A stretch of 64,000 bases of DNA from Limihaloglobus sulfuriphilus (GTDB taxonomy: Bacteria; Planctomycetota; Phycisphaerae; Sedimentisphaerales; Sedimentisphaeraceae), in NCBI RefSeq assembly GCF_001999965.1, contig NZ_CP019646.1, positions 1,860,001-1,924,000 on the forward strand. Direction: 5' to 3'. The position numbers were made by a program, and so were the translations under genes. Positions within the stretch are counted from its first letter, which is position 1. Every line of letters begins with the position of its first letter. Shown one piece after another: positions 1-64,000 of this stretch. Below the pieces are notes generated by a model. That model was not told the origin of the DNA. It did not search any database and saw only the letters and a list, made by a program, of their open reading frames with translations.

Positions 1-712
1 CGACAGAAAACTTGGTGAACTCCTTGACGTGCTGGAGGAAACCGGCCAGATCAAAAACACAATTATAATCTACACATCCGATCATGGAGAAATGCACGGC
101 AAGTTTGGACTATGGTGGAAATCCGCACCATTCGACGATTCTGCCCGTGTACCGTTAATAATCGCAGGCCCCGGCTTCAAGAAAAACCACAGGGTTAAAA
201 CGCCGGTAAACCAGCTTGACTTACAGGCCTGCATCTTTGAAACGCTCAAATGCAGCCGCCCTGCTCACTGGGCAGGCTCGCCGCTGCAGAACATACCCGA
301 CAATGACCCGCAACGCTGCACGTTTTCTGAATATCACGGACACGGCGTACGGGGAAGCTGGTATATCATCCGCCGGAGAGACTGGAAGTATATCTGGTAC
401 AAATCAGCTCCAAACCAGCTTTTCAATATGCGGCAGGACCCACAGGAACTGAGCAATGTCATCGACAAATATCCGCAAAAAGCCGCGGAGCTGGAAAAAG
501 AGCTGAGAAAAATCTGCGACCCTGATAAAGAACATAAAAGGTCAGAAGCATATATAAAGATGGAGCTCGCCGCGATTGAAGCTGCCGGCAAAGCCGGAAA
601 ATTAAAAATCAGACCCGGCGGACACGCCTGGGCGGCGGAAGATATTGATGATTTTATAAACAGAAAATTCAAAAGGCACAAATCTCCAGACCTGAATAAC
701 TGGAAAAAATAA
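1..712 (+). CDS. Sulfatase, C-terminal part (5' end outside window)
   Basis: The reading frame is open from base 2 to the stop at 710-712, so the gene starts upstream of the window and only about 237 residues are visible. The segment TSDHGEMHGKFGLWWK is the metal-binding/catalytic Asp-His block of formylglycine-dependent (type I, S1 family) sulfatases; RVPLIIAGPG and the later QLFNMRQDPQELSN block are typical of the sulfatase C-terminal subdomain. The catalytic Cys motif lies outside the window. The next sulfatase starts 1 nt after the stop, so the two are co-transcribed and probably translationally coupled. Substrate cannot be read from the sequence; the chondroitin-lyase-like neighbour suggests a sulfated glycosaminoglycan. 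Confidence 0.93.
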   Translation, partial: DRKLGELLDVLEETGQIKNTIIIYTSDHGEMHGKFGLWWKSAPFDDSARVPLIIAGPGFKKNHRVKTPVNQLDLQACIFETLKCSRPAHWAGSPLQNIPDNDPQRCTFSEYHGHGVRGSWYIIRRRDWKYIWYKSAPNQLFNMRQDPQELSNVIDKYPQKAAELEKELRKICDPDKEHKRSEAYIKMELAAIEAAGKAGKLKIRPGGHAWAAEDIDDFINRKFKRHKSPDLNNWKK

Positions 713-713
713 C

Positions 714-2174
714 ATGAAAAACAGAAGAGAATTTTTAAAACAGACCCTCTTAACTGCCGGGGTAACACTAACTGGATGTAAAATGAAGAATCAAAACATC
801 GCAAATACAATAGATAGAAGACCTAACATACTTTACATAATGACTGACCAGCAGTGCGCTTCTGCCATGAGCTGCGCAGGAAACCCCGACCTCAAGACCC
901 CCGCTATGGACAGTATCGCGGCCGAGGGTGTGATGTTCGAAAAGGCCTACTGCACACAGCCGGTCTGCGTGCCCTCCAGAGTGAGCATGTTTACGGGAAA
1001 GATGCCCCACGAAACAGAAGTTACATACAACACAGAAGACTACGGGCTTAGCCCGAAAAACGGTATTATCGGAAAGATAATGAACGAAGCGGGATATGAC
1101 TGCGGCTATGCCGGCAAATGGCATGTCACAATACCGCCGCGGGATATAGACCTCCACGGTTTTGAAACAATCTTTACCACAGTACCAAAAGGGCAGCGGC
1201 TTCTTCACGGTTTTGGCGAACAGACAGAGGCCGCGGACCACAGCGACTTTCAAATACCTGAATTCACCGGCAAATTCCTTGATCGCCGCCGCGAGAAACC
1301 TTATTTTCTGTTTGTCTCATTCACTAACCCGCATGATATCTGCCAGTGGGCACGGGGCGACAGCCTCCCAAACGGAGATATCGGCGAGGCTCCCGAAGCT
1401 GAAAAATGCCCGCTGCTGCCGGATAATTTTGAAATCCCCAAAGACGAGCCGTCTATTATCCGCACTCACAAAAGCCAATCACCCAAGATGTACCCCTCCG
1501 GCGACTGGCAGGACGATAAATGGCGCCAATACAGATGGGCGTATTACAGGTGCACTGAGCTGATTGACTCTCTTATAGAAAAAGTCCTCAAGCAGGCACG
1601 CGGCATCGAGAGCACCAGGGAAACCGTAATTATCTTCACCAGCGACCACGGCGACGGCAATGCGGCCCACAAATGGAACCAGAAAATGGTTCTCTACGAA
1701 GAGCCGGCACGAATCCCCCTGATAATAACCACTCAAAACAAGAAATTAAAAAACACAAAAGACTCCACGCACCTTGTCTCAAACGGATTGGATTTAATTC
1801 CAACAATCTGTGACTACGCCCAAACCAGCCCGCCCCAGGACCTCCGGGGACTTAGTCTTAAAGATATAGTCCAAAAAGGCAGCACAGAGAAGTGGCGGGA
1901 TTATGTAGTTTGCGAAACAGACCTGCACCACAAATACGGCCAACCTGACGGCAATCTTGGACGTATGCTCAGAACTGACAATTACAAATACATCATTTAC
2001 TCTAATGGCCGCGGCAGGGAACAGCTTTTCAACATGAGCATTGACCCGGGAGAGAAGCTCAACCTCGCGCAGGACAAGAAATACAGAAGTGAACTCCAAA
2101 GACACAGAGGACTGCTCAAAGAATGGTGCAAAGAGACAAATGACACAGATTTTATATCGTGCATCCCGGAATAA
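714..2174 (+). CDS. Type I sulfatase, exported (twin-arginine/lipoprotein-like leader)
   Basis: A 486-residue formylglycine-dependent sulfatase. The N-terminus carries a twin-arginine motif (NRREFLK) followed by a hydrophobic stretch ending in LTGC, so it is probably Tat-exported and possibly lipidated at Cys22. The sulfatase domain starts at about residue 36 (RPNILYIMTDQQ). The modification motif C-V-P-S-R, within CTQPVCVPSRVSMFTGK, is the Cys-type CxPSR signature converted to formylglycine by a maturase. The second metal site is TSDHGDGNAAHKW. The C-terminal REQLFNMSIDPGEKLNLA block is standard. The start is fixed by the 1-nt gap to the upstream sulfatase and the clear leader. It lies in an operon with the PL8 lyase, 32 nt upstream of it. 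Likely removes sulfate esters from a glycosaminoglycan or its oligosaccharides; exact specificity is unknown. Confidence 0.93.
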   Translation: MKNRREFLKQTLLTAGVTLTGCKMKNQNIANTIDRRPNILYIMTDQQCASAMSCAGNPDLKTPAMDSIAAEGVMFEKAYCTQPVCVPSRVSMFTGKMPHETEVTYNTEDYGLSPKNGIIGKIMNEAGYDCGYAGKWHVTIPPRDIDLHGFETIFTTVPKGQRLLHGFGEQTEAADHSDFQIPEFTGKFLDRRREKPYFLFVSFTNPHDICQWARGDSLPNGDIGEAPEAEKCPLLPDNFEIPKDEPSIIRTHKSQSPKMYPSGDWQDDKWRQYRWAYYRCTELIDSLIEKVLKQARGIESTRETVIIFTSDHGDGNAAHKWNQKMVLYEEPARIPLIITTQNKKLKNTKDSTHLVSNGLDLIPTICDYAQTSPPQDLRGLSLKDIVQKGSTEKWRDYVVCETDLHHKYGQPDGNLGRMLRTDNYKYIIYSNGRGREQLFNMSIDPGEKLNLAQDKKYRSELQRHRGLLKEWCKETNDTDFISCIPE

Positions 2175-2206
2175 TAAAACCCGCTGAAAGAAGAGAAACA
2201 ACCGCA

Positions 2207-5200
2207 ATGAAAAAATATTTGTTTACAATATACCTTCTGACTTCCATGTTCAGCGTTTCAATGGCACTTGATTCATTTGAAACCATCCCCGCAAACTGGA
2301 ACACCTATGCCGGCGGCAGTATCAGCACTTCTCCAGACCATTATAAAGACGGAGCAAATTCGCTGAGATGGGATTTTGTAAACGGCTCATACCTGATGGC
2401 AGAGAATCCGGCAAACCTTCATACCGCCGGAACGAACAATTCAGGCGGTATCATAATCTGGGTTTACAATGAAACCCCGATAGATGCGAACATAACTCTT
2501 ATGTTTGGAGACCATGACGAAATATTAAACGAAACATGTAAATATAAGATTGATTTCGGGCTCAACTTTACCGGCTGGAGGTGCGGCTGGATCCGCCTGC
2601 AAGAAGATGCCGTCAACCCTTCCTGGACGAAGAATTATTCAATGGACTGGTTCGGCATAAAAGCCCCCTCTTCTCAAACCGGAACCGTATTTTTGGATAT
2701 GGTTGATTTTGTTGACGTTGTAACATGGTACCGAACCAGAGACCATCAGCTGCCTCATATAAACCCCAGCAGCCAATTGTCATTTCATCACTGGCAGCAT
2801 ACCCAAAAATGGAGCGTGCAGCAGCCGCAGGACTTGCCCCCTGAGGAAATAACTTTAAATCAGATAAATGATTTTGCCGCCGTAAAGCAGCGGTATGAAG
2901 ATTTTCTTCTCGGCGAAAACATTGAAAACAGCACCAATATCATCGAACATTTTGATACGGATACAACAGTTACAATTGACAACAGCGGCAGCAGCAATGA
3001 ACTGACTCAGCTCTCACAAAGCAGCGGCTTCCGCTGGGGAGGATACAATGCGGGCAGCTCCGGAAATATTATGTTGGAGTCGCAAACTGATAACCGCCTC
3101 AGATTCAGGCTTGCCGCAAACACATCAGGCAGCTACGCATATACGATTTTTGACGCTTCCGGCGGCACTGATAACCCTCAACAGAACAAAACAGAAAGCA
3201 TCAGCTGCTCTGCGGTTGGGTCAGGCCTGGAAGGAACTGAAATCCGCTTTATGGTTAGAAGTGCTGCGGACTTAACGTGGTACTGCTCCGAAGCCATCGC
3301 CGCACAGGAAAACCAGGCCGTTAACGTTGAAAGCCTTCAGTGGTATGCCGTTCATCCGGCCTCCAACTATCAGCTGAATCAGCTTGCGCCCAGAGATGAG
3401 GCCCCGCTGAACATATCACAAACCATCTCAGGAGGATTTTCTGAATTAGTCGGCGAATTTATCGATGGAGGCGGAGTTTACATTGAAAACGGAACACAAA
3501 GCTATTATAACATAAACAGTATTGAATGGGGCACAGTAGATATCGTCAGCAGGCGAATGAACTCTATCCAGAACTTTATCTCAAACGGCGTTTCTCAATA
3601 CGAAAATTTCACAATAACAAGAACAGGCTCAGGAATAAAAGGCACTCCCCTTTTCAACAGAAACAGCGCCTACTCACCAAAGGTCGGAGAAGAATTCGCA
3701 GAAACCGTTATGCTTGCCCTGGCACTGGATTACCGCATTAACGCCAATGGAGAAAGCAAAGACAAATTCCTGCTCTGCCTTGACCACCTTCATGACCAGG
3801 GCTGGGCACAGGGAAGCTCTATGGGCTCATTAAGTTTTCAGATGAACCAAGAGGCCGGCTGGGTAAACTCAATTTTCCTTATGTGGGATGCCATGTCAGA
3901 GCACCAGAAGCAGTACAGCTGGAATGCCCTGGACTGGTACTGTGAGTTTGGAGAGGTTTACAAAAAGCCCTATTTCCGCGGCGGCACAACCGCAGACAGG
4001 TTTCAGTGCATTGAAATACCGCGGCTTCTGAGAATACTGCTAATGCCCGACACGCCTGAGAAGGTTCGCGACATGCACAATTACATAGAATGGCTAAGCA
4101 ACGCATACGGCACCGCTTACGGCTGGTCGGGAACGATCAAACCAGATTACACAGGTTGGCACCACCTCGGCATCCAGGCAAACGCCTACGCCCCCGCGGC
4201 ATTCCATGCCGGCGCTGCGGTTATATATATGCTTTCCGGCAGCGAATTTGCCGTCAAAGACGATGCCGTGAAAAACATTGAGAACGCGTTGGCCGCATAC
4301 AGCATATATCTCAACAAATATGACATGAATACAGGCATAGGCGGAAAGATGGCGGCCGACGGCACAGACGACCTTGTAAGCGTCCTGCCTGCCTATGCAT
4401 ACCTGGCCGCGGCTGACGGGGATACCGCCAACAGCAGATTCGCGGCGATATTCAAGAGGCTCTATGACATGTACCACCCGGGAGTGCTTTCAGAAATGAC
4501 CAGCTCTGCTACAACAGCGGGCAAAATGTGGGTCAGGACGCTTGGATCAAACAAGATAGTTCAGCAGATAGCCGAATCCAACGCAGAGGCTGAAGAAACC
4601 CCCTCCGGAACATTCAATTACAACTGCTCTGCCCTGCTTGCCCACCGCAGGAGCGACTGGCTGGCCTCCGTTAAGGGCTGGAGCAAATACGTATTGAATT
4701 ACGAAACGCCCGGAACTAACGAGCTTGGCTGGAACCAGAGCAGCGGCTGTCTGCAGATACTTACGCCGCAAGGTAAAACGGCAAGCGGGATAGACCTGGA
4801 CAGCGGCTGGGACTGGAACCGATACCCCGGGAACACTGCCGTAAACATATCGTACAGCGATTTAGCCGCAAAACCCGATCGTATGTTCACAAAGGAAGGA
4901 TTCGTCGGCGGAACAAATCTGGACAATCAGGACGGGCTTTTCGCCATGAAGCTGCGGGACAACCTCTCGGGGATAGACCTCAAAGCGGATAAAACTTATT
5001 TCTTTTTCGATGATGTAATAGTTTGTTTGGGCACCGGAATAAGCGAGGCCAACGGTGCAGGAAACGTTGAGACCACCCTTTTCCAGGGCAGATTAGCAGA
5101 AAAAGACAAACCCGTTTACGACAATTCGACTTCACCGGTAACTGCGTTCCCGTACTCGAGCGACTACACAGACAACGAAACCTGGCTGATGGACGCGTTC

Positions 5201-6586
5201 GGCAATGGATATTATATCCCCTCAGGGCAGACAGTTCATCTCCGCAAGTACACGCAAACCACAATGAACAAAACCGCTGCCGGAACTTCTGCCGCCGACT
5301 TTGCCGCGGCCTGGCTCGAACACGGAACCGGCCCCAGCGGGCAAAGCTACGAATACGCCGTAAAGGTACAGACATCACCCAATGAGATGCTCGCTTTCGC
5401 AGAAGCCCCAACCTATCAGGTGATGCAGAAAGACGGAAATGCCCATGTCGTACAGGACAAAATCACAAAAACAACAGGATATGCCGTCTTCGCGGCAGAC
5501 CAGAGCTTTTCAGCCGGTGATGTTAAACACGCCGCATCGCCATCGCTTATTCTTACCCGCAGAGATGGCCCCAACCGTCTCAATTTGAGTATATGCGACC
5601 CTGATTTACATATTGACGACGGCGGCAACCCCGGACAGGACACCTGCAGTGTCAAGCAGGAACACATATACTACAACAAGAGCCAACAATCCAGCGTTAA
5701 TATCACTCTAAGAGGCAAATGGCAGCTTAACCGCTCCTGCGGAATAAAAGAATCTTTCGATGCGGAAACAGACGTTGAAATTGACGCCGGCGGCCCCGCC
5801 AATGAACAGCCCAAAACCTCACCCGCCACCGGATACACCTGGGGCGGATACAACGCCGCCGACTCCGGCAACGTCCACTTCGACACTCAATTTGGAGGCA
5901 GGCTCCGTTTCAGATTAGCTGCTAACACACAAGGCAGCTACGCCTACACCATATTCAAAGACAGCTCTGGCCTGCACAATACAGTAAAACCCAAATCTGT
6001 AAGTTTCACCTGCGGAGCAAGGGGACTTGAAGGCACATACATAAGAGTTATGCTTAGAAACTCAACCTCACTGAAATGGTACATATCCAAACCGCTCAAG
6101 GCCGAGGATTTTGTCGTTCTCAATCTGCACCAGACCCTCTGGGCGGAAATTGATTCTGATGCGGCTCAGAACCTTAACCGGCTCGCCGCGGCAGACGAGA
6201 AAGCATTAACATTCTCCGGCAATTTTGAATATTACCAGGACAGTCTCGGCGAAAACATAGACGCTGCGGGCTTCTATATAGAAACGGGAACCAATGATTA
6301 TTTTGCAATTGATGAAATTGTATGGAGCAGATTCGAAGACGGCCTTTTTGCCGGAATAACTGATTCCAGCCTCCTGCAGACAGCAATTGAAGCTCAATGC
6401 TATTACGGCAAGGTAATGAATTTAGACCTTGTCAGAAACATAAATCTGCCTGACTATGCAAACTTCGCGAGGCAATGGCTTAAACAGGATTGCGGAGAAT
6501 GCGACGGCGCTGACCTCAATACAGACAATAAGGTTGGAATCCACGATTTAATCATCTTGACATCAGGATGGCTGTATAACAGATAA
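2207..6586 (+). CDS. Secreted PL8 polysaccharide lyase (chondroitin/hyaluronan lyase-like) with two copies of an extra module and a dockerin-like end
   Basis: About 1459 residues from the ATG at 2207, chosen because it begins a signal peptide (MKKYLFTIYLLTSMFSVSMA); an upstream in-frame start would overlap the preceding gene. After cleavage comes a chondroitinase-ABC-type N-terminal beta domain (LDSFETIPANW). An inserted module follows at residues 245-445, then an alpha-toroid carrying WHHLGIQANAY near 650, where the His-to-Tyr spacing of 9 matches the catalytic pair of PL8 lyases. The central beta domain contains LLAHRRSDWLASVKGWSKY. Residues 1180-1380 repeat the inserted module (shared LRFRLAANT.GSYAYTIF). 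The C-terminus (residues 1418-1458) is a dockerin-like calcium loop ending GWLYNR. The enzyme would eliminatively cleave uronic-acid-containing glycosaminoglycans outside the cell; the sulfatases on both sides support chondroitin or dermatan sulfate. Confidence 0.88.
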   Translation: MKKYLFTIYLLTSMFSVSMALDSFETIPANWNTYAGGSISTSPDHYKDGANSLRWDFVNGSYLMAENPANLHTAGTNNSGGIIIWVYNETPIDANITLMFGDHDEILNETCKYKIDFGLNFTGWRCGWIRLQEDAVNPSWTKNYSMDWFGIKAPSSQTGTVFLDMVDFVDVVTWYRTRDHQLPHINPSSQLSFHHWQHTQKWSVQQPQDLPPEEITLNQINDFAAVKQRYEDFLLGENIENSTNIIEHFDTDTTVTIDNSGSSNELTQLSQSSGFRWGGYNAGSSGNIMLESQTDNRLRFRLAANTSGSYAYTIFDASGGTDNPQQNKTESISCSAVGSGLEGTEIRFMVRSAADLTWYCSEAIAAQENQAVNVESLQWYAVHPASNYQLNQLAPRDEAPLNISQTISGGFSELVGEFIDGGGVYIENGTQSYYNINSIEWGTVDIVSRRMNSIQNFISNGVSQYENFTITRTGSGIKGTPLFNRNSAYSPKVGEEFAETVMLALALDYRINANGESKDKFLLCLDHLHDQGWAQGSSMGSLSFQMNQEAGWVNSIFLMWDAMSEHQKQYSWNALDWYCEFGEVYKKPYFRGGTTADRFQCIEIPRLLRILLMPDTPEKVRDMHNYIEWLSNAYGTAYGWSGTIKPDYTGWHHLGIQANAYAPAAFHAGAAVIYMLSGSEFAVKDDAVKNIENALAAYSIYLNKYDMNTGIGGKMAADGTDDLVSVLPAYAYLAAADGDTANSRFAAIFKRLYDMYHPGVLSEMTSSATTAGKMWVRTLGSNKIVQQIAESNAEAEETPSGTFNYNCSALLAHRRSDWLASVKGWSKYVLNYETPGTNELGWNQSSGCLQILTPQGKTASGIDLDSGWDWNRYPGNTAVNISYSDLAAKPDRMFTKEGFVGGTNLDNQDGLFAMKLRDNLSGIDLKADKTYFFFDDVIVCLGTGISEANGAGNVETTLFQGRLAEKDKPVYDNSTSPVTAFPYSSDYTDNETWLMDAFGNGYYIPSGQTVHLRKYTQTTMNKTAAGTSAADFAAAWLEHGTGPSGQSYEYAVKVQTSPNEMLAFAEAPTYQVMQKDGNAHVVQDKITKTTGYAVFAADQSFSAGDVKHAASPSLILTRRDGPNRLNLSICDPDLHIDDGGNPGQDTCSVKQEHIYYNKSQQSSVNITLRGKWQLNRSCGIKESFDAETDVEIDAGGPANEQPKTSPATGYTWGGYNAADSGNVHFDTQFGGRLRFRLAANTQGSYAYTIFKDSSGLHNTVKPKSVSFTCGARGLEGTYIRVMLRNSTSLKWYISKPLKAEDFVVLNLHQTLWAEIDSDAAQNLNRLAAADEKALTFSGNFEYYQDSLGENIDAAGFYIETGTNDYFAIDEIVWSRFEDGLFAGITDSSLLQTAIEAQCYYGKVMNLDLVRNINLPDYANFARQWLKQDCGECDGADLNTDNKVGIHDLIILTSGWLYNR

Positions 6587-6625
6587 ACATCAACTTATAT
6601 ATACGATTAGACAAAGAAAGCTGAT

Positions 6626-8170
6626 ATGAAAACGTACAACGACTACAAGGTATATTATGGAGACATTCACACACACTGCGGCATATCGTATGGCCACGGC
6701 AGCCTTGAAGACGCATTGAAAAACGCCCGCGAGCAGCTCGACTTCTGCTCTGTCACAGGACACGCCCACTGGCACGATATGCCCGAGCCTGATGAACGAA
6801 TCCAGTATATAATAGACTTCCACAAAAAGGGATTCCAGAAATTGAAAAACGGATGGAATGACATGCTGGAAACCCTCAAAAAGTACAACAAAGACGGCCG
6901 GTTTCTGGTTTTCCCCGGATTTGAGATACACTCCAATTCTGACGGGGACAGAACCGTAGTGTACAAAGACATCACAGGTGAGATTATCTATGCCGAGAAT
7001 ATCGCTCAACTGCACGAAAAGCTCAAACAGCTCAAAGAAAAAGGCATCGAATCATTGTCGTTCCCTCATCATATAGGATACAAAACCGGCACAAGAGGCA
7101 TCAACTGGAGCACTTTCGACGGCAATAAGGAGCCAGTTGCGGAGCTGATATCAATGCACGGCTGTTCCGAAAAAAGCGAAAATACCCGCCCTTTCCTCCA
7201 TTCGATGGGACCGGCAGACTGGGAAAGCACAATTCAATACGGCCTTAAACAGGGACACATTTTCGGCTTTTGCGCAAACACAGACCACCACAGCGCACAT
7301 CCGGGAAGCTACGGCCACGGCAGAACCGCTCTCTGGGCGGAAGACCTCTCAAGAGATGCCCTCTGGCAAGCCTTTTACCAGCGCAGAACATACGCTCTGA
7401 CCGGTGACAGAATTGATTTGAAATTTGCCCTAAACGCCGCCCCTATGGGTTCGATCATACCCGCATGCAAACAGAGAGATATTGATATCAGCGTCTCCGC
7501 CGGAAGCGCCATTGATTATGTGGATATAGTCAAAGACAACCGTCTCTTAAAAAGATTCTCGCAGTGCGATTTTGACAATACGGCCGACCAGGATTGCGAA
7601 ACGGTAAAGACTAAAATACACCTCGAACTCGGCTGGGGTGAGAGAGGCAAAACCACCGACTGGGAAGTGGAACTGGAAATAGATGAAGGTGAAATTTTAG
7701 ATATTGAACCGAGATTCAGAGGCAGAGAGGTTGTCTCGCCGGTAGAGAAAAAGGACAATTCATCTCAGTTTTACACCTCTACATGGCAGCGTCTCTCAGA
7801 AAAATCTCTCAAGCTCAGCTGCACAAGTGAATCTAACCCGAACAACTCAACCTGCACAACACAGGGCATCTGCCTTGAAATTCAAGCACCGCGAAGCGCC
7901 CGGATAAAAGCGGTGCTCAACGGAAAGAGAGAAGTCATCTCGCTGCAAAGGCTCATGGAAGGAGCTTACACCGGCTCTCTGGGCTCAATTGATTCGCCTG
8001 CATATAAATTCAACAGGGCGCCCCGGAGCAATGAAATGAACTGGAACATCAAATATATTGACACCGGCACAGATACAAGGTTTGATATTGGACACAGTTT
8101 CTATTATATTAGAGTAAAACAGCAAAACGACCAATGGGCATGGAGCTCACCCGTATTTGTAAAGAAATAA
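6626..8170 (+). CDS. DUF3604/PHP-superfamily metal-dependent hydrolase-like protein
   Basis: 514 residues, with no signal peptide, so predicted cytoplasmic. The N-terminal YYGDIHTHCGISYGHGSLEDAL resembles the first metal-binding motif (HxH) of PHP-type phosphoesterases; further His/Asp clusters (VTGHAHWHD, SFPHHIGY, ANTDHHSAHPG) match the pattern of DUF3604 proteins. The C-terminal half (from about residue 290) is a beta-rich accessory region. DUF3604 proteins recur in sulfatase-rich and polysaccharide-utilisation loci, but their reaction is not established. It sits 39 nt after the lyase and 19 nt before the next sulfatase. A role in processing the released oligosaccharides, or a phosphorylated or sulfated intermediate, is inference. 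Confidence 0.8.
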   Translation: MKTYNDYKVYYGDIHTHCGISYGHGSLEDALKNAREQLDFCSVTGHAHWHDMPEPDERIQYIIDFHKKGFQKLKNGWNDMLETLKKYNKDGRFLVFPGFEIHSNSDGDRTVVYKDITGEIIYAENIAQLHEKLKQLKEKGIESLSFPHHIGYKTGTRGINWSTFDGNKEPVAELISMHGCSEKSENTRPFLHSMGPADWESTIQYGLKQGHIFGFCANTDHHSAHPGSYGHGRTALWAEDLSRDALWQAFYQRRTYALTGDRIDLKFALNAAPMGSIIPACKQRDIDISVSAGSAIDYVDIVKDNRLLKRFSQCDFDNTADQDCETVKTKIHLELGWGERGKTTDWEVELEIDEGEILDIEPRFRGREVVSPVEKKDNSSQFYTSTWQRLSEKSLKLSCTSESNPNNSTCTTQGICLEIQAPRSARIKAVLNGKREVISLQRLMEGAYTGSLGSIDSPAYKFNRAPRSNEMNWNIKYIDTGTDTRFDIGHSFYYIRVKQQNDQWAWSSPVFVKK

Positions 8171-8189
8171 CACGAAAGGCAACAGAACA

Positions 8190-9671
8190 ATGAAACAGCC
8201 TAATATTGTTTTTATAATCACTGACCAGCAAAGATACGACACGATAAACGCCCACGGCTATGGGCACATGATAACGCCCAATATGGACAGACTGGCAAAT
8301 GAGGGAGTTAGTTTTACATCTGCCTTTGCCCCGGGCGCTACCTGTGTTGCCTCAAGAGCGGCCATATTTACCGGCATGTACCCCCATAACACCGGAGTGT
8401 ACAGCTTCAACAGATGGGCTCATCAAAACACCTGGGTCACAGATTTGGCGGACAACGGGTATCACTGTGTTAATATTGGAAAAATGCACTGCGACCCGAT
8501 CTTCGCCCAAAACGGTTTCCATGAAAGATGGGTTGCCGAGAACAAATGCCAGGACTTTGAGAAATTCGGCCTGGCAGAGGACGACTGGGGCAAATTCCTC
8601 ATCGGCAATGGATTAAAACGCCCGCTAAACAGAGCAGAGATGTACAGCGACTGGGACAAAAAGCTAAACGCGGTACCATGGGAATATGAGGAAAGGTACC
8701 ACGTAGATAGTTTCGTGGGAGACACCGCGGTTAAATGGCTCAACAACTGGGATCAGCGGAAATCGCTCTTCCTTGAAATCGGCTTCCCCGGCCCGCACGA
8801 GCCCTATGACCCTCCGCAGCGGTTTATAGACATGTATGAGGACGCGGACATACCTGAGCATAAGTTCTCAGACGATGAGTTCAGCAAAAAACCCAAACAG
8901 CAGAGAACCCTTCAGCAATGGTTCAAGAACACGCCGCACAATGCGGTCATCAACTACGAGGATGCCGATGCAGAAGATGTGAAAAAGATGCGAAAGCATT
9001 ACTGCGCCAACATAACCCTCATAGATGAGAAAATAGGCCAACTGCTCGAATCGCTCGAGACAAACGGGATGCTGGAAAACACTGTTCTCATCTTTACATC
9101 TGACCACGGGGACTCGCTGGGTGACCATAAACTCCCGTATAAATGGCTGATGTATGACCCGATGAACAGAGTGCCGTTCATGATAAAAGACTTCAGGAAA
9201 CCAAACAAGACAGACGGAAAGAAAATCGACGATCTCGTTTCCCTGATTGATATCGGACCGACAATTTTGAACTACACCAAAACAGAAACTCCCGTATATC
9301 TTGAGGGACGCCCGCTCAACGATTACGTCGAAAAAGGCTCCATTGAGGCCCCCTGTCAATACGTATTCTGCGAAGACAACTATCTTATGATGATACGTTC
9401 CAAAACACATAAAATGGTTTATTACATTGACCAGGAATACGGAGAGCTCTACGACTTAACACAAGACCCGCATGAGCTCAGCAATCTCTGGGATGATGAG
9501 AAATACAAGATGCTCAAGATGGAGCTTAAATGCAGGGCACTTGACTGGATCGCGAAAAGCTGCTATTTCAACGGCGGCTACAAGCAGACCAAATCTCGCG
9601 ACTATAAGATTCGCTGGCCCGAAAAAGACGGCTTCGGCCTCTATCTTCAGGGCAGGCCGGACATGGTATAA
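8190..9671 (+). CDS. Type I sulfatase, no leader peptide (CxASR variant)
   Basis: 493 residues starting directly with KQPNIVFIITDQQRYDT, the N-terminal metal-binding strand of S1 sulfatases, with no signal peptide; it is therefore predicted cytoplasmic, unlike the sulfatase at 714-2174. The modification motif reads C-V-A-S-R, which fits the [CS]-x-[PA]-x-R consensus but has Ala in the usual Pro position. The second metal block TSDHGDSLGDHK is intact, and the C-terminal ELYDLTQDPHELSNLW block is present. It lies 19 nt after the DUF3604 gene and 62 nt before the HAD gene. Probably acts on imported sulfated mono- or disaccharides; this is inferred from location only. Confidence 0.92.
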   Translation: MKQPNIVFIITDQQRYDTINAHGYGHMITPNMDRLANEGVSFTSAFAPGATCVASRAAIFTGMYPHNTGVYSFNRWAHQNTWVTDLADNGYHCVNIGKMHCDPIFAQNGFHERWVAENKCQDFEKFGLAEDDWGKFLIGNGLKRPLNRAEMYSDWDKKLNAVPWEYEERYHVDSFVGDTAVKWLNNWDQRKSLFLEIGFPGPHEPYDPPQRFIDMYEDADIPEHKFSDDEFSKKPKQQRTLQQWFKNTPHNAVINYEDADAEDVKKMRKHYCANITLIDEKIGQLLESLETNGMLENTVLIFTSDHGDSLGDHKLPYKWLMYDPMNRVPFMIKDFRKPNKTDGKKIDDLVSLIDIGPTILNYTKTETPVYLEGRPLNDYVEKGSIEAPCQYVFCEDNYLMMIRSKTHKMVYYIDQEYGELYDLTQDPHELSNLWDDEKYKMLKMELKCRALDWIAKSCYFNGGYKQTKSRDYKIRWPEKDGFGLYLQGRPDMV

Positions 9672-9732
9672 CATTAGAAAAACTGAATTTAGAACGAAAT
9701 TTATTACTAATTGCAACAGGAAATTATTTTAC

Positions 9733-10647
9733 ATGAAAAACAATGCGGACATTTTGAAAAATTTTAAACCAGAGCACGATTTTTTTATCGGTGTTGACTC
9801 TGACGGATGCGTCTTCGATTCAATGGGGATCAAGCAGAGAGAATGTTTCTGCCCCTGGATGATAGCATATTTCGGGCTCCAGCCGGTTGCCCATGCCGCA
9901 CGCCAATGCAAGGATTTTGCCGACCTGGCATCGAAAACACGCGGCGCTAACCGCCATAAAACCATCGTCAGGATACTTACAGAGCTTCTGCCCTCGCACC
10001 CTGAAGCCATAGAACGCGGCTTCGAAGTCCCACAGTTCAAACACTATCAGGCATGGGTTGCCGACCCGTCCTCCGAATTAAGCGATGCGGGCCTGACCAA
10101 AGCCATTGAAAACTGCTCTGAGGAACAGGCAAAAAAAGAGCTGCAAACCGCACTTGAATGGAGCAAAGCAGTTAATGACGCTGTCGAGAAAATCGTAAAA
10201 AACGTGCCGCCATTCCCTTATGTTGACAAGACACTCGGCAAGATGGCCAAATCCGCGGATATTGCTATTATCTCGGCGACTCCTGCCGACACTATCGAGC
10301 GGGAATGGAGAGAATACGGCATACTCAAACATACGGACATGGTTGCCGGCCAGGAAATGGGCACAAAAGAACAGCAGCTAAGCGCAGTAGCCTGCGATAA
10401 CTATAAGCCGCAAAACAGAATGATGATAGGGGACGCATTGGGCGATCTGCACGCGGCAAGAGAAAATGACTGCCTGTTCTTCCCTATAATGCCCGGCAAT
10501 GAAATCAAATCATGGAAATTGCTGTTTGAAAAAGCCTTTGAAAAATTCATAAATGGTCAATACGCCGGAGAATACGAAAATGAACTAATTTCCCAATTCA
10601 AGCAGTGCCTCCCTGATACACCGTCTTGGCAAACCACTAAACAATGA
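9733..10647 (+). CDS. HAD-superfamily hydrolase
   Basis: About 304 residues from the ATG at 9733; a longer in-frame extension into the upstream sulfatase is rejected. Motif I is GVDSDGCVFDSMG (nucleophile Asp plus the second Asp, DxDG), motif II lies in AIISATPADT, and motif IV is MMIGDALGDLHAA. These are the standard haloacid-dehalogenase phosphatase motifs, with an alpha-helical cap between motifs I and II. It is the last gene of the sulfatase/lyase operon, followed by a terminator at 10735. Likely a sugar-phosphate phosphatase or a phosphonatase-like enzyme; the substrate cannot be assigned. Confidence 0.82.
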   Translation: MKNNADILKNFKPEHDFFIGVDSDGCVFDSMGIKQRECFCPWMIAYFGLQPVAHAARQCKDFADLASKTRGANRHKTIVRILTELLPSHPEAIERGFEVPQFKHYQAWVADPSSELSDAGLTKAIENCSEEQAKKELQTALEWSKAVNDAVEKIVKNVPPFPYVDKTLGKMAKSADIAIISATPADTIEREWREYGILKHTDMVAGQEMGTKEQQLSAVACDNYKPQNRMMIGDALGDLHAARENDCLFFPIMPGNEIKSWKLLFEKAFEKFINGQYAGEYENELISQFKQCLPDTPSWQTTKQ

Positions 10648-10734
10648 TAAATGAGTTTAACCGCCACTGATTCTTAAACCCCGATTGGAATAAAATAGAA
10701 ATTAGAGCCCGATTATTCGGCACACCCCAGATAG

Positions 10735-10775
10735 ACAGGATTTCTTTTCACGCAAATCCTGTTTATCTTTTTTTT
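10735..10775 (+). terminator. Intrinsic terminator of the sulfatase/lyase operon
   Basis: Arms ACAGGATTT (10735-10743) and AAATCCTGT (10754-10762) form a 9-bp perfect stem with a 10-nt loop, followed by TTATC and a run of eight T. It lies 88 nt after the HAD gene and is the first terminator-like structure after the six-gene operon. The arms resemble the interspersed ACAGGATT repeat family found elsewhere in the window. Confidence 0.8.
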
Positions 10776-10852
10776 GCTGTCTAAATTCCCAACTCTCCGC
10801 GGGGTTTGCCCGCCTCGGAAGATATGCGTATTCCAAAGCCGCGTATTTTCGC

Positions 10853-10880
10853 TTGCCTTGGCCGGTCAAATCTATATAAT
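10853..10880 (+). promoter_or_regulatory. Putative sigma70-type promoter of the phosphofructokinase gene
   Basis: TTGCCT (10853-10858), a 16-bp spacer and a perfect TATAAT (10875-10880), with a predicted start near 10887. This leaves a leader of about 70 nt before the ATG at 10958, which has a GGAAGG-like ribosome binding site at 10943. It is the only good candidate between the upstream terminator and the gene; the rest of 10776-10852 shows no recognisable feature. Confidence 0.6.
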
Positions 10881-10957
10881 CCAGCCATAAATCCCGGAAA
10901 ATAGTACATAAATAAAAATTGTTAACCTTTAATCTTATAACTGGAAGGATTTACAAA

Positions 10958-12169
10958 ATGCTATACGAACTCAAAGGCAACGCTGTCGTCAGCCAGAGCG
11001 GCGGGCCTACCGGCGTAATCAACGCCTCACTTGTCGGCGTAATCGAGGCCGCACAGAAGAACCCCAACATCGAAAAAATTTACGGAGCCGTCCACGCGGT
11101 CGCCGGCATGGTACGCGATGAATTCGTTGACCTCACTGATCTCGACGCCGAGACACTCGAAATAATTGCCGGCTCTCCCTCTTCAGCCCTGGGCTCAAGC
11201 CGCGACAAACCGGATGCGGAATACTGCAGAAATATTGTTGAAGTTCTCAAAAAACGCGGCATTCGCTACTTCTTCTACATTGGCGGCAACGACTCTGCCA
11301 ACACCTGCAAGATAGTCAACGAACAGGCCGACAAGCTCAATTATGACATCCGCGCTTTCCACGTACCAAAAACAATTGACAACGACCTTCGCACTACCGA
11401 CCACTGCCCCGGCTACGGCACCGCAGCACAATTCGTTGCCCGCGCTCTAAAGGGTGATGACCTCGACAACCGCGCACTGCCGGGTGTCAAGATTGACGTT
11501 ATCATGGGACGCGACGCCGGATGGCTTACCGCCGCGGCAAGCCTGGCAAAAGACAACGAAGACGACGGCCCCCATCTGATCTATGTCCCTGAGAGACCGG
11601 TATCTATGGAAAAATTCGTCAGCGATGTGCAGATGGTTTACGCCAAATACGGCCGCTGCGTTGTAGCAGTCAGCGAGGGTATAAGAGACGAAGACAACGT
11701 AACCTGGGCAAAGAAACTCGCCGAAAACGCGGAAGTTGACGCCCACGGCAACGTGCAGCTCTCAGGCACCGGAGCACTGGCGGACTTCCTCGCCGGCAAA
11801 ATCAAGGCAAACACCGAAATAAAACGCGTTCGCGCAGACACCTTCGGCTACCTCCAGAGGTCTTTTGCAGGCCTGCAGAGCAAGGTTGACGCAGAAGAAG
11901 CACGCGAAACAGGCCGCAAGGCAGTTGAGTTCTCAATGGAGTTCGACAGCGGCTCGGCTATAATGAAACGCGTCGGCAGCGGAGCTGATTACAAGGTCGA
12001 GTTCGAGAGGACAGAGCTGGCAAACGTCGCCGAGTTCACCAAGGACCTGCCGGATGAGTTCATCAACGAAGCGGGCAACGGCATCACAGACGCCTACAAA
12101 GAATACGCACTGCCACTTGTTGGCGAGCTGCCCAAAACAGGCTACCTCGGCAACCTGCCAAAAGTGTAA
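10958..12169 (+). CDS. pfp: Diphosphate-dependent 6-phosphofructokinase
   Basis: About 403 residues; the start at 10958 is preceded by GGAAGG at a suitable distance, while a longer in-frame start 39 nt upstream lacks one. It belongs to the phosphofructokinase superfamily: VVSQSGGPTGVINASL (phosphate-binding loop), GGNDSANT near residue 109 and PKTIDND near 137. ATP-PFKs have Gly at the position filled here by Asp in the GGND motif, and Gly where Lys precedes TIDND; Asp and Lys at these two places mark PPi-using enzymes. It would interconvert fructose 6-phosphate and fructose 1,6-bisphosphate reversibly, saving ATP in an anaerobe. Single-gene transcription unit with its own promoter and terminator. 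Confidence 0.9.
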   Translation: MLYELKGNAVVSQSGGPTGVINASLVGVIEAAQKNPNIEKIYGAVHAVAGMVRDEFVDLTDLDAETLEIIAGSPSSALGSSRDKPDAEYCRNIVEVLKKRGIRYFFYIGGNDSANTCKIVNEQADKLNYDIRAFHVPKTIDNDLRTTDHCPGYGTAAQFVARALKGDDLDNRALPGVKIDVIMGRDAGWLTAAASLAKDNEDDGPHLIYVPERPVSMEKFVSDVQMVYAKYGRCVVAVSEGIRDEDNVTWAKKLAENAEVDAHGNVQLSGTGALADFLAGKIKANTEIKRVRADTFGYLQRSFAGLQSKVDAEEARETGRKAVEFSMEFDSGSAIMKRVGSGADYKVEFERTELANVAEFTKDLPDEFINEAGNGITDAYKEYALPLVGELPKTGYLGNLPKV

Positions 12170-12190
12170 ACCTATACAATTAAACACGTT

Positions 12191-12226
12191 AAAAGCCCTG
12201 TGAGCCTGTAAGCTCATGGGGCTTTT
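12191..12226. terminator. Bidirectional terminator between pfp (+) and larB (-)
   Basis: A long stem pairs AAAAGCCC-TGTGAGC with GCTCATG-GGGCTTTT around CTGTAA, with T-rich tracts on both strands. It lies in the 56-bp gap between the convergent pfp and larB genes and ends at the larB stop codon, so it can serve both. Confidence 0.88.
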
Positions 12227-12993
12227 TAGTTTTTCTCTTCTATCATAGAGTTGATAATGCTTGCGTTGTACGCGGCGGAGAAACCGTTGTCAATGTTTAC
12301 TACGCTCACACCGGAAGAGCAGGAATTCAGCATTGCCAGAAGTGCCGTTACTCCGCCAAACGAGGTGCCGTAGCCGACGCTGGTTGGAACGGCTATTACC
12401 GGACAGCTTACCAGCCCTCCAACTACGCTTGCCAGTGCCCCCTCCATGCCGGCGATAGCGATAACGACATTTGAGCTTTGAAGCAGTTCAACCTTATCAA
12501 GCAGTCTGTGCAGACCGGCAACACCAACATCGCAGATAAGCTCAACGTTCTGCCCGAGTATTTCCGCCGTTGTCACCGCTTCCATAGCCACGGGTATATC
12601 GGCTGTGCCGGCGGTAATAACGGTTATCCGGCCGAGCGGCTCACTCTCAGTCTGTTGTTTGAGTGTTATTGTTCGGCCGAGCGGCTCATACCTCGCGGCG
12701 GGGAATTCACCGGTTCTCTCTATCGCGGCGAACATTTCTTCACTGGCACGCGTCGCAAGGACATTATGACCTGTAGATGCAAGCTCACGGAAAATTTCCA
12801 CCACATGATCAACCGCCTTGCCCTGGCAGAATATAACCTCGGGAAAGCCGCAGCGAATATGCCTGTGCTTATCCACCCTGGCAAAACCTATATCAGCAAA
12901 AGGCAATGACGCTATCTGTTTTACGGCAGCATCAACTTCAACGCCGCCCTTTTTTACATCTTCAAGTAATTTGACAAGTTGTTCTTTATTCAT
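12226..12993 (-). CDS. larB: LarB-type pyridinium-3,5-biscarboxylate synthase (PurE-related)
   Basis: 255 residues. The C-terminal two thirds is PurE-like (ITAGTADIPVAMEAV, GVAGLHRL, AIAGMEGALASVVGGL, PTSVGYGTSFGGVTALLAML), and the N-terminal extension (about 100 residues, with VIFCQGK) is characteristic of LarB. LarB carboxylates and hydrolyses nicotinic acid adenine dinucleotide as the first step of nickel-pincer cofactor synthesis for lactate racemase and related enzymes. larC, larE and larA are not visible in the window. The stop codon overlaps the terminator at 12191-12226. It lies 31 nt downstream of tsaD on the same strand, so probably one transcript. Confidence 0.9.
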   Translation of the reverse strand: MNKEQLVKLLEDVKKGGVEVDAAVKQIASLPFADIGFARVDKHRHIRCGFPEVIFCQGKAVDHVVEIFRELASTGHNVLATRASEEMFAAIERTGEFPAARYEPLGRTITLKQQTESEPLGRITVITAGTADIPVAMEAVTTAEILGQNVELICDVGVAGLHRLLDKVELLQSSNVVIAIAGMEGALASVVGGLVSCPVIAVPTSVGYGTSFGGVTALLAMLNSCSSGVSVVNIDNGFSAAYNASIINSMIEEKN

Positions 12994-13024
12994 AATGTCC
13001 TGACTGATATTAACTCGTTATTTA

Positions 13025-14053
13025 TCAAGAGCTTGCTTTTGCCTCGAGTGTCATATCCGCGAACAGGCCCTCTTTGTATTTTTCATAAGCAAGCGAAGCG
13101 ACCATAACCGCGTTATCGGTACAGTATTTTTTGGGAGCGATGAGCAGCTTCAGGTGCCGCCTGTCACATTCTGCCTGCATGGCCTCTCTCAGAGCCGTAT
13201 TGGCAGCGACACCGCCGCCCATTACGATCGTTCGCGCACTTACACGCTTAGAGGCCAACATTGTCTTTTTGACAAGTACCTCCACAACTGCCGCCTGGAA
13301 CGACGCCGCGATATCGGCCTTTTCCTGCCCGCTCATATTCGGTACCAGGCTTTGACCTTTCATATCCTGCCCGTTGCAATGATACAAAACAGCGGTTTTT
13401 ATGCCGCTGAACGAAAAATCAAGAGAATCTTTGCCCAGCATTGAGCGTGGGAACCGGTGGGCTTTGGAGTTGCCGTTTTGAGCACATTTCTCAATACTCG
13501 GCCCGCCGGGATAGGGCAATTCAAGTATCTGGGCTACCTTGTCGAACGCCTCACCCGCGGCATCATCGATAGTGCGGCCCATAAGCTCCAGATTCACTGC
13601 CGAGCTGCATCTGTAAATATTGCTGTGGCCGCCGGATACGATAAGAGCTATTGCCGGCAGCTCCAATTGAGAGTCTTCGATAATCGCCGACTGAAGATGA
13701 GCGTGTACATGATTGACTGCTATCAGCGGTTTGCCCAGCATAAACGCCAGCGACTTTGCGGCGGTAACGCCCACTATCAGCGAAACAACCAGCCCCGGCT
13801 GGTTCGCTATCGCAACTGCATCTATTTCAGAGGGCTTCATCTCTGCATCAGCGAGAGCCTTCTCCACAACCTGATATATTTTTTCTATATGAGCGCGGGA
13901 GGCAATCTCGGGAACAACGCCGCCGTACCGCTGATGTATCTCGACCTGTGAAGCTACAACAGACGAACGTACGAGCCTGCCGTTAGTTACGATTGACGCG
14001 GCTGTCTCGTCGCAGCTGGTTTCTATAGCTAATATGTTTACATTTTCGGGCAT
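13025..14053 (-). CDS. tsaD: tRNA N6-adenosine threonylcarbamoyltransferase TsaD
   Basis: 342 residues, full length for the family. The N-terminus is NILAIETSCDETAASIV; the metal ligands are His115 and His119 in NHVHAHLQSA; SGGHSNIY and GGVAANTALR form the nucleotide-binding parts. TsaD transfers the threonylcarbamoyl group from threonylcarbamoyl-AMP to A37 of ANN-decoding tRNAs, with TsaB and TsaE (not in the window). The start has a GAGGA ribosome binding site 6 nt upstream. The first 22 nt of the gene and 2 nt of leader occur again at 16170-16193, so the DNA upstream of this start (the ThuA-like gene onward) looks inserted. Confidence 0.97.
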   Translation of the reverse strand: MPENVNILAIETSCDETAASIVTNGRLVRSSVVASQVEIHQRYGGVVPEIASRAHIEKIYQVVEKALADAEMKPSEIDAVAIANQPGLVVSLIVGVTAAKSLAFMLGKPLIAVNHVHAHLQSAIIEDSQLELPAIALIVSGGHSNIYRCSSAVNLELMGRTIDDAAGEAFDKVAQILELPYPGGPSIEKCAQNGNSKAHRFPRSMLGKDSLDFSFSGIKTAVLYHCNGQDMKGQSLVPNMSGQEKADIAASFQAAVVEVLVKKTMLASKRVSARTIVMGGGVAANTALREAMQAECDRRHLKLLIAPKKYCTDNAVMVASLAYEKYKEGLFADMTLEAKASS

Positions 14054-14074
14054 TTATCGTCCTCTACGGGAATA

Positions 14075-14800
14075 CTATATTTTTTCAAATGGCGGCTGTT
14101 TTATGCAATCGGGCACATCGCCTATTGATTCCGGTCTGGCCCATCGTACGGCATTTTCAATTATCTTAAGGATTTCAGGTGTGTGGTAAATAGGGTAGGT
14201 TTCATGTCCGGGCGCAAAATAGAAAATCCTGCCCTTTCCCCTCTGCCAGGTACAACCGGAACGGAACACCTCTCCCCCCTGGTACCATGACACAAAAACA
14301 AGCTCATCGGGCGCGGGTATGTCGAAGAACTCTCCGTACATCTCATCGTTTTCGATAACTATCTGCTCCGGCACGCCGCGGCAGATCGGATGTGAAGGGT
14401 TTACAGTCCAGAGCCTGCTTCGCTCGCCTTCTTCACGCCAGCGGAGGCTGCACGTTGTGCCCATTAGCTTTCTGAAAACCTTGGAAAAGTGCGCGGAATG
14501 AAGAACTATAAGACCCATACCCGCCAGAACCCGGCTGCAGACACGCTCTACAAGCTCATCATCGACCTCATCATGAGCGGTATGCCCCCACCATAACAGG
14601 ACATCGGTATCGTTCAAAACCTTTTCCCCCAGTCCCTGCTCCGGATCCGAGAGCGTAACGGCTTTCAAGAGCATATCAGGATGTGAAGCGAGATAAGCAG
14701 CTATGGCCTGGTGAATACCCTCAGGGTAAACACTGCGGACGGCACTGCTGTGCCGCTCGTGACGGAACTCGTTCCACACTGTAACATTTATCATTGTCAT
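14075..14800 (-). CDS. ThuA-like domain protein
   Basis: 241 residues in the class-I-glutamine-amidotransferase-like ThuA family (trehalose utilisation type). Visible signatures are [10 protein letters not shown] at the N-terminus, [36 protein letters not shown], and the C-terminal [16 protein letters not shown]. No signal peptide. ThuA-like proteins are abundant in planctomycetes and associated with sugar metabolism; a 3-keto-glycoside-related activity has been proposed for relatives, but nothing here fixes the reaction. The stop lies 21 nt before tsaD, so tsaD is probably now transcribed from this gene's promoter. Confidence 0.85.
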
Positions 14801-15167
14801 TTTAAAAACTCATCTTCTTTAATAATTCTGGTTTACTTAAGATACAATACCAATGAGGTTTATGTAAATATTTTATTACAGTTTAACATCGGCTAAAAAC
14901 ACCAATATAGTTTGCAACAGTTTATAGAACAAGAATTTTAATGTATTTTTATGATTTATACAAATTAAAAACTCAATCGAAAAACACCTTAAAACAAGAG
15001 GTTCACTGCACAGAACATGGGGACAACCTCAACATCATAATACTTTATCACACCAACTATAAAACTCTTTAAAAGAATAACTTACGAAAGAAAGAGTCTT
15101 TACCCTTTTATTTCTCCCCAAGAGGAAGCTGCCGATTCTGATGAGCTGTAAATATTATATGCTCTTA
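14801..15167. other. AT-rich intergenic region
   Basis: 367 bp between the divergently read end of the ORFan and the start of the ThuA-like gene. It is strongly AT-rich and holds no convincing reading frame or hairpin. The promoter of the ThuA-like gene must lie here, but no pair of boxes stands out. AACATGGGGACAACC at 15014-15028 is one half of an imperfect inverted pair discussed with the ORFan. Confidence 0.5.
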
Positions 15168-16168
15168 TTATTTGCTGAGAGTGTATATTCTTTTATGGAT
15201 CTGTCCATATAATATGATTTTTCTGAATTGGTTTATTTTAGGTAATTTGATCTTTGTGATTTTAAAATCTGATATATCTTTGAAACAATTATCATCAAAT
15301 GCAACTAAGAGTATAGTGTTTTGACTGTACTTTTTCCTGCATTTCTTAAATATGGCTTCTCTAATTAAATCATACCTGAGTTTCTTTTCGTCATCCGGAG
15401 AGATGAAATCAAAACCTTGGTAACGAGTATAATTGTTTACATAATCTGTATTATCAGTGTCTATATTATAGTCAGCTGGAGATTCTCCATATTTCCTAAT
15501 TAATGATTTATGAAAACCAATGGCTTTCTCTTTTGCAGCACATGTAACTTCAACCTTTATTGAGTTTTCTTGATCAAGGTCGAGTATCGCGTCATAGACC
15601 TGGTTGCCAGATTCGAGTTTAATCTTAATTTCAGGAAAATTTCTCTTTATATGTTTTACATAATGATATACAGGTCTTGCTTCCTCCTTAAACCGTTTTA
15701 TTAACTTATTATTTAAACCATGATATTTCCCCTCACTGTCACGAGATTCATTCTTTTGAATACACCAGGTCTCGTATTTATTATTAACTGAAAGATACCA
15801 TTTAGAAAAAGAGTTAAAATCTTTTGTCAGTTCATAATCATCTTTTGAAATAAGGCTATTTATATCAATTTTTTCTGCAGGAAACGGAGGACAGTTACCC
15901 ATTAAGTTTGTATTTTTATTCTTTTTTTGCATCCTTGTCTTTCTTTTAAGTGTCATTGACCTGCCGACGGTAATGGCCGCAGCCGACTGCCTGCCTGCTT
16001 TTCCATTTTACTCCTAAACGAATCTGAGACAATCCTGCATTTGCGTCACAAACTCATCACTACAATTCTAATACTTTTATAAACCAATACTTAGACTACC
16101 ACGCCCGCCGGCCCGTGTCAATAAAAAACGCGGCAAATCACTCCTAAAAGGTTAACTGTCCCCATTTT
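15014..16168. repeat. Imperfect inverted repeat pair flanking the AT-rich ORFan
   Basis: AACATGGGGACAACC (15014-15028) reads, on the opposite strand, GGTTGTCCCCATGTT, which resembles GGTTAACTGTCCCCATTTT at 16150-16168. Both halves share GGTT, a short spacer and GTCCCCAT. They bracket the single low-GC gene at 15168-15956, giving a cassette of about 1.15 kb. The similarity is short, so it may be coincidental or the remains of mobile-element ends. Confidence 0.35.
15168..15956 (-). CDS. Hypothetical protein, AT-rich ORFan, possibly nuclease-like
   Basis: 262 residues, Lys-, Asn- and Ile-rich, from DNA with visibly lower GC than all neighbours, which suggests horizontal acquisition. I do not recognise the family. 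The stretch YDAILDLDQENSIKVEVT (about residues 120-137) has the spacing of a D...ExK-type restriction-endonuclease core (Asp, then a beta-strand ending in E-V), followed by a second hydrophobic strand NTILLVAFDD near 215; this is only suggestive. No signal peptide or membrane segment. The start could be the ATG at 15956 or one eight codons later; neither has a strong ribosome binding site. It is isolated, with about 370 and 550 bp of non-coding DNA on its two sides. Confidence 0.6.
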   Translation of the reverse strand: MTLKRKTRMQKKNKNTNLMGNCPPFPAEKIDINSLISKDDYELTKDFNSFSKWYLSVNNKYETWCIQKNESRDSEGKYHGLNNKLIKRFKEEARPVYHYVKHIKRNFPEIKIKLESGNQVYDAILDLDQENSIKVEVTCAAKEKAIGFHKSLIRKYGESPADYNIDTDNTDYVNNYTRYQGFDFISPDDEKKLRYDLIREAIFKKCRKKYSQNTILLVAFDDNCFKDISDFKITKIKLPKINQFRKIILYGQIHKRIYTLSK

Positions 16169-16169
16169 A

Positions 16170-16205
16170 AATATGTTTACATTTTCGGGCATTCAGTATC
16201 CTGAT
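16170..16205 (-). pseudogene. Duplicated 5' end of tsaD (start codon and first seven codons)
   Basis: 16170-16193 is identical over 24 bp to 14031-14054, the start of tsaD with its ATG. Here the ATG (complement of 16190-16192) is preceded by CAGGATACTGA, a ribosome-binding-site arrangement similar to GAGGACGATAA at the intact gene. The frame diverges after MPENVNI and soon stops. This looks like the original tsaD leader left behind when DNA entered at the tsaD start, or a partial duplication. The rest of 15957-16439 shows no gene. Confidence 0.6.
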
Positions 16206-16439
16206 AAAATAATCCTGTCATTATTTGACATATTTACGCTTATATTGGCAAAAAAACCAACTTTCGCTTAACATTGCATTCTAAGGGCTTAATATAAGCT
16301 GAATTAACAATATAATTTCGAATTGGGCTTGAGACAGGTAATGTATCTATTTTTAGAGTTTTTACTTATATATTTAATTTACAGCCGGCCAGGCGGCAAA
16401 AAGTGCAGCTCTAATACACCTGATTCTTGATATATTCAC

Positions 16440-16467
16440 TTTACTTTAGAGGCCCTGAAACTATAAT
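16440..16467 (+). promoter_or_regulatory. Putative promoter of the etf operon
   Basis: TTTACT (16440-16445), a 16-bp spacer and TATAAT (16462-16467), giving a predicted start near 16474 and a leader of about 36 nt to the ATG at 16510, with GAGG at 16495-16498 as ribosome binding site. Matches to the sigma70 consensus are good at -10 and moderate at -35. Confidence 0.55.
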
Positions 16468-16509
16468 ATTGTTGAAATATATAAAATCATAAGCGAGGTT
16501 TACTGATCA

Positions 16510-18612
16510 ATGAGCAACTATATAGTTCTTGTAAAGCAGGTTCCTGATGTATCTCAGATAACCGACAATGTCTTCAACCCTGAAACCGGTACACTCATCC
16601 GAAGCAAACTCACCAACGTCATCAATGAGTTAGACACACAAGCTCTTGCATTTGCACAACTTATGAAGTCTCTATCTAATGACAAAGATTCCCGCGTAGT
16701 TGCTTTGACAATGGGGCCGCCCTCCGCCGCGGAAGTTCTGAGGTATTCTCTTGCCAGATGCTGCGATTCGGCGGTGCTGCTGACCGATAGAAAACTCGGC
16801 GGAGCCGACACCTGGGCTACTGGAAACCCGCTGGCTTTTGCTGTCAGGAAGATTGTCGCGGAAATGTTCGACGGTTCAGAAGACTACTATATACTCAGCG
16901 GTATGCAGTCGGTTGATGGCGACACCGCCCAGGTTCCTCCGCAGGTTGCCCAGGAACTCTCGCTTCCCTGCATAACTTACGCTACAGAAGCATCATACAA
17001 AGACGGGCATTTTGAAATCACACGTATTATCTCCGGCGGCAGTCAGATAGTGTCTCCAAAGGTAAAACCGGCGGTTATAACAGTCGCCAAATACGAATAT
17101 CCCCTGTTTGCCACTTTTGCCAGAACACGAAAGGCAAACAAAGTTGAGCTTATAGAGTGGGGAGCCGATGACATAAACGCAACCGGAATAGGCGTTCACG
17201 GTTCAAAAACACAGGTAACCAGGGTATTTCCGCCCGGAAAAACCAATAGAAAATGCAAAGAAATCACCGATATAAAGGAATTTGCCGAGCTAATCATTGA
17301 AAGCAGCAAAGCCGACGACGCGGCAAAAGCAGCTGACCAGCAGAGCGGAGACGGATATATACTTCCCTTAGAGAGAGAAACCCCGTTTGACCGCAGCTTT
17401 GAAAGCCTCGAAAAAGACAGCCAGACATGTGCCCAGATCGCCGAAAAACTTATGGAGGCAGGAGTTAACTCACCCGATGAAATAGACGATGAAAAAACAG
17501 AGGCCGTTGTAAAGCTCATGGAGGGCCAACTCCATGAAAACACAGTTAGAGAACTGCTCAAGGGCTTTGCAAATATGAAGCCCTATTATGACGGCGATGT
17601 TTGGGTAACCGCAGAACACGACGGGCCAAAAATACATTCATCTACGTTTGAGCTCATAGGCAAGGCACGCGAGCTGGCAGATTCACTTCACAAAAAAGTA
17701 GGCGTTGTCCTGGCCGGCAGTGATGTCGCGGAGCTGACAGACTCATTGTTCCATGCCGGAGCGGATATTGTATATCTCGCACAGGATAAACTCCTCGAAG
17801 AATTTCAGCCCTCGGCCTACCGCAAGGTCATTGCCGGTATTATCGAGCAGTACAAACCTCAGATTGTGCTCTACGCCGCCACTCCCAGAGGCAGGACACT
17901 GGCACCAATGATCGCTTACGGGCTTGACTGCGGCCTCACCGCGGACTGTACCTCGCTGGATATACGCGATGTTACCAAGAAACAGGAAAACGCAATCCTC
18001 ATGCAGACACGCCCGGCACTTGGCGGCAACATTATGGCAACGATTTACACTAAAAACTCAACATGCCAGATGGTTACTGTGCGCCCGGGTGTAATGAAAG
18101 CCCTTGAGATAGATAAAGCCCGCAAGGGTGAGCTGGTAGATTGCCCCACGAAACTCACAGAAGAAGACCTCAATTTGAACATAATCAAGACAGAACGCTC
18201 CACTGCCGGCGCGAAACTCGAATCCGAGGCAATAGTAACCGGCGGCAAAGGCCTCCAAAGCCAGGACAATTACCTGCGGCTGCTTGACGGTTTAACAGAA
18301 GCGATGCGGCACACGCTTGATATTACTGTAGAAAAAGGAGCCTCGCGTGCCGCGGTTGAACAGGGTTTCATAGACCGGGCATACCAGGTCGGCCAGACAG
18401 GCACATCTGTAGGCCCAAAAATCTATATCGCACTCGGTGTCAGCGGAGCGATTCAGCATATGATCGGCGTAGCAAACACCGAAACGATATTCGCGGTTAA
18501 CATAGACCCTGAAGCGCCAATCCTCAAACAGTGCGACTATTATATGATTGACGGCGTCGAAAAGGTGGTGCCCGAGCTGATAAAATACATTAAAGAAGCG
18601 AAACAAAACTGA
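16510..18612 (+). CDS. Fused electron transfer flavoprotein, beta-alpha (EtfB-EtfA)
   Basis: 700 residues combining both ETF subunits in one chain. Residues 1-260 are EtfB (VLVKQVPDVSQ, LTMGPPSAAEVLRYSLARCCDSAVLLTD, SGMQSVDGDTAQVPPQVA). GIGVHGSKTQV near 230 resembles the G-x-x-GSxTxV loop of NAD-using, FixA/bifurcating-type EtfB. A linker of about 100 residues follows, then EtfA (from about 355), with the FAD-binding end QVGQTGTSVGPKIYIALGVSGAIQH near 627. ETFs pass electrons from flavin dehydrogenases to other carriers. The next gene, 44 nt downstream, encodes ETF-quinone oxidoreductase, its expected partner. The beta-alpha fusion is unusual; etfB and etfA are normally separate adjacent genes. 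Confidence 0.92.
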   Translation: MSNYIVLVKQVPDVSQITDNVFNPETGTLIRSKLTNVINELDTQALAFAQLMKSLSNDKDSRVVALTMGPPSAAEVLRYSLARCCDSAVLLTDRKLGGADTWATGNPLAFAVRKIVAEMFDGSEDYYILSGMQSVDGDTAQVPPQVAQELSLPCITYATEASYKDGHFEITRIISGGSQIVSPKVKPAVITVAKYEYPLFATFARTRKANKVELIEWGADDINATGIGVHGSKTQVTRVFPPGKTNRKCKEITDIKEFAELIIESSKADDAAKAADQQSGDGYILPLERETPFDRSFESLEKDSQTCAQIAEKLMEAGVNSPDEIDDEKTEAVVKLMEGQLHENTVRELLKGFANMKPYYDGDVWVTAEHDGPKIHSSTFELIGKARELADSLHKKVGVVLAGSDVAELTDSLFHAGADIVYLAQDKLLEEFQPSAYRKVIAGIIEQYKPQIVLYAATPRGRTLAPMIAYGLDCGLTADCTSLDIRDVTKKQENAILMQTRPALGGNIMATIYTKNSTCQMVTVRPGVMKALEIDKARKGELVDCPTKLTEEDLNLNIIKTERSTAGAKLESEAIVTGGKGLQSQDNYLRLLDGLTEAMRHTLDITVEKGASRAAVEQGFIDRAYQVGQTGTSVGPKIYIALGVSGAIQHMIGVANTETIFAVNIDPEAPILKQCDYYMIDGVEKVVPELIKYIKEAKQN

Positions 18613-18656
18613 CCAAAGATTATATAAAAACAAGATTTTACCGGTTTATCTAAAAC

Positions 18657-20327
18657 ATGGAGAATATAAAAGTGAGAGATTACAACAGGGTATCGACAAT
18701 AGTTGTTGGCGGCGGTCCGGCAGGGCTTGCCGCGGCTATTACACTAAAAAAACTCAAACCCGATGCAGAGATATGCGTTGTTGACAAGGCTCATGCACCC
18801 GGCAACCACAACCTCTCGGGCGCCGCGGTTGAACCGGAAATACTGGAGGAGTTTCTGGATATGGCAATGCCGCAATGGAGGGAAGATGAAAACATCCAGA
18901 ATGTCCTGCAGCGGCGAATTGACAAAGACCTGATTTGTTTCTTTATGAATGAAAAATGCAAAATCAGCATGTCTTTGCCGCTGAAAATTGCCAAGATGCT
19001 AAAACTCGGCCTCGGCTCAATGATGCACAAAGATGATTACATGATATCTATAAGCAAACTGACCGAACTTATGAGCAAAATTGCTTGTGAGGCGGGCATT
19101 GAGGTTATACATGGGTTTTCAATCAGAGACATAATCTACAAAGACGGCAAGGCCGCCGGCATAGTCATCGGCGAACAGGGACTTAGCCGCGAAGGCGAAA
19201 AACAGCCTAACTACCTGCCCCCTGAAGAAATATACGCAGACACAATCATTCTCGCCGAAGGCTGCGACGGATTGCTGACAGAGACTTTTGTAGAAAAAGC
19301 CGGACTCACCAGAGAAGCTCAACAGCTCTATTCCGTTGGAGTGAAAGAAGTTATCCGTGTAAGTGACGATCAATACCAGGCATTCGGCAGCGGCTCATGC
19401 GTGCACGCGATGGGATATCCGATATTTTCCATCTTTAAAGGCCCGCGTATCTTCGGCGGCGGCATGATGTATGCAATGGATAAAAACCATATAGCGGTCG
19501 GCATGATTACTGCCCTGGACTGGAAAGACTGCAATTTCAACCCGCAGGATGCGCTTACACACTTCAAAAACATCCCATTTGTCCATCAATATATATCTGA
19601 CGGTGTCGTAGCAGAAGCAGGAGCAAAGATGATACCCGAAGGCGGCTGGCTGGCAGTGCCGCGAGACCTGGAAACCGGCAGCATCGGCAAGGCAAATGTC
19701 ATACTGATTGGAGACAGTGCAGGCTTTGTTAATATGCAGAAGATTAAGGGGATTCATAACGCCGTAAAATCCGGAATGCTGGCGGGAAAGGCAATAGCGG
19801 CCAAAATCAATGAACCCACTGCCGCAGCAGTTGAATATACAAAACTTGTTGAGCAGAGCAGTATTGCAAAAGAGATGAAAACAGCTCAAAACTACCGCCA
19901 GACAATCGCAAAATTCGGAATGATTCTGGGACTGCCGCTGTCAGTCATCGGGAATATTCTGCCCAAATGGAAAATTGAGCCGGATTATAAAACTATGAAA
20001 GAAACAAAGTACCGGCTCAAACATTACAAGGAATTTGACAAAGACACTTTCACAGCTTTGGCCTGCACACAGCACAGGGAAGAAGAGCCCTGCCATCTGC
20101 AAATTAGAGATCCAGGAATATGTATGGAACAGTGCGATCCAAAATTTGGTTCTCCCTGCATAACATTTTGCCCGGCCGGCGTTTATGAAACAATATCAGG
20201 ACAGACAAAACCGGCTAACCCATCAAACTGCCTTCACTGTAAAACGTGCCAGCGTAAATGCCCCTATGACAATATACGCTGGGTCACACCCGAAGGCGGA
20301 GGCGGGCCAAGATATACAAATATGTAA
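18657..20327 (+). CDS. Electron transfer flavoprotein-quinone oxidoreductase (ETF-QO/FixC-FixX type)
   Basis: 556 residues. An FAD-binding Rossmann motif (VVGGGPAGLAAAI) starts near residue 16; HNLSGAAVEP and the middle region match ETF-QO/FixC; AEGCDGLLTE and LIGDSAGFVNMQKIKGIHNA are FAD-contacting blocks. The C-terminal ferredoxin part has TFCPAGVY and CLHCKTCQRKCP followed by PEGGGGPRY, supplying the Cys ligands of one [4Fe-4S] cluster plus extra cysteines, as in a FixX fusion. It oxidises reduced ETF and passes electrons to the membrane quinone pool. It is co-transcribed with the fused ETF upstream. Confidence 0.92.
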   Translation: MENIKVRDYNRVSTIVVGGGPAGLAAAITLKKLKPDAEICVVDKAHAPGNHNLSGAAVEPEILEEFLDMAMPQWREDENIQNVLQRRIDKDLICFFMNEKCKISMSLPLKIAKMLKLGLGSMMHKDDYMISISKLTELMSKIACEAGIEVIHGFSIRDIIYKDGKAAGIVIGEQGLSREGEKQPNYLPPEEIYADTIILAEGCDGLLTETFVEKAGLTREAQQLYSVGVKEVIRVSDDQYQAFGSGSCVHAMGYPIFSIFKGPRIFGGGMMYAMDKNHIAVGMITALDWKDCNFNPQDALTHFKNIPFVHQYISDGVVAEAGAKMIPEGGWLAVPRDLETGSIGKANVILIGDSAGFVNMQKIKGIHNAVKSGMLAGKAIAAKINEPTAAAVEYTKLVEQSSIAKEMKTAQNYRQTIAKFGMILGLPLSVIGNILPKWKIEPDYKTMKETKYRLKHYKEFDKDTFTALACTQHREEEPCHLQIRDPGICMEQCDPKFGSPCITFCPAGVYETISGQTKPANPSNCLHCKTCQRKCPYDNIRWVTPEGGGGPRYTNM

Positions 20328-20457
20328 CGATGTTTTTTTGAGGTTATAAAAAAAAGAAGAAAAACAAATTGCTATTTAAAGAAAATTATGTAAAATCCCG
20401 ATAGTTAAATAAGTTAATTAATTTAACTCGCCATCATTATTTGGTTACGGTTTTGCT

Positions 20458-20492
20458 GCCGGGAGGAGTGTTCCCCTTACGCTCCTCTCGGC
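20458..20492 (+). other. Strong hairpin of unknown role in the intergenic region after the ETF-QO gene
   Basis: GCCGGGAGGAG (20458-20468) pairs with CTCCTCTCGGC (20482-20492) over 11 bp with one G-U pair around a 13-nt loop. No T-run follows directly (TCTTCGAATCTCCTTTT), so it is a weak terminator candidate or an RNA processing/stability element. The rest of the 340-bp gap 20328-20667 holds AT-rich DNA and the terminator at 20594-20637. Confidence 0.4.
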
Positions 20493-20593
20493 GGTCTTCG
20501 AATCTCCTTTTATTTCCTCGAAAGCAACTAATCTCGTTATTTGCTGCCTGTACAAATCCAGTACGTAATCTACCCTTCACAGTTCTATAATAC

Positions 20594-20637
20594 TCCAAAA
20601 AAAATATCGGCACAGCTCTGTGAACTGCGCCGATATT
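20594..20637 (-). terminator. Intrinsic terminator of the large minus-strand MoxR/VWA operon
   Basis: Arms AATATCGGCACAG (20603-20615) and CTGCGCCGATATT (20625-20637) form a 13-bp stem with one mismatch. On the minus strand it is followed by a run of T (the A-tract at 20597-20604). It lies 30 nt after the stop of the last gene of the operon. Confidence 0.85.
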
Positions 20638-20667
20638 GTAAGTTTATCGTAATTTAACCTAAGACTG

Positions 20668-21849
20668 CTATTCCAGCATCAACGGGTCATAACCCTCTAT
20701 CTGAAATGGCGATACACGCCACCGCTCGTCTATCGGGTCATAGTATGCCTCTGTTACAGCTTCATAGATCATTGTCTCGTCTGCTTTTTCAGTGTCATAA
20801 TGTATCTTAACCCTGGCGGTATCGGGGTGAGGCCAGGCTTCTACCTTGAAATAACCCGGAAGCTCATAGATATCATCTCTTTCGAGGAAAAAGACAAACA
20901 GCATTGCGCTGCCGTTACAATTAACTCCCGTAACGTTCATCTCTAATGTTTCAAGCTCGCCATGCCCCTGGGGGTCATCGTGAACGTGAATATATGATGG
21001 TATATCAAAGAAATTAACAGCCAACACTGCACCGGCGAACAAAGCTATCATAACTATAACAGCTACAATTCTGGGGCGAGGAATGGTTCTTATGAAATTG
21101 AGCTTCAAAGCGCCTTTGTCTTTAACCGGACATCCTTCGATGCAGTCGCCGCAGCTCATGCAGGAGGCATCATTAACGGTTTTGACGTTTGCAACATCAA
21201 TTTCCATTGGACATATCTTTGAACATTTGCCGCAGTCTATGCAGACATCTGTATCACGTTTAATTTTGCTGAATCCAAAACGTGAAATGGGGTTCATTAC
21301 AGCGGCAAGCGGGCAAAACCACCTGCAAAAAGGCATCATTATAAACAAAGAAACCAGAATAATCAGCCCCAGAACAATATAGGCAAAGAATGTGATGTCC
21401 TCGCCGTGCCTGCTGATAAGTGCATAACACGGATCTGCCGTCCGGAAATACAGCTCAGAGTGAGTCCATGTTACATAGAGAATCACTGCCAGAACTACAT
21501 ACTTGAGCAGCCGCAAAACACGGTCAACCTTGCCGGTTACATGGATCTGTTTTATGCCGATCTTGGCAGCGCCCTTGCGAAGTAAAGTCGATATCGCTCC
21601 GATCGGGCAGGCATAGCCGCAAAAAACACGCCGCAGAAGCAGAGTCAGCAAAAGCACGGATATGAGTATGTAAATGTTGGAAACCGCCAGCGAGCATACC
21701 ATTTTACCGGTTTTTGCGTATGTATAAATAGTCTCTACTCCGCCAAACGGACACCAGGCCTCTGCGTGCTCGCGGAATATAAACACGGCCGCAAGTACAA
21801 AAGCCAGAAAAAGGCTTTGTACTATCAGCCGAAAATTAGTTTTTTTCAT
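20668..21849 (-). CDS. Membrane polyferredoxin (NapH/CcoG/NosR-like) with HMA-like C-terminal domain
   Basis: 393 residues with four or five transmembrane helices in the first 180 and another near 262-282. Cys-Pro motifs in the membrane part (WCPFGG, CGYACPIGA, CRWFCPLA) match the 4Fe-4S_5 region of NapH/CcoG-type proteins. Two ferredoxin clusters follow: CIDCGKCSKICP and CMSCGDCIEGCP. After the last helix, about 110 residues resemble a ferredoxin-like HMA fold (VTGVNCNGSAMLFVFFL, VKIHYDTEKADETMIYEAV), with a single Cys where metal-binding HMA domains have CxxC. It would move electrons between the quinone pool or cytoplasm and a periplasmic target. Last gene of the operon, 18 nt after the Cys-tailed TPR protein, its probable partner. 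Confidence 0.85.
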   Translation of the reverse strand: MKKTNFRLIVQSLFLAFVLAAVFIFREHAEAWCPFGGVETIYTYAKTGKMVCSLAVSNIYILISVLLLTLLLRRVFCGYACPIGAISTLLRKGAAKIGIKQIHVTGKVDRVLRLLKYVVLAVILYVTWTHSELYFRTADPCYALISRHGEDITFFAYIVLGLIILVSLFIMMPFCRWFCPLAAVMNPISRFGFSKIKRDTDVCIDCGKCSKICPMEIDVANVKTVNDASCMSCGDCIEGCPVKDKGALKLNFIRTIPRPRIVAVIVMIALFAGAVLAVNFFDIPSYIHVHDDPQGHGELETLEMNVTGVNCNGSAMLFVFFLERDDIYELPGYFKVEAWPHPDTARVKIHYDTEKADETMIYEAVTEAYYDPIDERWRVSPFQIEGYDPLMLE

Positions 21850-21867
21850 TCTAAAAAGCCCCTTTTA

Positions 21868-22701
21868 TTAAGAACCGCAACTACTGCTAAGACGGCACGA
21901 TCCGCAGTCACCGCCCCCGCTGCATGAAGATTCAGAAATCTTGGACTCGGTATTCAATACAGCAGTAAACTCCTCTGAATCCGTAACTTGAGCAAATTCT
22001 GGAGCGGATTTAACAGTTAAGCGGAAATTCTCGATCGCGCTTGGCGGAACACCTTCGAGTGTCTTCTTGAGATACTCATAGGCGTGCTCTTTGTCTCCAA
22101 TAACCATGTTTGCACGTGATGCGTAATATTTCATGCCGTTAGGAGCATCATCTGCGATTTTGATATCTTTCAAAATTGCCGCGGCCGCGTCTTTCTCGCC
22201 GCTGCTGCCAAGAGCCATAGCCCTGTAAAGTTTGGCTTCGTTATCAACCTTCTCCTCTGCCAGCTTGTCCAACTCCGCGAGAGCCTCTTTGTTTTTGCCG
22301 GCGGCGACCATGCTTTCAACAAGCATCAGACGGTTCTCATCGGTGGATTCTTTCGCGAAAAGCTCTTTATCAAGCTCGTAAGCCTGATCCCAAAGTCTGT
22401 ATGAATAATAGAAATTCCTAAGACCGGCAGCGTACTGTTTCCATTTTGCCAGATTCGCCTCGGTCTCCATGACATTGCGGGTCTTGATAATCCTGCGTAC
22501 AAGTGAGTACATTTCGCGGTATTTTGTCTGTTCGCGGTCGAGCTTGGCAGCAGAGGCAAAAGACTTCATCGCACCGTCAAAATCGCCCTGCTTCATCTGC
22601 TCTGTTCCCTGGGCATAATTATCCTCAGCTTCACCGCCGTAAACAAGACCGGCAGTTAAAAATCCCAATGACAACAGCAGAAACATAGTTCTCATTTTCA
22701 T
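21868..22701 (-). CDS. Secreted TPR protein with cysteine-rich C-terminal tail
   Basis: 277 residues. A signal peptide (MKMRTMFLLLSLGFLTAGLVYGGEA) is followed by TPR-like helical pairs (YAQGTEQMKQGDFDGAMKSF; EALAELDKLAEEKVDNEAKL; AYEYLKKTLEGV). The last 20 residues hold five cysteines among Ser and Gly (CSGGGDCGSC and a final SCGS). The rest of the protein has no Cys, so the tail is a dedicated module, perhaps for metal binding or thiol exchange. Family not recognised beyond the repeats. Neighbours are a 2662-residue VWA-TPR protein (24 nt upstream) and a membrane polyferredoxin (18 nt downstream), which suggests a periplasmic redox or metal role; this is inference. Confidence 0.75.
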   Translation of the reverse strand: MKMRTMFLLLSLGFLTAGLVYGGEAEDNYAQGTEQMKQGDFDGAMKSFASAAKLDREQTKYREMYSLVRRIIKTRNVMETEANLAKWKQYAAGLRNFYYSYRLWDQAYELDKELFAKESTDENRLMLVESMVAAGKNKEALAELDKLAEEKVDNEAKLYRAMALGSSGEKDAAAAILKDIKIADDAPNGMKYYASRANMVIGDKEHAYEYLKKTLEGVPPSAIENFRLTVKSAPEFAQVTDSEEFTAVLNTESKISESSCSGGGDCGSCRLSSSCGS

Positions 22702-22725
22702 AGCAAATTCCTCGTTTTAAATCTA

Positions 22726-25700
22726 TCAATTATTATTCATTCGCTCCAGCGGAAGTATCCCTTCCTCTGAAAGCCTGCTATACAAATTCTGATATTTCTC
22801 TTTATCGCCTGCCAGTTCATAGCAGTCAAGCAACCACAAACTTTCAAGCGACAATTCGTTAACACACTCAAGTGCGGCATTTACAAGCTCTTCGAATTTT
22901 TCTTTAAAACCCGTAGTAAAAGCCTTGCGCGCTAACAGACAATAATCCTGAACGCATACTCTATCGTTACGTATGCCTTTTTGTCTGTGTTCATCAATTA
23001 AACCGGAAATATACTCAAGATAGGAAATAAATTCAGGATTTTCCTGCGGACTGCACAACATTTGTGAACAATCAAAAGGATAAACCGAGTAATTCCTATA
23101 GGTATTCATCTCCATCGCCTCTTGGGCATAAACCTTGAAATCTTCAAATCTAACCAAAATACAAGCCGCTCTGGCCTTTACAGATGGCAATCGGGATGCC
23201 GCCGGGGACTCAAACAGCTCGTCAACCGAACTGAGCCAGAATTCTTTAGAGCTATTGCTCTTTATAAAATCAAGCCTGGCAAAAATATCCTTTTCCGAAT
23301 CAGAGAAAAACGGTGAAGGCTTGATATAGTCGCAAACCCTTGCGGCATAATCATTTCTGGAGTTTTCAGGCAAAGAATCAAGCCAGTTTTGAATTGTCTC
23401 AAAATTTTTCTCTGCCGTATAGCTCGTTTCGAGATCCGCCGCAGCCAGTAATGCTGAAAGCCGATAAACTCTTTTCTGGTCATCGTTTCTGCCAATTAAG
23501 CCGGCTAATTCCGCCAACGCCGCAAGCATTTCATGTTCAGGCTCTTCAATCCTGGCTGCCAACACATCAAAAGCCCCCGGATAGACTGCCGCGACTTCTT
23601 CCGGAGCTGTTCTTACAAGCTGCTCCAGTACCAGAACGTTTTTTCTGTTCATTTCATCAGCGTTTTGCGGCAGCGATCTAAGCCACTGACTGCTTGCGGA
23701 TTTGTTGATAAGCGCCATAGCGTATCCGCCGGCAGCATTTGAAATATCTCTTCTCAGCGGCTCAGCAGAAAGCAGAACCTGCCTGTATTCTTCCAAAGCG
23801 AAATCTTCATTTGCAAAGACATCATAGAGACCCGGGCGAATACGGCTGCGGGACTGATCGTATCCTTTCATGCCGCCCGTTGTGTTATCCACCAGCCACC
23901 TGGGAGAAAAAAAAGTCTGATCGACACGCGAATCAGTCACAAACTTACGAAATGCCATTGTCAGCTTTTTCTCGTCCCCCATCTGATGGTATATTCGCAT
24001 ATAATTCAGGTGTGAAAGAACAGTCTGGTCTTCCCGGGCAGGTATAAGCGCCTTTTCGGGCTGACCGGTCTCGCAGTAAAGGTTTACAAGCGTCCTCCAC
24101 TCATAAGAAGAGCTCAAACCTGATGAGACCAGCGAGCCGCTCAAAATTTCTGCAAGCCGGCGTTTGCGGCCGGCAACACTGTAAAGGTCTATCAGATTTC
24201 TGGTTATGACCCGGTTAGAAGGATCAAGCTCAAAGGCTTTTTTATTCATCTGACGGGCCTGCTCACTTCTGCCCGCTCTGAAATTCAATTCTGCCGCTAT
24301 ATACAGTCCCGCCGGTGTAACACCGAAAATATCCATCATATCAGTTACATCCATGATGATTGAATCCAGGTCATCAGGACTCAACGCATAAGCGATGTCT
24401 TCTACCATGGCAGAAAAATTGTGATCTATTTTCTTAGTATTAGCAAGCAAATCGATTGTAAGAGAAGCCAGATTCGCCGCCTGTGCATTATCTTCGGCTG
24501 TACCGGCAGCTACCACCGCCGCGGTCATTGCAGCGGGATTATCCGTTGTCTTGGCAAGTAAAACACCCGCCAGCTTAACACCGAGCTGCGGCTGATCTGG
24601 ATTTTTATTCCATGAGTACCGGCGAACACTGATATAACTTTTGCAGTCAGACTCACTGGCGTATTGGCGGTAAGTATCGACTATCGCGTTTGTAAAATCT
24701 TCTGAAAGATCGTATTTCAGGCTCGCGGCCAGCTGAAGGATAAACGCAACCCTTGTATGTTCTCTTTTCGCGGAGATAGCAGTGTTAAAAATCCTTATCC
24801 TCTGCTCAGCTGATTTGTTTTCCAAGGACTTGAGCAGAACTTCAAACCCTGTATCCGAAGACCCTGCCAGCTCCAATGCCTGCTCAAAAGTAATTTCTTC
24901 ATCAAACTCTGTTCCGGCCAGCTTTGCCGTAAATTCGTCCCAACCGGCGGCATCGCCTTTTATCAGGGTTATCTTCCCGATAAGCCTGTTCCTGCCGTCT
25001 TCACTTAACAGAGGCCAGGCCGAATTTATCAGCGGCACAAAATCATCTGCGGAGAACCCTTCAGATTTAGATTTCTGATCTACCCAGCTGTTAAAGAACT
25101 TATCGGTGAGCTCTTCATCGTTGAAATACATGAGCATTGCAATACACGCCGCTCTGTGTTTATTGTCTTTGAAGGGAAAATTATCCATCGAACGAAGAAC
25201 CTGCATCGCCTTTTCTTCGCGGCCGTTTAGAATCAGCCTCAAAGCAAGGTTTGCTATCTGAACAGGCTCACTTTCTGCCGCGATTAGTTCATCCGGATCC
25301 AGTTCCTGTGCGGCGCTGTCAAACCAGGTTGATAAAAGAGTTTTATCAATCAGACTGATCGAATCGCTGCCTTTGAATTTCTCCAGGAAAAAGTGGCAAC
25401 TCTGTATCAGTCCTGTTTCAACACGGGAAGTTATAATCTTATCTTCGAAAAACTCATCATCTTTAAAAATTTCAGAGAGCCTAACCGCGTATTCATCGGC
25501 CAGCTCTGTCTTGGCCTGTGACAATGCGACACGGTCAAACTGCTTCCATATATTATACAGTCTGGGATATGCCGTGATCTGCTTATCACCGCCGTTTTTG
25601 ATTAGCTTTTCTACCTCGAGAATCTCACTCTCCAGCCGTGAAGTTACTGAATCCAGCAGATTTCTCTTCTGTTGATCTGTCCGTGAAACAGATATAAGGG

Positions 25701-28700
25701 CAGTAGTAATGGTATCGGCGAAAAGCTCCTGCTCATTTACGTTAGCTGCCCGCCGAACATTCTTCTTGTCTTGAGCGGCCCCGCCGTTACTTCCGCTCAC
25801 ACTTACCGGCATCCGGTTCTGAATCAAAGAATTGGCCCTCATGTACTGACTTAGAGCCTTGTCAAATAATCCAAACTGTTCACAATACGAACCGGATTTA
25901 ACATACAAAGACACGTTATCCGGATCAGTTATCAAAAGCTCACGTATTATGCGGTCAGCCTTTTCCGGCATCGAGGCATCTTCAAAGCTCTGGGCGACCT
26001 GCTGCTTTATCGCAGAATCCGAATCTCCGGCATCAGCGAGGCTGAATATCCTTTCTGCAAGGACAACGTCGTTTTTCTTCAGAGCCGCCCTGCCAAGATC
26101 TATATAAACCTGCGGCGGCATTACCTCTCCAAGCAGAAGAAGCAGTTTACCGTACTCTATCTGTCCCTCAACATTGGCATTAGCGCCGGCGGTATCTACC
26201 AGCTCACGCACGATAGCCGCCCGTCTCTGTCCCGCCGCAGCGCTGCAGAAGAGAAGCAGCTGTTCTATCTTATCACGATATCCAAGGGTTTCGCAAATAT
26301 CGACCGCCAGCCTGTAGTTAAGTACCTTTGAAGGTGACGCGGCAATACGTGAATACACCCTGGCAAGAGCTATGTTTAAGTCATCCCTGCCGGTTTCCAG
26401 GTTTAAAAGACCGTCAACAGCTATGGCGAACAAGTCGTCCTGAACCTCATCTACAAGCAGCCTGCGAAGCCGCTCAACTGCCTGTTCGCGGTTGCCGGCA
26501 TTATTCGCCGCACGGGCCCAGAGAAGATACGCTTCGATATTGTCGGGATTGTTGGCAATTATCCTGTCGTATGCATCCTGAGCCTGCTCATGCATATCAA
26601 GCATACTTAAAATTCCCGCACTGAACTCATCTGAGACACCGCCGGCCTCTCCCAGCTCTTCCATGCGTTTAATCGCCTCAACAGCATCATACCTGTTCTG
26701 ACGTTCAATCGCTATTACAGCAATCTGCTGAAGGTATTCCTCCGCGTTTTCCGGATCTACCTCCACAAGCTGCTCAAGAAGACGCGTGCACTTGCCGAAT
26801 TTTTCCGTGCGTATATAAACTTGAATCAGATCGTTTATTCGCTCTACCTGATCGCCGGAGCCGGCAGAATATTCTTTGAGCACTTCAACTGCTGAAATCG
26901 GATCATTTGCCGCTACATATATGTCAACCAGCAGGCCTAATGCATTGGGATCCGGTTTCTTATCGAGTGACTCCTCAAGTTCTATCACAAGGTCTGCAAG
27001 CCTCCCCTTTCGGGAGGCAAGATCAATAAGATGATCTCTGGCCTGTATTTTCATAGACTCTCTTGTTGCGGTTTGCCACATCCTGTACCAGGTTTCGTAT
27101 GCCCGGTCTTCACTTCCGGTTTTTTCCAGAAGCCATGCCGTCCGCATCAGAACCTCCGGGCCGCCGCTGAGCTCGTACGCCCGCTGAAGCATTGATATCG
27201 ATTTTACCGGATCTCCAAAACGCTCCGCCGCCTCGGCAAGCTCCACAACCGATTCGGCCGAATCACTTAAATCCTGATACGCCCGGTCAATCAGCTCTAT
27301 CGCATGCGCGGTCTCGCCTGAGCGGTAGTACATTTCAGAGAGAAACATCGTAGCGGAAAGACGGTATTCGGGGTCAATCTCCAGAGCCTTTTCGGCGGCC
27401 TGTTCGGCAAGGTCATAAAACCCCATAGACCCGCATGATTCAGCGATAAGCATTAGATCAGAAGCCTTTGATGCCTCTTCTATGCTCTCGGTATAAAGCG
27501 ATATCACCTGCGGCCTGTCCGAATCATACATCATAAGCCTGGCCAGACCGTCAATATAGATTATCCTGTTGCGTTCATCTTTGATCAGGCCCCGATAGAT
27601 TTCTTTGGCTTTGTCCGTATCACCCTGTTCGAGAGCTATGCCGATCAGTTTCTTCTGAAATTCTAACGTTGTAACAAGCTCTTCTGCTATATTGTTGCTG
27701 CGGGCGTGCTCAATCAATTTTACCGCATCGTCAAATTCGCCTGTTATTGTGTAAATATCGATCAGAGCGGCAAAATGCTCATCGGTCATATTGGGCATTG
27801 ATGACCATCGGGAGGCCGTATCGCTAAGTTTGCCCGCCTTTTCTGAGGCATGAATACATAATGCCAGAGCGTATTTTCTGTCCCGTTTGAGGCCGGCCCG
27901 CTTCGCCGCGTCTTCAAAATTTTCCAGGGCTTGTAAATATTCATCGTTGTGCAGTCGGCAAATGCCTCTGAAAACCAGGCTCTCAAAATCCGCATGTTCA
28001 GCCGTCTGGCTTTCGTAGATCCTTGCAGCGGAGGCATAATCACCGTTTAGCATCGCAAACAGCGGCAGGTTCGCATACGAAAATGTCTCATCATCAGAAA
28101 TGCTCAGCAGCTCCCGACCTGCCTTTTCTGCGGCGCCTGATATATAACTGCTGCCTATCTGTGAAAGTTTTGTGTTTACCTCTGCGCTTTGAGCATAGCC
28201 GCTGCTTGAAACCGCAAGCAGGCCAAGCAGCACAAAAGCAGTCGCTGAACGGGGGCCGATTCTTCTTATGATTATGTTAGCCATAAAACTTACCAGTGCC
28301 GCCAGCAGACACCATGTCCAAAGTGGTTTTACCTTATAATTACTCAAAACTGAACGGGAATAATCCAGAGAACCGGCAGCGTTTTGCAGTGTGTAGTCTG
28401 AAACAATATCACCAAGCTCGGCTGCCGGAGCTGCCGTAATCGAAGCGGCTCCCGTGTTATCGCCGATATCAATCGAATAACTCCCGGATTCAAGAACAAG
28501 CGGTTCCGAACGCCATTTATCATCCAGGAGAGAAGAGGCAGAGAGAAAGATTTCCTTACCGTCGGCATTACTTAGCCGCCCCTCTATAACCGCCTTTGAT
28601 TTATAATCTGAACTTCTCGGCCCGGAGTGGATATCTATAACCGCAACATTACCGTTGAGTTGAGGCTGTACCAGATAATCCGTATTACCCGGCGAGCTGT

Positions 28701-30714
28701 AGAGATTCTGGCATATCTGCTGAACCAGGCGGGCGTACTCATCAGAATCCGCCGCGTCAGACGACCATTGCCCCGCAAGCTGTGAGGTGTAAACTCCAAC
28801 CTTGCCCAGACCGTAATCCCAGCGGCAGTATAAAGGCTCTCCCGAATCTGAACTAAGAGAGAGAGTTGCATTGGGACGGGGAGCGGATTTAATCAGACCG
28901 TGCAGATACGGAATAAGCTGGAAATTGATATTGTCAAACAGAACTGTATCAGAGCCTGACATATAGAAATCCTTTTCCACATATATAGAAAGCCTGGAAG
29001 TTTTGGGCTGTTTGAAAATCACCTCTGGTATCGAAAAACGGTCTCTGGCCAGATAGAATTTCCCGCGGCCCCACTGCGCCAGATCGGATAAGAACGAAGT
29101 ATGCGTACCAGGTCCGACAAGAACGGTTGAAAGTGTAATCCTGTACTGGGTCATCCGGCGGATAAGCGACTCAAACCTGCCCTTTTCCACGCCGCCGTCA
29201 GTAAGTACCAGCACATGCCGTGTCCTCGTGTCCACGTTCTGGAGTGCGTAGAAGGCTTCTTCTATTGCCGGCAAAATTACTGTTCCCCCGCCCGCACTGA
29301 GGCGGTTCAGGGCCCTGTTAATGTCAATTGCGTTTGATGCCGGCTGAATCGGGGCAGCCCATTTCCTTGAGCCGTAAAACTCTACTATCCCAGCCTTGTC
29401 GTGCGGCTTGAGACGTTTGAGAGAAAGGCGGACAACCTCTTTGGCCAGCTCCACACGTGAGCCGGTCATGCTGCCGGAAGTATCTATGATGTAAACTACT
29501 GTCGATGAAGGGTCCCGCTTTTCTATGGGCTGAACAAACTCCAGCGGCAGAAGCTCGGACATCGGATCTTCAGAGTATGCGTTGCCGGCAGCTACACGGT
29601 AACCGCCGGTCACCAGAAGCCCCATACCGTTACGGACCTCCTGGGCAATCCTCTCCTGCAGAGAAAAATCAAGTTCAGTATCCGGCGTATCAGCTATCAC
29701 CAGAAGCTGAGCCTCTCCAAGCTGCTCTTCTTCTTCCAGCGGCAGAATAACCGCCGACTTGCCAAACCATTCTTTGAGCGAATTGTAAACCGGCGAAGCG
29801 GGATTCGACTCTAAAACACAAATCTGGGCAGCACCGGTAACGAACATTGACGTCTCAAGACGGTTGTTTTCCTGGGAAAAATCTTTTTCACCTGTAATCT
29901 CTACCTCAAAAATATGCTGCCCCTCACGCAGAAGATGCACCGGAAAGCTCACAGCGTTCTGACCGGCTGCAAGCTCAATATCTGTTGTGTAAGAAAAATC
30001 AGAATCAAGGCCGCTGCAGCTTAGATGCCCCATTTGCGGATGACTGCTGAGAATATAAACATCCATCGAAGCCGGCTCGCCAAAACGGATTGAACCTGGC
30101 ATCTGGACACTCTTTAACAGAACTTCCGGACCGGCAAAAGTGTCAATTATCTCAACCTGCAAACCTACGTTCTTCTTGCTGAAATCCTCGAGCAAACGAG
30201 CAGCCGAGCCTTCAGTTTCTATGCCGTCTGTAAACAGACACACAGACTCGCCGCTGCTGCACGAATCAAGAATCCGGCTCAGCGCATCGGCTGTAGCACT
30301 GCGGCACGATTCTGTCTCAAGACCGCGAATGCGTTCTATTTCCTGGAGTAAATCTGTCAGCTCTAACCTTTCCGGCTCTGAATCGATCTCATATACTGAA
30401 GATGCATAGAGAAACAGTCTGCCCTTAAGAGGCGTGCTCTCCTGCATTTCATTTATTGTGTTAAATGCTGTTTCAATGCTGGTATCTGGAATACTCGCGG
30501 ATATATCAAGAAGATAGACCCTGCCCTTTTCATCGGGTTCTGTCTTTATATAAAGCCCAGCCAATGCGAATATCACAAGACTCACTGTAATGACGTTCAG
30601 GGCTGTAAGCAAAGACTGCCTCTCGTGCGGCCGTTTAGACCTTAAACCCGCATACAGGACAAGAACAACCGCTATCACCAGCAGCAAAAGATATTTATAT
30701 TCTATAAAGCCCAT
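22726..30714 (-). CDS. Giant membrane protein: VWA-like, GATase-like, VWA and very long TPR region (2662 aa)
   Basis: 2662 residues, the largest gene in the window. Order seen: two transmembrane helices (residues 8-24 and 38-56); a VWA-like domain with a DISAS motif at 70-74; a glutamine-amidotransferase-like segment near 330-400 (LLVTGGYRV) as in other planctomycete VWA proteins; a second VWA domain from about 405 with an intact MIDAS motif (IIDTSGSMTG) and VLTDGG; further transmembrane segments near 800-845; then about 1800 residues of degenerate TPR-type helical repeats to the end. It lies directly after the BatA-like gene (16-nt gap) and before the Cys-tailed TPR gene. In Bat-type operons VWA and TPR parts are separate proteins (BatA, BatB, BatC); here they appear fused and greatly extended. 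It probably forms a large periplasmic scaffold recruited by metal-dependent VWA contacts. Function is inferred. Confidence 0.85.
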   Translation of the reverse strand: MGFIEYKYLLLLVIAVVLVLYAGLRSKRPHERQSLLTALNVITVSLVIFALAGLYIKTEPDEKGRVYLLDISASIPDTSIETAFNTINEMQESTPLKGRLFLYASSVYEIDSEPERLELTDLLQEIERIRGLETESCRSATADALSRILDSCSSGESVCLFTDGIETEGSAARLLEDFSKKNVGLQVEIIDTFAGPEVLLKSVQMPGSIRFGEPASMDVYILSSHPQMGHLSCSGLDSDFSYTTDIELAAGQNAVSFPVHLLREGQHIFEVEITGEKDFSQENNRLETSMFVTGAAQICVLESNPASPVYNSLKEWFGKSAVILPLEEEEQLGEAQLLVIADTPDTELDFSLQERIAQEVRNGMGLLVTGGYRVAAGNAYSEDPMSELLPLEFVQPIEKRDPSSTVVYIIDTSGSMTGSRVELAKEVVRLSLKRLKPHDKAGIVEFYGSRKWAAPIQPASNAIDINRALNRLSAGGGTVILPAIEEAFYALQNVDTRTRHVLVLTDGGVEKGRFESLIRRMTQYRITLSTVLVGPGTHTSFLSDLAQWGRGKFYLARDRFSIPEVIFKQPKTSRLSIYVEKDFYMSGSDTVLFDNINFQLIPYLHGLIKSAPRPNATLSLSSDSGEPLYCRWDYGLGKVGVYTSQLAGQWSSDAADSDEYARLVQQICQNLYSSPGNTDYLVQPQLNGNVAVIDIHSGPRSSDYKSKAVIEGRLSNADGKEIFLSASSLLDDKWRSEPLVLESGSYSIDIGDNTGAASITAAPAAELGDIVSDYTLQNAAGSLDYSRSVLSNYKVKPLWTWCLLAALVSFMANIIIRRIGPRSATAFVLLGLLAVSSSGYAQSAEVNTKLSQIGSSYISGAAEKAGRELLSISDDETFSYANLPLFAMLNGDYASAARIYESQTAEHADFESLVFRGICRLHNDEYLQALENFEDAAKRAGLKRDRKYALALCIHASEKAGKLSDTASRWSSMPNMTDEHFAALIDIYTITGEFDDAVKLIEHARSNNIAEELVTTLEFQKKLIGIALEQGDTDKAKEIYRGLIKDERNRIIYIDGLARLMMYDSDRPQVISLYTESIEEASKASDLMLIAESCGSMGFYDLAEQAAEKALEIDPEYRLSATMFLSEMYYRSGETAHAIELIDRAYQDLSDSAESVVELAEAAERFGDPVKSISMLQRAYELSGGPEVLMRTAWLLEKTGSEDRAYETWYRMWQTATRESMKIQARDHLIDLASRKGRLADLVIELEESLDKKPDPNALGLLVDIYVAANDPISAVEVLKEYSAGSGDQVERINDLIQVYIRTEKFGKCTRLLEQLVEVDPENAEEYLQQIAVIAIERQNRYDAVEAIKRMEELGEAGGVSDEFSAGILSMLDMHEQAQDAYDRIIANNPDNIEAYLLWARAANNAGNREQAVERLRRLLVDEVQDDLFAIAVDGLLNLETGRDDLNIALARVYSRIAASPSKVLNYRLAVDICETLGYRDKIEQLLLFCSAAAGQRRAAIVRELVDTAGANANVEGQIEYGKLLLLLGEVMPPQVYIDLGRAALKKNDVVLAERIFSLADAGDSDSAIKQQVAQSFEDASMPEKADRIIRELLITDPDNVSLYVKSGSYCEQFGLFDKALSQYMRANSLIQNRMPVSVSGSNGGAAQDKKNVRRAANVNEQELFADTITTALISVSRTDQQKRNLLDSVTSRLESEILEVEKLIKNGGDKQITAYPRLYNIWKQFDRVALSQAKTELADEYAVRLSEIFKDDEFFEDKIITSRVETGLIQSCHFFLEKFKGSDSISLIDKTLLSTWFDSAAQELDPDELIAAESEPVQIANLALRLILNGREEKAMQVLRSMDNFPFKDNKHRAACIAMLMYFNDEELTDKFFNSWVDQKSKSEGFSADDFVPLINSAWPLLSEDGRNRLIGKITLIKGDAAGWDEFTAKLAGTEFDEEITFEQALELAGSSDTGFEVLLKSLENKSAEQRIRIFNTAISAKREHTRVAFILQLAASLKYDLSEDFTNAIVDTYRQYASESDCKSYISVRRYSWNKNPDQPQLGVKLAGVLLAKTTDNPAAMTAAVVAAGTAEDNAQAANLASLTIDLLANTKKIDHNFSAMVEDIAYALSPDDLDSIIMDVTDMMDIFGVTPAGLYIAAELNFRAGRSEQARQMNKKAFELDPSNRVITRNLIDLYSVAGRKRRLAEILSGSLVSSGLSSSYEWRTLVNLYCETGQPEKALIPAREDQTVLSHLNYMRIYHQMGDEKKLTMAFRKFVTDSRVDQTFFSPRWLVDNTTGGMKGYDQSRSRIRPGLYDVFANEDFALEEYRQVLLSAEPLRRDISNAAGGYAMALINKSASSQWLRSLPQNADEMNRKNVLVLEQLVRTAPEEVAAVYPGAFDVLAARIEEPEHEMLAALAELAGLIGRNDDQKRVYRLSALLAAADLETSYTAEKNFETIQNWLDSLPENSRNDYAARVCDYIKPSPFFSDSEKDIFARLDFIKSNSSKEFWLSSVDELFESPAASRLPSVKARAACILVRFEDFKVYAQEAMEMNTYRNYSVYPFDCSQMLCSPQENPEFISYLEYISGLIDEHRQKGIRNDRVCVQDYCLLARKAFTTGFKEKFEELVNAALECVNELSLESLWLLDCYELAGDKEKYQNLYSRLSEEGILPLERMNNN

Positions 30715-30730
30715 AGTTTCCTTGAAAAGA

Positions 30731-32431
30731 TCAAACTATCCTGCCCCTGCTGTACAGGAAAACCTCGGTTATACATAATATTAACAAAATAAGGATTATC
30801 ACATGCGGCATATCAATATGCAGAAAAGCCGCCTTGCTCTCAAGCCGGCCGGATTGATAATCACCAGAGCCTGAGCTCAAATCGCAATAATCTTCCCGCC
30901 AGTTAAAGTCATTAAGACTAAGCAAATGCTTCCTCGCCGCTGATGGGTCTTCCACCCTCAGCACCGCCGAAGACAATCTCGCCATAAATTCCGGAAATAC
31001 AGCATCAGTGTAGAGGTTTCCGCCCTCGCCAAAGAGTGATGAAGCCAGATACACACACCTTTTCTGTCCGGCAAAACTTGTATAAGCCAGCACATGCCCG
31101 TCGGCGGAGAATAACAGCGGCTCGCCCTCAACCTGAGGCCCGAAACCGTTGCCGGCGCCCGTCCTTATCCGGTTGAAATTCAAATCGTCAATTATCGCGC
31201 TGCCGGCATGTTTGATTATTTTCTGGCCGGCCTCGCACGCAACGCCCGCCCGGGCAAAGATTACCGCCTTGCCGCTGCTTTTAACAGATTCACTATCCGC
31301 GGTAAAAATCATGTCAGCATTGGCCCCTTTTTTCGCCGCAACCATGAAGCTCTGTGTCTCAAGAAAGACTTCTGCCGGATAAGGAATACCCGCCCCGCTG
31401 CGGTAGGTATATCCGGAAAACATATCGGATATGCGGAATTTTCTGGCCATCTGGTCGGCTTTAAATTCATCATCAGACTCAAAACTCAATGTATATTCTA
31501 TGTTGCTGTCCGATTCGAGCAGGCTGTCCGCGTTAATGACGAAATCTTCAACTCTTCCCGCCTCGATGTTAAAGGTCTGAGAAATCACCTTACTGCCGCC
31601 ATTGTCTGTTACTTCAACCGTCAGTGGAGCCTCTTGAGCGGCCCATCGCCCGGCTGTAACTTTTAACACTGCGTTTTCTCTGTTTGAATCAACGCTAAGC
31701 CGGCAGGACAAAACAGCGGTATTATCAACCGCAGAGCCGTAATTGTTTATGACAAATCGCGAGCTCAAATCCTCAACGGAACTGCCGGTTTTTGATTCTG
31801 AGAAATCTGCGAACAAACGTGCCGCTCTCTGGGGGTGGTCGCTTAGCAGTACTACTTTCAGCTCAGGGTCAGAGCTTAGCCCGCTGACGGCCTGACGTAT
31901 TACATCTGTCAAATCTGAAGGGCACGAACAGGCGGTTATATCCAGTCCGGTCAAAAAATTTGTCATAGCGGCTTTATCCCTAAAAACCGACGATAAGCCG
32001 GTTTGCGGGCACGGGACAAAACTGACCCTCACTTCTTTTCCGCCCGCGCCAAGCAGAATCGGCCTTAAATCCTCAAGGGCCTTTTCCAGCCGTGTGCCGC
32101 CGGAGCCGCTTTTGAGCCCCATAGACGCGCCTCTGTCAACAATCACATGAACACTCCCGCCGCCGGCGGAGGAGGCCTGCATCTGCGGGCGTATAAGCGC
32201 AAGAATAAACAGTATTATAAGGGCCAGCAGGAATATAAAAGTATATGGATGGCGAAAACGGCCGCCGAGAATTCTGTGGCGTTTCTGGAGGTCTATCTCA
32301 CGCCAGAAAATCACCGTAGCAGTTCTTCGAACCTGAAACCTGCTGCGAAGCAGATGCGCCGCGGCAAGAATCCCGGCTCCTGCGGCAAGAATGCCAAGTG
32401 CGTATAAAAGTGGTATTCCGGTAAATGTCAT
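30731..32431 (-). CDS. BatA-like N-terminal domain and VWA-type membrane protein
   Basis: 566 residues. The N-terminus (GIPLLYALGILAAGAGILAAAHLL, then VRRTATVIFWREI) matches the BatA/aerotolerance-regulator N-terminal domain, with a second helix near 65-85 and a C-terminal helix at about 540-560. The VWA-like domain begins at HVIVDRGASMG: the MIDAS position is D-R-G-A-S instead of DxSxS, so the first metal-coordinating Ser is replaced by Gly and metal binding may be weakened. A beta-rich CARF/Ig-like region follows. It lies 5 nt after the DUF58 gene and 16 nt before the giant VWA-TPR gene. Probably the membrane anchor that meets the MoxR/DUF58 pair. Confidence 0.82.
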   Translation of the reverse strand: MTFTGIPLLYALGILAAGAGILAAAHLLRSRFQVRRTATVIFWREIDLQKRHRILGGRFRHPYTFIFLLALIILFILALIRPQMQASSAGGGSVHVIVDRGASMGLKSGSGGTRLEKALEDLRPILLGAGGKEVRVSFVPCPQTGLSSVFRDKAAMTNFLTGLDITACSCPSDLTDVIRQAVSGLSSDPELKVVLLSDHPQRAARLFADFSESKTGSSVEDLSSRFVINNYGSAVDNTAVLSCRLSVDSNRENAVLKVTAGRWAAQEAPLTVEVTDNGGSKVISQTFNIEAGRVEDFVINADSLLESDSNIEYTLSFESDDEFKADQMARKFRISDMFSGYTYRSGAGIPYPAEVFLETQSFMVAAKKGANADMIFTADSESVKSSGKAVIFARAGVACEAGQKIIKHAGSAIIDDLNFNRIRTGAGNGFGPQVEGEPLLFSADGHVLAYTSFAGQKRCVYLASSLFGEGGNLYTDAVFPEFMARLSSAVLRVEDPSAARKHLLSLNDFNWREDYCDLSSGSGDYQSGRLESKAAFLHIDMPHVIILILLILCITEVFLYSRGRIV

Positions 32432-32436
32432 CGCGT

Positions 32437-33318
32437 TTATATCCTAAGTGTCCCGTTAATAAACAGCGTTTCAAGATGTCTCTCGAGGTTGTCCTGAGAA
32501 TCAATCCGGTAGAGAGTTGACCCCATCGACAAAGCCGACCTGTCGAGCCTGTGATAATAATCCTGGTACAGCCTGGTGTATTCACTCAGAAGCCGCTCAT
32601 CGTCTGCGACCTCTACATAGTCACCGCTCTCACAGTCAACAAACCGAACCTCTGAGTCAACAACAGGATACTCATCGACTTCCAGACCCATCTGAACAAA
32701 CAGGCATTTATGGTAAAGGTTTCTAACCGCATTACAAAGGCGGTCTATTCCTCGGTTTGAGAAGAAATCAGACAAGACAATCAGAAGGCCGGGCCTGATT
32801 CTGTACTTTGAAAACTGATCCAGAGCGTCTGTAATATCCAGCTTACTGCCGCCCTCTAAAGATTCTATATGACTAAGGGCTGTTTCGAATGCGTTTTTTC
32901 TGGCAAATTGACGTTTCTCCGGCCAGATGCCATCCTGCATAGCAAAAACCTGAACCATTTCGCCCTGATTGAGAGCTACCGCACAAAAAGCCGCGGCCAG
33001 TTTTCTCGCCGCGACACTGCGAAGCCCGTCAAGGTCAAACAGCATCGAATCGCTCAAATCCAGCAGGATATAAACGGGCAGATTTTCATTTTCCTCAAAA
33101 AGCCGTACAAAAAGCTGCCGGTTTCGCCGGTAAAGATTCCAGTCAACCTTGCGGATATCATCTCCCGGCACATATTGACGGTGGTCTGCAAACTCCAGCC
33201 CATGGCCGATCTCTTTCGAGCGGTGTTCCGAATAAAAACCGCCCCGCGGAACGCGGTCAGTTCTGATTTGCAGCCTTTTGAGCCGTTCTATTTCACTATT
33301 TGTCAGCAATCGAGCCAT
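32437..33318 (-). CDS. DUF58 domain protein (MoxR partner)
   Basis: 293 residues. The DUF58 signature GLEFADHRQYVPGDDIRKVDWNLYRRNRQLFVRLFEEN lies near residues 39-75, followed by a VWA-like fold with LLDLSDSML (an intact DxSxS). No signal peptide or transmembrane helix. DUF58 proteins are almost always encoded next to MoxR AAA+ ATPases and are thought to act with them in metal insertion or complex assembly. Here it lies 31 nt after the moxR-type gene and 5 nt before the BatA-like gene. Confidence 0.92.
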   Translation of the reverse strand: MARLLTNSEIERLKRLQIRTDRVPRGGFYSEHRSKEIGHGLEFADHRQYVPGDDIRKVDWNLYRRNRQLFVRLFEENENLPVYILLDLSDSMLFDLDGLRSVAARKLAAAFCAVALNQGEMVQVFAMQDGIWPEKRQFARKNAFETALSHIESLEGGSKLDITDALDQFSKYRIRPGLLIVLSDFFSNRGIDRLCNAVRNLYHKCLFVQMGLEVDEYPVVDSEVRFVDCESGDYVEVADDERLLSEYTRLYQDYYHRLDRSALSMGSTLYRIDSQDNLERHLETLFINGTLRI

Positions 33319-33349
33319 ATTTTACTTCCAACCCCGTAAGGGACGGCAA

Positions 33350-34480
33350 TCATTCATTGGGTTTACTAAGATTTTTAAGCGCCTCTGAGATGTCCGAGAT
33401 ATTATCGCTGCCCGAGAGATTTATTTCAGGCTGCTCTTCTTCGCTGAGCGTCTCAACATCAACTTCTGAGACTTCAGGCACCTTTTCGAGTATGCCGCTG
33501 ATAAGCGAATCAACCGACACCTTATTCGAATAGCCGTGGAAATTCAGCATTATTCTGTGACGAAGCACCGGTTTGGCAACATCTCTGATATCCTGGCACG
33601 ATAAGGCAAAACGCCCGTCCAGCAGAGCACGAACCTTGCCCATCAGCATCAGACCCTGTGCTCCACGCGGACTCGAACCAAGAGCAACATTGTCGCGGAC
33701 TTCATTTGTCACAAACTCTGTCCCGGGCTGTGTAGCCATTACAATCTTGACCGCGTAGTCCTGTACCTGATGGCTGACTTCTACGCTTCTGACGATTTTG
33801 CGAAGACGCAGAATATCCTCACCGCCGGCTATCTGCTTAAGCTCCGGCATCTGTGAGCCGGTTGTCAAATTCAGTATCTTCTCATATTCATTACGCTTAG
33901 GATAGCCGACTATCAGTTTTACCAGAAAACGGTCAAGCTGGGCCTCGGGCAGAGGATACGTTCCATCCTGCTCGATTGGGTTTTGCGTGGCTATCACTAT
34001 GTTCGGCTGGGGCAAATCAATTGTGCGTGTTCCCACGGATACCTGTGCTTCCTGCATAGCCTCAAGCATCGCTGACTGAGTCTTAGGCGTTGCACGGTTA
34101 ATCTCGTCGGCTAATATAAAGTTCGTAATAACAGGCCCGTTCTGAAACGTGATTTCATGCCCGCCGCCGGGTTTTTCGACAAGTACCATAGAACCTACAA
34201 TATCAGCAGGCATAAGATCCGGTGTAAACTGGATTCTGGAATAATCCAGATTCAGCGTTGTCGAAAGCGTGCGTGCCAAAAGAGTCTTGCCAAGGCCCGG
34301 AACGCCCTCAAGCAGAACATGGCCGCCGGCAAACAGTGCCGAAAGGACATTATTTACAAGATCATCATGGCCGACAAAAACCTTGTGAACCTCGTCTTTT
34401 ACCGCGTTGAAGAGCGTTAAAAACTCGCCCGCAAGCTCTTTACCTTCTGATAGTTCTTTGCTAAACTCGTCATTATTCAT
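33350..34480 (-). CDS. MoxR-family AAA+ ATPase
   Basis: 376 residues. Walker A is GVPGLGKT at 59-66, Walker B is FILADEINRA near 121, and sensor 1 is in VIATQNPIEQDGTYPLPEAQLDRF, the MoxR hallmark. The lid domain ends near 345, followed by an acidic tail of about 30 residues. MoxR ATPases are chaperone-like and assemble or activate VWA-containing targets, often with metal insertion. All expected partners (DUF58, BatA-like, VWA) follow downstream on the same strand. Confidence 0.95.
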   Translation of the reverse strand: MNNDEFSKELSEGKELAGEFLTLFNAVKDEVHKVFVGHDDLVNNVLSALFAGGHVLLEGVPGLGKTLLARTLSTTLNLDYSRIQFTPDLMPADIVGSMVLVEKPGGGHEITFQNGPVITNFILADEINRATPKTQSAMLEAMQEAQVSVGTRTIDLPQPNIVIATQNPIEQDGTYPLPEAQLDRFLVKLIVGYPKRNEYEKILNLTTGSQMPELKQIAGGEDILRLRKIVRSVEVSHQVQDYAVKIVMATQPGTEFVTNEVRDNVALGSSPRGAQGLMLMGKVRALLDGRFALSCQDIRDVAKPVLRHRIMLNFHGYSNKVSVDSLISGILEKVPEVSEVDVETLSEEEQPEINLSGSDNISDISEALKNLSKPNE

Positions 34481-34541
34481 GAGTATTTCCTTGTTTAAAG
34501 CTCAAATATTAAACATCTTATTTCTATGAAAACAAAAGAAA

Positions 34542-36005
34542 CTAATTACCGTTTCTGTTTAACCGCAGCATATAATCACGGACAAGCTCTCTGAAATCAG
34601 AGCTCACACCAGAGTTGTTTGCAGGCGTATCCGGCATCTCACCGGCAACGACATCAATACTCTCTGCGTGCTCGCCGGCTTCTATCTGCGGACGTCCGCG
34701 TTCCTGGATAACCTTATTTACTCCCGGGCCCATCTTGCCCTTAACAAAATCAGGTACCGGCACACCTAATACAAGCGAAGCTGTTCCGCGGGATTTCTTT
34801 GTCGGGCCGGGCCCGCCGCGTCCGGTTCCGGGTTTATCGCCTTTGGCTCCACCGATATTCAACTCACGATTCGGCGCCTGTGTCCGGTCTTTGAGATGGG
34901 GCTGAATACCGCCGCGGTTGCGGTTGGATTCTTCCTTGTCCTCGACCTCCTCGTCTTCTTCCTCTGGCGAGGGACCCTCGCCGCCGGTTGATTCGTTCTG
35001 CGACCAGGTATTATAGACCGCCGGCGTTGAGCCCTTGCCGGCGCTGCCGCTGGACATAGAGCTTGCCTTTGATGATTCGGGCAGTTTTCTCTCTTCGGGT
35101 ACGGCCTCGTCCGAGTCTTTCTTAGAAGCACTTTTTTTCGCGGGTTTTCGCGGCGGGGCATTCTTAGAGCTCAATGAAGCTCCCGCGGCGGAGCTGCCGC
35201 TGCCCTGTGACTCGACCGCGGTCTCGGAAAGGCTTGTAGATTTGCTTGTAAGTCCCTGCAATTCATCAGTCTTACGCTGATCAGCACCCGAAGATGCCGC
35301 CTGCGGGCTGCCGGCCATTGATTGTTTCCAGTTTTCTACCTTTCGCTGGCGGGGATTTTCACCCTGCTGCGACTTTTCTGTATCATCAGTCTCCCCTGCC
35401 CAGACACTATCGCCTGATAACGGGGCTGTTTCCCTGCCGCCCTGGCCCGGGCCGGTTCGGCTCAAACCGTTTATCCAGACCGCAGCGGAAAGCATAACCA
35501 AAGCGGCTATAAATTTAACACTTACACTCCCGGCAGGAAAACTGTATTCCACGAGCCAGGGTTTTTCGGTATTGTTCTTTTTTAATACAGAAAGCCCCTG
35601 CTCTATCGCACATCTGCCAAAAAGCGTAAATCGTTTACTCGTATAAAGATCTAACGCTGTTGCGATCTGATTATGGCTGCTGCACGCAAGATCAAGATGC
35701 TCGGCGGCCTGTTTCTGCCCGGGATAACGCCTCAATGCCGGCAGGAACACCCAGCAAAAGGCTATCGCACCCACGGTAAACGCGGCGATGAATAACGACC
35801 AGCCGCTGAAAGCGAAATCAATCCCGGCTATAAAACACACAAGCGATGCCGCCAGGATTATCACGCAAACCGCTGCAATAACTATAGATGCAGCAACAAA
35901 GCCTTTACAGGAACTATTCTTCAGCTCATTGCGGTAAATACTTTGACGCGCCGCGTGAAGGTTATCGCCGAATTCTTTATGTTTTGTCCAGGTATTTTTG
36001 CTCAT
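34542..36005 (-). CDS. Membrane protein with long low-complexity charged region (unknown)
   Basis: 487 residues. Two transmembrane helices at about 35-60 and 65-95 and a third near 165-185 are followed by about 280 residues of Ser/Lys/Glu/Gly-rich, probably disordered sequence (including an acidic run EEEDEEVEDKEE) and a conserved-looking C-terminal segment (PDTPANNSGVSSDFRELVRDYMLRL). The layout resembles the DUF4175-like or uncharacterised membrane proteins found beside MoxR genes in planctomycetes, but I cannot name the family. It lies 61 nt upstream of moxR and 38 nt after the pepsin/thioredoxin-like gene, inside the same operon. Confidence 0.7.
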   Translation of the reverse strand: MSKNTWTKHKEFGDNLHAARQSIYRNELKNSSCKGFVAASIVIAAVCVIILAASLVCFIAGIDFAFSGWSLFIAAFTVGAIAFCWVFLPALRRYPGQKQAAEHLDLACSSHNQIATALDLYTSKRFTLFGRCAIEQGLSVLKKNNTEKPWLVEYSFPAGSVSVKFIAALVMLSAAVWINGLSRTGPGQGGRETAPLSGDSVWAGETDDTEKSQQGENPRQRKVENWKQSMAGSPQAASSGADQRKTDELQGLTSKSTSLSETAVESQGSGSSAAGASLSSKNAPPRKPAKKSASKKDSDEAVPEERKLPESSKASSMSSGSAGKGSTPAVYNTWSQNESTGGEGPSPEEEDEEVEDKEESNRNRGGIQPHLKDRTQAPNRELNIGGAKGDKPGTGRGGPGPTKKSRGTASLVLGVPVPDFVKGKMGPGVNKVIQERGRPQIEAGEHAESIDVVAGEMPDTPANNSGVSSDFRELVRDYMLRLNRNGN

Positions 36006-36043
36006 AGTTTACTGTTTAAAACAGGAATTATAAATATTTATGC

Positions 36044-38275
36044 TTATTCTTCAAATGCCTTTTCAAAACTTAGCACTATTCTTTTGGATTCTTTTTCCTG
36101 AATCAAAACAACAATTCTGCAGCGGTCAGGATCGACATACCACGGCCGCGTTATAAAACTCGTTGAGTATTTTTCTTCAATCTGACCGATTGTGGTATCG
36201 ATATCTTCCCAGAGAGCCTCGACATCGGGAATCGTGTAAGTTACCTTCTCCTCGTCAAACAGCGACTGTATGCCGTGCCGGACAACATTACGGTACATCC
36301 AGAGCCCGCTTGCGCCGGCACTCATGACATCACCTTCAACAAGCAAAACAGCCGACTGGTACTCCAGACCTTCAACAAGCGGCTGGAATTCAACTTCAAT
36401 CTGCCCGTCTTTGCGGGTTGTATTTGTCATGAGTTCCCTTTTAGCGGGATCCTGATTTTCAATCCCTTCAAGGAGCCCGTTAAAAACATCCTGTGGCATC
36501 ATTCCTTTGAAACCTCTCAAATCAACCCTTTTCCCGTCAATAAACAGCGCCGGTGTGGTTTTAACGCCATAATAATCAGCCCTGGTGACAGAAATCCGTG
36601 TCTCCATCGGATCGCCGGTTGGTCTGCTCAAATGATATTTGACTACCTGGACGTTATAATCACTGAAATACTCGCCGATCCCGTCAACCGCCAGTGCTAT
36701 CGCGCCGCAATCGGGGTTATCGACAGAGTTAAAAAATTCCAATGTGGTGATCGCCGGCCTTTGCTGAGCCCTGTTTTCAGGATGGAAATCAGGAATATGC
36801 CCCTCAAGAAGCTCGCGGGCATCTCGCATTCCAAATTCTTTTCTAAACTCTATGTTATTGTTCAGCCTGTCAAGCGCCGGCGTCGCCTCCGGCGGGGGAT
36901 CATCAGCCATAGCAGAGATGATATATCTCGACCACGCCCTGAGATTTTTATCCATTTTCTCATACACCATACCCATCCACAGATTAAACCGCGGCTCTTT
37001 GGGCAGGCCGAATACCGCGGATAACATATGCCGGCGGGCCTGGGTTATCTCTCCAAGCTCCAGAGCCGCAAGCCCCAACTGGGCCTGTATCTCAAACGGA
37101 GCACGGGAGTTAATATCATCATCGGCCCATTCTTTGGCCTGTTCAAGAAGCTGGCGCACTAAAACAAGCTCGGGGTCTTTGCCGCTGTTTCGAAGGCTCT
37201 GGCAGTGATTTATAAGAACCTGGCTCTTGCGCTCGATTTGCGCCGCCTTTACCGTATGCTCTACCGCCCGGAGCCAGGCAGACTTATCAAACGGCTCCTG
37301 CGAAAGTCTCATTTGCGCAAGACTTGCCGCGGCCTCCTGGTAATAGAAATTATCCCGGCCGGAGTCATTTATAAACTCCTCGATAGCATCTGGATCCTCA
37401 TCGCGGACAGCGTCAAAAAAAGCCTGCTCAGGGAAACTGCGGGCTGTCTTGATCTTCTGGCGGAAATGAATTATATCGTTAACAGGGTCAACACTGAAAG
37501 CAAACGACTCAAAAAACACATTGCCAAGAATAATATCCGGCATATCGGGATTCCCGCCGGACAATTCCGTAGCCCGAAGCGGGGTATAATCGTTAATTGT
37601 TATACCGCCCAGACTTATATCACCCAGATTGTTATCCAGATCCGAGGCCAGCTCCGCCGCGATTGTATCTATCAAAGTTTCGCGCCTGCGGGTGCTTATG
37701 CCGGCCTTTATATCAAATCCGTCCGGGCCTTTGAGGTTCAGAACAAGGCCGTATCTGCCCCTCTCAAAGTTAAAGGCAAAGACATTGGGCTCCTGCGGCT
37801 CAAGTGTCAACGGGTCATTGCTCAGGGAAATTTTACCCCTGGCCTGGTCTATCGTAAAAGTATGCCCGGAAAAGGCATCGATTCCCAGCATCGCAACCGC
37901 AGGTATCTCGTTGAGCTCGGAGGCGAAATCCTTGGTCAGGTCTTCAAGAAATTCCAGCCCCATAGGTGTTGTCTTGAGATTGCTCAAAACCGCCCCGCCG
38001 GCAAATTCCATGCTCAGGGTATCACCAGAAGCGAATTCAAGCATCTTGCCCGTGTTTTCGTGCAGAAAGACACTGCCCGACTGGCCCGCGTCCAATACCA
38101 CATTGGCCTCAAAACTTAAGTCTTTATAGACTATGCGGCACCGGGCGACCGACTGGCCGTCAATCAGCGAAAAATCAATATCCGCCCCGAAAACGCCGCA
38201 AACCGCAAATATTAAAAAATATGCCGGTAATACACCGGCATACAGCATATTTCTAAATCTAACTATTTTTTTCAA
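36044..38275 (-). CDS. Secreted pepsin-like (degenerate), helical-repeat and thioredoxin-like fusion protein
   Basis: About 743 residues from a TTG at 38275, chosen because it gives a good signal peptide (KKIVRFRNML then AYFLIFAVCGVFGA) and has GGAA 7 nt upstream; a longer TTG start (38317) and an ATG at 38248 are alternatives. Residues about 30-290 look like a two-lobed aspartyl protease: lobe 1 NVVLDAGQSGSVF and AMLGIDAFSGHTF; lobe 2 RETLIDTIAAEL and DIILGNVFFESFAFSVDP. The DTG catalytic signatures are altered to DAG and DTI, so protease activity is doubtful. A TPR/helical region follows (about 300-490), then a thioredoxin-like domain with a cis-Pro loop (KTTPALFIDGK) but only one Cys (NPDC) where CxxC is expected. 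First gene of the MoxR operon. Confidence 0.7.
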   Translation of the reverse strand: MKKIVRFRNMLYAGVLPAYFLIFAVCGVFGADIDFSLIDGQSVARCRIVYKDLSFEANVVLDAGQSGSVFLHENTGKMLEFASGDTLSMEFAGGAVLSNLKTTPMGLEFLEDLTKDFASELNEIPAVAMLGIDAFSGHTFTIDQARGKISLSNDPLTLEPQEPNVFAFNFERGRYGLVLNLKGPDGFDIKAGISTRRRETLIDTIAAELASDLDNNLGDISLGGITINDYTPLRATELSGGNPDMPDIILGNVFFESFAFSVDPVNDIIHFRQKIKTARSFPEQAFFDAVRDEDPDAIEEFINDSGRDNFYYQEAAASLAQMRLSQEPFDKSAWLRAVEHTVKAAQIERKSQVLINHCQSLRNSGKDPELVLVRQLLEQAKEWADDDINSRAPFEIQAQLGLAALELGEITQARRHMLSAVFGLPKEPRFNLWMGMVYEKMDKNLRAWSRYIISAMADDPPPEATPALDRLNNNIEFRKEFGMRDARELLEGHIPDFHPENRAQQRPAITTLEFFNSVDNPDCGAIALAVDGIGEYFSDYNVQVVKYHLSRPTGDPMETRISVTRADYYGVKTTPALFIDGKRVDLRGFKGMMPQDVFNGLLEGIENQDPAKRELMTNTTRKDGQIEVEFQPLVEGLEYQSAVLLVEGDVMSAGASGLWMYRNVVRHGIQSLFDEEKVTYTIPDVEALWEDIDTTIGQIEEKYSTSFITRPWYVDPDRCRIVVLIQEKESKRIVLSFEKAFEE

Positions 38276-38397
38276 TACGTATTCCAAAAAACGATACGTG
38301 GTTTCTATTCTCTGCAAACACTGAACTGAAGATTGCTCATACTGTTTGCTATAATGGATTTACACAAAACATAAAAGGACATCGAAGCCAGTCTTAT

Positions 38398-39093
38398 TTA
38401 AAGTCCCGAACTGCTGGTGTCGCCATCGACATAGGATGCCCGAACTTGACAGTCCATGAATAAAAAGTTAATTGATTTCGCGCCGTCTTTACTCTTATTC
38501 GTATGGTAATTATGCGGATATTTTCTTCTCTCTGTTGGAACAGTGCTGCCTCTTGGTGCACCGGGAATAGCCGGAGTACCAGGCAGAGATGTAAAGTTGT
38601 CCCAGCAAAGCGGGGATTTAGAAAACTGCCTTGCGCTGAACTTGAAATACTTCGTTTTAGCGAGTATGGCAGCGGTGCTGAAAGCATAGGTAACGCCGTA
38701 AGGCCTCATCCACTTGGCACCGATATCCTGACAAACCCAGACTTTATCAGAAGCGTCAATGATTTTCAAGTCATCAAAAAGAGCGTTCAGACCAAAAATC
38801 TCTTTATTTCCTCTGGGATCATTAGGCATGATGTAGCCCTTTTGTACCCTGAAGTTATGCCCGCCTAAAACGTGAGAGCTGGGAAAATAATCGTCATTTT
38901 CCATAGCATAGGAATGGTAACCCACGCCTATATTTTTCAGGTTTGCCATACAGTGGACACGCCTTGCCTGGCCGCGGGCTTTCTTCATAGCCGGCATCAG
39001 GATCGCCATAAGTACTGCTATGATTGAAATAACTACAAGAAGTTCAATCAGTGTAAATGCCTTTATTTTTAACTTTGTCGTCGTATTTGCCAT
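38398..39093 (-). CDS. Prepilin-type N-terminal methylation protein (type II pseudopilin-like)
   Basis: About 231 residues from the ATG at 39093 (GGAA 11 nt upstream; an in-frame ATG at 39108 is possible). The basic start is followed by [26 protein letters not shown], the class III signal for prepilin peptidase with the conserved Glu at +5. Then come [29 protein letters not shown] and a C-terminal [16 protein letters not shown], the pattern of the many short planctomycete prepilin-like (DUF1559-related) proteins. Possibly a surface or secretion pseudopilin; no pilus machinery is nearby. It lies 74 nt after the dockerin-type protein gene, on the same strand. Confidence 0.88.
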
Positions 39094-39167
39094 AGATTGT
39101 ATTTCCATTTTACAATTTATATATCTTCGCGGAAACATACCGCTCCCGCGAAGATATTCGGCCAAGA

Positions 39168-41342
39168 TCAGTTGATCAGCCAGTTATCAATTGCCAGCAG
39201 CAAGTCGGCCGCTGTTACATCACCGTCATCATTGAAATCGCCTTCGCCCCAGGTCGAATCGTATCCTGAATCAACCTCGGGGTAATTAGCACTGAACAGG
39301 GCAATATCCGCAAAATCTACAGTATTGTCCGGCTTCAGGTCGCCGTTTATGAGTAAATCCCAGAGCAGGCTCGCATCAGGCGAATCCCAGTATGCACAGA
39401 ACAGAGCTGCGTCGGCAGAGTCAACATTGCCGTCGAAGCTGAAATCTCCGTCTGTCCAGCTGTAAACAGTGCCGTCAACCTTGGGATAATCCGCTATAAA
39501 CAGATTGTAATCTGTCATATCAACAACGCCGTCGAGATTTATGTCGCCGGGTGTTGCAAACTGATACAGCACCTTGGCATCGTATTCATCAACACTCTTA
39601 TTTTCAGCGTAATACGTCCCGCTGATACTCTCATAATCTTCGCTGGTTCCGTTTATATCCGCCTTGAAATAATCAACAGTCGCCTGTGTAGGTGTGTCAA
39701 AGTTCAGCTCAGCTATATAGACATCTGATTCGGGGTCTTCCGGATCTTCCATAACAATCTCAAGAGAATCGTTATATATTCTCTGGTCCCTGAAGAAATT
39801 CAGGTCATCTATGTCAAAATCACCGTCACGGTCAAAATCGCAGGGCTTGGTAACAACAATGCCCCCGACCGCATCATCACCGGCCTGCGTCATATGTGTA
39901 AGTACAGGGTAGCCGTAAACATCATCATGATACTGCAGACGGTACACGTGGGTGCTTGTAATTGAGAGATTGTTGTCTCCATTGTAGCACATATACTGGC
40001 CTCTGTTGTTAAGGGCGTAAACTCTTCCCTCAGTGTCATACTTAAATGCAGCCCTGCTGCCAAGTGTAAAATAAACATTGCCATCAGGATCACATGTAAC
40101 ACCATATACCGAATCAAGGCCGCCTCTGAGATCTTCCATAAGCTCGGCATCTACAACTGTATAAGTAGTAGTATCACCGGTGCCGTCATCAACGACACAC
40201 AACAGTCCGCCTTCATTGCCTGTCTGGCCGGTACCCTCGAATATGATCTGCTCACCGGTTCTGGTTCCGCCGGTAAAGTCTCTTACGCTTGTGTGTATTG
40301 ACCATACTTCGGTTGAAATCCTGTCACTGCTGGAAGTGCTCATTGCAGGCAGAAGCAGCTCAATGCTCATATCTGAGAGGTTGACTTTCCAGATACCGCC
40401 GCCATAAACGTCTTCTGTCCAGACACCGGGCTCATCCGGCTCTTCCAAGCAGTCGTAATGTTTGTGAGAACCTGCAAAATAAACCGCACTTGCATCACTC
40501 GCCCAACAACCCTGACGCATATAGTTGAATACATGAGAACTTGTATAATCCAGTGTTGACAGCTCTGGGTAATCAAGATAGGTATTTGATACATCAAACA
40601 ACATTCTTGCCGAAACAAGCGGACGGAACACATCGTTCCAGTCGGCTTGACCAAAAGCCCCCCAAAGCTCGCCTGTACCGCCCGTACCATCCTGGCCGGT
40701 GTCATAGTCGGGAAGCTCAGTAGTTGGGGACCCGATGCGCCTCAAATCGTATAGCAGGGCGATTTTGTCATAGTCATGCTCATATATACGGAATGTGCCA
40801 GTTGGGTCATAATGTCTTACATACCAATGTTGAGTAATAAGGGCCAGTTCGCCGGCTTCATAATCTATGCCGTCAACAGTAACAGGTGCGGGGTTGACAA
40901 CAAAACCGCCGGCACTGATGTAACCGCCGAGATTGAAATCCGTAACACCCGTTGAAAAATCCCAGTCTGCGTTTGCCACCCTGGGAAGATCCGAAGCGGA
41001 AGCGTACATCCAGGATGAACCGTAGATATCGTCAATCGTTGAGGGATAACCCGGGTCATCATCAACTATATCTGTTGGCTCATAATAAACAGGGCCAAAG
41101 ACATCCGGAGTAAATTTACGGATACTCTGTCCCGTAGAACCAAAGAGCACCGTATAAAAATCACCTGTAACATCGTTGTAACCACAGGCACCTAAAGTGG
41201 AATATACAACCACTCCCGAAGGCAGCTCCTGCAGCCCTGTGTGCTCGGCTGGAACCACACGGTACATATTGTCCGGGGCCGCCGCGAAAGCGCCGGCTGC
41301 CAAAATTAAAACTAACGTAACCAAACTCATTTTTTTTCTCAT
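39168..41342 (-). CDS. Secreted dockerin-type calcium-loop protein with possible beta-propeller N-terminal part
   Basis: 724 residues with a signal peptide ([23 protein letters not shown]). Residues 25-490 are beta-rich and Asp/Tyr/Gly-rich, possibly a propeller (repeated ...[15 protein letters not shown]-like strands); no enzyme motif is recognised. The last 200 residues carry several EF-hand/dockerin-like loops: [80 protein letters not shown] and [22 protein letters not shown]. Such loops are common in planctomycete secreted proteins and may mediate calcium-dependent anchoring. A good promoter lies about 140 bp upstream. Function unknown. Confidence 0.8.
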
Positions 41343-41480
41343 GTTCGTACCTCTCCTTGATCTAAAATCAAGCTACTTAAATTAATATTACAGTTTCTGT
41401 ACGTGAAAACGTCAAAGCGTCTTACCTTATACGCTTCGCTGTCAACACAATTTACATTTCCTGCTACTTCCTTGTATAAT

Positions 41481-41509
41481 AATATAGCACGGAAAACCGT
41501 TTTAATCAA
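41481..41509 (-). promoter_or_regulatory. Putative promoter of the dockerin-type protein gene
   Basis: On the minus strand TTGATT (41504-41509), a 17-bp spacer and TATATT (41481-41486). Predicted start near 41475, giving a leader of about 130 nt to the ATG at 41342. The remaining intergenic DNA (41510-41777) is AT-rich with no gene or clear structure. Confidence 0.6.
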
Positions 41510-41777
41510 GCGATAAGTGGCAAACTTTCGCAAAAACAGTAAAAAACTGTCATAGAGCAAAAACATACACCTAAAACATTATAGCTTTTAAGGCGTTTAA
41601 ACTCCCGACTAAACCCCTTTTACGCACTCAAAAAGCCATATTGACGCATTTTCCTACTACTTAACAGGTGAACATGTTTAACTGACAATAAATTTTAACA
41701 AAGCGCATTTTTTACGAAAAAAACAGAGATTTTTTATTGAAAAGTTTATTGACGAACAAAAGCCTTAATAAATTTCC

Positions 41778-43262
41778 CTACCTCGCCGAGGATATATCGA
41801 ACCTGCCGAATGAATCGAGCATGTCGAGAAAATCCGCCGGCTCGCCCTGGCTGGTGCTGAGCATTATATATATGTTTTCGCCGGGCTCTGCCGGCCGGGT
41901 TGAATCAACATAAATCCATTTTTTATCCACATATACCTCGTTCCAGGCATGACCGAGAAAGCCGCTCTCGATGCCGGAATAATCCTCGACATAGAGCAGC
42001 CCCAAAACCATGCGGCATGGTATGCCCGCCTTGCGGCAGAGTGCCGCGGTCAGCACTGAATGCTCGGTACAGTCGCCGCGGCGGGTTTTCGCCGTTTGCG
42101 ACGCGGTCGCAAAACCGGTGGAAAGGTCTTTCGAATTTATCGAATTATTTACGAATTTCGTAATCATTTGGACAGTACCCCACCTATCCGTCGCTTTTGC
42201 TTCAATTGAGGCAAACATTTCGTTTATTACTTCGGACTCAAAATCAACATAAACCGTAGGCCGCAGCGCTTCGAGAATCTCTGAATCAGACCCCTCATAC
42301 GCGGCGGGAACAACCTTGTCCGGTTTGGCGGGTTTATATACAACGCTGAGAGATTTACCCTTGCCCCTGACCGTCTGGTTGTCATTTTCGGGGATTCTGA
42401 TCGGCTCTGTGTCGTTTGATTCCACGGCAAGTGTAATTTTGCCGGCGTTTTCTCTGAACTTGTCAATCAGCCCGGCAGGCGCTTTTATAATAAAGTTGCG
42501 CATTATATCGAAATCCTCCGCCTTGCTCAGGGCATGCTCCTTATCACAAAGCATCATCTCAACGTCCATGCCGGCGATTTTGCTGTTGGTCTTATACATT
42601 CTCTGCTCATCGTCGAGCCATGAGACGCTCTTCACGCTCATGCCGGCTATGTTCTCGGTGCTTTCCACACGGTAGAGCTTTTTTATGCCGCCGGGCAGAA
42701 CGAGCGGCTCCTTTTCTCCAACCCGCATTGTCATTTTGCAGGTGCTTTTCATGCTGCCGACAAAGCTGGTGAACTCAAACTCGGCTCCGGGCTTGATGCC
42801 GCCGGCCTGATCTATCGCCAGCTTCATCCCTTCAGGGAAGAGAATATCGCTGTCAAAGGCAACCGTATCCTCCGTTACACCCAAACCGCTGTCAGTATTT
42901 ATAACGACCCGGCCGTCTTTTACCGTGCCGGTGAATGTCTGGGCCATGCCGCCCATCTCCACTACCGAGCGAAAACCGAGCGGCCTGCCGCCGGCGGTCT
43001 CGAAATACGTCTCGGTCTGCGTTACAGTAATCGACGTTCCGAAACGCGATATGGTCATTACCACCTTATCGGAGGTTGTAACTTTGCCGCCGTCCCGGCT
43101 GCGGGTATGCTCTGAGTAGCCGACCTTTTTGCCGTTCATCAGCAGGGCATAGTATTCGGCCTCATCTTCGGCGGCAAACGCGGGCATGAGTGTTAATACG
43201 GATACTACAGTTAACATTATGATTATAAAGCACTTTCTTTCACTGACGGATATAGATGTCAT
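41778..43262 (-). CDS. Secreted transglutaminase-like superfamily protein
   Basis: 494 residues with a signal peptide (IIIMLTVVSVLTLMPAFAAED). The first 300 residues are a beta-rich region with repeated TxGG/DGRVV patterns. The C-terminal third is a transglutaminase-like (papain-fold) domain with all three catalytic residues: Cys in RRGDCTEHS near 395, His in GHAWNEVYV near 436 and Asp in YVDSTRP near 451. Bacterial members are mostly proteases or amidases, or peptide-crosslinking enzymes acting in the periplasm. It stands alone, divergent from the prepilin gene at 43525. Confidence 0.88.
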   Translation of the reverse strand: MTSISVSERKCFIIIMLTVVSVLTLMPAFAAEDEAEYYALLMNGKKVGYSEHTRSRDGGKVTTSDKVVMTISRFGTSITVTQTETYFETAGGRPLGFRSVVEMGGMAQTFTGTVKDGRVVINTDSGLGVTEDTVAFDSDILFPEGMKLAIDQAGGIKPGAEFEFTSFVGSMKSTCKMTMRVGEKEPLVLPGGIKKLYRVESTENIAGMSVKSVSWLDDEQRMYKTNSKIAGMDVEMMLCDKEHALSKAEDFDIMRNFIIKAPAGLIDKFRENAGKITLAVESNDTEPIRIPENDNQTVRGKGKSLSVVYKPAKPDKVVPAAYEGSDSEILEALRPTVYVDFESEVINEMFASIEAKATDRWGTVQMITKFVNNSINSKDLSTGFATASQTAKTRRGDCTEHSVLTAALCRKAGIPCRMVLGLLYVEDYSGIESGFLGHAWNEVYVDKKWIYVDSTRPAEPGENIYIMLSTSQGEPADFLDMLDSFGRFDISSAR

Positions 43263-43353
43263 TTTTACCTCAAAATTGACCTGATTTGAAATTCTGCTGG
43301 GTATATATCTGCTGGGTATATATTAGCTCAAATGTGCAAAAAAGCTAAGCAAA

Positions 43354-43412
43354 AGGATAAACAGGATTAAAAATAAATCAATTAAATCATGTCAATCTTG
43401 TTAATCCTGTCC
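43354..43412. repeat. Interspersed ACAGGATTAA repeat, copy A
   Basis: Contains ACAGGATTAA (43361-43370) and its inverted copy TTAATCCTGT (43401-43410) around an AT-rich core. 43355-43388 is identical over 34 bp to 55808-55841. It lies between the divergent transglutaminase-like and prepilin genes. Confidence 0.75.
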
Positions 43413-43524
43413 ACTTAATGCCTGACACTTTGTTTATATTTTCCTTGCCTTGAATTTCGTATTGTTTACTATCTGCGTTCAACTTAACAGGAACAACCAG
43501 AATATAATAGCAAACAGTAAGCAA

Positions 43525-44214
43525 ATGTACAAACGAGCCTTTACATTGATAGAACTGCTTGTGGTAATAGCAGTTATCGCCCTTTTGATGGGCATTCTCC
43601 TGCCGACGCTTGGCAGGGCGAAAATTATTGCCCGACGCACAATCTGCCAGAGCAACCTTAAGCAGATCTCGCTGGCGTTTGAGATGTACTGCCACGACAA
43701 CAATTCTACCTATATCGCCGCGGACGACCCCGTATCCGGCGGCGTATGGCTCTGGATGGGGCGAGGGTTTCGCGGCTGGATAAAACCGTATCTGGACAAC
43801 AGCAGCGGCAACACGGCAGTGCTTTCATGCCCGGGCGATATAACCGCCGAGGACAAATATGAATCAACCAGCTACGCCTATTCCATGAGCTTCTACTACA
43901 GCCCCGAACAGATAAATTCTATCGATTCCACCGCCGGCACATACGGCACAGAATGCCCGATAAAATCCACTCCGCAGCGCCGCGAAAATGTCGCCCTGGC
44001 ATCACAGAAAATTCTTTGCGGCGAATGGCTCAGCAACCACGACAAAAAAGACGGAGATATGGGCTGGTGGTGCAGTATCGGCAGCCGAAACTTCGTCATG
44101 GCAGACGGCAGTGTGGTTTTTCTGGCGGCAGAGGATATTGAAGAAGCCAACGACGGCCTGCCGGACCCGAACCTGACCAGAGACGGCATATCAGGTTTTG
44201 ATGTAAAACGATAA
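43525..44214 (+). CDS. Prepilin-type N-terminal methylation protein
   Basis: 229 residues from the ATG at 43525, chosen because it places the class III signal [28 protein letters not shown] at the start; the longer in-frame extension is non-coding. Then come ARRTICQSNLKQISLAFEMYCHDNN and the C-terminal FVMADGSVVFL, typical of planctomycete prepilin-like proteins (similar to the one at 38398-39093). Role in a surface or secretion fibre is inferred. It leads a three-gene run with the cupin and thyX genes (gaps of 24 and 69 nt). Confidence 0.88.
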   Translation: MYKRAFTLIELLVVIAVIALLMGILLPTLGRAKIIARRTICQSNLKQISLAFEMYCHDNNSTYIAADDPVSGGVWLWMGRGFRGWIKPYLDNSSGNTAVLSCPGDITAEDKYESTSYAYSMSFYYSPEQINSIDSTAGTYGTECPIKSTPQRRENVALASQKILCGEWLSNHDKKDGDMGWWCSIGSRNFVMADGSVVFLAAEDIEEANDGLPDPNLTRDGISGFDVKR

Positions 44215-44238
44215 AGAAAACGCACTAAGGAGTTTTTT

Positions 44239-44568
44239 ATGCCGGCAGACAAAGCAAACATTTATGATAATATCCCAAACAACCTCCCCGATGAGCTCAT
44301 ACAAACCCTCTGCCGCGGCGGCGGAACACGGATCGAGCGGATAATCTCACGCGGCCACGAAAGCCCGGAAGATTTCTGGTATGACCAGGAAAATGACGAA
44401 TGGGTGATCATTCTCCGCGGCGGTGCAGTGCTGGAATTTGAGCACGGCCGGCAGGTTCAGATGCGCCCGGGCGATTATATGAATATCCCCGCACATACAC
44501 GCCACCGCGTGGTATCAACTGATTCGCACAACGACACAGTATGGCTGGCGGTGCACTATAATTTATAA
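44239..44568 (+). CDS. Small cupin-domain protein
   Basis: 109 residues forming one cupin barrel: EWVIILRGGAVLEFEHG (cupin motif 1 region) and MRPGDYMNIPAHTRHRV (motif 2, with PGD and the metal-site His). AAGGAG lies 8 nt before the ATG. Small single-domain cupins of this type are often annotated as cupin_2 or phosphoribosylaminomonophosphate-type proteins; the substrate is unknown. Co-oriented with thyX. Confidence 0.85.
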   Translation: MPADKANIYDNIPNNLPDELIQTLCRGGGTRIERIISRGHESPEDFWYDQENDEWVIILRGGAVLEFEHGRQVQMRPGDYMNIPAHTRHRVVSTDSHNDTVWLAVHYNL

Positions 44569-44637
44569 TCAGTCTTGAAGTGCCGGGTAAAACGGGTATT
44601 ATGGTTTTTTTACATACAAACGAAAATACAGGGCCGA

Positions 44638-45234
44638 ATGTACATGGAAAATAAGTTATCAATAGAAATGCTGGCTGTTACACCCGAGGCAGAAAAGGTA
44701 ATCGAACAGGCCGGCAGAACATGCTATCTCAGCTTTGAGCGTATCGGAGCCAACTCAGCGCCGGAATTTATACAGAAGCTCGCCGCAATGGGGCACGAAT
44801 CGCCGTTTGAGCACGCCCAGGCCACCTTCCGTATTCGAAACTGCTCACGGGCAATGACCCATCAGCTTGTCCGGCACAGGCTTATGGCGATCTCGCAGCA
44901 GTCGCAGAGGTATGTATCCGAAACAGAATTTGAGTACGTCATACCTGAAACGATGCCGGCGGAATTTGTTGATGATTACAAAGCCGATATGGCCGCGATC
45001 CAGCAAATGTACAACAAATGGCGCAGGCGGGGACTGAAAAAAGAAGACGCCCGTTTTGTCCTGCCAAACGCCTGCTGCTCGGAGATTGTCGTCTCGGCGA
45101 ACTTCCGCGAATGGAGGCACGTGATCAAGCTGCGGACATCTAAAAAAGCTCAATGGGAAATACGCAAGGTATGCACCGAGATACTGCGTCTGCTGAAAGA
45201 AGCCGCGCCGGCGTGTTTCAGTGATATTGAATAA
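44638..45234 (+). CDS. thyX: Flavin-dependent thymidylate synthase ThyX
   Basis: About 198 residues from the ATG at 44638 (44644 is an equally likely start; the longer frame from 44575 lacks similarity). The ThyX motif RHRx7S is present as RHRLMAISQQSQRY, preceded by HESPFEHAQATFRI and followed by FVLPNACCSEIVVSANFREWRHVIKLR, the FAD/dUMP-binding helices. ThyX makes dTMP from dUMP using methylenetetrahydrofolate and NADPH through FAD, replacing ThyA, as is common in planctomycetes. Confidence 0.95.
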   Translation: MYMENKLSIEMLAVTPEAEKVIEQAGRTCYLSFERIGANSAPEFIQKLAAMGHESPFEHAQATFRIRNCSRAMTHQLVRHRLMAISQQSQRYVSETEFEYVIPETMPAEFVDDYKADMAAIQQMYNKWRRRGLKKEDARFVLPNACCSEIVVSANFREWRHVIKLRTSKKAQWEIRKVCTEILRLLKEAAPACFSDIE

Positions 45235-45249
45235 AAGATAGAACGGTTC

Positions 45250-45513
45250 TCACCCCTGGGCGAAAAAATATTTATTTATCAGATAGATCTCCCCGTAAAC
45301 ACACAAGACACTCAACGCAATCCAGACGAACAACTTTGTCTCTGCCCACATATCCTCGAGGTATCGGCCGGTGAGCAGCGACCAGAAATCCGGCTTAAAG
45401 TTGTACTTTACAGCCTCCCAAAAGCTCTCCCAGGTCCTGAATATCAGCTTGCCGATTAAAAAATACAACGGTATATTCAGCACCGCGACAATAATAATTC
45501 CTGCAATCCCCAT
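45250..45513 (-). CDS. Small membrane protein, unknown
   Basis: 87 residues with two predicted transmembrane helices (residues 3-22 and 60-80) separated by an aromatic, charged loop (FRTWESFWEAVKYNFKPDFWSLLTG). Family not recognised. It lies 111 nt downstream of the YibE/F gene on the same strand. A 60-bp piece of its coding DNA occurs again, with 3 mismatches, at 49727-49786, which marks an old partial duplication. Confidence 0.6.
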   Translation of the reverse strand: MGIAGIIIVAVLNIPLYFLIGKLIFRTWESFWEAVKYNFKPDFWSLLTGRYLEDMWAETKLFVWIALSVLCVYGEIYLINKYFFAQG

Positions 45514-45624
45514 AGAAAAGCCCTGAACTTAAATATCTTAACCTATATAAAATAAAAACTCATAAAGTCCGATTAAAAGCGGTAAAGATATACTAACGGG
45601 AAAAGCAAAACTTTCAATAATTGG

Positions 45625-46749
45625 TTAAACTTTTTTCTTAAAATGATAAACAATCCCGGCAGTCAGGGCACTCAAAGGTGCTACAGCTACCATGCCGAAA
45701 CTGCCCACAAGTATGTTCAACACTTCTGCGGCTATGACATTTGTGTTGAAAAACTGGCACAAAGGCGTTCCCTGGCCCATATAGTACATGAGCATAGTGG
45801 TGTATCCTCCCGAATATGCCAGCAGCAAAGTTGTAGTCATTGTTCCTACCACTGACTGACCCACCCGAAGGCCTGCCTGAATATGCTCCCAGAAATGGAT
45901 ATCGGGGCGTTTTTGATGTATTTCATGCATAGAGGCAGCGATATCCATCGCCAGATCCATAACCGCTCCCGAACATGCGATAAATATTCCGCACGTAAAT
46001 ATAATTGTAAGATCAAGTTTGGGAAAACCGGAATACAAAAGAGTCTCTGCGTATGGACGGACTGCTCCGTGAATGTTGAATCCGCTTGAAAAAAGAAAAG
46101 CCAATACGCATGTGAAAATCAACCCTGAAAAAGAGCCGATAAATGTTACCAGTCCTTTCTTGGTGAGCCCTCCTACCAGAAAACTTACCGATGCGGTAAG
46201 TGCCGCGACAATCAATATCGCAACCGGCAGCGGATTCATACCCTTTAAGAACATCGGTATCATTAGTTTCCAAATAATCAAAGCAGCGAACACAAACGAT
46301 AGAAGTGCCTTTGCACCTGTCGGACCGGCAACTATTATCAAAAATATGCCGAACAATACCGCCAGTATAATTTCAAGTTCAAGCCTGTAATGGCCGCGTG
46401 TGTAGCCTGTAGTCTTGTCGCCATTGTATCGGTATTCGATCAAAGCCTTCTCGCCAGGCTTGTATATTTCATCTATATCAAGCTTGCCTGACATCTGGTT
46501 TATAACGCTTATTGTCTTACCCTTGTGAGGCCCTTCCAGAAGCTCTGCTTCGAGAAACTGTGTTCCAACCCGCACGATGCCAAGAACCTGAAAGTCCGAG
46601 TTGTCTGCTGAGACAATACGAGCCTTGACATTGAAAGCCTCTTTTGAAGCCGCATCCTCAAAACCGGTGGGAACAAACAGAAGCGATATACATACAACTG
46701 CAAAAATGAACGTGATTATTAAGTCGTTTTTTGTGAACTTCATTGTCAT
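45625..46749 (-). CDS. YibE/F family membrane protein
   Basis: 374 residues. One N-terminal helix, an extracytoplasmic beta domain of about 90 residues (FNVKARIVSADNSDFQVLG, QFLEAELLEGPHKGKTI), then about seven transmembrane helices with the family's conserved stretch GAVMDLAMDIAASMHEI and GQSVVGTMTTTLLLAYSGG. YibE/F proteins are putative transporters or exporters; a substrate is not established. It lies 123 nt downstream of alkaline phosphatase but behind that gene's terminator. Confidence 0.9.
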   Translation of the reverse strand: MTMKFTKNDLIITFIFAVVCISLLFVPTGFEDAASKEAFNVKARIVSADNSDFQVLGIVRVGTQFLEAELLEGPHKGKTISVINQMSGKLDIDEIYKPGEKALIEYRYNGDKTTGYTRGHYRLELEIILAVLFGIFLIIVAGPTGAKALLSFVFAALIIWKLMIPMFLKGMNPLPVAILIVAALTASVSFLVGGLTKKGLVTFIGSFSGLIFTCVLAFLFSSGFNIHGAVRPYAETLLYSGFPKLDLTIIFTCGIFIACSGAVMDLAMDIAASMHEIHQKRPDIHFWEHIQAGLRVGQSVVGTMTTTLLLAYSGGYTTMLMYYMGQGTPLCQFFNTNVIAAEVLNILVGSFGMVAVAPLSALTAGIVYHFKKKV

Positions 46750-46804
46750 TCATGCCGCAGAACCAAGCTGCCGCAATATGGGTGTTTTGGTTAACTCCGC
46801 TATT

Positions 46805-46842
46805 TAAAAACAGGGCAAGGACATTTTAGCTGCCCTTGCCCT
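46805..46842 (-). terminator. Intrinsic terminator of the alkaline phosphatase gene
   Basis: AGGGCAAGG (46812-46820) and CCTTGCCCT (46834-46842) form a 9-bp perfect stem; on the minus strand it is followed by a T-run (the A-tract at 46806-46810). It lies 31 nt after the phosphatase stop. Confidence 0.85.
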
Positions 46843-46872
46843 ATGTTCAATATAAATTAGCTTGGGTGAAAA

Positions 46873-48462
46873 TTAGTTGCCAAGATTGACTCTCATAGCC
46901 TGTGCCATCTTAAGTGCAACATCTGTGTTGTCATAGTTGCCTGCGAATCTCCACGCATCATAACCCAGAGCGTAAACCGGTACAGGTACAGCTGTGTGCG
47001 AGTATGATGTGAAAGCAATACCGGCACGGCGGTTCATGATATGTGTAAGGGTTACTGTAAACGGCTCATAGTAGCCATAAAGCAGAGAGTCATTTGTTCC
47101 GCCGGCTATTTCTTTGCCGCTCATTGAGTCGTCATAAGCCTGCTCAAGAGTAGAAACCTCGAAGAGTGAAAGATCATCGTAAACCAGACCGAAAGCGTTC
47201 TGGATGCGTGCTTTGATATCATCGTTCATATTTATTGCAGGATCCCATGTTTCATAGCTGCCGAAAGATGCTTTGTGTGCTGCGAACTCTGTCCAGTCGA
47301 AAACCTCGTAAGACATTGTCTGACCGTCGAGAATCTCGAAAGCTGTTTCATAGCCTGTACCTGCAAAACCAAGTGTCATTCCGCCGCACTCATGGTCGCC
47401 TGTTACGACGATCAGAGTTTCTGTGGGGTGTTGCTGATAAAAATCAACTGCAACGGCTACAGCATCATCAAGAGCAATATTGTCTTTTATAGCTGCGACT
47501 GCATCGTTAGCGTGACATGCCCAGTCAAGCTTGCCGGCCTCAACCATCATGAAGAAACCGTTAGAGTTGTCCATTAATCTGATACCTTCTGCTGTGTAAT
47601 CAGCGAGTGAAAGGTCAGCAGGGTCACGGTCCATCTCGTAAGGCAGAGCCCATGAGCCGTCGATGTAATCCTTACTGTAAGCGAAACACTTTGTGCCGGG
47701 AGCAACAGCAGCAAGCTCAGCTGCATTTGATGCAACTGTGTAGCCGTTAGTCTTTGCATATTCAACCGGATCGTTTGAAGCATCAGCATCAGGGCGTCCG
47801 GGAGCATAGTAACGCTTCCCGTCCCTGATCCTTTCACCCTTCATTCCGCCGCCTGCGAAGTAATCGAAGCCGCTGTCTGAGAGGTTGTTTGAGATGTCCC
47901 AGTAAAGACCGCGTTCGGGTTGGTGTGCGTAGAAGCATGCGGGTGTAGCATGGTCAATTGATACAGAAGAAACAACACCGACCTTCATGCCTTTTGCCTG
48001 GGCCTTTTCAGCGATTGTGTTGAACGGAAGGGCCTTGAACTTGTCCATAGCGATTGTGTTGATAGTAGTCTTCTCGCCACAAGAGAGAGCCGTTGCAGAA
48101 GCGGCAGAGCCGGTGATGAAACGGTTGTTAGCGTATGTAGTCTGAAGACCGAGAACAGGGAACTGACTCATTACCAGCTTGGCAGCGCCGGCAGTGTCCA
48201 TACTTGCAAGCAAGTTGGCATCCGGCTCACCGGTGCTGTAACCGGTAAGTCCGCCTGGATTCCCTGTGGGGTTATCGGGCATTGCTGACTGAGCCAGATA
48301 CGCTTCAGTAGCGTGAATCTGCGGCAGAGCCATGCCGTCACCGATAAAATAGAATACATACTTGGGGCCCTGTGTCGGTCTTGTACGACGTGCCTCTACA
48401 TTGGTACTTGTAAAGACGACCATCAGGATGATCATAATAGATAGCAGGGTTTTCTTTTTCAT
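46873..48462 (-). CDS. Alkaline phosphatase (PhoA superfamily), secreted
   Basis: 529 residues with a signal peptide (MKKKTLLSIMIILMVVFTSTNVEA). Metal-binding blocks: YFIGDGMALPQ, EAGKLDWACHANDA, VTGDHECGGMTLGF and SYSHTAVPVPVYALG. The nucleophile is Ser119 in ITGSAASATALSCGEKT. At the position of Asp101 in the E. coli enzyme (TDSAASATA) there is Gly118; this Asp normally helps orient the catalytic Arg, so kinetics may differ. It releases phosphate from monoesters outside the cytoplasm. The gene is monocistronic, bounded by a terminator; no Pho box was recognised upstream. Confidence 0.93.
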   Translation of the reverse strand: MKKKTLLSIMIILMVVFTSTNVEARRTRPTQGPKYVFYFIGDGMALPQIHATEAYLAQSAMPDNPTGNPGGLTGYSTGEPDANLLASMDTAGAAKLVMSQFPVLGLQTTYANNRFITGSAASATALSCGEKTTINTIAMDKFKALPFNTIAEKAQAKGMKVGVVSSVSIDHATPACFYAHQPERGLYWDISNNLSDSGFDYFAGGGMKGERIRDGKRYYAPGRPDADASNDPVEYAKTNGYTVASNAAELAAVAPGTKCFAYSKDYIDGSWALPYEMDRDPADLSLADYTAEGIRLMDNSNGFFMMVEAGKLDWACHANDAVAAIKDNIALDDAVAVAVDFYQQHPTETLIVVTGDHECGGMTLGFAGTGYETAFEILDGQTMSYEVFDWTEFAAHKASFGSYETWDPAINMNDDIKARIQNAFGLVYDDLSLFEVSTLEQAYDDSMSGKEIAGGTNDSLLYGYYEPFTVTLTHIMNRRAGIAFTSYSHTAVPVPVYALGYDAWRFAGNYDNTDVALKMAQAMRVNLGN

Positions 48463-48565
48463 TTTCAGTTTTCCTTTCTGAAAAAATCACAAAATAAATT
48501 AAAGATACTTTACGAGTTTAAATGCGGCATTTCCGAACCGCTTTTTTTCATTTGTTTTATTAAAA

Positions 48566-49252
48566 TCAATTAAGTTTTTTCTTTCTTAAAAGAGCCAGGC
48601 CTGCACCGAAAATAATGAATGTTGCAGGTTCCGGAACATTCACCATATCTACAGTTACCGCGTCAACATACATCGGGTATGCGTCCCACTCGGAGCTGTT
48701 GAAGTTCAGAGTCAGCCATACACACTCAGCAGCAGGCTCTAATACAAAGCTGAAAGCGTCTGTTACCCAACCGTCAGCATTTGTCTCGCTTTTCTCGAGA
48801 ATCGGACCGTAAATTCTATCATTGAGCGGGTTATCGAATGTATTGTTGGTCTCAACGTTGAATGAAGGTGCAACATCTTCAAATGGCTCATAAGTCACCT
48901 GAACCCACATTTCAGTGTAATTGTCGGTCTGGGAAAAGTTAGGAACCCAGAAATCGAGGTCAGCATCGTTCCAGACCTCTATAACATCAAAGCTGTTGTT
49001 ATAGGTTGCGAGATAGTTAGCGCTTGCACCTGTAACTACATCAGGTCCGTCAACGTAAGCTAACGCTTCATTCGGGATAACATCAAAGAAATCCGGAGAT
49101 ATTGCTCCGTTTCCAAATCCAAAGCCGCCGCCCCATGTGTCCCAGCCGGCACCGACAGTGTAATCATCGCCAAGCCATACCGGATCAGTTGCCGCGTTTG
49201 AAATCAGTGACATTCCAAATACCAAAATTAATAATACAAAATACTTCTTCAT
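48566..49252 (-). CDS. PEP-CTERM sorting-domain protein
   Basis: 228 residues: signal peptide (MKKYFVLLILVFGMSLISNAATD), a beta-rich acidic/aromatic body of about 180 residues, and the C-terminal sorting signal VPEPATFIIFGAGLALLRKKKLN (VPEP motif, hydrophobic helix, basic tail). It would be exported, processed by an exosortase (not in the window) and placed on the cell surface or in the extracellular matrix. No enzyme motif is seen. Confidence 0.88.
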   Translation of the reverse strand: MKKYFVLLILVFGMSLISNAATDPVWLGDDYTVGAGWDTWGGGFGFGNGAISPDFFDVIPNEALAYVDGPDVVTGASANYLATYNNSFDVIEVWNDADLDFWVPNFSQTDNYTEMWVQVTYEPFEDVAPSFNVETNNTFDNPLNDRIYGPILEKSETNADGWVTDAFSFVLEPAAECVWLTLNFNSSEWDAYPMYVDAVTVDMVNVPEPATFIIFGAGLALLRKKKLN

Positions 49253-49824
49253 TGTTCTTTACCTTTCAGCTAATAAAATTCTTCAACTTTTTCAGACCAG
49301 AATCGAAAATCGAAAGAAAATTTCAAAACTTCACCAGGCAGGCGCACTTTATGCGCAAATCAGAATCACTGCCGGATAAAATCAAGTACTTAGCTTCTTC
49401 TTCAAACTTTCAGACTATGTTCTGGCTTCTCTACAATATTTCTTCTAACGTTAGAAATGTAAAACTCGAACGCCGAGCTTACGGCTGTAATCTTATCATC
49501 CAATTATTTGCATTTAATTATTGAATAATTAAAATAAGATTAAAAGTAAAACGTGGGTAAAGCGGAGACTTGCTAATTAAGTTTTATTCTCTCTAACTAT
49601 AATATTTCACAATCTAAACTTAATATTTGAATAACTTTAGTCGTTTTGGAAAATAAAAGGTATAAAAAAAGACAAATTTTTCCGGTTTTTTCCACCTAAA
49701 ATTAGTTTATTGTCCTTAACTACAACACAGCCTCCCAGAATCTCTCCCAAGTCCTGAATATCAGCTTGCCGATTAAAAAATACAACTCTACCGAAGTATC
49801 CGCATAAGCCCTGCACCGCAGCGA
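49253..49824. other. Intergenic region with a palindrome and a gene fragment
   Basis: 572 bp, AT-rich. It contains the 14-bp perfect palindrome TTCTAACGTTAGAA at 49443-49456, a possible operator about 190 bp upstream of the PEP-CTERM gene, and the decayed gene fragment at 49727-49786. No intact gene is seen. Confidence 0.45.
49727..49786 (-). pseudogene. Fragment of the small membrane protein gene at 45250-45513
   Basis: Ungapped match over 60 bp with 3 mismatches to 45410-45469, in the same orientation. On the minus strand it encodes a piece close to LYFLIGKLIFRTWE. Sequence on either side is unrelated, so this is a truncated copy about 4.3 kb away from the intact gene. Confidence 0.75.
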
Positions 49825-50439
49825 TTAACTCTCATAAAGGTGATTGTCTTTTATATATTCCAGCACACCAGGGGCGAGCATACCCGAAACATCCTGCCCC
49901 GCGGCAAGGCGTTTGCGCACCTGCGTACTGCTGATATCGATAAGCGGCGTCTGGACGGGGACAACCTTATTCATCGCGGCAAGCTCTTTACCCAGCAGAC
50001 CGGGCAAAGCCTGCTTATCAAAGATCTTACAGCCGCCGCGGTACATCGCTGCTATTGTGCAGTTATTTAGCATCTCTTCTATCCGATACCATTTTTTTAA
50101 AGAACCAAGCGTATCGGCTCCAACAAGCCAGAAAAGCTCCGCGTCATCACCCAAAAGTCTCTTGAAATGCATCACAGTATCAAATGAATAGCTCGGCTCG
50201 GACCGTTCAAACTCGGTATAGCTCACACAAAAGAGTTTCTCGCCCCGGACAGCCCTTTCAAGCATCTTCCCGCGGTCAGAGTCTGAAGCCGCGGGCGGGT
50301 TATCCTTAAACGGAGACCGCCTTGCCGGTATTAGATACACACAATCCGCCCCAAGCTCAAGGGCCGCCGCCCGGGAAGCCTCGATATGCCCCTTATGAAC
50401 AGGGTCAAAAGTTCCGCCGTACAAAATCACACGCTTCAT
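49825..50439 (-). CDS. nadD: Nicotinate-nucleotide adenylyltransferase
   Basis: 204 residues. The nucleotidyltransferase motif GGTFDPVHKGH is at the N-terminus, VPVQTPLIDISSTQVRKR is the second signature (SSTxVR), and LFWLVGADTLGSLKKWY is characteristic of NadD. It adenylates nicotinate mononucleotide to deamido-NAD. Its ATG overlaps the pyrG stop (ATGA), so translation is coupled. Confidence 0.95.
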   Translation of the reverse strand: MKRVILYGGTFDPVHKGHIEASRAAALELGADCVYLIPARRSPFKDNPPAASDSDRGKMLERAVRGEKLFCVSYTEFERSEPSYSFDTVMHFKRLLGDDAELFWLVGADTLGSLKKWYRIEEMLNNCTIAAMYRGGCKIFDKQALPGLLGKELAAMNKVVPVQTPLIDISSTQVRKRLAAGQDVSGMLAPGVLEYIKDNHLYES

Positions 50440-52214
50440 AGACCCTCGGAGAAAACATCATTTACCGCGTCGAGTACTTCAGGGTAACCCTTATCGGGAT
50501 ACTTCCGCAGACGCGCTGCGGCAATAAGTCCCAGAAACATCCTGCTCGGCCGCAGCGGACGCGACGTTAGGCACGGATGCGATTGCGTACCGACGAAATA
50601 CGGATGACCGGGCAGCTCGAGAATCTGCATTATCGGGTGTCCCGGAGCCTTGCCCGAGAACACCAGACCGTGATCCTCTAAAGACTTGATATAGTCCGGC
50701 TCAACCTCGTAGCGATGGCGAAAACGCAGACGAACACTTTCTTTTTCGCCAAGCAGTTTCCAGGCAAAAGTGCCGGTTTTAACCTCAACATCCCTGCCGC
50801 CAAGACGCATGTTGCCGCCGAGTTTTTCTATCTTTTTCTGCTCGGGCAAAACCCCGATAACGCTTGCTGAATCTTTGGTTTTAATCTCGGAGCTGTTTGC
50901 GTCTTTTATGCCGCAAACGTTACGGGCAAACTCGATTACAGCCATCTGGAAACCAAGGCACAGACCCAGGTACGGCACGTTGTTTTCACGGGCATACTTG
51001 ATACAGGCTACCTTGCCCTCTGTGCCGCGTGTTCCGAAACCGCCGGGAACGATAATCCCGTCAACATCTTTTAAAAACGCCGCCGCCTTTTCATCTGATG
51101 TGATATCTGTCACCTCGATCCATTTAATCCTGACCTTGACAGACAAAGCCGTCTCACAATGCTCGATGGCCTTGATTATAGACGCATAGCTGTCACGCAC
51201 AGTCGTGTATTTGCCCGTAATACCGATAGTAATCTCAGAATCATACTCGCCAATTTTAGATGTAAACTTATTCCACTGTTTTGTATTTTTCGCCTCGAGC
51301 TCTTCGTCTATCCTCTCATCAAGACGCAGCACCTTTGTTACAATCTTATCAATACTGCTCTCTCTTAGCATCTCCGGGATTGTGTAGATGCTCTTCGAAT
51401 CGTGCATACTGAAAACGTGCTCAAGCGGCACATTGCTGAAAACGCTCATCTTCTGGCGAACCGTCTCTGTAACCTCGCAGTCAGCCCTGCAGGCAATAAT
51501 GTCCGGCTGAATACCCTTTTCCATCAGGTTGCGTATTCCAAGCTGGGCGGCTTTGGATTTCTGCTCACCGAGAATCTTCGGTGCCAGGATGTACGTAAGA
51601 GCGACGAAACACGAGCTGCCCTCGCCCTCTTCATACGCCAGCTCTCGCATCGCCTCGATATAGAAGGCGTTTTCCAAATCACCCACCGTGCCGCCAATCT
51701 CAACGAACACAACATCAGCATCGCTTTCCATCGCCAGCCGACGAAGACGCAGCTTCACCTCACCGGTGATATGCGGGATCATCTGAACATCACGCCCAAG
51801 GTATTCGCCGTGACGCTCTTTGTTGAGAACATCACGGTAAATCTGGCCGCTCGTACAGAAATTATGCCGGTTAAGGTCCTGGTCGAGAATCCTCTCATAA
51901 GTACCCAGATCCATATCACATTCGATACCGTCATCCAGAACAAACACCTCGCCGTGCCTGAACGGATTGAGCGTGCCCGAGTCGATATTGAGATATCCCT
52001 CCAGTTTTATAGGAGACACCTTGAAGCCCTTGTCCTTGAGTACCTTGGCCAGGGAAGATGAGAATATTCCCTTGCCCAGACCGCTCATGACTGTTCCAAG
52101 CACAATGACGTACTTGGTCTTGCCCTTGATGTAGCCCTCCGGTATGGGCGAAAAATATTCGGTGTCCGTGGAAACGTTGCTTACACTTGCTAATAGGTCT
52201 TTATTATCTGTCAT
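50436..52214 (-). CDS. pyrG: CTP synthase, divergent form with altered glutaminase triad
   Basis: 592 residues. The synthetase domain has an atypical P-loop (GTVMSGLGKG rather than GGVVSxLGKG) and KLEGYLNIDSGTLNPFRHGEVF where most enzymes have KLDPYxNVDPGTMxPxxHGEVF; the metal ligands Asp (IDSGT) and Glu (VEIGGTVGD) are kept. The glutamine amidotransferase domain has its Cys nucleophile (LGLCLGFQMA, near 418) and His (QSHPCLTS, near 542), but the Glu of the canonical HPEF triad is Cys here. The N-terminus has about 30 extra residues. It converts UTP to CTP with glutamine or ammonia. It lies between kdsB (38 nt upstream) and nadD (4-nt overlap); CTP supply links naturally to the CMP-Kdo synthetase upstream. 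Confidence 0.92.
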   Translation of the reverse strand: MTDNKDLLASVSNVSTDTEYFSPIPEGYIKGKTKYVIVLGTVMSGLGKGIFSSSLAKVLKDKGFKVSPIKLEGYLNIDSGTLNPFRHGEVFVLDDGIECDMDLGTYERILDQDLNRHNFCTSGQIYRDVLNKERHGEYLGRDVQMIPHITGEVKLRLRRLAMESDADVVFVEIGGTVGDLENAFYIEAMRELAYEEGEGSSCFVALTYILAPKILGEQKSKAAQLGIRNLMEKGIQPDIIACRADCEVTETVRQKMSVFSNVPLEHVFSMHDSKSIYTIPEMLRESSIDKIVTKVLRLDERIDEELEAKNTKQWNKFTSKIGEYDSEITIGITGKYTTVRDSYASIIKAIEHCETALSVKVRIKWIEVTDITSDEKAAAFLKDVDGIIVPGGFGTRGTEGKVACIKYARENNVPYLGLCLGFQMAVIEFARNVCGIKDANSSEIKTKDSASVIGVLPEQKKIEKLGGNMRLGGRDVEVKTGTFAWKLLGEKESVRLRFRHRYEVEPDYIKSLEDHGLVFSGKAPGHPIMQILELPGHPYFVGTQSHPCLTSRPLRPSRMFLGLIAAARLRKYPDKGYPEVLDAVNDVFSEGL

Positions 52215-52252
52215 CTTTTTTGCATCAGTTGATGTTTATCTTTCGGTTTATT

Positions 52253-53038
52253 TTAAGAAAGACTTGAATTGTATCTTTCAACGAATCTTTCATACTGCTC
52301 TTCTGTGTCGATGCCCTCACAGGCATTTTCTACCATCGCGGTCATTATCTTATACCCGTTTTCAAGCACCCTGAGCTGTTCGAGTGACTCGCAAACCTCC
52401 AGCGGGCTCTGAGGCAGCTTTGTTATCTCCAGCAGAAAATCCCTTCGATAGGCGTATATGCCTAAGTGCCGCTTTGCAAGCTGCATATCTCCGCTGCCCG
52501 CCTGGCGATTATACGGTATCGGGCTTCGGGAAAAATACAACGCCCGCCCGTCAATACCGGTAACGCACTTAACAACATTGGGGTTGTTCAGCATCTCCTG
52601 GTCTTCTATGCCCGTAACAAGCGTTGCCATCTGTGCATCCGGATTATCAACAAGCAGCGACGCGAGAAGGTCAATATCCTCCGGCGATATTTCCGGCTCG
52701 TCGGCCTGTACGTTTATGATTATATCCGCATCAATATCCGCCACGGCCTCGGCGATGCGGTCGGTGCCGCTCTTGTGCTTATGGGATGTCATCGCGCATG
52801 CCGCCTCGAAAGTCTCACACGCGGCAAAGACCTTCTGCGAATCTGTCGCCACCAGCACAGAGCTGACACTGCCGGCCTTTAGCACCTGTTCGGCAGTATG
52901 CTGAACGAGAAACTTGCCTGTTTTGTTGGCGAGCACCTTGCCGGGAAAACGGGTTGAATCATATCTTGCGGGTATTACAGCAATTATGTTCAAATCAAAC
53001 CTCATAAAAAATTGAAGGAATTTGAGTGCGAAAATCAT
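52253..53038 (-). CDS. kdsB: 3-deoxy-manno-octulosonate cytidylyltransferase (CMP-Kdo synthetase)
   Basis: 261 residues from 53038 (GGAG close upstream); an ATG eleven codons in, just before RFDLNIIAVIPARYDSTRFPGK, may be the true start. Motifs: VIPARYDSTRFPGK, ATDSQKV, SGTDRIAEAV, NVQADEPEI and HLGIYAYRRDFL. It activates Kdo with CTP for lipopolysaccharide inner core, which indicates a Gram-negative-type outer membrane. First gene of kdsB-pyrG-nadD. Confidence 0.95.
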   Translation of the reverse strand: MIFALKFLQFFMRFDLNIIAVIPARYDSTRFPGKVLANKTGKFLVQHTAEQVLKAGSVSSVLVATDSQKVFAACETFEAACAMTSHKHKSGTDRIAEAVADIDADIIINVQADEPEISPEDIDLLASLLVDNPDAQMATLVTGIEDQEMLNNPNVVKCVTGIDGRALYFSRSPIPYNRQAGSGDMQLAKRHLGIYAYRRDFLLEITKLPQSPLEVCESLEQLRVLENGYKIMTAMVENACEGIDTEEQYERFVERYNSSLS

Positions 53039-53160
53039 GATCTCCGCACATAACTTACTGTATGAATAGTTTACGCCTAAACACTGCCTGTGTCAACCGG
53101 CCATAAAGAATTTAGCCCATTTTCTTAGCCGCCCGGGATATTTTATCAAACCGGCCTATT

Positions 53161-54426
53161 TCAGATAAGAAAATACACAACGCTCAGAGCAGCTATAACC
53201 CACATAGCCGGCTTGATTTGCCTGTATTTTCCGTTGATAACCTTCAGCAGTGTGTAAGAGATAAAACCCAGTGCCAGACCGCCGCTGATGCTGTATGCCA
53301 GCGCGATCATGATAATGATTATAAAAGCCGGGAACCCCTCTTCTATCGTTGAAAAGTCAACATTTACAATACCCCTTGCCATGAACAGCCCCACCATTAT
53401 CAGCGCAGGAGCTGTCGCGTATGCCGGCACCATCGCGATAATCGGCACAAACAGCATCCCCGCGAGAAACAGAATGCCCACCACCACCGCAGTCGTGCCG
53501 CGGCGGCCGCCGGCCTCTACGCCCGCGCTGGATTCGAGATATACAGTTGTCGTTGAGGTGCCGATAACCGCACCTATCATCGTAGCCGCGGCATCAACAG
53601 CCAGAAGCCTGCTGACACTTCGCGGTTTGACGTCATTTTCTATCTTGTGCAAAACGCCGACAAGTGTGCCGATGCTGTCAAACATATCCATGAACATCAG
53701 CGTAAATATCGCCCCGAAAAAGCTCCACTTGACCGCGCCGAGGATATCCAGCTTGAACGCCACCGGCATGATATTAAACTGAGCGAACATAAACGAATCC
53801 GGCAAATCCACGCGGCCCGCCAAAACGGATATGGCAGTAGAAACAATAATTCCAATAAGCAGTGCCCCGCGGATCCCCCTCGATTCGAGAACCAGCATAA
53901 CCACCAGGCCCGCAAGCCCGATCAGAACCTCAGGCGTAAACCTGCCCAGACTGATAAGGGTTGCCTCGTCCTTGACGACAAGCCCCAGATTCACCAGGCC
54001 TATAAACGTTATAAAAAGCCCTATACCCACGCCGATAGCATACACAAGAGACTTGGGTATCGCCTCAACAATCTTTTCACGAAGCCCGACGGCTGTCAGT
54101 ATAAAAAATATAAATCCCGACAGGAATACTATTCCCAGTGCCGTCTCCCAGGCAATCTGCTGGCCCAACACAAGTGAATACGCGAAAAACGCATTGAGCC
54201 CCATACCCGGAGCCATCGCCAGCGGGCTGCGGCAGATAATACCCACAAGAAAACAGGCTATCGCCGAAGCCAGGCATGTAACCGCGGCAACTGCATTCTT
54301 ATCCATGCCCGCCGCGGAGAGTATCTCGGGGTTTACAAATATGATATACGACATCGACAAAAATGTCGTTACGCCGGCAATAACCTCTGTTTTAAAGGTG
54401 CCTTTCTCTGTGCTGTCACTACTCAT
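53161..54426 (-). CDS. NCS2-family purine permease (AzgA-like)
   Basis: 421 residues with about 12-14 transmembrane segments. EVIAGVTTFLSMSYIIFVNPEIL, APGMGLNAFFAYSLVLG, FMDMFDSIGTLVGVLHK and GTSTTTVYLESSAGVEAGGRRG are signatures of the AzgA branch of the xanthine/uracil permeases, which take up adenine, guanine and hypoxanthine with protons. It lies 20 nt downstream of hisD; histidine and purine synthesis share intermediates, but the pairing may be incidental. Confidence 0.93.
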   Translation of the reverse strand: MSSDSTEKGTFKTEVIAGVTTFLSMSYIIFVNPEILSAAGMDKNAVAAVTCLASAIACFLVGIICRSPLAMAPGMGLNAFFAYSLVLGQQIAWETALGIVFLSGFIFFILTAVGLREKIVEAIPKSLVYAIGVGIGLFITFIGLVNLGLVVKDEATLISLGRFTPEVLIGLAGLVVMLVLESRGIRGALLIGIIVSTAISVLAGRVDLPDSFMFAQFNIMPVAFKLDILGAVKWSFFGAIFTLMFMDMFDSIGTLVGVLHKIENDVKPRSVSRLLAVDAAATMIGAVIGTSTTTVYLESSAGVEAGGRRGTTAVVVGILFLAGMLFVPIIAMVPAYATAPALIMVGLFMARGIVNVDFSTIEEGFPAFIIIIMIALAYSISGGLALGFISYTLLKVINGKYRQIKPAMWVIAALSVVYFLI

Positions 54427-54446
54427 TGCTGATTTCCCTGATGTTA

Positions 54447-55763
54447 TTATTGCTGCTGCCTTATCTTTATCGATTTTGCGTGAGCGTCTAACCCCTCGGT
54501 CATCGCCAGCATAGCTATCCTGTCGGCATCTGCGAGAAGCTGCTCTTTGCTGTATTCTATTATGCTGGAAGACTTTACAAAATCGTTGCTCGTTACCGCC
54601 GAAAAATACCTGCTCGACTGGCGTGTCGGCAGTGTGTGGCTCGGCCCCGCCCAGTAATCGCCCACTGCAACCGGCGAATAATCGCCGATAAATATCGCGC
54701 CGGCGTTATCGATACGCTCGGCCACAGCCCGGCTGTTAACGCCGCACTGAACCTCAAGATGCTCCGCGGCGAAGTGGTTGGCAAACCCGACCGCCGCGTC
54801 CATATCCTTCATAACGACAACCGCGCTGTACGTCCGCAGACATTCAAGCGTCTCTTTGCTCCTGTCAAGCTGCCCGACCTGCCGCTCAAGCTCCGACTGC
54901 ACCTTTGCCGCGAGCCCGCTTGAGGGGGTTACCAGTATCGCCGCTCCGGGGTAGTGTTCCGCCTGGCTGAGCATGTCGGCGGCAGTCCACGCCGCGTTGG
55001 CGCTGTCGTCGGCGACGATAAGCACATCGCTCGGGCCGGCGAATGAATCCATATCGCACAGACCGAAGACCTCTTTTTTGGCAAGCTGCACATAGTCATT
55101 ACCCGGGCCTACGATCTTGTCAACCGGCTTTATCGTCTCGGTTCCCCAGCCCAGGGCGGCGACTGCCTGGGCACCGCCGATGCGGTACACCTCGGTTATA
55201 CCAAGTTCGTGGCAAAGCCCCAGTATCACGGGATTTATGCTGTTATTGAACCGCGGCGGCGAGATGACCACGATATCTTCTACGCCCGCCACAATCGCCG
55301 GCACAGCGGTCATGATAACCGTTGAGGGCAGCGGAGCGCTGGCGCCGGGGATGCACAGCCCAACCCGCTTGAGCGGACGGTAGCGAATCCCGACGCGGCC
55401 CGAATCCTCCGACCTGTTGCCGATAAAGATGGCTTTCTGGTACTCACCGACGTTGCCGATCGCGCCGCGGAGGTTATCGAGTAATTCCGGCGAAAGCTCA
55501 TCATACGCCTTTTCAAGCTCCTCTTCGGGTACCCGAAACTGCTGCGGCGTCATTTCCACGCCGTCAAACTTCGCCGTAAACTCCGCCACCGCCGCGTCGC
55601 CCCTCCGGGCAACCGCCGCGACAATATCACGAACGCCCGCGGCAATACCGGCCTTTTCACGCAAAAAGGCGCTCATGGAATGCTCGCTCATAAGCGAGTC
55701 AAAGCGGGCCTGAAAATCCGCGTCCGCATAAGAAAATACAATATCACTTAGATCTATAGCCAT
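54447..55763 (-). CDS. hisD: Histidinol dehydrogenase
   Basis: 438 residues, the usual length. GLCIPGASAPLPSTVIMTAVPAIVAGV, DKIVGPGNDYVQLAKKEVFG, DSFAGPSDVLIVADDSANA and the zinc/catalytic SQAEHYPGAAIL and FAAEHLEVQ blocks are intact. It catalyses the last two oxidations from histidinol to histidine with NAD. No other his genes are in the window; the purine permease follows. Confidence 0.96.
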   Translation of the reverse strand: MAIDLSDIVFSYADADFQARFDSLMSEHSMSAFLREKAGIAAGVRDIVAAVARRGDAAVAEFTAKFDGVEMTPQQFRVPEEELEKAYDELSPELLDNLRGAIGNVGEYQKAIFIGNRSEDSGRVGIRYRPLKRVGLCIPGASAPLPSTVIMTAVPAIVAGVEDIVVISPPRFNNSINPVILGLCHELGITEVYRIGGAQAVAALGWGTETIKPVDKIVGPGNDYVQLAKKEVFGLCDMDSFAGPSDVLIVADDSANAAWTAADMLSQAEHYPGAAILVTPSSGLAAKVQSELERQVGQLDRSKETLECLRTYSAVVVMKDMDAAVGFANHFAAEHLEVQCGVNSRAVAERIDNAGAIFIGDYSPVAVGDYWAGPSHTLPTRQSSRYFSAVTSNDFVKSSSIIEYSKEQLLADADRIAMLAMTEGLDAHAKSIKIRQQQ

Positions 55764-55795
55764 TTTTACATCTCTTGTATTTATGAATATGTTCT

Positions 55796-55848
55796 AACAG
55801 GATTACAGGATAAACAGGATTAAAAATAAATCAATTAAATCTTAACAA
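55796..55848. repeat. Interspersed ACAGGATTAA repeat, copy B
   Basis: TAACAGGATTACAGGATAAACAGGATTAAAAATAA-type sequence. 55808-55841 is a 34-bp exact match to 43355-43388. It lies just upstream of hisD, in the 504-bp gap 55764-56267. Confidence 0.75.
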
Positions 55849-55897
55849 CAAGCTGCGGAATTGTAACATGCCGGCTATCAGCCATTTGAACGTTTTC

Positions 55898-55970
55898 AAC
55901 GTAGGTTAGGCTTCCAGCCCGACACAGAGCCTTTTTTAACGTAAGTTAGTCTTCCAGCACGACACTGAGC
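55898..55970. repeat. Tandem 33-bp imperfect direct repeat
   Basis: Copy 1 (55898-55930) and copy 2 (55938-55970) both follow AACGTAxGTTAGxCTTCCAGCxCGACACxGAGC with a 40-bp period. A similar CTTCCGGCC/GAAGCCTGACAC word occurs near 62090-62106. Non-coding; function unknown. Confidence 0.65.
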
Positions 55971-56137
55971 ACAATACGCCCAAACTTTTATTTTTAACCA
56001 TGAAGATATTGAAGTTTTTATTTCATGATTTCTTCATGTTCTTCATGATAAATTTTAATCCCAAATTTCAAATATCAAGTTTTATCGCCGCTTATGACTC
56101 CCTAATTCTTAATTCCTAATTCTTAATTAACTCACTT

Positions 56138-56212
56138 GACAGGATTACAGGATTCACAGGATAAAGATAACTTAAAAATAACAATCTTGTTAATCATGTA
56201 AATCCTGTCTAA
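56138..56212. repeat. Interspersed ACAGGATTAA repeat, copy C
   Basis: GACAGGATTACAGGATTCACAGGAT at the left and CAATCTTGTTAATCATGTAAATCCTGTC at the right form an imperfect inverted pair. It is preceded by CCTAATTCTTAATTCCTAATT-like DNA, a context shared with the IS insertion site at 60451-60471. Confidence 0.7.
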
Positions 56213-56267
56213 TTGATTTCAAATGGAGAAAATTCGTGTCCCGATTTATCGGGATTCTCTACAGTGA

Positions 56268-57593
56268 TTACTGATAAAGCCAGGAATCCGCAAGCAGCAG
56301 CAAATCGTCAACAGTTACACTTCCGTCAAAGTCACGATCCGCCCCACCGCACCAGTCGGGTGCAGCGCAGCCGCCGCCCAGCCAGTTGACGGAAAGCATC
56401 CCAATATCGCTGTTGGTCGGTGCAATCGCCTCCCAGCTCAAACGAGGATAATCAAACGCCGGCATCTGCCAAAGATCCTCCACCCCGTTAGCGGTCTCAT
56501 TAACAAAATCCCACCCGGCATCCGTAAACGTAAATATATCCTGCATCTCGGCGGTGGTCAAACCCTCTCCACCGTCACTCGTTTGACTGAGAGATGTTTC
56601 AACATCCCAAAAGCTTTTCTCAATAATCGAGTCTTCTGAAAGAGAAGATTCGCCTACTAATCCGCAAGAATAGTAATTACTTACATATCCTGTAGAATAA
56701 CAGTTAACTATTGAACCATTATTGTATCCACACAATCCCCCATAAGATCTCGACACCCAAAAGCCGGTTATTCCTACAGTATCAACCGAGCCCTTCGCAT
56801 AACAATTATAAATCAAGCCTGTATTATAACCGCAGAGGCCGCCTATGTATCCTCCACCGTGTTGTTGGCAATCCATCCATTCAATGCCTTCGGGGTCACC
56901 TACAGGAAAACATTCTTCTACCATTCCCTCAACAATGTCACCTGTAGCGTTGCAATTCGATATGTATCCTGTGTTAGACCCCACTAAACCTCCGGCAGAA
57001 TGGATACCGCTTACTTCACAGCTTGAGTATGAATCTACGATAGTACCTTTGTTCATTCCACAAAGCCCGCCGAAACCACTTAGCATCTCATTTAAACTAT
57101 AATTGACACCTTGAATTACGCCGTTTGAATAGCAGTTGTTAATGGTACCTTCATTAGTAACACACAGTCCTCCAAGATATTCTTTCCCGTTGATTGAAAT
57201 GTCTTCTAAGCCAAGATTTATTATTTTACCTGAACTACCGATTTGGCAAAATAAACCAAGTTGATTAACACCTGTAATATTTAGTGCTCCAATTATGTGT
57301 CCATTTCCATTAAATGTTCCTGTAAACGGGGTACCGGTGTACCCTGTACTTGTAAAAATATCGGGTGCAATAACCGCCCTTGTGTAGGTGTTACCCGCTA
57401 AATTTATATCATTTATCATGATATAGTGTGCTTCGAGGTCATTGTTTACGGCTTCGAGGTCTTCTCTGGTTGAAATCTGGTATGGGTTTTCCGGGGTGCC
57501 GGCACCGCCGGCGAAGGCGAGCAGGTGTGTCGGAAGTGAAAGTATAAGCGCAGCAGCGGCGAAGATAATTGACATGCTGGTTTGTTTAAACAT
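56268..57593 (-). CDS. Secreted GLUG-repeat protein with dockerin-like end
   Basis: 441 residues; the second of two adjacent ATGs (57593) has GGAG at 6-nt spacing. Signal peptide, then GGAGTPENPYQISTREDLEAVNNDLEAHYIMINDINLAG (parallel beta-helix start). GLUG-type repeats follow (LGGLCVTNEGTINNCYSNG; AGGLVGSNTGYISNCNATG; YGGLCGYNNGSIVNCYSTG), then a C-terminal calcium loop GADRDFDGSVTVDDLLLLADSWLYQ. GLUG repeats fold as a beta-solenoid and occur in adhesins. Close paralogue of the gene at 57715-60360, sharing the leader peptide and 5' DNA. Probably a surface or secreted adhesion or binding protein. Confidence 0.85.
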   Translation of the reverse strand: MFKQTSMSIIFAAAALILSLPTHLLAFAGGAGTPENPYQISTREDLEAVNNDLEAHYIMINDINLAGNTYTRAVIAPDIFTSTGYTGTPFTGTFNGNGHIIGALNITGVNQLGLFCQIGSSGKIINLGLEDISINGKEYLGGLCVTNEGTINNCYSNGVIQGVNYSLNEMLSGFGGLCGMNKGTIVDSYSSCEVSGIHSAGGLVGSNTGYISNCNATGDIVEGMVEECFPVGDPEGIEWMDCQQHGGGYIGGLCGYNTGLIYNCYAKGSVDTVGITGFWVSRSYGGLCGYNNGSIVNCYSTGYVSNYYSCGLVGESSLSEDSIIEKSFWDVETSLSQTSDGGEGLTTAEMQDIFTFTDAGWDFVNETANGVEDLWQMPAFDYPRLSWEAIAPTNSDIGMLSVNWLGGGCAAPDWCGGADRDFDGSVTVDDLLLLADSWLYQ

Positions 57594-57714
57594 CATAAAC
57601 TCCTTTAAGGTAATTACACCTTATTCATTTGTTTATATTTACAGATATAAATCGTGTACGGCATCTCAGCACTGATTCTTTTCTTATGTCTATATGCTAA
57701 AGCCGGCCGCGGGC

Positions 57715-60360
57715 TTATTCATTCCCAGTTGTAAATATTATTGCTACCTCAGCATCTTTGTCAACCACGTATGGAATACCGTCTTGATTGACTAACCATA
57801 TTGCGTGATTTACAGACAATTCCAGTTCATATTCAGTTTGCGGCGACAAGTTCACCGGCCCGACGCTGATTGTATTATAGGCAAGATCATCTACCTCTCC
57901 GCTTAATGCTGATGGGTTATAATCTACTGGAGACCATTCAAGCCCGTAAGTCAATTCAGGGTTATCTGTAGATTCGAGCAGAATATTGATGTTTAACGGG
58001 ATATCCGTAGAATAGTGCTGAGGATATTCCGCAACCAGCGGCTGATCGACCGGGGGTATCGGGCTGCCATCTTCTTTGGCATAGGGGACTGAAGTTGACT
58101 GCGATTTTCCATTTGTGTAGGTAACTGTAAAAACATATTCACCGTCTGTGAAGTCCTCCAGACCTTCTAATGAATTCGAACCTACTCCGATGCCAAGCCA
58201 GTTTTCATCATCATCTACTTCCATTTCTGCCTGATATACGGCACCTGTTGGTGTTTCAATGGTTCCTCTGGAAACAGTATCACTAACATGCATCCAGGCG
58301 TCAAATTCATATTCAATCGGCTCGGCGTTTCCGTAACCTCTACCGAAATCATAGGTCATGCTCATCTCAATCGCAAAAATATGGTTGCTGATCGGCTCTT
58401 GAGGTTGAATATCCTGGAGCCAGACATTAGCAAAGATTGCCATATCTGATAGATCTACTGCTCCTGATTGATTCATATCAGTTCCGTAGCAGTATTCATT
58501 ATTCGAATCGCAATCATCACTTAACCAAAAGGCGGCGAAGTAGAGAAGGTCTTCTGTATATACGCCCTCAGGGTATGAAAAATCACCAATGGGTTTCTGC
58601 CGGTTAAAACGGGGATAATCAGTGCCCTCGCCAATTGTCCATATATCTGTAAAATCCCAACCGGCATTTAAAAATGTGTTTATATCCTGCATCTGGTCAG
58701 TAGTTTTGCCCGTTCCTCCAGCACTAGTCTCTAATCCGGACGTTTCGATGTCCCAGAAACAATTTGTACTGCCTCCTTTATTTGTACCAATCAGGCCGCC
58801 TGTATTCTCATCGCCTGTAACCAAACCTGTTGAATAGCAGTTCGCAACACTGCCAAAGTAGTCGTTATATCCCACCAGCCCGCCAACATACTCGTCGCCT
58901 GAAACTGAGCCGGTGCAATAGCTGTTTGCTATAACGCTGCCAGGATAATTAAACCCCACCAAGCCGCCGACAGTCCAATAACCACTAACCGAGCCGGTAG
59001 AATAGCAGTTTTCAATGGTTCCTTTTTTGTTACAAGCAGCAATGGAGCCTGACCAATATCCTGTTGAAATGATTGATATATTTTCGAGCCCAAGATTCTT
59101 GATATTTCCTGTGAGAAATCCTACTAATCCCAGCGTATCGGTGAAACCCGTAACCTCGCTGTCTATTGTAAGGTTATAAATGACGTGTCCGTCGCCGTCC
59201 AGCGTTCCGCCAAACTCCGTTACCGGATAATACCCTGAAATGCCGGACATATCGATATCATCGCCTAAAATAAAGCTGCTGTTCCAGTCTGGAACACGGA
59301 TAGACATAGACAGGATATCAGCGGAATTTAACAGCACAAAAGGATCGTCCCAGGTTCCGGCCCCAGAGTAGCTTCGTGCAGGATAGTCTGTTTCTATCAT
59401 CAAACCCGGTTGATTTTCCCAGCTAAGCCGGGGGTAATCTTTTCCGGCGTCTATCGCCCAGTTTCCGTCGTTCCAGCCGGCAAAGGTCAATGGGTCCATC
59501 ATCTGGCTTGTAGTTTTTGGTCTGCCCACAGGAGTTGTGATAATTCCTGAAGATTGAATGTCCCAGAAGCTATTTACTACAATGCCTTTGTAGTTGAATC
59601 CCATTAGCCCGCCGACATAGTAATGTCCGGTAACTGAGCCGGTTGAATAGCAGTTAGTAACACTGCCGTAGCGGTTATCTCCCAGCAACCCGCCGACAGA
59701 ACTGCCTCCTGTAACTGAGCCGGTTGAATAGCAGTTAGTAACGCTGCCGTAGTCGTTTCGCCCCGCCAGTCCGCCGACCAAGCTGCGTCCTGTCACTGAT
59801 CCGGTTGAATAACAGTTAGTAATAACACCGTCCCTGCTGTTAACTCCCACCAGCCCTCCAACTTCCATATCTCCGGTAACCGCACCGGTAGAATAGCAGT
59901 TCGTGATACTGCCAAAGTTTACCCCCACCAGCCCGCCGACTTGGGATAGTCCCTTAACTGAAATGTTTTCTAAACCGATATTTACAACTGAACCCACAGT
60001 ATTAATCCGGCTGAACAAACCACAATAATTATTAACATCAACTTCGAAATTGTAAATAACGTAATAGCTGCCGTCGAATGAACCTGTAAACTCTGTTCCC
60101 TGAAAGCCCCCAGTTTCAGGGTCTGTATCCGGAGCAATCACCGCCTGTGTATATACAGTTCCCGTTAAGTCTATATCGTTTATAAGGATATAGTGTGCGG
60201 CGAGGTCGTTGTTTACGGCCTCAAGGTGCTGACGGGTTGAAATCTGGTATGGGTTTTCGGGTGTGCCGTCGCCGCCGGCGAAAGCGAGCAGGTGTGTCGG
60301 GAGTGAAAGTATAAGCGCAGTAACGGCGCAGAAAATTGACATGCTGGTTTGTTTAGACAT
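57715..60360 (-). CDS. Large secreted GLUG-repeat protein with internal dockerin-like segment
   Basis: 881 residues from the second of two adjacent ATGs (60360; GGAG at 6-nt spacing). Signal peptide, then a first beta-solenoid block opening with ENPYQISTRQHLEAVNNDLAAHYILINDIDL and carrying four near-identical 27-residue GLUG repeats (VGGLxGxNxxGSVTNCYSTGSVTG; DNA 59560-59960). A second solenoid block starts near residue 340 (DDIDMSGISGYYPV, ENCYSTGSVSG). A dockerin-like segment (DCDSNNEYCYGTDMNQSGAVDLSDMAIFANVWL) and about 220 residues of beta-rich C-terminal domain follow. Unlike its paralogue, the calcium loop is internal. Likely adhesin-like. Confidence 0.85.
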   Translation of the reverse strand: MSKQTSMSIFCAVTALILSLPTHLLAFAGGDGTPENPYQISTRQHLEAVNNDLAAHYILINDIDLTGTVYTQAVIAPDTDPETGGFQGTEFTGSFDGSYYVIYNFEVDVNNYCGLFSRINTVGSVVNIGLENISVKGLSQVGGLVGVNFGSITNCYSTGAVTGDMEVGGLVGVNSRDGVITNCYSTGSVTGRSLVGGLAGRNDYGSVTNCYSTGSVTGGSSVGGLLGDNRYGSVTNCYSTGSVTGHYYVGGLMGFNYKGIVVNSFWDIQSSGIITTPVGRPKTTSQMMDPLTFAGWNDGNWAIDAGKDYPRLSWENQPGLMIETDYPARSYSGAGTWDDPFVLLNSADILSMSIRVPDWNSSFILGDDIDMSGISGYYPVTEFGGTLDGDGHVIYNLTIDSEVTGFTDTLGLVGFLTGNIKNLGLENISIISTGYWSGSIAACNKKGTIENCYSTGSVSGYWTVGGLVGFNYPGSVIANSYCTGSVSGDEYVGGLVGYNDYFGSVANCYSTGLVTGDENTGGLIGTNKGGSTNCFWDIETSGLETSAGGTGKTTDQMQDINTFLNAGWDFTDIWTIGEGTDYPRFNRQKPIGDFSYPEGVYTEDLLYFAAFWLSDDCDSNNEYCYGTDMNQSGAVDLSDMAIFANVWLQDIQPQEPISNHIFAIEMSMTYDFGRGYGNAEPIEYEFDAWMHVSDTVSRGTIETPTGAVYQAEMEVDDDENWLGIGVGSNSLEGLEDFTDGEYVFTVTYTNGKSQSTSVPYAKEDGSPIPPVDQPLVAEYPQHYSTDIPLNINILLESTDNPELTYGLEWSPVDYNPSALSGEVDDLAYNTISVGPVNLSPQTEYELELSVNHAIWLVNQDGIPYVVDKDAEVAIIFTTGNE
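59560..59960 (-). repeat. Coding tandem repeats of 81-84 bp (GLUG motifs)
   Basis: The word GGTTGAATAGCAGTTAGTAA (plus strand) or a near copy recurs at 59641, 59722, 59803 and 59887, a period of 81-84 bp or 27-28 codons. The copies keep the reading frame, so this is protein repeat DNA and not a CRISPR array. High identity between copies suggests recent expansion and possible length variation by recombination. Confidence 0.8.
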
Positions 60361-60462
60361 CATAAACTCCTTTAAATTCATTTTACCTTATTCATTTGTC
60401 TGTATTTAGAGATATACAATAGCAGATTTAGGGGTAGTGTCAAGGGGAATAATTGAGAATTA

Positions 60463-60471
60463 GGAATTAGT
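60463..60471. repeat. Target site duplication, left copy of 9 bp
   Basis: GGAATTAGT directly before the left IS end; the identical 9 bp lies at 62000-62008 directly after the right end. 8-10 bp duplications are normal for ISAs1-family elements. Confidence 0.9.
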
Positions 60472-60500
60472 CAGGGCAATCGCATCTAAAATATCATTTT

Positions 60501-60779
60501 TTAGGCTTTTCGGTTATTTTTTCTTTCAAGGCGTGTTATCCGTATGATTTCGTCAGCATATTGTTGCACTAAGTCCATGAATTGGTTGTAACTATCTATG
60601 TCAGCCTGCAGTGCTTCAAGCTCATCCTTTGGGACATATCGCACAACATTGGCTCCATTTTTCCACGTTTGGTGGTTGAAATGCTGCCGGTTTTTCATCT
60701 GACATATTTTCCCTCGTTCCATTCGCTCTATTTTTGCGATTTTTTCTAATAATTTTATAGCTTTTTTTGTCTTTTTCAT
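60501..60779 (-). CDS. Passenger protein inside the IS (DUF6788-like)
   Basis: 92 residues, basic and helical. The N-terminal half is Lys/Arg-rich (KKTKKAIKLLEKIAKIERMERGKICQMKNRQHFNHQTWKNG in parts) and the second half is acidic helical (DELEALQADIDSYNQFMDLVQQYADEI). It resembles the small DUF6788-type proteins often found next to transposase genes, whose role is unclear. It starts 54 bp from the transposase start in the opposite direction and ends 10 bp inside the left inverted end, so it belongs to the element. Possible DNA-binding or transposition-modulating protein; inference only. Confidence 0.75.
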   Translation of the reverse strand: MKKTKKAIKLLEKIAKIERMERGKICQMKNRQHFNHQTWKNGANVVRYVPKDELEALQADIDSYNQFMDLVQQYADEIIRITRLERKNNRKA

Positions 60780-60833
60780 TATAGTATAATATATAGTATT
60801 CTATATCTTTGCAACGTTAAAACGAGGAAAATT

Positions 60834-61985
60834 ATGAAAAAAGAACAAAACCAACGCAGATTAATGGACTATTTTTCGACAATTGAAGACCCCAGAGTCG
60901 AGCGTACTCGCAAGCATGAGCTTAGCGATATTTTATCCATTGCAATTTGTGCAATAATTTGTGGCGCTGATGGATGGACACAGGTTGAAGAGTTCGCTCA
61001 GTGCAAAGAAGAGTGGTTTAAAAGTTTTCTTTCTTTGCCTAATGGCATTCCTTCTCACGACACATTTGGACGAGTATTTTCTTCTCTCAAACCCGACTCA
61101 TTTGAACAATGCTTCCTCGAATGGGTCAATGCCTTAGCCCAAAAGAGTGAAGGCAGGCTCATAGCCATTGACGGCAAGACTATGCGTAGAAGCGTTGATT
61201 ATGCATCTGAAAAAGCGGCTGTTCACATGGTAAATGCCTGGTGCGACACCAACAAAATGGTCATTGGGCAGATTGCAACAGAAACCAAGAGCAATGAGAT
61301 AACGGCTATACCTAAGCTCTTGGAGTTAATTGATTTAGATGGTGCAGTTGTAACAACTGATGCTATGGGCTGCCAAAAGGAAATTGCTAATGCTGTAATT
61401 GAAAATGATGGGGACTATATCTTGCAGCTAAAGGCAAATCAGACCGGCCTGCATAAAAATGCAGTTACCCTTTTTGATGAATGTATAGACGATAATGTCT
61501 ATAATATTCAATATACTGTTGCAAGTGAAACTGATGGAGGCCACGGCAGGGTTGAAGAACGCACATTGCGGGCTGTTTCAAATGTAGGATTCCTTAACTC
61601 TGAAAAGAAGAACTGGGTCGGGCTCAAGAGCCTGATATGTGTGGAGGCAAAGAGGAGCATAGGAGATGAAACAAGCGTAGAGAAACGGTATTACATATCA
61701 AGCCTGACTTGCAAAAATCCGCCAAATTTACTCAAATATATCAGGGGCCACTGGGGGGTAGAGAACTCCTTGCACTGGTGTTTAGATATCAGCTTTGCCG
61801 ACGATGAAAGGAGAATAAGAAAAGGTTATGGAGCAGAAAATTTTGCAAGGCTCTCACGAATAGCACTGAATCTGCTAAAACAGCAAACCAAGCACAAGGT
61901 CGGCATAAAGACCAGAAGGCTGTGCTGCGGCTGGAACGAGCAATACCTATATCGCGTGCTGACACAACAAAATAAAGGACTTTAG
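60834..61985 (+). CDS. ISAs1-family transposase (DDE)
   Basis: 383 residues, full length. The N-terminal region (MDYFSTIEDPRVERTRKHELSDILSIAICAIICGADGWTQVEEFA) is the DUF4/H-repeat-associated domain of ISAs1 transposases. DDE residues: Asp in AIDGKTMRRS, Asp in VVTTDAMGCQK and Glu in RGHWGVENSLHWCLDISFADDE. The stop codon lies within the right inverted end (61983-61985). No frameshift, so presumably active. Confidence 0.97.
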   Translation: MKKEQNQRRLMDYFSTIEDPRVERTRKHELSDILSIAICAIICGADGWTQVEEFAQCKEEWFKSFLSLPNGIPSHDTFGRVFSSLKPDSFEQCFLEWVNALAQKSEGRLIAIDGKTMRRSVDYASEKAAVHMVNAWCDTNKMVIGQIATETKSNEITAIPKLLELIDLDGAVVTTDAMGCQKEIANAVIENDGDYILQLKANQTGLHKNAVTLFDECIDDNVYNIQYTVASETDGGHGRVEERTLRAVSNVGFLNSEKKNWVGLKSLICVEAKRSIGDETSVEKRYYISSLTCKNPPNLLKYIRGHWGVENSLHWCLDISFADDERRIRKGYGAENFARLSRIALNLLKQQTKHKVGIKTRRLCCGWNEQYLYRVLTQQNKGL

Positions 61986-62014
61986 ATGCGATTGCCCTGG
62001 GAATTAGTTTTTTT

Positions 62015-62058
62015 AGACAGGATTAACATGATTATTTTGAATGTTTTGATCTTGTCTA
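62015..62058. repeat. Interspersed ACAGGATTAA repeat, copy D (next to the IS)
   Basis: AGACAGGATTAACATGATTATT at the left and GATCTTGTCT at the right. With the left flank of the IS removed, the pre-insertion sequence would read GAATTAGGAATTAGTTTTTTTAGACAGGATTAACA, similar to copy C. The rest of the gap 61986-62486 contains a GLUG-gene remnant (62165-62209) and a perfect hairpin ACAAGCGG-GG-CCGCTTGT at 62254-62271. Confidence 0.6.
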
Positions 62059-62164
62059 ATAAAGAAAAAAAATTGATTCATCAAGTGCCGGGCCGGAAGC
62101 CTGACACTGCACGCCGTATAACCCAACTATCATTCCATAATTTACATTCAAATTATTACAGCGA

Positions 62165-62209
62165 TTACTGGTAAAGCCTGTTATCCGCAAATAAAAGCAA
62201 ATAGCTAAG
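62165..62209 (-). pseudogene. Remnant 3' end of a GLUG/dockerin-type gene
   Basis: On the minus strand this reads LSYLLLFADNRLYQ followed by stop, closely matching the end VDDLLLLADSWLYQ-stop of the gene at 56268; the DNA GATTACTGxTAAAGCC is shared. No longer frame is attached, so it is the eroded tail of a third paralogue. Confidence 0.6.
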
Positions 62210-62451
62210 AGTTGAATTCGTGCCGAACCACTTCGGGCTCATACTTTCTACTCACAAGCGGGGCCGCTTGTCCTGCTTATCCAATTCTTAATTACTCATT
62301 TTTGATTTTATCACATAAATCGAACATTTCAAGCGTCAAATCACAACCCGCAAAAGTGCGTAATACTCTGATATACAAATACTTATTAGCCTTAGCCGCT
62401 TTAAAAAAAACAAATACCATGCGAATTCCTGCAATCCGAGCGTTGAAATTC

Positions 62452-62460
62452 TGGTATAAT
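62452..62460 (+). promoter_or_regulatory. Extended -10 promoter of rnpB
   Basis: TGGTATAAT at 62452-62460 is an extended -10 element (TGnTATAAT) 26 bp before the first base of the RNase P RNA. No good -35 match is seen at 17 bp spacing, as is usual for extended -10 promoters. Confidence 0.6.
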
Positions 62461-62486
62461 TTATGATTTATGTCATAATTAAATAT

Positions 62487-62846
62487 GAGAGCGGGCCGGG
62501 CGGCCGCCGGATGTTTCGGCATCCGGAGGAAAGTCCGGGCAGGACAGGACACGGTGACGGCTAACAGCCGCCCGGGGCGACCCGCGGGAAAGTGCCGCAG
62601 AAAATACACAGCCGATGGCCCTTACGGGCACAGGCAATGGTGAAATGGTGCGGTAAGAGCGCACCGCGAATCCGGCAACGGGTTCGGCACGGCAAACCCC
62701 ACCGCCTGCAAGACCAAGCATGCCGGTGCCTTCGTCCGGGCAATACCGGCGGGTAGGTCGCTTGCCATAAAAGCAGAGCCGGCCGGCAACGGTCGGTCAA
62801 GTTAGATGGCCGCCAGATACAGAACCCGGCTTACAGGCCCGCTCTC
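62487..62846 (+). ncRNA. rnpB: RNase P RNA (bacterial class A)
   Basis: About 360 nt. The ends pair (GAGAGCGGGCC at 62487 with GGCCCGCTCTC at 62836-62846) to form P1. The universally conserved GAGGAAAGTCCGGGC follows at about 62526, CAGAAAATACA lies near 62598, and the 3' conserved AGATACAGAACCCGGCTTACAG is at 62815-62836. It is the catalytic RNA that trims the 5' leader of tRNA precursors. Strand and length fit type A RNAs. Confidence 0.96.
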
Positions 62847-62878
62847 ATTTTTAAAATAGACAGATGCCCTGATTATGG

Positions 62879-62905
62879 TTGAATATCTTTTTTTAACCGT
62901 ATAAT
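62879..62905 (+). promoter_or_regulatory. Putative promoter of dapF
   Basis: TTGAAT (62879-62884), a 15-bp spacer and TATAAT (62900-62905), with a predicted start near 62912 and a leader of about 33 nt that includes ACGGAG before the ATG at 62945. The short spacer lowers confidence. Confidence 0.5.
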
Positions 62906-62944
62906 AAAAACCGTTTAAAACAGGATTCATTTAACGGAGAAACA

Positions 62945-63817
62945 ATGAAATTTACAAAAATGCACGGCCTCGGCAATGACTATGTTTATGTCAACTGCTT
63001 CGAGGAAGACGTTATAGACCCTTCATCAATGGCGATAGCTGTCAGCGACCGCAACTTTGGTATCGGCTCAGACGGGCTGATCCTTATCTGCCCGTCAAAA
63101 CTGGCCGACGTGCGTATGCGTATGTTCAACGCCGACGGCAGCGAATCGCAAATGTGCGGCAACGGCATCCGCTGCGTCGCCAAGTACGTTTTTGACAACA
63201 AGATAGCAGAGCCGGGCTCATCGTTTTCAGTTCCAGGCCAGCCGACATTGCCGCATTCACTTACTGTCGAGACCGGCAACGGCATACTCACGCTGGGCAT
63301 AATGCCCGGTGAAGACGGCCTCGCCGAGCAGATATGTGTCAATATGGGACAGCCGATACTCGAAGCCTCCGAAATCCCGACAACCTTTCATTGCAATCCG
63401 TGCGTTGGAGAGGCGATCGAAGCCGGCGGCGAGACTTTCGAGGTTACATGCGTCTCGATGGGAAACCCGCACGCGGTTATTTTCTCCGAAAACCTCGACG
63501 AAATTGATCTCGAGAAAATCGGCCCGGCCCTTGAAAACCACCCCGCATTCCCCGAGCGGATAAACGTGCATTTTGTAAAGGCGGAATCGCCCGAAGAGTT
63601 TTCCATGATTACCTGGGAACGCGGCTCCGGGATTACCCTTGCCTGCGGAACAGGGGCATGTGCCTGCGGAGTGGCGGCAAGCCTCAACGGCAAATGCAAC
63701 CGCGCAGTGCTGGCGCATCTGCCCGGCGGCGACCTGATGCTGAACTGGTGCGAAGACGACAACTGTGTCTATATGACCGGCCCTGCAACCACCGTTTATT
63801 GCGGCGAGCTGTGCTGA
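62945..63817 (+). CDS. dapF: Diaminopimelate epimerase
   Basis: 290 residues. The two catalytic cysteines are present: Cys71 in QMCGNGIRC and the Cys of LACGTGACA near 237. The N-terminal FTKMHGLGNDYVYV and the GNPHAV block are standard. It interconverts LL- and meso-diaminopimelate, for lysine and peptidoglycan cross-bridges, so this organism most likely makes DAP-type peptidoglycan or at least lysine by this route. ACGGAG ribosome binding site 9 nt before the ATG. Confidence 0.97.
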   Translation: MKFTKMHGLGNDYVYVNCFEEDVIDPSSMAIAVSDRNFGIGSDGLILICPSKLADVRMRMFNADGSESQMCGNGIRCVAKYVFDNKIAEPGSSFSVPGQPTLPHSLTVETGNGILTLGIMPGEDGLAEQICVNMGQPILEASEIPTTFHCNPCVGEAIEAGGETFEVTCVSMGNPHAVIFSENLDEIDLEKIGPALENHPAFPERINVHFVKAESPEEFSMITWERGSGITLACGTGACACGVAASLNGKCNRAVLAHLPGGDLMLNWCEDDNCVYMTGPATTVYCGELC

Positions 63818-63827
63818 ATATCTAATT

Positions 63828-64000
63828 TTGCGCAAAACCTTAAAAAATCTGTATTTGTGTCTAATTTTAACCGGTGCGGTTCTAACCGGCGGCTGCCGGC
63901 AGAGCGGCAGTGATGTATCTGCTGCGCCGGGCAAATCAGACTGGGCGATATCAGAAACCTCCCGCCGGAGGCTCATAAGTCAGCCCAGGGTGCTCTCGGT
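63828..64000 (+). CDS. Putative lipoprotein, 5' part (runs off the window)
   Basis: An open frame from a TTG at 63828 to the window edge (57 codons). It starts RKTLKNLYLCLILTGAVLTGGC, a lipoprotein signal peptide with basic start, hydrophobic core and an LTGGC lipobox (Cys about residue 23), followed by a Ser/Gly/Arg-rich start of the mature protein. The ribosome binding site is weak and the start codon is uncertain. It lies 10 nt after dapF, so co-transcription is likely. Function cannot be told from this part. Confidence 0.55.
   Translation, partial: MRKTLKNLYLCLILTGAVLTGGCRQSGSDVSAAPGKSDWAISETSRRRLISQPRVLS

Follow-up and report, generated by a model that had tools for sequence, protein, structure and literature searches.

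The window, the whole 64,000-nucleotide stretch of Limihaloglobus sulfuriphilus DNA that we analysed, carries on its reverse strand, at 50436-52214, an open reading frame of 592 codons encoding a full-length CTP synthase (PyrG). Profile searches matched both a PF06418 and a PF00117 domain in the product, and the NCBIfam PyrG model TIGR00337 was matched from position 3 to position 526 of its 526 with 655.8 bits, the cut-off being 462.75. The motifs that had drawn attention to this gene in the original prediction, GTVMSGLGKG, KLEGYLNIDSG and HPCL, are all present. We refer to the subfamily to which this protein belongs, found in the class Phycisphaerae, as class-type PyrG, and to its members as Cys-type or Glu-type according to the residue at position 548 (numbering of the protein in the window). 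The locus is laid out as follows:

49825..50439, (-): downstream neighbour, PF01467; 4-base overlap with the pyrG stop
50436..52214, (-): pyrG, class-type CTP synthase, 592 aa (TIGR00337; PF06418 and PF00117; Foldseek 1vco and 3nva)
52119..52214, (-): N-terminal extension, residues 1-32, found in the 21 class-type rows displayed and not in the canonical PyrG rows L083, L084 and L207
51321..52115, (-): synthase (amidoligase) domain, residues 34-298 (PF06418)
52068..52097, (-): P-loop GTVMSGLGKG, residues 40-49; T41 and G45 class-fixed, K48 kept (E. coli K18)
51975..52007, (-): KLEGYLNIDSG, residues 70-80, aligned with canonical KxDPYxNVDPG
51789..51794, (-): R141-D142 in loop L4; D142 is the class-fixed acid
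50523..51200, (-): glutaminase (class I GATase) domain, residues 339-564 (PF00117)
51024..51044, (-): oxyanion/lid L11 motif GGFGTRG, residues 391-397; GGFG-x-RG in 65/65 Cys-type rows
50958..50960, (-): nucleophile Cys419 (TGC), E. coli C379 by alignment
50577..50579, (-): catalytic His546 (CAT), E. coli H515 by alignment
50571..50573, (-): Cys548 (TGC) at the triad-Glu position, E. coli E517 (1vco and 3nva alignment, numbering, codons in relatives)
52253..53038, (-): upstream neighbour, cytidylyltransferase (PF02348)

Among solved structures, the CTP synthases of T. thermophilus and S. solfataricus were the best sequence matches (phmmer). An AlphaFold model of the window PyrG reached a mean pLDDT of 86.0 and a pTM of 0.88; its input consisted of 76 sequences, all Cys-type since they were drawn from the Cys-motif scan described below. 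When Foldseek was run with this model, 1vco and 3nva ranked first, with a TM-score of 0.83-0.84 by query length. The N-terminal extension of about 32 residues is conserved in class-type PyrG (P25 is found in 145/145 class-type rows), and model confidence is low at residues 1-18. The upstream cytidylyltransferase is presumably kdsB, a consumer of CTP; where loci had flanks, a kdsB match lay near pyrG in 24/29 loci of the order Sedimentisphaerales, 12/16 further class loci and 15/24 loci of other classes. The downstream PF01467 gene, which we take to be nadD, is a less constant neighbour, with a match near pyrG in just 6/29 order loci and 0/16 further class loci.

In class I glutamine amidotransferases (GATases), a Cys attacks glutamine, a His serves as the base, and a Glu restrains and polarises the His (PMC5871853); His 515 and Glu 517 have been named as the triad residues of CTP synthase (PMC9138612; these two sources, like PMC6113224 and PMC13188914 below, are cited from excerpts). 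The window PyrG has the class I fold, the nucleophile Cys at the elbow and the His; the Glu expected two residues past the catalytic His is absent, and Cys548 stands there. In the phmmer alignments to 1vco and 3nva, Cys548 faces the Glu of HPE, and when Klebsiella PyrG is used as a guide to the E. coli numbering (offset 2), C419, H546 and C548 of the window protein correspond to C379, H515 and E517. In relatives the codons of this column are TGC or TGT for Cys, GAA or GAG for Glu and TCC for Ser; the Glu and Cys codons differ at three of three bases. The alignments, the numbering and the codon readout thus uphold the original prediction that a Cys has replaced the triad Glu. Its companion claim, that the nucleophile Cys and the His remain, holds well beyond the window: both residues are invariant in the aligned class-type proteins, in 65/65 Cys-type and 79/79 Glu-type rows.

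A PyrG of the window type, complete or in pieces, was found in 59/59 genomes sampled from the order, with Cys at the triad column in 47 loci, Glu in 11 and Ser in one; all 11 Glu loci belong to a single family (f6). Elsewhere in the class, where 101 of 102 genomes searched gave a match and five loci were left unread as fragmentary genes, the 96 loci read had Glu in 74 cases and Cys in 22; among those five, pattern searches found Cys in one genome (G142) and Glu in two (G077 and G103). With Cys in 47/59 order loci and 22/96 further class loci, its presence at this column is more than chance and is not an oddity of one genome. In other planctomycete classes, where 44 loci were taken from the 100 genomes with a match, all 44 had Glu; with Klebsiella and Bacillus added, Glu was found outside the class in 46/46. 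A degenerate TQxHPC pattern matched 104/397 class genomes, in 64/276 genera, with one match for the backward control pattern, and the matching Glu pattern found 135/397, with two control matches and a few extra chance-looking ones; both patterns overlook genes with different flanks. Three genomes stood apart. One member of the class (G079, family f20, 99% complete) gave no PyrG match at E 1e-20. Two loci of family f16, L184 (G096) and L185 (G102), carry a canonical-like PyrG instead of the class type, with 41% and 40% identity to the query, which is possibly a replacement by transfer. A locus from another class (L083, G187, family f52; 47% identity to the query) has in common with the class type G45, G73, F498 and Q530, among its characteristic residues, and looks intermediate.

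Scanning genome_contigs for the Cys motif found at least 117 stretches; the motif had to be flanked by T, Q, L/F and R, and the counts are lower bounds, so that Cys variants may occur elsewhere. Among the matches listed, 108 were Cys PyrG with 53-76% identity to the query and nine lay outside PyrG. Most of the 108 titles named Planctomycetota, Planctomycetes, Phycisphaerae, Phycisphaerales or Sedimentisphaerales. A few differed, naming Woesearchaeota, Actinomycetes, Kuenenia or Blastopirellula (L272, L284, L265 and L285), or 'uncultured bacterium' alone; since these contigs carry class-type PyrG with 61-72% identity to the query, they are probably misbinned or mislabelled. No close relative was found in viral_contigs, and phage and plasmid matches were below 60% identity.

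The history of the column was followed on an alignment of 191 proteins, made once duplicates and 11 rows that had stops or were only partly covered had been set aside. On a 153-row tree built without column 548, at least nine changes among E, C and S were required, and a mixture-model tree of 58 rows also gave nine changes of state. On the protein tree Cys turns up in about five places (the order clade, f11, f12, f15 and one f16 protein, L140), and Glu reappears in one family (f6); on the 58-row tree f15 might join the order. A single clade of all Cys/Ser rows was rejected (p-AU 1.4e-8), as was a single clade of the Cys/Ser rows of the order (p 8.8e-6), and a single clade of the f6 Glu rows was not (p 0.247); the groups in these tests were named post hoc, the trees were quick ones and the root was set by Glu-bearing outgroups alone. 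Cys persists in large clades. The trees suggest that Cys was gained about four or five times and that Glu came back at least once, the direction of change following from a root that rests on Glu-bearing outgroups only. Two single proteins deserve mention. In L140 (G158), the final stretch of 68 residues, which contains TQAHPC, has its nearest match in a Cys-type protein of the order, in family f2 (84%, its own family reaching 81%). The preceding segments most resemble its own family f16, in which the other members aligned read QFHPE, QSHPE or QYHPE; given these conflicting affinities, the protein may be a mosaic whose Cys could have come by gene conversion. L041 (G011, family f2) has Ser (TCC) at the triad column and is nested amid Cys-type relatives.

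We looked for a second, normal pyrG, whose presence would have told against the original prediction. The search of the complete genome (3,868,357 bases in one contig) found none: besides the window gene it returned just a weak match of 46 residues (E 0.121). The change is also specific to PyrG among the PF00117 proteins of this genome: a search with that family gave five matches, the window PyrG and four others that look like TrpG/PabA, CarA, GuaA and HisH, and all four have HPE, ruling out a genome-wide loss of the triad Glu.

The original prediction had joined to the Cys an atypical P-loop and an altered KLDPYxNVDPG region. Both are present as quoted. They are nevertheless traits of the whole class-type subfamily, separate from the Cys: T41, G45, E72 and G73 are found in 145/145 class-type proteins, whichever residue stands at 548 (E in 79, C in 65, S in 1), and the 45 comparison rows have at these columns G, mostly S, D and P, with D and P in 45/45. 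D142 likewise occurs in 145/145 class-type rows, the comparison rows having T (39) or C (6). The Glu-type proteins of the class share the subfamily, the P-loop, KLEGY and the extension with the window PyrG and differ from it in having Glu at 548; no other column separates the two types. No compensating column follows the Cys/Glu switch, the highest mutual information being 0.42 as against 0.99 for column 548 itself, and no column acquires an acid together with Cys in the 145 class-type rows. Residue 545 is small in 65/65 Cys-type and 55/79 Glu-type rows and is never aromatic beside Cys, an association that was not significant in a phylogenetic sign test (median p 0.5). Other unusual glutaminase motifs occur in Glu-type proteins of families f9, f19 and f23 (e.g. 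L147, L172 and L155): AGFG or GAFG at the oxyanion site, or HAE for HPE.

The remaining catalytic apparatus is well conserved. All 65 Cys-type rows keep the GGFG-x-RG motif together with E. coli Q383, E403, T51, E68, L109, F353, R356, G360, R440, R468 and R470. K18, K40, D72, E140, K187, K189 and K223 (E. coli numbers), which we take to be the catalytic residues of the synthase domain, are present in the window protein and in 65/65 Cys-type rows. We compared the divergence of the GATase domain with that of the synthase domain in four bins of synthase divergence, a comparison rather than a test since the pairs are non-independent: Cys-Cys pairs gave ratios of 2.27, 1.61, 1.40 and 1.20, and Glu-Glu pairs ratios of 2.15, 1.76, 1.51 and 1.37. 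The Cys-Cys value is thus the lower in the best-filled bin (1.40 vs 1.51), and the GATase domain of Cys-type proteins shows no relaxed constraint, save that it is slightly faster in the lowest bin (2.27 vs 2.15).

Most of the GTP-activation residues that we checked (T51, E68, L109, R356, G360, T438, R440, R468, R470 and others) are kept in the window PyrG. The exceptions concern both types. T438, which lies in the GTP-activation motif GG(T/S)(M/L)RLG and which the L. lactis enzyme needs for its activation by GTP (PMC9138612), is Asn in the window PyrG (N468), in 63/65 Cys-type and in 55/79 Glu-type rows, and Thr in 45/45 comparison rows. M52 is Leu class-wide; R105 is His in the window PyrG, and R105 and D107 vary in Cys-type and comparison rows alike; R429 falls in a stretch missing from the window PyrG and from 44/45 comparison rows. 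D42 is replaced by E and K306 by A in all class-type rows with Cys or Glu, and E499 by Q in 136/144. Since positions of the GTP loops differ in both types, GTP control may differ from that in E. coli in both.

These observations establish a real, recurrent exchange of the triad Glu for Cys in a class-specific CTP synthase which, judged by its sequence, otherwise keeps its catalytic residues. As to what the enzyme does, we favour, with slightly more confidence than doubt, a housekeeping glutamine-dependent CTP synthase that uses a Cys419-His546 dyad, with Cys548 filling the place of the acid. We infer its catalysis, its control by GTP, the dyad mechanism and the role of Cys548 as follows. Cys419, activated by His546, would attack glutamine; the ammonia released would move to the synthase domain, where UTP activated by ATP would be converted to CTP; and GTP would probably act as an activator of the glutaminase, as it does in other CTP synthases. 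Cys548 would occupy the spot from which a triad Glu would restrain and polarise His546, and may be an acceptable and probably even a favoured substitute for the acid, for instance as a weak hydrogen-bond partner of His546. Because it is the only pyrG found in the genome, the window PyrG is predicted to make CTP; that it uses glutamine is suggested by a glutaminase site whose remainder is largely intact while the swap recurs in several lineages. The dyad is supported by precedents in other class I enzymes: according to PMC5871853, the triad Glu is non-essential in E. coli carbamoyl phosphate synthetase (CPS) and, on biochemical data, probably non-catalytic in IGPS (both cited second hand there), and it is absent from GatD, which that source reads as using a dyad. 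In PMC6113224, however, GatD uses Asp349 of MurT, and because GatD borrows this aspartate the word 'dyad' may be wrong here too; we accordingly put the dyad first and treat a surrogate acid as its rival. Further points tell against the dyad. The alphabet of the column, E, C and S, is narrower than a dispensable position would predict, and it is the best hint that Cys may be favoured beyond mere tolerance. Cys is shorter than Glu, and a contact between the Cys548 thiol and His546 is hypothetical. Lastly, there are the GTP-loop differences (T438N, M52L and the variation at R105 and D107) and the slightly raised ratio in the lowest divergence bin.

If an acid were to substitute as Asp349 of MurT does for GatD (PMC6113224), the candidate would be the class-fixed Asp142 of loop L4: the comparison rows have Thr or Cys there in 45/45 cases, and in E. 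coli L4 extends over the GATase/synthase cleft of the neighbouring subunit (PMC9138612). Yet D142 is equally fixed in Glu-type proteins and no acid emerges alongside Cys in class-type rows, which leaves this reading a slim chance. The original prediction itself proposed that the glutaminase is weak or lost and that free ammonia is used. A catalytic-triad residue is indeed absent, CTP synthases are able to use ammonia (PMC9138612), and the T438N change marks nearly all Cys-type rows. The same change is nevertheless frequent in Glu-type rows, the triad Glu is reported to be non-essential in CPS (PMC5871853), and the evidence from sequence runs against the proposal, as the nucleophile, the His, the oxyanion motif and the glutamine-site residues are kept in 65/65 Cys-type rows and constraint on the GATase is not relaxed; we regard it as distinctly improbable. 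We give somewhat more room to an active role for Cys548, as the thiolate of a Cys-His-Cys triad or as a thiol that responds to redox state, persulfide or metal and so tunes or shuts off the glutaminase. Glu has repeatedly given way to Cys, and not to Ala, Gln or Asp, despite the three-base difference between their codons, with Cys419 and His546 invariant beside it. Even so, Glu reappears in f6 within the Cys-bearing order, no other column switches with Cys548, and Cys does not track COX1, which was found in 16/17 genomes of f11, 2/2 of f15, 0/3 of f12 and 2/59 of the mostly-Cys order. It is thus unlikely, if conceivable, that Phycisphaerae CTP synthases repeatedly adopted an active Cys-His-Cys site whose second thiol tunes glutamine use by redox, persulfide or metal state. 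A link of the Cys with anaerobic life was dropped on similar grounds, since the heme-copper oxidase family PF00115, the search for which also matched 8/14 control genomes, does not follow Cys.

In the literature searched, by titles and abstract starts and with subscription journals mostly outside its coverage, we found no description of a Glu-to-Cys CTP synthase and no paper on Phycisphaerae together with CTP synthase. Arguments over whether the class I triad Glu is needed have so far drawn on GatD and on mutants of a small number of enzymes. In PyrG the exchange is natural and repeated, in a presumably essential enzyme, with an apparent return of Glu; since there are close relatives bearing Glu and Cys, the need for the triad Glu can be tested with natural pairs. 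HPC instead of HPE need not signal a dead glutaminase.

The window PyrG shares with canonical PyrG (E. coli, 1vco and 3nva) both domains, the fold, the nucleophile Cys, the His, the Mg, ATP/UTP and glutamine residues and most of the GTP residues that were checked. It differs in the Cys for the triad Glu, in the class-type residues T41, G45, E72, G73, D142, A344, F498 and Q530, in N468 at the Thr of the GTP motif and in its N-terminal extension, and its identity to PyrG outside the class is 38-48%. GatD (of GatD/MurT) and the CobB/CobQ GATases are similar in having the class I fold, the Cys and the His and no triad Glu (PMC5871853). GatD differs in having Gly/Pro at the triad-Glu site, in its pathway and in that it may borrow Asp349 of MurT (PMC6113224); no GatD or CobQ model matched the window protein at E 0.001, its best families being PyrG. 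E. coli CPS, another class I GATase, has Glu355 in its triad; its reported dispensability (PMC5871853) comes from mutagenesis, whereas the loss of the Glu in PyrG is natural and recurrent. We also followed NF004836 (CTP synthase C-terminal region-related (seleno)protein), a PyrG-related GATase family to which the window protein scored 134.3 bits, below the cut-off of 260. This lead was dropped: the Sec of NF004836 lies in GxUxG (PMC13188914), which we read as the nucleophile motif, whereas the window protein is changed at the triad Glu.
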